Shown: positions 1 through 21,022 of the stretch, piece after piece | Position numbering within the stretch: position 1 is the stretch's first letter | How the letters are laid out: each line of letters begins with the position of its first letter | IMG/VR virus record: IMGVR_UViG_3300008470_000158 | Location: 1-21,022 of that record | From: a virus | Reading direction: 5' to 3' (one strand) | DNA: 21,022 nt | Position numbers and translations under genes: made by a program | Notes under the pieces: generated by a model | What the model was told of the DNA's origin: nothing | What the model saw: only the letters and a program-made list of their open reading frames with translations | Databases searched by the model: none

Positions 1-90
1 GCGTGATTCTAATTGACATCGTGCGGGGTTTGGGGGTAGGGTGGTTGAAATTAACAAAAGCTCGGTGGTCGAGTTTAAAAAAGGATGGTT

Positions 91-249
91 ATGACAGAAA
101 AGCAATATCAAAAAGCCGCTGATACCCTTATCGGCGCAACGCTTGAGACGCTTGAGTCTTATAACCTCCCCGAAAAATTGGTCAACACAGTTAAGCGCCT
201 GCAATGGGCTGTTGTTGATAAAGAATTCGGGGGGTATGTCGATGAGTAA
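91..249 (+). CDS. Small hypothetical phage protein (52 aa)
   Basis: A short ORF starts at an ATG preceded by an AAGGA-type ribosome site about 5 nt upstream and ends in TAA. The protein is acidic/basic mixed and predicted helical, with no cysteines, signal peptide or recognisable domain. Its stop overlaps the start region of the next gene (ATG at 236 or 242), which suggests translational coupling in an early operon. I do not recognise the family. Bases 1-90 upstream hold no gene. A TTGACA lies at 14-19, but no acceptable -10 follows it. Coding status rests on the ribosome site and the coupled overlap. Confidence 0.6.
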   Translation: MTEKQYQKAADTLIGATLETLESYNLPEKLVNTVKRLQWAVVDKEFGGYVDE

Positions 250-457
250 CAAACTAACTCCAGCACAACAAAAAGCACTTCCAAAGCTTACCGGCGAATG
301 GCAATGTGCTTATTCAATCGGCGTATCAATGGCTACTCTCTCGGCGTTATGCTCAAAAGGATTTGCAGAACACAAACAGGATGCCCTAGGTGCTATGTTT
401 TCTCCGACAACCGCTAATCACTATAGGCTAAAGGGGGTATCCAATCAAATGGTTTAA
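236..457 (+). CDS. Small hypothetical protein, possible winged-helix type (73 aa)
   Basis: The start is ATG 236 or ATG 242; both follow a GGGGGG tract and overlap the stop of the upstream small gene. The first residues read MSMSNKLTPAQQKALPKL. The middle segment (about residues 20-40) alternates helix-like stretches and resembles small phage winged-helix proteins in which a recognition helix precedes a final short strand. This is weak, by-eye resemblance only. The 3' end overlaps the apparent start of the replication gene at 444, so the two would be coupled. A regulatory or replication-accessory role is conceivable but not shown. Confidence 0.55.
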   Translation: MSMSNKLTPAQQKALPKLTGEWQCAYSIGVSMATLSALCSKGFAEHKQDALGAMFSPTTANHYRLKGVSNQMV

Positions 458-1157
458 GCATATCGCAGACTCTTTAGACGATCCAGACATTCACGACGCA
501 ATCGAGCGTTTCGGCCCTGTCGGATACCTCGTTTTCTTTGGAACTTTGGAGGTCATGGCGAAGGAGTTTGACACTAATTCGCCGGAAAACTGCCGAATTT
601 CTATCAAACATTTGAGAAAAAAGTTGCAGATTTCTCGCAGAAAACTGACAGAAATCTTGAAGTTTTTTGACGAAAAACGTAGAATTTATTCCGTTTTTGA
701 TGATACCCATATCGAGCTTAACTGTCCTAAACTCAAGGAGTTAAGCGACACCTACACATCCAAAATGTTTAAACAGTGTCCGAACAAAGTACCCGCCATA
801 GAAGAAGATATAGAAGTAGAAGAAGAAAGAGATAACCCATGTATCATGTCCATGGGATTTAATAATTCAATAATTCATAAGTCGGAAAACTCGTCTAAAA
901 TAAAACTGAAGGAGTATAAAGATTTCTGCAAAAACGACATCACATCAATATTCTGTGAAATATGCGGAGAGAAAACAGGGGCCGGAGTTGGGTTCTTATC
1001 AAAGCGGCTCAAGGAGCTTTCAATAAAAGTTGGCGACGCACAGGCATGTGCCATGTTTAGAAATATATTATTCACGTTCTGGAGCGAGCTGAAATCTGGC
1101 GAAGAACCAACAAGCAGAACAGCCGCTTTGATTGCAAGGATCAAAAAAGAAACATAA
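444..1157 (+). CDS. Phage replisome organizer / replication initiator (Lin1244/Lin1753-like N-terminus)
   Basis: The N-terminal part reads xKWFKHIADSLDDPDIHD followed by GPVGYLVFFGTLEVMAKEFD. This is the typical signature of phage replisome-organizer N-terminal domains, which bind the phage origin and recruit helicase machinery. An acidic linker near residues 115-130 leads to a C-terminal part (about residues 150-237) that could be the helicase-loading region. The conserved segment begins before any ATG, GTG or TTG in this frame. The first such codons are TTG 546 and ATG 555, which would delete the WFKH signature. An AAGGGGG ribosome site at 431-437 sits 6 nt before an ATC at 444, so I infer an ATC start giving 237 aa. 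The frame is open back to a stop at 429. A frameshift from the upstream gene or a sequence error is the alternative. Family assignment is fairly sure; the start is uncertain. Confidence 0.75.
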   Translation: MKWFKHIADSLDDPDIHDAIERFGPVGYLVFFGTLEVMAKEFDTNSPENCRISIKHLRKKLQISRRKLTEILKFFDEKRRIYSVFDDTHIELNCPKLKELSDTYTSKMFKQCPNKVPAIEEDIEVEEERDNPCIMSMGFNNSIIHKSENSSKIKLKEYKDFCKNDITSIFCEICGEKTGAGVGFLSKRLKELSIKVGDAQACAMFRNILFTFWSELKSGEEPTSRTAALIARIKKET

Positions 1158-1170
1158 GAAGGGGATACCA

Positions 1171-1386
1171 ATGGAAGATAAATGCACAAAACTGGCAAGG
1201 CTAATTGTAGACGAGCTTTTTAAGGTTAGCGATTGCGACGGAAATAATACGGAATTTGCCGATAGAATCGCACTGAAAAAAGGAAAGATTGGCGATGAGG
1301 TTGAAATCGGTGGGCGATGCAAAGGATCAGCGATGGGCGTTGCGGAGTATTTTATAAAACAAGCCGTTGCCGACGGAGAAATATAA
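1171..1386 (+). CDS. Hypothetical phage protein (71 aa)
   Basis: It starts at ATG 1171 behind the ribosome site AAGGGGATACC, 13 nt after the replication gene stops. The protein is a small acidic polypeptide with an N-terminal helix (residues 1-20) and a C-terminal segment ending in ADGEI. I recognise no domain. Its position directly after the replication initiator suggests a replication or early-phase accessory role, by context only. Codon use looks like the neighbouring genes. Confidence 0.65.
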   Translation: MEDKCTKLARLIVDELFKVSDCDGNNTEFADRIALKKGKIGDEVEIGGRCKGSAMGVAEYFIKQAVADGEI

Positions 1387-1460
1387 CAACACGTATTGAT
1401 ATAAAATGCGGAAACGAGATTTTGAACAGGGTGTATGGGAAATAAACGAAAGGACTCAAG

Positions 1461-1760
1461 ATGACAGCATTAACACAAATAGCATTAGGTCAAATCATAT
1501 TCCTCGCGGCGATATACGCGCTTATCCGATTCGAGCGGATTAGAGGTGACATAGAGCAGATCAATCAGGTCTCAAGATTGTGTTCCGCCAAAAACGAGCG
1601 CATCGCCGGGCTGACGAACGAGCGTGCGTTTTTTAAAGACGGGTATGAACGCGCAATCTACACCGGAACGAAGCTCATGGACGAACTCAAGGCAACACGG
1701 CGGCAACTTGGGGCGGCTAGGGGCCAGATTACCAAGCTGAAAAATGGAACTGTAAAATGA
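1461..1760 (+). CDS. Membrane-anchored coiled-coil protein (99 aa)
   Basis: It starts at ATG 1461 behind AAAGGA. Residues 5-23 form one hydrophobic helix (TQIALGQIIFLAAIYALI), followed by a basic/acidic heptad-like region (about residues 30-95) expected to be a coiled coil. The topology would be one N-terminal membrane segment with a cytoplasmic or periplasmic helical tail. The stop overlaps the start of the next single-span protein (ATGA), so the two are probably co-translated. This pair resembles spanin-like or small phage membrane gene pairs, but there is no lipobox and no lysis context here, so I do not call a function. Confidence 0.65.
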   Translation: MTALTQIALGQIIFLAAIYALIRFERIRGDIEQINQVSRLCSAKNERIAGLTNERAFFKDGYERAIYTGTKLMDELKATRRQLGAARGQITKLKNGTVK

Positions 1761-1927
1761 AAACCATAAAGAAAATCATACAACGATCGATAGAAATAGT
1801 CATGTTGCCAGTGTTCTTTGTCGGGATTTCATTCGCAATAATAGCCATTTTTGTAGCGGATGATACGAAGGGCAGAACGCAAACTGAAGGGTTTCTGCGC
1901 GCCATTGAAAGGTGGTTTTACTCGTGA
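1757..1927 (+). CDS. Small single-span membrane protein (56 aa)
   Basis: It starts at ATG 1757 inside the stop region of the preceding gene (AAATGA), a coupled start. A basic N-terminus (MKTIKKIIQRS) precedes a hydrophobic segment at about residues 13-33 (IVMLPVFFVGISFAIIAIFV). A short polar tail ends in RWFYS. This is a typical positive-inside single-span phage membrane protein. The stop overlaps the GTG start of the RusA-like gene. Function is not recognisable; with the previous gene it may form a membrane complex. Confidence 0.6.
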   Translation: MKTIKKIIQRSIEIVMLPVFFVGISFAIIAIFVADDTKGRTQTEGFLRAIERWFYS

Positions 1928-2274
1928 AAACGATAACCCTGCCACTGCCGGACCGCAGACTTTCGCCTAATGCCAGAATCCATTGGGCAAAAAAGTCGAA
2001 GATTACGAAGGCGCATAGAGCCAGGTCATACATAATAGGGCTATCAACGTTCGGGACTTTGGATACAATGCGCTTCAAATCCTACCGACTGCGTTTCTTT
2101 TGGGAAACCAAGCACAGACACGACGCAGATAATGCGGTTGCATCCTGCAAAAGTTTTTTGGATGGAATATCTGATGCCATAGGTCAGGATGACAGCGAGT
2201 GGGAATTTAACGGCGTTCGTTTCGAGTTGGATCGAGATAATCCAAGGCTTGAAATTGAGTTTGAGGAGGTATGA
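1924..2274 (+). CDS. rusA: RusA-like Holliday junction resolvase
   Basis: The protein (116 aa from GTG 1924) shows the RusA pattern. It has an N-terminal LPLPDRRLSPNARIHW segment, a central strand, then HDADNAVASCKSFLDGISDA and IGQDDSEW, with the conserved acidic residues (the DxDN, LDG and DD positions) that bind metal in RusA dimers. RusA enzymes cut four-way DNA junctions, and in phages they resolve recombination or replication intermediates before packaging. GTG 1924 overlaps the preceding stop (GTGA) and follows AAAGGTGG at a good distance, so it is preferred over GTG 1912. The length matches the roughly 120-aa family norm. Confidence 0.85.
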   Translation: MKTITLPLPDRRLSPNARIHWAKKSKITKAHRARSYIIGLSTFGTLDTMRFKSYRLRFFWETKHRHDADNAVASCKSFLDGISDAIGQDDSEWEFNGVRFELDRDNPRLEIEFEEV

Positions 2275-2299
2275 ACCGAAATATCCTTGACAACCTACC

Positions 2300-2599
2300 A
2301 TGCGAAACGGTAACAAGTATTCCATGCAAGTGACACAGCCCGAAACAGCAGAGCCGCAGAGCATCGGAGACCTAAAATATGCACCAATGGGGCGCATGAC
2401 GCAAATGACTCGGCAGATGTTCTCAATGATCGTTGAAAGGTCGGGGCGCGGGCTGTGGACATGTTACCGTGATTGTATGGATGCTGGGCTTAATTCGCCG
2501 CCGTCAGAGATGAGGCGCATTTTAGAAGCGTGTGAGGGCTTGCAGAACATGAGTATTAAGTTTCGATATGAGGGTCGCAGGGTTTGGTTTTGTGTTTAG
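2300..2599 (+). CDS. Hypothetical phage protein (99 aa)
   Basis: This is an open frame after RusA. The start is uncertain: ATG 2300 gives 99 aa without a clear ribosome site, and ATG 2324 is a shorter alternative. The C-terminal two thirds (about residues 34-99) look like a compact helical fold ending in a beta-strand pair (SIKFRYEGRRVWFCV), consistent with a small winged-helix protein, but this is inference. It lies between the resolvase and the packaging genes. The strong GAGGAGGT at 2263-2270 is too close to ATG 2271 to serve it well. Confidence 0.55.
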   Translation: MRNGNKYSMQVTQPETAEPQSIGDLKYAPMGRMTQMTRQMFSMIVERSGRGLWTCYRDCMDAGLNSPPSEMRRILEACEGLQNMSIKFRYEGRRVWFCV

Positions 2600-2616
2600 A
2601 AAAAAGGGGGATGATT

Positions 2617-2766
2617 ATGAGCAGCTGTTTTCCAGACTGTTTACCGACCGAGGCTGAAGCTGAAGTGATGATCGAGGAGCACAAGAACAAGCCGCTGAAA
2701 ATACTTATTACAGGGAGGAAGAAGATCGTTTTTATGCCTGACGGACATTTTTATGGGGAGGAGTAG
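2617..2766 (+). CDS. Small hypothetical protein (49 aa)
   Basis: It starts at ATG 2617, 6 nt after AAGGGGG; ATG 2611 is too close to that site. The protein begins MSSCFPDCLPTEAEAEVMIE and ends in a strand-rich KILITGRKKIVFMPDGHFYG segment. Two Cys near the N-terminus (C4, C8) could bind metal or form a disulfide, but there is no second pair. The next gene starts two bases after its stop. No family recognised. Confidence 0.55.
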   Translation: MSSCFPDCLPTEAEAEVMIEEHKNKPLKILITGRKKIVFMPDGHFYGEE

Positions 2767-2768
2767 AT

Positions 2769-2975
2769 ATGGCAAAAATTGGAACAGAGTTCACGCTTGA
2801 TACATCGGCGCTTGATTCGCTTGTAAACATCACCTGCAACGCAAAATGCAAGAATAATGGTATTTATCAGGTAACGTCAAACACCGGAGGGAAGAGAGGG
2901 TTTTTCTGTAACCTAAAGCGTTCGCATATCGGCGAGGGCGGTCAGTGCCAAAACTTTAAACCATTTGAGGAGTAA
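2769..2975 (+). CDS. Cysteine-containing small protein (68 aa)
   Basis: It starts at ATG 2769 behind GGGGAGGAG. Cysteines lie at residues 23, 27, 47 and 60 (CNAKC, FFCN, GQCQNF), a spacing that could bind one zinc ion, though no standard zinc-finger pattern is obvious. The protein ends FKPFEE and its stop is 2 nt before the terS ATG, so it is in the packaging operon. Function unknown. Confidence 0.6.
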   Translation: MAKIGTEFTLDTSALDSLVNITCNAKCKNNGIYQVTSNTGGKRGFFCNLKRSHIGEGGQCQNFKPFEE

Positions 2976-2977
2976 TC

Positions 2978-3442
2978 ATGCCGGCAGGACGACCGACTAA
3001 ATATAAAGACGAGTATGCAGAGCAGGCATATAAGCTTTGTTTGCTTGGATTTATTGATTTAGAGCTTGCCAAATTCTTTGAGGTTGACGAGCAGACAATC
3101 AACCGATGGAAGAACGGCCACGAGGAATTTTGTCAGTCCATCAAGAGCGGCAAGCAAATTGCAAACGGAAATGTAGCCGAAAGTCTCTATAAAAGGGCGA
3201 TGGGATATGAGCACGACGAGGAAAAAGTTTTCTGCAATATGGGTGAGATAACGACCCATCAAACCGTTAAACATTACCCGCCAGATACACAGGCCGCCTC
3301 GCTATTCCTCCGCAACCGACAGCCGGACAAGTGGCGTGACAAGCAAGAAATCGATCACCAATCAAGCGACGGCTCCATGTCACCAAAAGCAACCGAAGAC
3401 GATCTAGATGCAAAGCTTAAAGAGTACGGCATTGGGGGTTGA
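2978..3442 (+). CDS. terS: Terminase small subunit
   Basis: The N-terminus MPAGRPTKYKDEYAEQAYKL is the classic opening of a phage TerS family. An HTH follows (about residues 22-45: FIDLELAKFFEVDEQTINRW), and then the conserved YKRAMGYEHDEEKVF and KHYPPDTQAASLFLRNRQPD segments. TerS oligomers recognise the pac or cos DNA and stimulate the TerL ATPase. The length of 154 aa fits the family. The start follows a GAGGAG site. The 3' end overlaps the terL start by 35 nt, if TerL begins at 3408, giving tight coupling of the two packaging subunits. Confidence 0.9.
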   Translation: MPAGRPTKYKDEYAEQAYKLCLLGFIDLELAKFFEVDEQTINRWKNGHEEFCQSIKSGKQIANGNVAESLYKRAMGYEHDEEKVFCNMGEITTHQTVKHYPPDTQAASLFLRNRQPDKWRDKQEIDHQSSDGSMSPKATEDDLDAKLKEYGIGG

Positions 3443-5912
3443 CGAACAGCTTCTCAAGATTCGCGGACTGCCGATAAGCGCAGACGAGCGCATTGCGCTA
3501 ATTGAGCGCGTCAAGGTCAAAGCCGCCCGCGAATCATTCCACGAATTCCGCCGATACATCCACCCTAAAAACGCGGTCGGATGGTTTCAGAAGGATGCGG
3601 CGGAACACCTTCAGCAATTTTATGAAGACCTGAAGGACGGAAAGAGGCCAAAACTTGTCATAGAAGCACCTCCGCAACATGGCAAGAGCATGCTTGTCGT
3701 GGACTTCATCGCGTGGCTATCTGGAAAGCGTCCGGACAATCGCACAATCTACACATCTTTTTCAGAGCGTCTCGGCATACGCGCAAACCTGTCCATGCAA
3801 AGAATGATGGGTGGCAGTCGCTACAAGTCAGTTTTTCCAGATTTCGGCATACCAGAAAAGAACGCCATCACCATATCGGCGCAAAAATTAAGGAACCGTG
3901 AGATAATCGAGTTCCTAGATTCAGACGGTTATTTCCGAAACACGACCGTTCAGGGATCAATCACCGGCGAATCGCTGGACTGCGTAGACGGTGAAACATT
4001 AATCCATACAATAAACGGCGTTTTTCCAATTAAAACATTGAAAGCTAAAGACTCTCCGGTTAAAGTATTGTCATTAGATACAACAAACGGAGAATTAAGC
4101 TATGAGGAAATATCGCATTTCAAACGTATTAAAAAGCGCGGGGTTTACAGGATCACCGATAACGATGGAAGAGTTCTTGAATGCACAGGGGATCATAGAA
4201 TCTTTACGGCAAACAGAGGATATATCGAAGCGTGTAATGTATCCGCCGGTGATTCTCTGCTGTGTGCGTTGCGGGAAGACGTACATCAAACCGGCTTGCG
4301 ACGTGGTGAAATGGCAGAGGTCGAACTGCCGAATGACGTACTGCTCGAAAGAATGCCGAAACAAAAACGCCCCCATAGCGAAGGCAGTAAAAAAGTTTTG
4401 CAGGGATTGCGGAAAAGGAATACCGAGGCAGTGGGGTGTGTTGTGCGAGGATTGTTTGACGGCAACAAGGGCAGAGAAGACGGGGGAGTTCCAGCCGATA
4501 GAGATGCCGTGCCAACAATGCGGGAAGACATTTCAGTCAGAGCATCGAGGGCGTGGAAAATACGCCTCGTTTTGTTCGATGGATTGCAAAAATTCCAATC
4601 ACTCTTCTTCAATGATGAGAGAAAGAAACCCCTCATGGCTCGGCGGGATAACGGAGGTGAGGGAGAGCAACGAAGTGAAGGCGAAGTTCAAAGCCGCGAA
4701 GAGGCAATACACGGAGAAGTTCGGGGCAGGATGCGCAGACCGGTGCCAGATGTGCGGCTCGGAAACGCGCATTCAGTTCCACCACAAGGATTTCGACCCC
4801 ACATCAAACACGGCGGTGAATTTAGCGGTTCTGTGCGAGCCGTGCCATGTTGCAACACACAACAAACGCAAGTCGCTAAAATAGAACTGATTGATGAGGA
4901 GCGCGTTTTTTACGACATAACCGTCAACAAAAACCACAACTTTTTTGCCAACGGTATACTTGTTCACAACTGCGGGGTGATCGACGATCCAATCCGTGGC
5001 CGTAAGGATGCGAACAGCACGACCGTGCGCAACGGGTGCTGGGATTGGTTCACGGATGATTTCTTCACGCGGTTCAGCGAGGATGCGGGGTTGCTGTGCA
5101 TCCTGACTCGGTGGCACATAGACGACCCGATAGGCCGACTCATAGCCTCTGACCCGTCCGTCAAGGTGCTAAAGTATAAAGCCACTGCCGAGGAAGACGA
5201 GCCGCACAGAAAGAAGGGAGAGGCTTTATTTCCCGAACTGAAATCGCTTGAATTTCTACTTGAACGAAAACACATGATGCCGGACGTGAATTGGTCTGCA
5301 CTATTCCAACAGATGCCGTACGCGCAAGGCGGCGAGATAATCAAAGGCGCGATGTTTGGGCGCTATAAGAAGTTGCCAGAACTGCTATATCGCGGAATCA
5401 TGTCAGACACGGCGCTGAAAAAGAAGCAGGCAAATGACTATCAGGTCGCGACGTGTGGCGGGCTTGGCAAGGATGACGGCAAGGTTTATATCATAGACGT
5501 GTTCCGCGAAAAGTTTGAGGCGTATGAGCTTGAAAAACGCTTCCCAGATTTCTGGGCAAAGCATAAGACACGCGACACGGGCGTATTGAGATATTTCGGC
5601 GTTGAGGATAAGGCGAGCGGCACAGAGTTGATCCAGCGCATGAAGAATACGATTGTGCCAGCGATACCCGTCAAAGCCATACCTAGAAGCATCGACAAAT
5701 ACACGCGACTGCAAGACGTGCTTGGGTTCATCGAAAGCGGTCACGTCATGCTTCCAGAAAACGCGCCATGGGTTTCTGACTTCATTGCAGAATGTGAATC
5801 GTTTACGGCTGACGACGCACACGACCACGACGACCAAGTTGATACACTGATCGACCTGATCGACGAGATGCTAGGCGGTGCGAGTGGTGGGTCTAGTCTG
5901 CTGATTTATTAG
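3408..5912 (+). CDS. terL: Terminase large subunit precursor, interrupted by an intein
   Basis: The 834-aa precursor would splice to a 504-aa TerL. The N-extein (residues 1-191) carries Walker A (APPQHGKS, residues 87-94). The C-extein begins CGVIDDP, the Walker B strand. The nuclease domain follows, with acidic motifs near SDTA, GVEDKASG and HDDQVDTLID. TerL drives ATP-dependent packaging at the portal and cuts the concatemer. The intein (residues 192-521) sits directly in front of Walker B, so unspliced protein should be inactive. The start is ATG 3408, overlapping terS; TTG 3432 is an alternative with a better-spaced AAAGAG. The gene converges with the leftward module, overlapping by 4 nt at its end. 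TerL and intein calls are both strong. Confidence 0.93.
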   Translation: MQSLKSTALGVDEQLLKIRGLPISADERIALIERVKVKAARESFHEFRRYIHPKNAVGWFQKDAAEHLQQFYEDLKDGKRPKLVIEAPPQHGKSMLVVDFIAWLSGKRPDNRTIYTSFSERLGIRANLSMQRMMGGSRYKSVFPDFGIPEKNAITISAQKLRNREIIEFLDSDGYFRNTTVQGSITGESLDCVDGETLIHTINGVFPIKTLKAKDSPVKVLSLDTTNGELSYEEISHFKRIKKRGVYRITDNDGRVLECTGDHRIFTANRGYIEACNVSAGDSLLCALREDVHQTGLRRGEMAEVELPNDVLLERMPKQKRPHSEGSKKVLQGLRKRNTEAVGCVVRGLFDGNKGREDGGVPADRDAVPTMREDISVRASRAWKIRLVLFDGLQKFQSLFFNDERKKPLMARRDNGGEGEQRSEGEVQSREEAIHGEVRGRMRRPVPDVRLGNAHSVPPQGFRPHIKHGGEFSGSVRAVPCCNTQQTQVAKIELIDEERVFYDITVNKNHNFFANGILVHNCGVIDDPIRGRKDANSTTVRNGCWDWFTDDFFTRFSEDAGLLCILTRWHIDDPIGRLIASDPSVKVLKYKATAEEDEPHRKKGEALFPELKSLEFLLERKHMMPDVNWSALFQQMPYAQGGEIIKGAMFGRYKKLPELLYRGIMSDTALKKKQANDYQVATCGGLGKDDGKVYIIDVFREKFEAYELEKRFPDFWAKHKTRDTGVLRYFGVEDKASGTELIQRMKNTIVPAIPVKAIPRSIDKYTRLQDVLGFIESGHVMLPENAPWVSDFIAECESFTADDAHDHDDQVDTLIDLIDEMLGGASGGSSLLIY
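4038..4066 (+). promoter_or_regulatory. Candidate promoter inside the TerL intein
   Basis: TTGAAA (4038-4043) is separated by 17 nt from TAAAGT (4061-4066). This would start RNA near 4073, just upstream of the GGAG at 4089-4092 that precedes ATG 4102 of the nested HNH gene. The -10 match is only 4 of 6 and the region is AT-rich coding DNA, so chance is possible. Confidence 0.3.
4102..4884 (+). CDS. HNH homing endonuclease with zinc fingers, nested in the +1 frame of the intein
   Basis: This frame, +1 to TerL/intein, encodes up to 260 aa. Cys pairs form three CxxC-type knuckles (C54/C57 with C81/C85; C100/C103 with C115/C118; C137/C140 with C158/C162). The linker RNPSWLGGIT (175-184) is typical of phage HNH enzymes. 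The HNH core has C215xxC218, H227-H228, N240, C245xxC248 and H253. Such enzymes nick or cut an empty target allele and drive homing of their element. ATG 4102 has GGAG 9 nt upstream; ATG 4237 is an alternative that starts right after intein block B. The stop (TAG 4882-4884) falls exactly where the intein C-terminal splicing domain resumes. The domain call is strong and expression is inferred. It would be a free-standing protein unless a frameshift links it to the intein. Confidence 0.85.
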   Translation: MRKYRISNVLKSAGFTGSPITMEEFLNAQGIIESLRQTEDISKRVMYPPVILCCVRCGKTYIKPACDVVKWQRSNCRMTYCSKECRNKNAPIAKAVKKFCRDCGKGIPRQWGVLCEDCLTATRAEKTGEFQPIEMPCQQCGKTFQSEHRGRGKYASFCSMDCKNSNHSSSMMRERNPSWLGGITEVRESNEVKAKFKAAKRQYTEKFGAGCADRCQMCGSETRIQFHHKDFDPTSNTAVNLAVLCEPCHVATHNKRKSLK

Positions 5913-6097
5913 ACCTCTGCCGAGATGCGGACTGCATTTATCACGCTATGCGAATCTCCATCGTAAGACCAATAAGTGATTATATCGGCACCCAATTCTC
6001 TGACCACAGCCCCTGTTCGGTCTGCAAATGCAACAAGAGACTCCTTAATTTCAGCCTCCGCCCTTACTTTTTCTTCTCTGACTTCTTCTGTGTTCAT
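5909..6097 (-). CDS. Small hypothetical protein, leftward module (62 aa)
   Basis: It is read leftward from ATG at 6097, with GGAGGGA upstream on that strand. The N-terminal half is a charged helix (MNTEEVREEKVRAEAEIKES). The C-terminal half is strand-like with ITYWSYDGD. Its start overlaps the stop of the preceding leftward gene by a few bases, and its stop overlaps the terL stop, making a tail-to-tail junction. It is the last gene of a five-gene leftward operon. No family recognised. Confidence 0.6.
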   Translation of the reverse strand: MNTEEVREEKVRAEAEIKESLVAFADRTGAVVRELGADIITYWSYDGDSHSVINAVRISAEV

Positions 6098-6543
6098 TTC
6101 TTCCCTCCAATTTCTTTTAATACAGCCGCCTCAATCTGCTCCCAGCATGCTTTGCCCGAACTGTAACCCACCCATCCATCCCAAATTTGGCGGTAAAACG
6201 GCATCCGCTTTTCGGGCGTTTCAAGTTGCCGCCAGCAATCTTCGCACAGCGGGAAGCATCCAGCCCCTCGCATGTAGTATGTCGTGTGCCATTTTACGAA
6301 GAGCCACGGTCGATTGCATCGTTTGCATGTTCCGTATGATGGCGCAAGAAACCGCTCTATTCCTGACCTTGCCTTTTTCGTATTATCAGCAAGCCGAGAC
6401 GCAATCCGGTTAAAGCTGATCGCGTCGTTTATGGCGGCCTTTATGTTTGTCCATAATGACGAGAAGGCGGCGTTTAACATCCCGAATTGACCCGTCATCG
6501 TATTATCAATCGCTGCTTTCATGCGTTTTTCTTCGTCTGTCAT
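6094..6543 (-). CDS. Hypothetical protein with CxxC / CxxC zinc-binding motif (149 aa)
   Basis: The ATG at 6543 lies behind GGAGGAG on the minus strand. The N-terminal 65 residues are helical (MTDEEKRMKAAIDNTMTGQF...). A treble-clef-like segment follows, with CKRC (about residue 73) and CEDC (about residue 100), flanked by aromatic residues (RPWLFVKWHTTYYMRGAG). The C-terminal part is rich in Trp/Tyr. Two CxxC pairs 25 residues apart suggest one zinc site, possibly for nucleic-acid or protein binding. It is sandwiched, with overlapping ends, between the HTH gene and the last small gene of the module. Function is not identifiable. Confidence 0.65.
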   Translation of the reverse strand: MTDEEKRMKAAIDNTMTGQFGMLNAAFSSLWTNIKAAINDAISFNRIASRLADNTKKARSGIERFLAPSYGTCKRCNRPWLFVKWHTTYYMRGAGCFPLCEDCWRQLETPEKRMPFYRQIWDGWVGYSSGKACWEQIEAAVLKEIGGKK

Positions 6544-6689
6544 TTATTCTCCTCCAACAACCGAACCACCCACGCACTAGGCACCCTCGCCCCCGCCCTC
6601 CAGTTCTCGACCGTGCGCAACGGTATGCCGTGGAGACGTGCGAAGGCGGTAGACCCGCCCGCTTGTTTGATTAGTGTTTTGATTTTCAT
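6540..6689 (-). CDS. Small Cro-like HTH DNA-binding protein (49 aa)
   Basis: The 49-residue protein reads leftward from ATG 6689 with AAGGAG upstream. The core QAGGSTAFARLHGIPLRTVE plus NWRAGARVPSAWV is the helix-turn-helix of tiny phage repressors (residues 9-45). Such proteins bind short operators and regulate their own or a neighbouring promoter. The stop overlaps the start of the downstream CxxC gene (ATGA). It is the obvious candidate regulator for the palindrome at 7300-7310 or for the shared motif at 7406 and 17527, by context only. Confidence 0.75.
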   Translation of the reverse strand: MKIKTLIKQAGGSTAFARLHGIPLRTVENWRAGARVPSAWVVRLLEENK

Positions 6690-6725
6690 CTCTCAATTCT
6701 CCTTCTGCCTTTCGGCGGGTTGGTT

Positions 6726-6863
6726 TTACGGTCTGAATTTGCCGTCTAGGTCCGGCGGCAATTCGTGGAGCATATCGGCAACGATTAACACTTTATTTAA
6801 TTCGATATTATGTCTCCCAGAGTTGCGCTGGTATTCAATCGCTTTTTTAAGTAATGCTGTCAT
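6726..6863 (-). CDS. Small hypothetical protein (45 aa)
   Basis: The leftward ATG at 6863 follows AAAGGAG with 7-nt spacing. An upstream ATG at 6926 is in frame but has no ribosome site. The product (MTALLKKAIEYQRNSGRHNI...) is a short helical protein ending in PPDLDGKFRP. It belongs to the leftward module between the HTH gene and the first gene. No domain recognised. Confidence 0.55.
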   Translation of the reverse strand: MTALLKKAIEYQRNSGRHNIELNKVLIVADMLHELPPDLDGKFRP

Positions 6864-6934
6864 AATGTTGCTCCTTTGTTCCCTTTGCAGGGGGTTGGTT
6901 AAAGTGTGCGGGGGCTTTTTCCACATCGATTAAA

Positions 6935-7249
6935 TTAATTATGCATCGTAACCGCTTTTTTGAGGTCTTCAAAAATGAACCCCATCGCCGCTTCAGTGGC
7001 CCGCTGTTCTTTGTAGCTTTTAAAAAGTTTGGCGGCGGTGTTCCACGCGGCGCGACGTTCCGCAGTTACTTCCGCAGTCCATTCGGAGGCAAACTCGGCA
7101 TCTTTCGCGGTGTTGTATTCGGCCTCAAGCGCGGATGTGTCGGCGGTATGATCGCATCCTTCGCCGCCTTCATTTTGGAGCTGGTTCATTTTGCGTCCTG
7201 CTACGTTGATGGATTTGATTTCTTTTGCAATTTCTTTTGAGTTTCTCAT
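6935..7249 (-). CDS. Helical hypothetical protein, first gene of the leftward module (104 aa)
   Basis: It starts at the leftward ATG 7249, 8 nt after ACGGAG; ATG 7285 is in frame but lacks a ribosome site. The protein is almost wholly helical and charged (MRNSKEIAKEIKSINVAGRK..., ...TAERRAAWNTAAKLFKSYKE), with no membrane segment, so it is probably cytoplasmic and oligomeric. It heads the 6.0-7.2 kb leftward operon. Its upstream region holds a palindrome and possible promoter elements. No family recognised. Confidence 0.6.
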   Translation of the reverse strand: MRNSKEIAKEIKSINVAGRKMNQLQNEGGEGCDHTADTSALEAEYNTAKDAEFASEWTAEVTAERRAAWNTAAKLFKSYKEQRATEAAMGFIFEDLKKAVTMHN

Positions 7250-7291
7250 CTTGTTTGCTCCGTTCGGGTTGTTAGTCGTTGTCATGCAAGA

Positions 7292-7320
7292 AACATACAA
7301 CCCAATGGGTGGAACCGCAA
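7292..7320 (-). promoter_or_regulatory. Candidate leftward promoter with operator-like palindrome
   Basis: On the minus strand TTGCGG (7320-7315) and TATGTT (7297-7292) are 17 nt apart, upstream of the leftward module. Between them lies a perfect inverted repeat ACCCAATGGGT (7300-7310), placed where a repressor would block polymerase. The -35 is poor. The palindrome is directly visible; its use as an operator is inferred. Confidence 0.35.
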
Positions 7321-7405
7321 CACCTATTTTCACCACATACCAACAAAACGCACGAAACATAATGATAGCACAACGAAACAAACGAAAATAAATGCCCCAA
7401 ATCGG

Positions 7406-7423
7406 TTGACACGCATCATGCAA
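7406..7423 (+). promoter_or_regulatory. Shared late-promoter-like motif upstream of the portal gene (copy 1)
   Basis: TTGACACGCATCATGCAA starts with a perfect -35 hexamer and matches the copy at 17527-17544 in 16 of 18 positions. It lies 52 nt before the portal ATG in the divergent intergenic region. No consensus -10 follows at 16-18 nt (only weak GATAGC-like sequence). It may be a phage-factor-dependent promoter or a regulator site rather than a plain sigma70 promoter. Confidence 0.5.
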
Positions 7424-7474
7424 ATCTGACGATAGCGAATATACAAACGGAACCTGCACCACGGAACTGCATTT

Positions 7475-9049
7475 ATGAGCGTTGAAAACTTTGACTATAT
7501 GGCAGGCTCGACGGTCAACCAATGTCCGTCTGATTCGATGCGCGGCTATATCAACGGCGCAATCGTGACGAATGACGGGATGCCGCTTCATCCGACGCCC
7601 GATCAAATCGCATACTTCCGCAGAAACCCAGTCTACAAATCCCGCGAACGTCAACTGACAATCAACCTGCTTGGACTTGCCGGTGGTGCTCCGTATAAAA
7701 ACGCACGTCTATCCCGCTATTCCGCTGAGTCAGAAATTGACTGGATCGGCGGCAAGCGTCCCGATGGCGGAAGCGCAACCGGACGGCTTCAGCAGACGCA
7801 CGCATTCCCCTACCTCGGACGCATTGCCGCGAAACAAAATCAGTATGTTTTTCAGGAAGAGCCGCTGCGAGAAACGGCAAACCCTGACGTGCTGAAGGAC
7901 ATCACCCGAGATGGTCGAAGCGTAAACGACATTATGAAGCAGGCTAACAACATCGCCTTTGCCTGCAAGTGGTGCTGGATAAAGGTTGATGCTCCGAAGC
8001 CGAAAGATAACGGAAAGAAGTTTACGGTCAAAGAAAAAGAGGCGCTGAACATTCGCCCATTTTGGAGCATCCTGACCCCGCTCGATGTGTTGGACTGGCA
8101 TTTCGATGAGCGCGGAAAGCTCACGTGGGTCAAATACCGCGCTGTCGAATATGATGACGCCGACCCAAAATCACAACCCGTCGCCGTGCCGGTTGTCATT
8201 CTGTGGGAACTCGGTAAGGTCACAAAATATCGGCGCGGGAAGAATACGGGGGCGCGAATCAATATCCTGTCCGAAGAAATCCCAGTCACGCTAAAAGACA
8301 GAATCCCGTTCATTTTGGTTGGCGACATCGATGCGAAGCCAATCGCGTTTGATGGCCTCGAATCAATCAATCGTACGATCATGGATTTGGGAAGCGTAGA
8401 CCGAGCGAATTTCTTCAACTGCTCATATCCTCAGCTTGTTATTCCTGACGGCCTGATTCAGCGCATGGTTGACAGTCAATTTGTATCAAACCCTCTTGCG
8501 GCAGCCGCGTTAATCATCGGTCGCAAATTCCCGATTCAGGTAGGCAAAGACGACATGGAGCCGAAGTATTTGATGCCGGATGCGTCGGCAATGGCTGGCG
8601 GAACTGCAAAGATTGCCACGATGAAGCGCGAGCTGTTCGAGGTTCTTGGGTTGGCTTTAGATCCCGACAGCAAACAGGTGTCAACTGCTGCCGCCAAAGA
8701 GTGGGATAATTTAGACGTGTCTGCCGTAATCGCAGAACGCGCCGAAATGCTCGAAGATGCCGAAAACAAAGCCGTTACAATGTCCAAGGCGTGGGATTCG
8801 GACTTTGAGGAGTGGACAGCAGTCTACAACCGCGAGTTTGATGTCACCGATTTCAAGGCACAAATGGAATCGCTCGTGCTGGCTGGTCAGATCGACGGGC
8901 CGGACTCGTACAATCGACTGATAATGACGAAGGCCGTTGAGGCTCTTGAGCGAGACGGTTCGCGATCCCCTCAAGAAGATATCGACGCGGTTTTAAAAGA
9001 TATTGCAACGTGGAAACCAAACGAATTTCTGGCCCTCCCCACGCCATAA
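7475..9049 (+). CDS. Portal protein
   Basis: The protein (524 aa) follows the terminase genes and precedes the scaffold and capsid genes, the standard portal position. It has mixed alpha/beta structure: an N-terminal arm with RYIAxx-type repeats absent, a middle with TPLDVLDWHFDERGKLTWVK and KDRIPFILVGDIDAKPIAFD (typical of SPP1 gp6-like and DUF4055-like portals), and a C-terminal helical crown from about residue 400. Portals form the dodecameric ring at one vertex that docks TerL and the tail. Length fits the family. The ribosome site is weak (CGGAA). Assignment rests on context plus these segments. Confidence 0.75.
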   Translation: MSVENFDYMAGSTVNQCPSDSMRGYINGAIVTNDGMPLHPTPDQIAYFRRNPVYKSRERQLTINLLGLAGGAPYKNARLSRYSAESEIDWIGGKRPDGGSATGRLQQTHAFPYLGRIAAKQNQYVFQEEPLRETANPDVLKDITRDGRSVNDIMKQANNIAFACKWCWIKVDAPKPKDNGKKFTVKEKEALNIRPFWSILTPLDVLDWHFDERGKLTWVKYRAVEYDDADPKSQPVAVPVVILWELGKVTKYRRGKNTGARINILSEEIPVTLKDRIPFILVGDIDAKPIAFDGLESINRTIMDLGSVDRANFFNCSYPQLVIPDGLIQRMVDSQFVSNPLAAAALIIGRKFPIQVGKDDMEPKYLMPDASAMAGGTAKIATMKRELFEVLGLALDPDSKQVSTAAAKEWDNLDVSAVIAERAEMLEDAENKAVTMSKAWDSDFEEWTAVYNREFDVTDFKAQMESLVLAGQIDGPDSYNRLIMTKAVEALERDGSRSPQEDIDAVLKDIATWKPNEFLALPTP

Positions 9050-9121
9050 GCGGGGATTATAGGCCGCGCCTGCCATTGTATGCGCGTTGGTGACGACCAT
9101 AAACGTGAGGAGTAGTTAATT

Positions 9122-9739
9122 ATGGAACTGAAAGACATCATCAAAGCCGCGAAAGAGAAAGAGCTTGGAGCCGACACCATTGCCGGTATTGAAGCACTGG
9201 ATCAGAGCGGAGAGGTTGAGCGTTTGAAAGGTGAGCTGACGGCGGAGCAGGGCAAGGCTGGCGGAATTCTTGAGGATAAAAAGCGATATAAGGCAGAGCG
9301 CGATGCGCATAAAGCCACGCTTGATAAAATCGAGAACGACAAACTTCCCGACGAGGAAAAACACACGAAGGCCATCGAAGAGATGCAGGCCAGATTAGAC
9401 ACCGAAAAAAGCGAGCGAGAAAAGCAAGCGGCAGATTATGCCACGGCTCAACGTGCCGCTACGGTTTCCGATTTGACCGGCTCTATCAAATGGTCAGAAG
9501 GCGTTCCTCAAAGCACCGCAAAGCTGGCGGTTCAGGCCGCATTGGCCGGAATAGATGACCTGTCTGACAAAACCAAAGTTGATGCTGCACTCAAAACTGT
9601 TGCCGAATCGCACAAGTCCATGATTTCCGCAGAGGCTCCGGCTGGTAGCGGCGACAGGGGCGGCGGCGGAGGTGGCGGTGGGGAGAAAACAACCTTCACG
9701 CTCAAAGACTCTGTCGATGAGGCGTGGCCTAAAGCATAA
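9122..9739 (+). CDS. Capsid scaffolding protein
   Basis: The 205-aa protein has a short N-terminus (MELKDIIKAAKEKELGADTI), a long coiled coil rich in E/K/A (about residues 30-110, VERLKGELTAEQGKA...), a helical C-terminal region and a glycine-rich linker (GSGDRGGGGGGGGEK, about residue 175) before a short tail. This is the layout of phage scaffold proteins (GP20-like), which template procapsid assembly and leave before DNA packaging. The ribosome site GAGGAG and its place between portal and major capsid support the call. Confidence 0.8.
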   Translation: MELKDIIKAAKEKELGADTIAGIEALDQSGEVERLKGELTAEQGKAGGILEDKKRYKAERDAHKATLDKIENDKLPDEEKHTKAIEEMQARLDTEKSEREKQAADYATAQRAATVSDLTGSIKWSEGVPQSTAKLAVQAALAGIDDLSDKTKVDAALKTVAESHKSMISAEAPAGSGDRGGGGGGGGEKTTFTLKDSVDEAWPKA

Positions 9740-9754
9740 ACAGGAGAAAATAAA

Positions 9755-10693
9755 ATGGCTATTACAAATTACATGCGGGATTCTGTCCTGCCCAAAGACG
9801 TTCCTTACGTTGATGCGCTCACCGAGGAAGCACCGATCCTCGAATTGCTTCCGACGCAGCCGACAAACAAGGGAATGATTCATGTCATCGAAAAACTGAA
9901 AAGCACAGACGCTTGCCAGCTCGTAGACCTTGACGGCGTACTGCCAACCATAAGCTCCGACTCGTCTCTCGAAGACGTTACCCTGTCAGTGCTCGGCGGG
10001 CGCATGGTTGTTGGCGAAGATGCCGCGAAGAAATTCGGCGGCGTTGCTGCTTGGTTTGCGAAAAAACTCAAGCCGATCCTTGTCAAAACAGGATCGAATC
10101 TTGAAACCTCGCTGATCTACAACACATGGCGGGCGTTCGCTAACACGAACAGCAAGGAACTCGATGCTGGTGGAACAACCGCATCAACCCAGTACTCCAT
10201 CCTGGCTGTAAAGTTCGTTGAAGACGAGACCTTTGGACTGATCAATCCTGACGGATTCGGCACGGGCAAAGTGTTTGACATTCTTCCCCTCAATAACGGA
10301 GCGGCTAGTGACTACCTGCTAGGTAATGGTGTTACAACCATTGGCTATGCACAGCGCCTCAAAGCATACTTCGGAATCCAGACTACGAACACTCGCAACA
10401 TTGGAGCCATCGTAAACGTTGAGCTGACCGCAGCCGCAACCGCTACCGGATTCCTCGCACTTCCGACGGAAGCACAGATGGACGACCTGCTGGAAAGCGT
10501 TCGCGCTATGCCCGGCAATACCTTCTTGATGATGCATCCTAAAGTTGCAAACGCACTGAGCGTTTACAAAGGCGGACGTCTTGAAATGACCGTGCTGGAC
10601 GACAACATGAAGCGCAAGCTGAAATCATGGGAAGACATTCCTATCATCACCAGCCGCAACTTCAAAAACGGTACTGAAGCCGTAGTCAGCTAA
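9755..10693 (+). CDS. Major capsid protein
   Basis: The 312-aa product lies right after the scaffold. It carries a typical HK97-fold major capsid layout: an N-terminal segment (MAITNYMRDSVLPKDVPYVD), an extended loop region, and a C-terminal part with MPGNTFLMMHPKVANAL and an IPIITSRNFKNGTEAVV strand that matches the common capsid P-domain ending. There is no protease domain in or near it, so maturation probably relies on the scaffold without cleavage. It starts at ATG 9755 with ACAGGAG upstream. Confidence 0.8.
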   Translation: MAITNYMRDSVLPKDVPYVDALTEEAPILELLPTQPTNKGMIHVIEKLKSTDACQLVDLDGVLPTISSDSSLEDVTLSVLGGRMVVGEDAAKKFGGVAAWFAKKLKPILVKTGSNLETSLIYNTWRAFANTNSKELDAGGTTASTQYSILAVKFVEDETFGLINPDGFGTGKVFDILPLNNGAASDYLLGNGVTTIGYAQRLKAYFGIQTTNTRNIGAIVNVELTAAATATGFLALPTEAQMDDLLESVRAMPGNTFLMMHPKVANALSVYKGGRLEMTVLDDNMKRKLKSWEDIPIITSRNFKNGTEAVVS

Positions 10694-10703
10694 AGGGGTT
10701 AAT

Positions 10704-11090
10704 ATGAGAAAATTAATCATTATAGCCGTTGCCATTGCGTCTTGTTTCGTCGTTTATTCGGCGACCATTACGCGGGTCAAAATCAGCACGTTTAATCCGA
10801 GCGAAGTGCGAGAGATTAATCTGTCGCTTACTAGCGTGGAAACGGCAATCGAGGTGACTGAGGCCTATCCAATGGTTCAGGCATCGAATGTGACAGCAAC
10901 GGCGGCTACAGAGCAGACGAATGCGTTTGCTTCTGTATTTGCCGCCGCGCCTGTTGTTACTGCTACATATACGGAAGACCCCGGCGACGTCCGATCCCTG
11001 TTTATCGGGACTGTGACCGTGTCGAACTTTATTTGCACCATAACGGCAGATAAAAACTTCTCGTATGTCGCAGTCGGAACACGACCGTAA
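10704..11090 (+). CDS. Small protein with N-terminal signal peptide in the head operon (128 aa)
   Basis: The start at ATG 10704 follows AAGGGG. Residues 1-19 are a signal-like stretch (MRKLIIIAVAIASCFVVYSA). IASC could be a lipobox (Cys14), but the residues after it remain hydrophobic, so signal-peptidase I cleavage after YSA fits equally well. The remainder is strand-rich, ending SFATxx-like: PVVTATYTEDPGDVRSLFIG, then ADKNFSYVAVGTRP. This C-terminal pattern resembles the small beta-sandwich tips of phage fibre or decoration proteins. A secreted or membrane-anchored product is unusual between major capsid and cement genes. Role unknown; candidates are head fibre or surface-exclusion factor. 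Confidence 0.6.
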   Translation: MRKLIIIAVAIASCFVVYSATITRVKISTFNPSEVREINLSLTSVETAIEVTEAYPMVQASNVTATAATEQTNAFASVFAAAPVVTATYTEDPGDVRSLFIGTVTVSNFICTITADKNFSYVAVGTRP

Positions 11091-11126
11091 CCAACCGCAC
11101 CCCAACTAAATTAAAAGGAGATCATT

Positions 11127-11531
11127 ATGGGAACCGCATTAACAGCCGCCACTATTGGCAAAAACACTCACTTCGCGCCTGACGTTATCTTGGATGACGT
11201 TTCGCTCGAAAGCTCTGGCACGACTACATCCGGCGCATTTCTACTTGCGCAGACACTCGGACGGACTGAAGTTCGTGTTGTGGCAAATACCGCAATCGCA
11301 ACCGCATCCGACAGCCTTGTCGTTTCGGTTGTGACATCACCAACCCTCGCCGGAACGTACAACGACACCATCTTCGTGAAAACGATTACTGGCGTTTCGT
11401 TTGTAGCTAGTGACACCGTCGCCGCCTACATCCCAACTCAGGAGATCACGGAATGTTACGCGAAAATCACTATTGTAAGTGATTATAACGCATCCGACGA
11501 AGATGTCAGCGCGTTCACAATTGAGGTTTAA
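11127..11531 (+). CDS. Capsid cement / decoration protein, Bbp16-like (134 aa)
   Basis: The product is a strand-rich protein without cysteine pairs (GRTEVRVVANTAIATASDSL, then VSVVTSPTLAGTYNDTIFVK and CYAKITIVSDYNASDEDVSA). The pattern of repeated V/I-alternating strands matches cement proteins such as the Bbp16 family, which decorate the shell. It starts at ATG 11127 after AAAGGAG and is followed by a terminator, so it ends the capsid transcript. By-eye family match, moderate confidence. Confidence 0.6.
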   Translation: MGTALTAATIGKNTHFAPDVILDDVSLESSGTTTSGAFLLAQTLGRTEVRVVANTAIATASDSLVVSVVTSPTLAGTYNDTIFVKTITGVSFVASDTVAAYIPTQEITECYAKITIVSDYNASDEDVSAFTIEV

Positions 11532-11547
11532 TCGACCTGAAAACTTT

Positions 11548-11572
11548 GCGGGTGAAATGCCCGCTCATTTTT
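11548..11572 (+). terminator. Rho-independent terminator after the capsid genes
   Basis: GCGGG (11548-11552) pairs with CCCGC (11560-11564), extendable by a T-G pair, with a small AT-rich loop. TCATTTTTAA follows. This is a short stem plus U-tract, placed between the cement gene and the next head gene. It may set the high capsid mRNA level apart from downstream genes. Confidence 0.6.
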
Positions 11573-11588
11573 AATAGAGAGGCTCAAA

Positions 11589-11969
11589 ATGTCAGATAAA
11601 AAATATACGTTTATTCCGCTAATCGGCGGACTGTTCAACGCACTCAGCTTCAACAGGGTAGAGCTACGCGTTCACGACGCTCTAAATGAGCTGGACGCAC
11701 GCCTCGACGCGCTCGAAGGCGGAAGCGTTGCCGAGTCCGTAGCCACAGAGCCGGTCAAAGAGGTCGCGCCCGTTGTTGCTGACGAGCCTATTGTCGAAAC
11801 AGTGGAAGATGACGCGCCAGAGCCAGACCTGTCATGGCGAGCAATCGCAGACCCCGCAGTATTGAAAGAATTTGCGCTCGAAACGTATGGCCTCGAAATC
11901 AAGGGCAACAAGAAGGCCGCTACGATCATCGCCGAAATCGACGAGCATCTGAAAAGCAAGGAGAGCTGA
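11589..11969 (+). CDS. Head protein with C-terminal HeH/SAP-like motif (126 aa)
   Basis: The N-terminus MSDKKYTFIPLIGGLFNALS is followed by a helical stretch and an acidic, Val/Glu/Pro-rich linker (about residues 45-80). The C-terminal 35 residues (DPAVLKEFALETYGLEIKGN, KKAATIIAEIDEHL) have the helix-extended loop-helix shape of HeH/SAP/LEM-like domains, often DNA-binding or found at the end of phage head-completion proteins. It starts after GAGAGG. Function inferred only as head-associated. Confidence 0.6.
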   Translation: MSDKKYTFIPLIGGLFNALSFNRVELRVHDALNELDARLDALEGGSVAESVATEPVKEVAPVVADEPIVETVEDDAPEPDLSWRAIADPAVLKEFALETYGLEIKGNKKAATIIAEIDEHLKSKES

Positions 11970-11971
11970 AA

Positions 11972-12127
11972 ATGAACGAAGTACATTACTCTCTTGAAAT
12001 CCTGCCCGCCGTTGAGCCTTCCATCCGTCACAAAATTGAAGACCTTCTGAAAAAAGAAGGCTTTGAAATTATAGGCGGCGGCCAGAATGCAGACATGAGC
12101 GGGACTGACATCTCGTTTGAGAAATAA
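11972..12127 (+). CDS. Small hypothetical protein (51 aa)
   Basis: It starts at ATG 11972 behind AAGGAGAG, two bases after the preceding stop. The protein (MNEVHYSLEILPAVEPSIRH...FEIIGGGQNADMSGTDISFE) looks like a single alpha/beta unit with a strand-helix-strand pattern. Its place between head genes suggests a minor head or connector-accessory role. No family recognised. Confidence 0.55.
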   Translation: MNEVHYSLEILPAVEPSIRHKIEDLLKKEGFEIIGGGQNADMSGTDISFEK

Positions 12128-12141
12128 AAGAGGACTAACCA

Positions 12142-12333
12142 ATGACAAGCAACTGCGTAAGAAAATGTGTTGAAATCTGCGAGCTTAGTTCAGCAGTCAA
12201 AGGGCTGTCTGTCGAGCAACTTCTTCTTATGGCGGTCGAAGGATCGTCTGTTGATGAGGTTCGCGTCGTTTTGGATGCGACAAACTGGCCGGCATTCCTT
12301 AGCGAGATGAAAATGATCAAAAGCGAGGTTTAG
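12142..12333 (+). CDS. Small hypothetical protein (63 aa)
   Basis: It starts at ATG 12142 behind AAGAGGAC. The helical protein has two Cys near the N-terminus (C5, C9 in NCVRKC) plus C13. The segment KGLSVEQLLLMAVEGSSVDE suggests a helical bundle. It sits in the head-completion cluster, two bases before the next ATG. Function unknown. Confidence 0.55.
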   Translation: MTSNCVRKCVEICELSSAVKGLSVEQLLLMAVEGSSVDEVRVVLDATNWPAFLSEMKMIKSEV

Positions 12334-12335
12334 GC

Positions 12336-12755
12336 ATGGCAATCTATTTCGGACTGACTCCTGCTGAGAAGCTCGTTATCGCTGATGCATATTATGGCGA
12401 AGAGTCGCATATCAGCCACTTCGATTGGGAGAACTGGTCGGGCGGCGAGCGCAAGGCGGGGCTGGTTCAGGCAGAGCGCGAGATAGACGCATGGTTCGGA
12501 ATCAGTCTAGAGCAATCGTTCAGCGAAACCTCATTTCCAGTTGATGGATGCCCAAACTATCGCCCTGACAATGCGGTGTTTGAGCACGCCTTTTTCATCC
12601 TCGACAACACGGCTCGCACGAAGACCGAGAGCGACGGCCCTGAAATGATCGAGTCTGCGGAATATCAGGAAGAGGAAAAGAACCACGGGCTGAATATGGC
12701 TCCGATGGCATTGACTCTAATGAAATTGGCAACGAACAGGATTGAGTTTGGCTAA
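12336..12755 (+). CDS. Head-tail connector / head completion protein (139 aa)
   Basis: The sequence starts MAIYFGLTPAEKLVIADAYY, with Trp-containing W-E-N-W and an A-x-x-x-L helix pattern (GLVQAEREIDAWFG). This matches the short helical adaptor proteins (DnaT-like/gp6-like) that sit between portal and tail. The C-terminal part is helical (NMAPMALTLMKLATNR). It starts after GAGGT. The gene converges with the leftward alpha-CTD-like gene, overlapping by a few bases. Adaptor assignment comes from context and pattern, not from firm homology. Confidence 0.5.
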   Translation: MAIYFGLTPAEKLVIADAYYGEESHISHFDWENWSGGERKAGLVQAEREIDAWFGISLEQSFSETSFPVDGCPNYRPDNAVFEHAFFILDNTARTKTESDGPEMIESAEYQEEEKNHGLNMAPMALTLMKLATNRIEFG

Positions 12756-13030
12756 CGCAATGAAAGCTCTTTTTCTATATCTGAAATTCTTCTTTTGTAC
12801 TCCAGCACAAGCGAGTACAAATCTTCGGGGGTGCGCTTTTCATACTTACGAATCTTTGATAGTTTGTTTCCATAAAATTCGCGGACAATGCTAATGGATT
12901 TTTTGCCAACATTTCGATACATGCCAAGCTCTTCGCGGCTGGCGTATTTGGGATCTATTCCGTCTGAAACAAGCAACTCAATGAGTTTAGCGCATCGACT
13001 CGGCAGTCCGTTATAGTTTTTCATTTTCAT
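12752..13030 (-). CDS. Small protein resembling RNA polymerase alpha-CTD (helix-hairpin-helix) (92 aa)
   Basis: It is read leftward from ATG 13030 (ATG 13024 is an alternative). Residues about 5-53 (YNGLPSRCAKLIELLVSDGI, then SREELGMYRNVGKKSISIV) closely follow the alpha-CTD pattern: a helix with L-x-x-R, a hydrophobic strand-helix, then the xRNxGxKSxxEI hairpin that binds DNA minor groove and activators. The rest is a charged helix (residues 55-92). In bacteria the alpha-CTD contacts UP elements and regulators. A phage-borne copy could act as a transcription factor or DNA-binding accessory. It is an isolated leftward gene in a rightward operon, so it may be a moron. Confidence 0.6.
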   Translation of the reverse strand: MKMKNYNGLPSRCAKLIELLVSDGIDPKYASREELGMYRNVGKKSISIVREFYGNKLSKIRKYEKRTPEDLYSLVLEYKRRISDIEKELSLR

Positions 13031-13036
13031 AAACCA

Positions 13037-13066
13037 ACCATAAACCGAAAACACACCGAATGGCAA
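13037..13066 (-). promoter_or_regulatory. Weak candidate promoter for the alpha-CTD-like gene
   Basis: On the minus strand TTGCCA (13066-13061), an 18-nt spacer and TATGGT (13042-13037) end 6 nt before ATG 13030. This would make a leaderless mRNA, agreeing with the absence of a clear ribosome site. The match is partial and overlaps the MuF start. Confidence 0.25.
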
Positions 13067-14799
13067 CTGAAAAACAGCGCGGAGACAAGCTAAAGAAAGA
13101 TATTGCCGCTGGTGAGAAATCATTGGGCGGCATTCTTTCTAGGCGCAAACGTGCCGTGACAGGAGCCGTCGCACAGTTCGCCGGGACAAAGGGTTTCTCC
13201 ACATCTGCAACCGTCCGCAATGGCCTATATTCTGAGCTTGCCAAGGAATATCAGACGCTCAATACAGACATCAACAAATGGACGGTTGACAGCGTAGACG
13301 ACACGGCAAAGCAATGGTGGGGATATGCCAAGGATGATCTTCCAGCGGGTAAGGTTGCGACATTCGGTGCATTCTCTGAAAAGCACGTACAAGATATAAT
13401 CGGCAGAATCAATCCCGCATCCATCGGCGAACAGGTTGCCGTAAACGCACAGATCGGCGGGATGCTTCAGAATGACATCCGCGTTTTAAGATCAGCAGTC
13501 AGCACAACCATTGCAGAGGGCGCGGTTGAGGGACTCACGAACAAACAGCTTGCAGACCGCATGAAGTCGAAGGTAATCGATGCGGCGGGATCATTTAAAT
13601 TTATCGATGCGGCAGGACGGCGACAGTCGGCAGACAACTATTTTGGGATGCTCAACCGGACGCTACACGCAACGGCTGCGCGGGATAGCTACATTGCAAC
13701 GGCGACGGATGCCGGATTTGACTTGTATCAAATCGAGGGCGGCGTTACGGGATCGAGCGCGGACAACCCGAGCGACCCTTGCGATCAATGGGCAGGGCGT
13801 ATCATATCGATGACGGGGCAGACTAAGGGTTATCCGACGTATCAGGATGCTATCTCGGCAGGCGTATTTCATCCTCAATGTTGCGTATCTGAAACAGAGG
13901 TTATATGCCCAGACCTTCAGGCGGCATCACGCTTTAAATACTCAGGCCAAATGGTCAAGATTAAATATGCCAGTGGTAATACGCTTTCCGTTACCCCAAA
14001 TCACATGCTTCTCACCGATCAAGGATTCGCCCCCGCCTGCTCGCTCGCAAAGGGCGACAACGTATTGCGCCGCATTGAAGGAAATGGGCTTGGCGGCGGT
14101 AGTCCAGATGTAGAGCGGGAGCCATCCACAATCAAGGACGTATTTATGGCGGTCTGGAAGTGTGGCGGCGTGCTTGCCACTAAGATGCCAGTGTCCGCCG
14201 AAGATTTCCACGGCGATGGAGAATTTGGGAATGGCGATGTCGATGTTGTATTTGCCGACCGCCTTCTGTTGGATGATACTACCGGAAACCCTATCACCAA
14301 GCCACTCGGCAAGCATGGTTTCGCTTTTGCTGACATTGTGAAGTTTCCCTTCGTTGGCGATAGCTCGCTTGCAAAGGTGCTCCTCTGTCTGGCGGGAGCC
14401 ACGAACCGCATCGTGAGCGGCCTTGGTGTGCGCCATTCGCCAGTCTGCGCCCCTGAGCTTCTGGGTAAGGACGAGCTGATCGGTTTTGCTCCTGATGTTT
14501 ACACCTGCGGAAACAAGGGCGTCTCTGACTCTGTCCTGATTGACATGCAGAATTTTGCTGATTTTCCAGTATCCGAGTCCGCTATCATAGAGAGAGACTA
14601 CGTTGTCGGTGTCGATATGTTTAGGTTTAGCGGGCATGTTTATGATCTCCAGTGTTTAAGTACACTGTATTACGCCAACGGATACGTGTCAAGCAACTGC
14701 GTCCATTTCATTCGCGCAATCATGCCGTCAGAAATTAAAGCGGCGAAGGTTGAACAGAAGGCCGAGAAGAAAGAGGCGAAGGAGTTGCCAGATGGCTGA
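13060..14799 (+). CDS. MuF-like minor head protein precursor, interrupted by an intein
   Basis: The 579-aa precursor splices to 306 aa. The N-extein (1-273) is helical with the MuF/SPP1 gp7-like segments (GLTNKQLADRMKSKVIDAAG, LNRTLHATAARDSYIATATD, PSDPCDQWAGRI) and ends HPQ. Splicing restores HPQ-CVHF, the HPxCxH motif that closes this family. MuF proteins are minor head components that link the portal region with DNA entry. The C-extein has a charged helix (KAAKVEQKAEKKEAKEL). The start at ATG 13060 has no good ribosome site, and no ATG lies upstream in frame. The stop overlaps the next gene. Confidence 0.85.
   Translation: MATEKQRGDKLKKDIAAGEKSLGGILSRRKRAVTGAVAQFAGTKGFSTSATVRNGLYSELAKEYQTLNTDINKWTVDSVDDTAKQWWGYAKDDLPAGKVATFGAFSEKHVQDIIGRINPASIGEQVAVNAQIGGMLQNDIRVLRSAVSTTIAEGAVEGLTNKQLADRMKSKVIDAAGSFKFIDAAGRRQSADNYFGMLNRTLHATAARDSYIATATDAGFDLYQIEGGVTGSSADNPSDPCDQWAGRIISMTGQTKGYPTYQDAISAGVFHPQCCVSETEVICPDLQAASRFKYSGQMVKIKYASGNTLSVTPNHMLLTDQGFAPACSLAKGDNVLRRIEGNGLGGGSPDVEREPSTIKDVFMAVWKCGGVLATKMPVSAEDFHGDGEFGNGDVDVVFADRLLLDDTTGNPITKPLGKHGFAFADIVKFPFVGDSSLAKVLLCLAGATNRIVSGLGVRHSPVCAPELLGKDELIGFAPDVYTCGNKGVSDSVLIDMQNFADFPVSESAIIERDYVVGVDMFRFSGHVYDLQCLSTLYYANGYVSSNCVHFIRAIMPSEIKAAKVEQKAEKKEAKELPDG
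13942..14637 (-). CDS. Vsr-like (EDxHD-type) homing endonuclease encoded antisense to the MuF intein
   Basis: The 231-aa protein is read leftward from ATG 14637, with GGAG 9 nt upstream (14650-14647). Residues 12-50 form an HTH-like DNA-binding domain (VVSLYDSGLGYWKISKILHV), similar to those at the ends of phage homing enzymes. The catalytic region SKSETMLAEWL (E106), KYNIDIAIP (D133), VEIFGGHWH (E144, H149, H151), then PDRHKYVL and CGWLPLYIW has the order and hydrophobic pattern of Vsr-fold nucleases, including the EDxHD family (I-Bth0305I type). Such enzymes are known from environmental split-intein loci. Codons align exactly with sense codons, so the intein avoids TTA, CTA and TCA from 13945 to 14637. 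The next sense TCA supplies the antisense TGA. Domain call good; activity and expression inferred. Confidence 0.8.
   Translation of the reverse strand: MPAKPKHIDTDNVVSLYDSGLGYWKISKILHVNQDRVRDALVSAGVNIRSKTDQLVLTQKLRGADWRMAHTKAAHDAVRGSRQTEEHLCKRAIANEGKLHNVSKSETMLAEWLGDRVSGSIIQQKAVGKYNIDIAIPKFSIAVEIFGGHWHLSGKHAATLPDRHKYVLDCGWLPLYIWTTAAKPISFNAAQYVVALCERAGGGESLIGEKHVIWGNGKRITTGIFNLDHLA
14664..14692 (-). promoter_or_regulatory. Candidate antisense promoter inside the MuF intein
   Basis: On the minus strand TTGACA (14692-14687, perfect -35) lies 17 nt from TACAGT (14669-14664). This predicts a start near 14657, then GGAG and the ATG at 14637. The first 12 bases, TTGACACGTATC, match copy 1 of the shared motif at 7406 in 11 of 12. 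The -35 ends five bases inside the intein C-terminal boundary. Chance cannot be excluded. Confidence 0.45.
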
Positions 14800-15277
14800 T
14801 TTCACCATAGACACCACCCAACTGAAACGCCTCCAAAGGTCGCTCGGAAAATCTGGGCCGAAATTTGAGAAGGGGTCGAAGCTGTTTTTGAAGAAGGTTG
14901 GCGTATTGGTTCAGGGTCTGGCGCGTAAGTACTCACCCGAAAGCCCGACGATAGGCATGTACGCACGGCAAAACAAAAGCGGGGTCACCAATCGCAAACG
15001 GTCATCCATCACCACGGGAAGCCTGAGAGATAGCATCACGTCAAAGGTCGGCAAGGGGTTTGTTTCAATATTCGTGCCGTCAAACTCACGCGCCGGAAAG
15101 TATGCAGAAAAGGTACACTCAAAGACGGGGATCAATGAGTGGGGGCCGCGCACAAAACAGAAGGGAAGCAAGGCGAAGGAGGAGTATATCTACCGCGCAT
15201 TTGCAGACAGCACAAAGGAAATCGACGCGCTTCTTGATGACGTAATCGACAAATTCACAGACGGGATAGGCGTATGA
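14792..15277 (+). CDS. Tail completion / HK97 gp10-like protein (161 aa)
   Basis: The start ATG 14792 follows GGAG at 7 nt and overlaps the MuF stop (ATGGCTGA). A helical N-terminus is followed by a strand-rich core with TTGSLRDSI and IFVPSNSRAGKYAEKVHSKT plus GINEWGPR, the hallmark of HK97 gp10-type (tail component) proteins. The C-terminal helix (YIYRAFADSTKEIDALLDDV) fits the family. Such proteins join the head-tail connector to the tail. The length matches the family. Confidence 0.75.
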   Translation: MADFTIDTTQLKRLQRSLGKSGPKFEKGSKLFLKKVGVLVQGLARKYSPESPTIGMYARQNKSGVTNRKRSSITTGSLRDSITSKVGKGFVSIFVPSNSRAGKYAEKVHSKTGINEWGPRTKQKGSKAKEEYIYRAFADSTKEIDALLDDVIDKFTDGIGV

Positions 15278-15765
15278 AACGATTTATCGCAGGTCTTTTA
15301 CTAATCGGGTTCGCGTCCGGTTGCAGTTTTATAAATCACGGAGGGGAAGCAATGCCAAATTATACACTAGATTTCAGAACAGAATCCACAGACGCAGTAC
15401 CCGCCGATTTAATCGGCTCGACTTACTGGTATGATTCCGAATTGCCGGAAGTGAACGGCGAGAAGGTCTATTACGATACGTCGAATTTGTACGCCAAGTG
15501 GGAAAGCACTACTAAGGGCGAGATTGTCACGATCAAAGACGATGTTGGCAATGAGAGTGTTGCGGATTACTTTTCTATCAGGCCGAGCGATGTTTTCGCG
15601 AATTGGACTGCGGGCGGAATGGACAATCTTACACTTCCTCGCACGGGAGAGGGCGGAGGAAAGGCTCGTTATTCGCTTCCAACCGCGCCGCTTGGCGGGG
15701 CTGTCCTCGGGTGGTATGTGTCTGGCACTAAGTGGATACTTGACAACGACGATTTTGAAACCTAG
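15274..15765 (+). CDS. Possible lipoprotein / tail gene with internal start (163 aa)
   Basis: ATG 15274 overlaps the preceding stop (ATGA) and gives a signal-like N-terminus (MKRFIAGLLLIGFASGC) with a possible lipobox ASGC (Cys17). A second ATG at 15352 (M27, MPNYTLDFRTES) has the much stronger site GGAGGGG and would give a 137-aa cytosolic form. The body is a strand-rich protein with many Asp, Glu and Trp. It ends ILDNDDFET at TAG 15763-15765, and the same frame continues open into the next gene, STDDTEFPWLA. Function is unknown; tail-associated by position. Confidence 0.55.
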   Translation: MKRFIAGLLLIGFASGCSFINHGGEAMPNYTLDFRTESTDAVPADLIGSTYWYDSELPEVNGEKVYYDTSNLYAKWESTTKGEIVTIKDDVGNESVADYFSIRPSDVFANWTAGGMDNLTLPRTGEGGGKARYSLPTAPLGGAVLGWYVSGTKWILDNDDFET

Positions 15766-15792
15766 TCAACAGACGACACAGAGTTCCCTTGG

Positions 15793-16365
15793 TTGGCAAC
15801 ATGGCCTGCTGGCGTTACCGTCACAGAAGCCCCGTATGCAAACCAATACGCCGGCCAAGGCGCCTTCTCCGGCACCCTAACGCTATCCACCAACGTAATA
15901 TCAGACGCATGGTATCGCGCAGAAACCACAGTCTTTGAATCACTTTCTTCATTCATGCAATGCACAGAGAAGCGCAGTTGCTGGCGCGGTGCGATGCCAT
16001 TAATGGGCGACAATGAAGAATTCAAATCTGTCAACACATGGGCGTTTTCAAGCGGCACATCTGCCGACTTTGATCTTGACCGTGTGACGGGTGACAATCC
16101 CGTCTGGTGTTCGTTGCGAGTTGATGCGCTTGTCGATGGACTATTTGAAACCCGTGAACGTGCAATGAACTTTGCGGGCATGGTTCTGGCGTGGCTCAAA
16201 TCAACGGACAATCTGAGCGAAACGGGTAATGTTTTCCAATGCGTTTTGTCCGCCATACCTCCGCGGCCGGAAGAGTACATAACCAAGGGGCGATTGCCGG
16301 TTAGATATTGGCAACAGACCATCCAGCTTGAAATTGTGTACGTAACGGAAAGCGTGTATTCCTAA
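15793..16365 (+). CDS. Tail terminator-like protein (190 aa)
   Basis: It has no ATG near the N-terminus; the only canonical start is TTG 15793, with at best a weak AGAG site. The core AWYRAETTVFESLSSF (about residues 39-54), then WCSLRVDALVDGLFETRERA and MNFAGMVLAWLKS, plus the closing RYWQQTIQLEIVYV, matches tail-terminator (lambda U-like) proteins that cap the tail tube. The stop overlaps the start of the next gene by one base. It shares frame with the preceding ORF, so it may instead be the second half of a fusion read through TAG 15763. Confidence 0.6.
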   Translation: MATWPAGVTVTEAPYANQYAGQGAFSGTLTLSTNVISDAWYRAETTVFESLSSFMQCTEKRSCWRGAMPLMGDNEEFKSVNTWAFSSGTSADFDLDRVTGDNPVWCSLRVDALVDGLFETRERAMNFAGMVLAWLKSTDNLSETGNVFQCVLSAIPPRPEEYITKGRLPVRYWQQTIQLEIVYVTESVYS

Positions 16366-17516
16366 TGTCAGAGCCGAACATCAAGATAAAAACAAAGAAC
16401 GTATTTGGGCTTGATCCGAACTTTATGCTCCAAACTGCAAAGGTAACGTCGACCCAAACGATGCCGGTTGCGGTTGGCAATACGGGCGCGGCGGTTGCGT
16501 CTGCCGGGCTTGAGGCACAGACGAACTACACGCAGGATGCGAACTATTGCGGCGCGGCATTGCGTACAGACTTTGGAGCGATTGCAGCGGGATTCGGGCA
16601 GGTTGCAACGGGGTCTGAAGAGCTTATCACGAATGGAGACTTTTCGGATGGGACTACGGGGTGGACTCTCGTTGTGTCTGGAGGTGCGGCTGCTGATCCG
16701 ATAATAGTCGTGTCTGGAGCATTGAAAACAATCCCGACAATTTCAGGAGCAAGATTCGACATAAGACCGGAGACGACGACCGGACTATTCCCGCTTGTTG
16801 CTGGAACTGCATACACGCTTACATTTGATGCTTGGGCGGATGCGGCAAAGGATTGCTCTGCGTTCATTTACGACACGCCAAACATTAATCAGACAGTTTC
16901 GCTTACTGAAACGTCCCAGACGTTCTCTATTGAATTCACGGCATCCGTATCGGCAGCGTCGGCGTTTCTTCTGGCAGGCGGTGACACCCTAATCCCGTGG
17001 TATTTGGACAATGTATCAATCAGAGAGTCTGGCCTCGGTCTGTATTCCCCTGTCGTCTCAGATTTGTCCATAACATATTCGGCGATGGCCTACCCGTCAA
17101 TCGCGGTATCTGGACACAATCATCCAAGCATCCCGCACACGTCAATGAGCGTGACGGCGGACATCTCTGATATAATCCCAGACAGCGGGTTCGGCGTTCC
17201 ATCTTTCGGAATATCGCTTGGAAATAGCTCGCCAATCTCGGCAGGGCTTACGGCAAATATCGAACATTTCGACGTAAACGATGTGGACGGAACGCACATT
17301 CATGGAGAGAACACAGAAAAGGTTTTGTGTAATCTGTCGATGGGATTTTCCGGCATCCCGGAAAGCACGTCAGAGGCAGACCTCGAAACAGATTTGAAAG
17401 CGTATTTCTCGGGCGAGGGAATAACGATTGACCGTTTAAACGTCACATCGACGGACGAAAACAGCACGAACACAGCATTTGACAGCTTTGCCCTTGCCGC
17501 AACGTTTTATGTTTAA
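16365..17516 (+). CDS. Tail tube-like protein with inserted carbohydrate-binding-like domain (383 aa)
   Basis: It starts at ATG 16365 in a TAATG overlap. The ends align by eye with the next gene: NYTQDANYCG, VSGHNHPSIPH, SGFGVPSFGISL, SMGFSGIPEST and NTAFDSFALAA all have near matches there. Between residues 84 and 221 lies an extra domain, ITNGDFSDGTTGWTLVVSG ... YTLTFDAWADAA ... PWYLDNVSIRE. This is the NGDF/GW...DNV signature of CBM_4_9-like jelly rolls that bind glycans. The tube would thus display a sugar-binding domain on the tail surface. Tube identity is by paralogy and position. Confidence 0.65.
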   Translation: MSEPNIKIKTKNVFGLDPNFMLQTAKVTSTQTMPVAVGNTGAAVASAGLEAQTNYTQDANYCGAALRTDFGAIAAGFGQVATGSEELITNGDFSDGTTGWTLVVSGGAAADPIIVVSGALKTIPTISGARFDIRPETTTGLFPLVAGTAYTLTFDAWADAAKDCSAFIYDTPNINQTVSLTETSQTFSIEFTASVSAASAFLLAGGDTLIPWYLDNVSIRESGLGLYSPVVSDLSITYSAMAYPSIAVSGHNHPSIPHTSMSVTADISDIIPDSGFGVPSFGISLGNSSPISAGLTANIEHFDVNDVDGTHIHGENTEKVLCNLSMGFSGIPESTSEADLETDLKAYFSGEGITIDRLNVTSTDENSTNTAFDSFALAATFYV

Positions 17517-17526
17517 CGAAATCGAC

Positions 17527-17544
17527 TTGACACGGATTATGCAA
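17527..17544 (+). promoter_or_regulatory. Shared late-promoter-like motif upstream of the second tube gene (copy 2)
   Basis: TTGACACGGATTATGCAA matches copy 1 at 7406-7423 in 16 of 18 positions and sits 35 nt before the ATG at 17579, in the 62-nt gap after the CBM-bearing tube gene. No good -10 hexamer follows at 16-18 nt. It would allow separate high-level transcription of the major tube gene. Confidence 0.5.
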
Positions 17545-17578
17545 TAACAAAACTAACCAATTAATCGGAGGAAAACCA

Positions 17579-18385
17579 ATGCCAGAACCCACAGTAGAAA
17601 TCAAAGCAAGTAATATTCACAATGTCGGCGCGAATTTTACCACGCAATCGAGCGGAACGACTGCCGAATCAACTAACGTCACGAATATGGACGAGCTGGG
17701 CAACGTGTCATGTGAGAAAGTAATCACCGACATTATCAGCTATACTCAGACCATCAAATATTGCGGCACTGATTTCATGGGCGACTTTGTTGACACCTCC
17801 GCATCACCCGTCCCGCTCCTCGAAAACTTCGGCGGAACATTCGGTGCCAAGCTGGTAAACGGCATCACGATCAACATGACAGCTGCCGATTATTGCACGG
17901 TTGATCTGACGAGCCACAACCATGAAGTTAATCCGCATGACGGCGGCGCAACGCCTACCGGAGCAACCCGCGCCGACGCCCTTGCTCTGGGGATTGCAGA
18001 CGTATCGGACTTCCTGCCGCATGAAGTTGCAGAGGCGTTTAAGGACTGGAGCGGGTTCGGAGTCCCAGACTTCGGAATCACGCTCGGCGCAAACGCAACG
18101 CCTAAAAGCGCGACTGCAACATTTGAGCTCAACCACGTTGACCAGACGGACGGCGACGGCGCTCATTTCGTGGGGAAAAACACCACTCCGAAATGTTCAC
18201 TGACTATGGACTTCAGCGGAATCCCGACGAGCAACACAGACACATTGCTTGACGCCGATTATGCGGCAAACACGAACGGCATGCTCGGATGCCTGAACGA
18301 TACGGATGCCGAGAACGACACGAACACAGACTTTGATTCGTTCGCTCTGACCGCTCACGCATTCAAAGACCTCTCAACTTCATAA
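17579..18385 (+). CDS. Major tail tube protein (268 aa)
   Basis: The start follows GGAGGAAAA. The protein is strand-rich and parallels the preceding gene throughout (MPEPTVEIKASNIHNVGANF, TIKYCGTDF, TSHNHEVNPH, SGFGVPDFGITLG, TMDFSGIPTSN, NTDFDSFALTAHAF). It lacks the inserted sugar-binding domain and has its own motif/promoter candidate, so it is likelier to be the abundant tube subunit, with the longer paralog as a minor or decorating variant. The tube forms the hollow tail through which DNA passes. Confidence 0.7.
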   Translation: MPEPTVEIKASNIHNVGANFTTQSSGTTAESTNVTNMDELGNVSCEKVITDIISYTQTIKYCGTDFMGDFVDTSASPVPLLENFGGTFGAKLVNGITINMTAADYCTVDLTSHNHEVNPHDGGATPTGATRADALALGIADVSDFLPHEVAEAFKDWSGFGVPDFGITLGANATPKSATATFELNHVDQTDGDGAHFVGKNTTPKCSLTMDFSGIPTSNTDTLLDADYAANTNGMLGCLNDTDAENDTNTDFDSFALTAHAFKDLSTS

Positions 18386-18395
18386 GGAGCAAATC

Positions 18396-18572
18396 ATGGG
18401 CAAACACGGACTATCTAGTTGCGAGAAGGGTGTCGCAAGATCCCCAGACCGAACGCCGAAACCTGTAGCGAAAAAGCCGTCAGTTAAAAAAGGAACTTCG
18501 AAAGATGCAGACGCTAACAAAAATGACGATTTCAAAGCTATTGTTAGAGACAGGCCACGCGCTGACGGTTGA
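18396..18572 (+). CDS. Small Lys-rich protein overlapping the chaperone-like gene (58 aa)
   Basis: ATG 18396 follows AAGGAG. The product (MGKHGLSSCEKGVARSPDRT...KKPSVKKGTSKDADANKN...) is basic and disordered-looking. Its last 68 nt overlap the next gene in a different frame. The position between tube and tape measure is that of tail-assembly chaperones, which in many phages are made as a short form and a frameshifted long form. Joining these two frames would need a +1 or -2 shift; an A6 tract at 18486-18491 lies in the overlap. It may simply be a separate small gene. Confidence 0.5.
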   Translation: MGKHGLSSCEKGVARSPDRTPKPVAKKPSVKKGTSKDADANKNDDFKAIVRDRPRADG

Positions 18573-19335
18573 TGACTTTGATCTAATTGAAGATCTTGAC
18601 GCCCTTGCAGATGCAGTCTCCGGCGTATCGAAATCAGAGCAACGATTGCTTAATCAGCCGCATGAACTTTGTGGCCTGAAATTCTACCCTCTGACGGTTG
18701 CCAAGTCGCTGTGGTATGCTGAGAAGTGCGACGAGTGGGAACTCGAAGGCGTCTATCAAGAAGCGTTTCTGTTCTGGCTTTTGACGCTACAGAACTCAGA
18801 AGAGGCTCTTGATAAATACACACTCCGCAAGAAGGCAGACAAGGCAGTGAAGCGGCTCTCTCGCAAGCTCCATTGCACTCAGGAGGAAATGACTGGCGTT
18901 TATCATAAGTGCCTTGGAATTACGGGTGACGGAGGTGGAGACGATAAAACAATCAAGGCCATTGAACTTGTGCTGAAGTTTGCAGATGCCCGCGACGATA
19001 AAAAGACGCTGGTGCATCTTGAGGCTCTTGGTGATGCGATTTCAAAGAGGGCGGCGATGGACACAGACTACGGCGGGATGGTCGCTTTGATGATCCGCGA
19101 ATATGGATGCCCTCCAGAAAAGTGGTTGTATGAAACGCCGGTTGAAGTGCTTTCGGAGCTGATGGCCCGAATAACGAAGCGGGTAGAGCAAGAAAACAAT
19201 GCAGGCAGAAGCTCGGCGGCAAAAGGTGGCAAAGCAATCGCACCTCCTCCGTCAAAAAGCCTTGAGGCGTTGTCGAAATTGCGAACTAAAGTAAACGAAA
19301 TCCGAGAACTTTGGAGCGCAGATCATGGCGAATAA
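18505..19335 (+). CDS. Tail assembly chaperone-like protein (276 aa)
   Basis: It is a helical, charged protein with no signal or membrane segment, starting at ATG 18505 (AAGGA about 10 nt upstream; ATG 18523 is an alternative). The segment CGLKFYPLTVAKSLWYAEKC resembles phage chaperone-type proteins (DUF-like) that lie between tube and tape measure. The C-terminal part, from about residue 225, is a Ser/Ala/Lys linker then a helix (LEALSKLRTKVNEIRELWSA). Its end overlaps the start of the tape measure. Such proteins bind the tape measure and guide tube polymerisation. Assigned by order, with modest support. Confidence 0.55.
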   Translation: MQTLTKMTISKLLLETGHALTVDDFDLIEDLDALADAVSGVSKSEQRLLNQPHELCGLKFYPLTVAKSLWYAEKCDEWELEGVYQEAFLFWLLTLQNSEEALDKYTLRKKADKAVKRLSRKLHCTQEEMTGVYHKCLGITGDGGGDDKTIKAIELVLKFADARDDKKTLVHLEALGDAISKRAAMDTDYGGMVALMIREYGCPPEKWLYETPVEVLSELMARITKRVEQENNAGRSSAAKGGKAIAPPPSKSLEALSKLRTKVNEIRELWSADHGE

Positions 19336-21022
19336 GGTTGTCAATTTAATCTTTAAGCTCAAGGGCGTTTCGGCGATAAGTTCGGGGCTGAAGAAAATAG
19401 GTGCTGGTCTTGGCAAACTCGGCGGCGCGTTTAAGGTGATGGCTAAGATCGGGGCGGGCGCTCTTGCTGGCCTTGGTGCCGCTGCTGGGCTTCTTGCAGT
19501 TACGATCAAAAAAGCGTTCCTTTTCGAAACGCTGACAACTCAGATAAAGGTTTTGGTCGGGTCGGCAAAGGCCGCAAAAACTGCGTTTAAAGACCTTAAG
19601 GAGTTTTCAGCAAGCACCCCGTTTGAATTGCCCGGCATTGTTGACGCATTCCTTCAGCTGAAGAACTTTACAGGGGCCGCACTTAGCACCCGCGCAGGTC
19701 TTGAGCTTGTCGGCGATGCGGCGGCTGCGCGTGGAAAGGACTTCAAAGAGGTGGCGTTCTGGGTGGGCCGTCTTTACAGCTCGCTTAAAAACAAAGGCCC
19801 AATTCTTGACTCGGTTGGCGCTCTTGAGCGTCTCGGAATTGTTGGCGGCGAGGTTCGCGGAGATTTGCAGGCTCTAGTTGATTCGGGTGCAGATCTTGAG
19901 ACATCGTGGGGCCTTGTTGAGAACTCCCTGAAGAGGTTTGAAGGCGGCATGAAAGAGCTGTCTCAAACAGGATCAGGTCTAATCTCCACCCTTAAAGACA
20001 ACTGGTCAATCGCAGTCGCAACATTCGGAGAGGCGTTTATGGATTCCGCGAAGGGCGGAATTCAAACGATGATCGACACTATTAAAAAGCTCGTTGATGA
20101 CGGGTCTATTGCGGCATGGGCGGAACAGGCAAAGAGTGCGCTTGATGCCGTTGTTGAGACCATTAAGATTATCAGAGGAGGCGGCAAAGGCCGCGAGCGC
20201 ATCTTGTTCGCCGTTGCTGACGTGATTAAGTCGGCGCTGATTGACGCCGCCAATGCCGCCGTCGAGCTGATGTTTAAAGCCGCCCCGATTATCGGCGAGG
20301 CAATCGCGTCGGGATTCAAATCAATAGTCGAAAAAGATTTGGCGCAAAAGGGGGCGAGGGCGCAATCGACAAGGGAGGTTAACGCCGCGAACCCGCTTGT
20401 TGCGCACACTGGATTTTTGGGAGTTCCAACCAAGGCCGAACGTGCGGCAAACAAGGAAATATTCAAGCGTCGGGATGCGCTGATAAAAGAAGCGACCGCC
20501 ACAAAGATGGCCGCGTGGGAACAGAATAGATATAAAACAATAACTGAAAAGCTCGCATTATCAACCTCAAGAACCGGAGAGTCGCTGTCCGAACTTGTGG
20601 CTGCCATAAAGGCATATCCCAACGATTCCGCCAACCACCTTGTTAGGATGGCAGATGTTGCCGCTGCACAGATTGGCGGTGCGGGGGAGGTGGTCGCAAG
20701 AAGCATAACCGATCTTGCCGACGACATCGAAAAAGCGGCAAGCAAGACGCAAGGCCCAAGTTTCTCGGGGTCTGGCGCTCCATTCCTCGACCTTGTAAAC
20801 AAGATATTTGTTCTGGGCGCAGGCAAGGGCGGCTTCCAAAAACAGCAGCTCGAAAACCTTAAATCGACCATAGGTGAGCGCGAGAGAATGGCGCAAGAGT
20901 TTCCGCGCTTGGGGTTCGCTTCAAAATCAGTTACCGACGAAACTGCAAAACTCGCAATACAATACAGACTTTTACAAAACGCTCTTTCGGGGTCCGAGTC
21001 TGGCATAGCAACTCTAATAAAA
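19325..21022 (+). CDS. Tape measure protein, N-terminal part (runs off the window end)
   Basis: The frame from ATG 19325 stays open for 566 codons to the last base. The N-terminus MANKVVNLIFKLKGVSAISS, the Gly/Ala/Leu hydrophobic stretch (residues about 25-65), KTAFKDLKEFSASTPFELPG and long alternating helices with coiled-coil character are typical of siphovirus tape measures, which set tail length and help DNA ejection. The start overlaps the chaperone-like gene by 11 nt. Another possible membrane helix lies near residues 315-335 (AANAAVELMFKAAPIIGEAI). The C-terminus lies beyond this window. Confidence 0.85.
   Translation, partial: MANKVVNLIFKLKGVSAISSGLKKIGAGLGKLGGAFKVMAKIGAGALAGLGAAAGLLAVTIKKAFLFETLTTQIKVLVGSAKAAKTAFKDLKEFSASTPFELPGIVDAFLQLKNFTGAALSTRAGLELVGDAAAARGKDFKEVAFWVGRLYSSLKNKGPILDSVGALERLGIVGGEVRGDLQALVDSGADLETSWGLVENSLKRFEGGMKELSQTGSGLISTLKDNWSIAVATFGEAFMDSAKGGIQTMIDTIKKLVDDGSIAAWAEQAKSALDAVVETIKIIRGGGKGRERILFAVADVIKSALIDAANAAVELMFKAAPIIGEAIASGFKSIVEKDLAQKGARAQSTREVNAANPLVAHTGFLGVPTKAERAANKEIFKRRDALIKEATATKMAAWEQNRYKTITEKLALSTSRTGESLSELVAAIKAYPNDSANHLVRMADVAAAQIGGAGEVVARSITDLADDIEKAASKTQGPSFSGSGAPFLDLVNKIFVLGAGKGGFQKQQLENLKSTIGERERMAQEFPRLGFASKSVTDETAKLAIQYRLLQNALSGSESGIATLIK

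Follow-up and report, generated by a model that had tools for sequence, protein, structure and literature searches.

Inteins are usually described as a splicing domain whose chain may or may not also include an endonuclease domain. The large terminase gene (terL) of the viral DNA analyzed here raises the question of whether these two activities can be laid out as two separate proteins over the same bases, one read in the terL frame and the other in the +1 frame of the same strand. The window studied, 21,022 bp long, is an entire viral contig from IMG/VR, with a gene order of small terminase, large terminase, portal, scaffold, minor head and tape-measure. The reading we prefer, at a probability of roughly 0.8, is that terL harbors a class 1 intein with present or recent mobility, and that the homing HNH endonuclease of this element would be a separate, overlapping gene.

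The terL gene and its intein

The terminase small subunit gene (2978..3442, +; phrog_309, E = 1.4e-54) is followed by terL (3408..5912, +), a single ORF that runs without interruption from end to end and encodes a precursor of 834 aa (phrog_38 TerL, E = 5e-82; TIGR01630, E = 2.5e-31). An intein of 330 aa (3981..4970, +), recognized by PF14890, TIGR01443 and TIGR01445 and by the Pfam Intein_splicing profile (E = 5.6e-20), splits the Walker B motif of TerL, with junctions that read TGESLD/C...HN/CGVIDDP. An intein-less relative that is 86% identical (L002) reads TGESLDLGVIDDP at the insertion point, and its empty site TGESLD-LGVIDDP can be set against TGESLD-[C...HN]-CGVIDDP in the window. The intein frame (3981-4973) contains C1, block B (TGDH), block F and the terminal HN followed by C+1. 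The C1 nucleophile, TxxH motif, block F, terminal Asn and C+1 are those of a class 1 intein, and in an alignment of the relatives these residues are invariant or nearly so.

The N-terminal splicing domain with blocks A and B (C1 and TGDH; 3981..4274, +) has invariant C1, T69 and H72, and the C-terminal splicing domain with block F and HN (4851..4970, +) is matched by TIGR01443 (E = 1.9e-9). The structural model adopts the horseshoe-shaped Hint fold, with pLDDT values mostly of 94-98 in the splicing domain, including its N-terminal part, and of 87-98 in the C-terminal part. It resembles the NrdJ-1, gp41-1 and RecA inteins at a target-normalized TM of about 0.8, NrdJ-1 being the nearest solved intein. 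Given that the residues needed for splicing are all preserved without variation and that the modeled Hint domain is similar to inteins of known structure, splicing is expected to restore TerL, with a length of 504 aa when the exteins are joined computationally. One relative (L017, TerL ORF 1788-4691) has a second short intein-like insert at Walker A (PPRTGK/QLADS...PTHN/SELV).

Between the two splicing domains lies a linker in the intein frame (4275..4850, +) that is stop-free and without a recognizable fold. Its pLDDT is about 35-66, mostly below 55 with short stretches in the 60s, and it is predicted to be disordered. A preliminary description of this DNA had proposed an open intein frame with a featureless linker between the splicing blocks, and both points are sustained, the frame being free of stops throughout its overlap with the HNH gene.

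The HNH gene in the +1 frame

The HNH endonuclease gene (4102..4884, +) is read at +1 relative to terL and specifies a protein of 260 aa. The nearest annotated family of its product is PHROG 1271, "HNH endonuclease" (E = 1.1e-12), a library entry that mentions neither inteins nor overlapping coding. A family profile matches the product at E = 7e-56, the window sequence itself being among the members of that profile, and Pfam HNH (PF01844) matches residues 215-255 at E = 0.0012, narrowly short of the curated cut-off. A Foldseek fold search with the whole-chain model gave no significant match; the assignment rests on profiles rather than on the fold search because the zinc modules are flexible.

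Cysteine pairs are found at residues 54/57 and 81/85, 100/103 and 115/118, 137/140 and 158/162, and 215/218 and 245/248. The first three sets form four-Cys zinc modules. In the family alignment all four cysteines are invariant in the first (C54, C57, C81, C85; 4261..4356, +) and the third (C137, C140, C158, C162; 4510..4587, +), as are C115 and C118 of the second (C100, C103, C115, C118; 4399..4455, +). The last set belongs to the HNH catalytic core (C215/C218, HH227-228, N240, C245/C248, H249, H253; 4744..4860, +), which consists of invariant or near-invariant columns within PF01844 and is modeled with pLDDT values mostly of 82-93. This is an HNH core with both metal and zinc ligands, as a homing endonuclease would have. 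The zinc knuckles and HNH core first read in the +1 frame are thus borne out by the 260-aa ORF, its three four-Cys modules and the match to PHROG 1271.

Two other early statements hold in part. The HNH stop was said to coincide with the resumption of block F, which is so in the window and is not a general rule, as the HNH frame of the Gordonia phage Clown remains open beyond the end of the intein. The HNH gene was also placed over the linker only; it does cover the whole linker, but its start overlaps the N-terminal splicing domain as well, ATG 4102 falling within the coding sequence of that domain.

Recurrence of the layout and selection on two frames

IMG/VR was scanned with HNH, TerL plus intein, and intein profiles, and GenBank phages were searched as well; HMMs constructed for this analysis served to classify the relatives, which were then clustered at 90% identity of the intein. 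This yielded 55 distinct contiguous inteins from IMG/VR and GenBank phages. The family HNH is present in 50 of the 55 clusters, and it stands at +1 in 50/50, in frame in none and at +2 in none; an open host frame was not a condition of selection in the HNH-based IMG/VR scans. The insertion site of these 50 clusters is TerL Walker B wherever the flanks were read. The five clusters that lack the family HNH are the FoX3 helicase intein and four short inteins. A tblastn search of GenBank phages with the HNH protein found its best matches within the annotated TerL of two isolates, Gordonia phage Clown and Synechococcus phage S-EIV1, where the HNH likewise lies at +1 of an open TerL-intein frame and where the records annotate only TerL across the HNH gene. 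GTDB genome contigs searched with a three-sequence HNH profile gave no relatives, and a search of IMG/VR with a single HNH sequence gave no match because the HNH family is very divergent.

The mean pairwise identity among relatives is 34% for the HNH protein and 27% for TerL, and the layout is therefore long-lived across a large divergence. The 50 clusters are not 50 independent inventions, since some are kin and the family may share one origin; the HNH tree is weakly supported and compatible with a single origin or several.

This recurrence bears on the suspicion that two compensating indels, through error or decay, mask what is in fact a standard intein carrying its HNH domain in frame. Such inteins do occur, as in the dCTP deaminase intein of Aphanizomenon phage CL131 (L009), and relatives of the window with an in-frame HNH, which would have undone the overlapping reading, were looked for. 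None was found, all 50 clusters with a detectable family HNH having it at +1. An indel artefact would have to give the identical phase in 50 distinct assemblies, two isolate genomes being among the relatives, and it is contradicted by the pattern of stop avoidance described below and by the ORFs of the HNH frame, whose starts and stops do not depend on the intein. There is next to no chance that it explains the locus, and frameshift or sequencing error was rejected as a candidate on the 50 recurrences in one phase. The overlapping layout is, judged from these comparisons, a stable stacking of two proteins in one stretch of DNA. Separately, in one relative (L204) a frame break near 2520-2540 shifts the HNH and intein frames jointly, each being broken once, which reflects either error or decay.

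In the +1 phase, each intein codon takes its first base from the last position of an HNH codon and its other two bases from the start of the following HNH codon, and a stop in the intein frame requires an HNH codon that ends in T followed by a codon beginning with AA, AG or GA. As T-ending codons all have C-ending synonyms, the HNH protein is almost free to evolve while the host frame is held open. In the window, T is found at 0 of 47 such risk sites and ends 23% of comparable codons elsewhere. Given the HNH codons and the local third-position use of T, the chance of a stop-free intein frame is about 4e-6; the early claim that such a frame is improbable is thus confirmed, the event being rarer than the 1e-4 to 1e-5 then proposed. 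When 50 members are pooled, T occupies 0 of 2407 risk sites versus 31% of 7041 other sites, and it occupies 117 of 302 equivalent sites in freestanding and split HNH relatives. In GC-rich members (L025 and L159, for example), an open frame is by itself unsurprising. Chance opening of the intein frame was considered and is ruled out by this T-avoidance test.

Substitutions were counted by terL codon position in eight pairs of relatives. Positions 1/2/3 changed 1193/950/2022 times in the exteins and 834/545/464 times in the overlap (p = 4e-65 versus the exteins), so that most changes in the overlap fall at the first position of terL, which is the third position of the HNH codon. The pair L142/L153 gives 4/1/20 in the extein and 68/20/16 in the overlap. 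Across the eight pairs, amino acid change amounts to 38% when the HNH frame is translated, versus 60% for the intein frame. Similarity in the HNH frame might only reflect conservation of the intein; this possibility is ruled out in the linker, where substitutions track HNH codons. The mean identity among relatives of the intein-frame linker is 19% versus 34% for the HNH protein. Together with its predicted disorder, the absence of T from all 2407 risk sites and the concentration of changes at HNH third positions, this indicates that the linker is kept stop-free and little else, as the preliminary description had suspected. Its further view, that selection maintains both frames rather than that two frameshift errors arose, agrees with the +1 recurrence, the avoidance of T and the pattern of substitution.

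The same data speak to the idea that an endonuclease once in frame or freestanding is now decaying, and that the HNH frame is what remains of it, still open by chance. Degenerate members are known (L117, L190 and L173), but purifying selection acts on the HNH frame in the eight pairs, and the Cys, His and Asn residues are invariant across about 30% identity, making decay extremely improbable as a general account.

Proposed translation and mobility, and known systems

In the proposed mechanism, the HNH gene would occupy the same strand in the +1 frame, covering the entire linker and some of the N-terminal splicing domain. Reading in the terL frame would yield an intact Hint domain joined via a disordered linker, and self-excision of the intein would restore TerL. 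From an internal start on the same mRNA, most likely ATG 4102 behind GGAG, the zinc-module HNH protein would be made; where terL has no intein, this protein would cleave the codons of Walker B, and repair would copy in the whole element. We infer each of these steps (splicing, internal initiation, site-specific cleavage and homing of the element) from sequence and its comparison.

Translation of the HNH gene is probably by internal initiation at ATG 4102, which is preceded at 9 nt by the Shine-Dalgarno-like GGAG (4089..4092, +; duplex energy -6.6 kcal/mol). Among the members, Shine-Dalgarno pairing is stronger at in-frame ATGs than at out-of-frame ATGs of the extein (P = 0.009, matched resampling), and pairing at -6 or better is found in 15/39 (P = 0.001). 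Internal initiation is nevertheless put forward as an inferred step, because an in-frame ATG ahead of the first zinc module is missing from 9 of 48 members; several show only weak pairing. In some members no internal ATG is well supported by Shine-Dalgarno pairing, which is consistent with a different route, in which programmed +1 ribosomal frameshifting would make the HNH as a fusion to the N-terminal part of the intein, and the start of HNH homology near the end of block B is likewise compatible with it. However, a well-spaced Shine-Dalgarno sequence and ATG are present in many members (the window, L014, L017, L021 and L022), and in L022 the HNH frame opens just 3 nt ahead of its Shine-Dalgarno-preceded ATG. 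Furthermore, terL third positions change at 0.29 per codon in the block-B overlap versus 0.55 in the non-overlapping intein, as expected if this segment encodes both proteins. HNH coding thus starts already there, suggesting that translation of the HNH begins upstream of any shift in the linker. Frameshifting is on these grounds unlikely, and internal initiation is the preferred route.

The element has a disjunct distribution, as seen from the intein-free close relative L002 and from a comparison of distances, in which intein distances correlate with those of the HNH (rho 0.43) and TerL distances hardly do (rho 0.07). In L173, which is near-identical at the DNA level to L141, 510 nt of the HNH core are deleted in frame with the intein intact, leaving a mini-intein. 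Homing of the element would follow from the empty sites, the co-variation of intein and HNH (but not of TerL and HNH) and the loss of the HNH in L173. In two further relatives (L117, 781-1422; L190, 2001-2570), the HNH genes are internally shortened and both frames are still open.

In HK97-type phages, a packaging HNH protein is encoded by a separate gene beside the terminase and is required with it. The HNH protein of the window might similarly be a packaging co-factor of TerL, the intein being merely its vehicle, and both its location inside terL and a weak match of the family profile to the phage HNH structure 5h0m could be taken in this sense. The gene lies inside the intein, though, and does not occur in relatives whose terL is free of the intein (L002 among many); it is deleted in L173 and L117 with TerL retained, and its distances do not track those of TerL. 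Its multiple zinc modules, and its relatives among out-of-frame insertions in methylases, also point elsewhere. A packaging role is thus very unlikely, and a homing endonuclease that travels with the intein is the reading retained here.

Naturally split inteins, the two halves of which flank an endonuclease ORF in "fractured genes", were reportedly described by Dassa et al. in 2009. The locus resembles these in having a separate endonuclease ORF associated with an intein, but host and intein form one unbroken ORF that the HNH ORF fully overlaps, and the host gene is not divided into two ORFs in the window. It is so divided in two relatives (L015, 1020-3638; L024, 3-2286), which have split terminase inteins with a related HNH ORF between the halves, suggesting that the contiguous overlapping and the split layouts may interconvert.

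Canonical bifunctional inteins contain an in-frame endonuclease domain, as in mycobacteriophage TerL inteins (PMC5050341). The Hint domain, the insertion in the TerL ATPase domain and the logic of homing are shared with these; the endonuclease of the window, unlike theirs, lies outside the intein polypeptide, at +1 here and in all 50 clusters. The mycobacteriophage TerL1-e inteins, which are likewise in Walker B, are of class 3 (PMC5050341) and were absent from the HNH search results.

A "hidden HNH" has been published for phage DNA methylases as the ShiLan domain (Arsenault, Gosselin and Gogarten 2025, PMC11855218). As in the window, a zinc-motif HNH gene lies out of frame in an open host gene and is disjunctly distributed, and the HNH of Clown is 35% identical to that of ShiLan over 126 aa (E = 6e-5). 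The ShiLan insertion has no splicing domain; in the view of the authors who described it, splicing is improbable (PMC11855218), and the domain would remain part of the methylase. The window differs in that the HNH is at +1 rather than at +2 of the host frame, a complete intein stands in the host frame, and the host gene is the essential terL. In the openly accessible literature, no out-of-frame or antisense endonuclease was found published for an intein; apart from the study of ShiLan (PMC11855218), the searches led only to a note on a genome (PMC12613952).

Overlapping endonucleases in other phage inteins

The minor head protein gene of the window (13033-14799) is also interrupted by an intein, the second in this contig (13882-14697, +). 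Opposite this intein is an antisense ORF (14637-13942, -) that is nuclease-like and resembles a homing endonuclease of the PD-(D/E)XK/Vsr type, with weak matches to the REase family MTES_1575 (E = 0.0018) and to a homing-endonuclease PHROG (E = 3e-4). Its homologues are found in 114 GenBank phage records, including Jerseyvirus, Kagunavirus and Gordonia phages, and in 41 of 41 IMG/VR loci examined it lies in register opposite a long open head-protein frame. Substitutions at sense positions 1/2/3 are 723/334/537 in the antisense overlap versus 949/876/1244 in the exteins (p = 8e-22); this codon-position test favors the antisense protein, whose codons the substitutions track.

In Xanthomonas phage FoX3 (L007), a LAGLIDADG_2 endonuclease (1988-2785; PF03161, E = 1e-21) lies at +2 of a helicase intein whose own frame is open, inside the helicase CDS (1599-3965); one record labels this helicase gene "head morphogenesis". 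Salmonella phage S16 (L010) and Klebsiella phage KP13-7 (L008) have fractured genes with split inteins, in which the endonuclease ORF lies between the intein halves in another frame and slightly overlaps at least one half.

It is quite likely that phage inteins commonly encode the homing endonuclease as a separate overlapping gene, in several families and phases: HNH at +1 in terL, PD-(D/E)XK/Vsr-like antisense to head-morphogenesis genes, and LAGLIDADG at +2 in the FoX3 helicase. This arrangement would be a possible source of split inteins or a related stage, and separately coded overlapping endonucleases may be a general habit of phage inteins. Splicing and endonuclease would then be two proteins from the same bases, neither bound by the folding constraints of the other, and the overlapping layout would offer a route to split inteins. 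It also provides unusually clean overlapping genes in which selection on two frames can be measured, and, since two of the phages are in culture, splicing, translation and homing can be tested directly. Annotation misses the endonuclease, as it does in Clown and S-EIV1; if the reading is true, some of the "featureless linkers" of database inteins would be active mobile elements.

Follow-up and report, generated by a model that had tools for sequence, protein, structure and literature searches.

The gene for a MuF-like minor capsid protein in the stretch of viral DNA analysed here (21,022 nucleotides, hereafter the window) very probably carries a mobile intein whose homing endonuclease is encoded by a separate antisense gene, codon-aligned with the intein and lying wholly inside it; splicing, transcription, cleavage and homing are predicted steps of this reading. 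With somewhat less assurance, we consider it likely that such antisense-nuclease inteins form a widespread class in which the promoter, ribosome-binding site and start codon of the nuclease are drawn from the splicing motifs, the promoter has reshaped the intein C-terminus, and the nuclease would be expressed early by the host polymerase. The features of the locus are the following.

13060 to 14799, plus strand: gene for a MuF-like minor capsid protein of 579 aa (Phage_min_cap2; PHROG minor head protein) with an in-frame intein
13879 to 14697, plus strand: intein of 273 aa, MuF residues 274-546, from Cys1 to Ser-Ser-Asn/Cys+1, assigned from empty-site homologs, blocks and a Hint fold (Z 13.0)
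13942 to 14637, minus strand: antisense Vsr/EDxHD-like putative homing endonuclease of 231 aa, helix-turn-helix (HTH) plus nuclease
13993 to 14004, plus strand: block B of the intein, T-P-N-H, overlapped by antisense V-I-W-G
14185 to 14187, 14206 to 14208 and 14320 to 14322, minus strand: codons of H151, E144 and E106
14239 to 14241, minus strand: codon of the candidate catalytic D133, present in 116/116 of the family
14635 to 14637, minus strand: ATG start, the reverse complement of CAT, the block F His codon
14635 to 14652, plus strand: block F, H-V-Y-D-L-Q, whose codons double as antisense start codon and Shine-Dalgarno sequence
14647 to 14650, minus strand: Shine-Dalgarno GGAG, the reverse complement of CTCC in the D-L-Q codons of block F
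14664 to 14669, minus strand: predicted -10 hexamer TACAGT, after a 17-nt spacer, within S-T-L-Y codons
14687 to 14692, minus strand: predicted -35 hexamer TTGACA of the antisense gene, within the block G codons V-S-S-N

The MuF frame (13060-14799, plus strand) runs without interruption along its whole length, and homology to exact empty alleles places the intein junctions after HPQ and before CVHF, with the insertion directly in front of the extein Cys of HPxC. An earlier reading of this DNA, made from the letters only (the sequence-only reading), had described a 231-aa ORF on the opposite strand with an ATG start, a TGA stop and GGAG nine nucleotides from the ATG, codon-aligned with an intein that remains intact in the sense frame. 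All of this holds: the antisense ORF at 13942-14637 (minus strand) has each of these signals, is codon-aligned with the open MuF frame and spans intein residues 22-253, and the sense frame retains blocks A, B (TPNH), F (GHVYDLQ) and G (VSSN/C). Elsewhere in the window, a 123-aa minus-strand ORF (12752-13123) overlaps the start of the MuF gene and by eye resembles a helix-hairpin-helix or RNA polymerase alpha C-terminal domain, and a 149-aa minus-strand ORF (6094-6543) with CxxC motifs lies amid plus-strand structural genes; PHROG searches gave no match for either.

On the sense strand, the insert in MuF has Cys1, block B, a C-terminal Asn and a modelled Hint fold, the features of a class 1 intein, and is predicted to splice. 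Among 50 aligned inteins, Cys1 and the block B His (intein residue 42) are invariant and the Asn before Cys+1 is nearly so, and TxxH occurs in 109/116. The sense model superimposes on the Mtu RecA intein (2in0) with a Z of 13.0 and 1.6 A over 106 residues; its N- and C-terminal parts are confident, and residues 129-221 mostly have a pLDDT below 50. Family searches with the sense frame returned no nuclease match, and no in-frame endonuclease was found between blocks B and F. Where block G could be assigned, 54 inteins end in SN/C and 34 in HN/C; the window intein has Asn and then Cys+1 with Ser as the penultimate residue (SSN/C, 14689-14697), and a Ser in place of His at this position could slow splicing. 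In another locus, a MuF-like protein (L005:4751-7763) seems to hold two different inteins, only one of them with an antisense nuclease.

The sequence-only reading had proposed a Vsr-like nuclease on the opposite strand and structure prediction as a check on it, and the prediction gives the Vsr/I-Bth0305I fold for the 231-aa protein. The AlphaFold model, built with 58 homologs, has a mean pLDDT of 91.4 and consists of an N-terminal HTH and a C-terminal nuclease. It matches Vsr (1cw0) with a Z of 11.0 and 2.4 A over 115 residues at 16% identity, 3hrl with a Z of 10.2 and I-Bth0305I (3r3p) with a Z of 9.3. Foldseek by itself gave Vsr at E 0.017 and nothing below 0.001, and the structure comparison that followed it was the more informative. 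Assignment to a family likewise required profiles: searches with the single sequence gave weak matches only (Pfam MTES_1575, E 0.0018; PHROG homing endonuclease, 3e-4), and the sequence profile matched 3hrl at E 1.5e-5 and 3r3p at E 0.0017. Model and profile place the protein in the Vsr-type PD-(D/E)xK fold. Five residues had been named as catalytic, and four of them stand: among 116 distinct antisense proteins, E106 is conserved in 113, D133 in all, E144 in 114 and H151 in 111, whereas H149 is found in only 50 and has to be dropped. The conserved acidic and His residues are candidate catalytic residues of a Vsr/EDxHD nuclease. Several longer antisense nucleases (L005, L008, L056 and G004:C4:229133-229291) appear to have a second, tandem N-terminal HTH, which possibly lengthens the recognised site. 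In the 132 loci, the antisense protein had no relative located outside an intein, and eight bacterial genomes gave only short additional HTH-like or partial matches.

Both frames are kept open throughout the family. Across 132 relatives, most of them found via patterns that favour an intact nuclease and most from metagenomic loci, the sense frame of the intein is open in all and the nuclease frame in 131. In the first 53 relatives, the frame that is codon-aligned and complementary to the nuclease has no stop over the nuclease in any case, and the remaining two antisense frames hold 3-31 and 4-15 stops; the codon-aligned complementary frame is also stop-free over the nuclease in all 79 loci of a later set. 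An estimate limited to the 102 loci with sufficient extein codons predicted 446 codons that would break the sense frame, with none seen, and 603 that would break the nuclease, with one seen. At the level of sequence, these counts confirm that the overprinting goes beyond chance and that the antisense ORF is real and conserved. When the search started from the sense intein, both frames were open in 77 of 80 loci, the nuclease was broken in three and the intein in none. The sequence-only reading had named two observations that would count against it. One was a lack of homologs with conserved catalytic residues, and relatives proved numerous, with the residues conserved. The other was an antisense frame broken beside an intact intein; this is rare (1/132 and 3/80) and is expected where a selfish nuclease decays. 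That the nuclease is sometimes lost and the intein frame never fits a dispensable selfish nuclease within an essential host gene. In four loci (L154, L198, L201 and L225), the sense frame is intact and a stop lies within the antisense nuclease, an apparent decay of the homing enzyme. A search with the C-terminal splicing segment found no MuF intein lacking the antisense nuclease among 68 distinct loci, a sample that is biased because the search pattern includes GHVY(D/N)L, in which the His codon doubles as the start codon of the nuclease.

A Ka/Ks comparison of the two frames had also been proposed; when it was run, with every change scored as synonymous or not in both frames, it revealed purifying selection on the antisense frame. 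Among seven Guernseyvirinae phages, the omega values, which are pairwise and approximate and come from pairs that are not phylogenetically independent, were 0.18 in the sense frame and about 1.0 in the antisense frame of the N-extein, and 0.05-0.09 and 0.6-1.0, respectively, in the C-extein. Over the nuclease, they were 0.33-0.57 for the sense and 0.15-0.26 for the antisense frame, and in the middle of the overlap 0.44-0.64 and 0.06-0.09; in the five closest of these phages, the sense value in the middle was 0.80-0.86. The C-terminal splicing segment, outside the antisense ORF, had a sense omega of 0.02-0.07. From this pattern, the constrained product of the middle of the overlap is the antisense protein, and the middle of the sense product comes near to a free linker; both frames appear constrained at the ends of the overlap, where the splicing blocks sit. 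In divergent pairs of loci, the fastest-changing codon position in N-exteins is sense position 3 in nearly all pairs, and over the nuclease it is sense position 1, the wobble position of the antisense frame.

The predicted expression signals of the nuclease coincide with the antisense of splicing motifs F and G. The Leu codon of block F is CTC in 65 of 81 loci; among the 78 loci with sufficient data, CTC was seen 63 times against 17.5 expected from the usage of each gene (z 13.5). The block F His is encoded by CAT in 50/60 and otherwise by CAC, which reads as a GTG start on the antisense strand (p 5e-10), and where block F has no His, there is often an ATG two codons beyond. Among 99 distinct loci, a perfect sigma-70 promoter (TTGACA-17-TATAAT) occurs in 22, and 38 score 11 or more matches out of 12; the position, between block F and the extein junction, is mostly the same. 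Control windows antisense to N-exteins never reached 11 matches (0/1,920), and 0.16% reached 10. Synonymous-codon shuffles gave the antisense promoter a mean z of +2.9, so that the amino acids alone do not account for it. A second, non-overlapping set had a promoter with at least 11 matches in 13/68; the sense strand and terminase inteins had no such promoter. Ser-Asn inteins have their -35 box at the junction (mean z 4.0). Of the His-Asn inteins, 9/41 show a perfect extended -10 (TGnTATAAT), against 0.26% of controls, and so does Snoke. The class with a penultimate Ser is the one whose junction codons make the -35 box, and the comparison suggests that the promoter may have moulded a splicing residue, from His-Asn to Ser-Ser-Asn. 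The candidate promoter of the window itself (TTGACA-17-TACAGT, 14692-14664) matches only 4/6 positions of the -10 box, and the promoter-like count of that region is within the shuffle expectation; the case for a promoter depends on the family. Roughly half of the loci have no clear consensus promoter and may use another expression route. As promoter, ribosome-binding site, start and stop all lie within the intein, the nuclease gene would move as a complete unit.

Relatives are widely distributed, in hundreds of phages. A tblastn search found relatives of the antisense protein in 114 cultured-phage records, 93 of them covering at least 80% of the query, and the matching regions are annotated as head-morphogenesis, MuF, minor-capsid or hypothetical proteins. 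IMG/VR gave 53 loci by single sequence and 487 stretches by profile, and 26 loci with relatives were found in bacterial genomes of many phyla. A search with the MuF gene of phage Snoke matched 497 phage records, 70 of which have at least 80% of the gene; among the 60 records listed, the others aligned mostly as a pair of flanking segments. An uninterrupted MuF site (HPN/CRS), with 816 bp absent, is seen in phages fFiEco03 and AG11. The inteins of Snoke and of Salmonella phages are 95-97% identical, against 67-88% for the upstream exteins. In the near upstream flank, two phages have 94% identity and two others 68-71%, a difference that homing with co-conversion tracts of unequal length would be expected to leave. 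These alignments, with their empty sites and their nearly identical inteins within diverged genes, show that the intein has moved laterally. Alternative sites in MuF also have the cassette, and an intein with the antisense nuclease interrupts the uracil-DNA glycosylase (UDG) domain in fusions of UDG with DNA polymerase A (L328:1298-4831 and L344:439-4455). The proposal that the intein moves with an enzyme encoded on its reverse strand gains support from exact empty sites and lateral movement, with cleavage and homing as predicted steps.

The window contains a second overprinted intein, in the terminase gene.

3408 to 5912, plus strand: terminase large subunit gene, 834 aa, with an in-frame intein
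3981 to 4970, plus strand: terminase intein, 330 aa, residues 192-521
4102 to 4884, plus strand: 260-aa HNH endonuclease, overprinted on the terminase intein in its +1 frame (phrog_1271, E 1e-12)

A single-sequence search of viral contigs with this HNH protein found nothing, and a profile of three sequences found 19 IMG/VR relatives. In 14 of the 19, Gordonia phage Clown included, the terminase-intein frame is open and the HNH is retained in its +1 frame, and the same holds for Synechococcus phage S-EIV1. Together with the antisense case in MuF, this same-strand case indicates that overprinting of intein and nuclease seemingly arose at least twice, with different frame relations.

We propose that the sense strand, translated within MuF, would yield two Hint halves joined by a long, nearly unconstrained middle, and that the intein protein would splice itself out of MuF. 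The antisense strand would be a self-contained transcription unit in which a sigma-70 promoter and a Shine-Dalgarno/ATG start drive the HTH-Vsr-like nuclease. The most likely target of this enzyme is the intein-less allele, cut at the HPx/CRC codons of MuF, and repair of the cut would copy the intein into the empty allele. A promoter read by the host could give early nuclease, independent of the late capsid operon, a timing that presumes MuF to be a late gene.

Other readings of the locus were weighed against this one. Genes poor in TTA, CTA and TCA could keep a codon-aligned antisense frame open without any protein being made; this frame relation does let long antisense ORFs arise easily, and the window has further antisense ORFs of 80-240 aa. 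As an account of the 231-aa ORF, however, such a by-product is scarcely credible. The antisense omega of 0.06-0.26 compares with about 1 in the flanking N-extein, nuclease residues are near-invariant in 116 distinct proteins with a high-confidence Vsr fold, codon choice in block F is selected for the Shine-Dalgarno sequence and start, and the promoter is enriched; selection and fold refute this reading. A real nuclease gene opposite a sense frame that is only a tolerated, unspliced insertion would resemble the ShiLan domain, in which an HNH is hidden without splicing domains (PMC11855218), and would agree with the nearly neutral sense middle (omega 0.44-0.86). We hold this for highly improbable, since Cys1 and the block B His are invariant and the Asn before Cys+1 is nearly so in the 50 inteins, the sense model has an intein fold (Z 13.0), the insertion lies exactly before Cys+1 and the sense omega is 0.02-0.07 in the C-terminal splicing segment beyond the ORF.

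The two further alternatives accept the nuclease as a selected product. It might serve a purpose other than homing, such as Vsr repair or superinfection exclusion, given that the mismatch endonuclease Vsr (Z 11.0) is among its closest structural matches, beside I-Bth0305I (Z 9.3). We judge this quite unlikely, because at every examined locus the nuclease lies opposite an open intein frame, and the intein has a sporadic distribution and exact empty alleles, is near-identical in diverged genes with signs of co-conversion, occupies several insertion sites and unrelated genes, and can have a decayed nuclease beside an intact sense frame. Somewhat less improbable, though still doubtful, is a homing nuclease expressed by antisense read-through with no promoter of its own: nuclease-oriented genes lie upstream of the nuclease in Snoke and LSPA1, and about half of the loci have no clear promoter. 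Against it, 38/99 and 13/68 loci have a sigma-70 promoter that is perfect or nearly so and lies at a constant distance, which exceeds what the amino acids require.

In the accepted view, homing endonucleases are either free-standing, from introns, or fused to an intein (PMC3943268). The MuF intein shares with canonical homing inteins (PI-SceI, RecA and VMA, with in-frame LAGLIDADG or HNH) the Hint domain, insertion before Cys+1, a sporadic distribution with empty sites and an endonuclease inside the element; unlike in these, the nuclease is a separate protein of the opposite strand with its own predicted promoter, ribosome-binding site and start. The ShiLan domain is an in-frame insertion in a mycobacteriophage DNA methylase that contains an out-of-frame HNH on the same strand and has no splicing domains (PMC11855218). 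Like the MuF intein, the ShiLan domain/Pacc40 insertion hides its endonuclease in another frame, and homing was likewise deduced from distribution (PMC11855218). ShiLan differs in being a same-strand HNH with no splicing domain and no detectable ribosome-binding site (PMC11855218), whereas the MuF cassette is antisense and Vsr-like, with an intein fold, a predicted promoter and a ribosome-binding site. The terminase HNH is on the same strand, as in ShiLan, yet lies within a real intein. I-Bth0305I, an EDxHD enzyme, has a Vsr-like catalytic domain and a separate DNA-binding part, as the antisense nuclease does, and both are nucleases of phage mobile elements; the former was deposited as a mobile-intron protein (3r3p), and the latter is instead found in inteins and has an N-terminal HTH. 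The mismatch endonuclease Vsr is the best fold match, to which the antisense nuclease adds an HTH, and here the latter is found only inside inteins. An intein-containing capsid morphogenesis protein has been described in the UPWr Salmonella phages, with the antisense gene unmentioned in the available part of that report (PMC8425127). Our literature searches turned up no description of an endonuclease encoded antisense within an intein, and one preprint on actinobacteriophage inteins may cover part of this ground. That preprint, by Gosselin, Arsenault and Gogarten, is said to describe a non-canonical intein architecture. New here are the nuclease expression signals in the antisense of splicing motifs. 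The cassette in further genes and the second overprinted endonuclease go beyond the sequence-only reading.

One stretch of DNA is apparently under selection in five respects simultaneously, as it encodes a splicing protein and, on the opposite strand, an unrelated nuclease, and also contains a promoter, a ribosome-binding site and a start codon. To our knowledge, the antisense-nuclease intein is among the most compact overprinted mobile elements. Databases mostly label these loci just as capsid or hypothetical proteins, and they offer a natural system to study antisense overprinting. The element suggests that inteins in late genes may commonly resort to nucleases encoded out of frame, and it leads to the testable idea that the timing of nuclease expression, besides the presence of the nuclease, governs homing.
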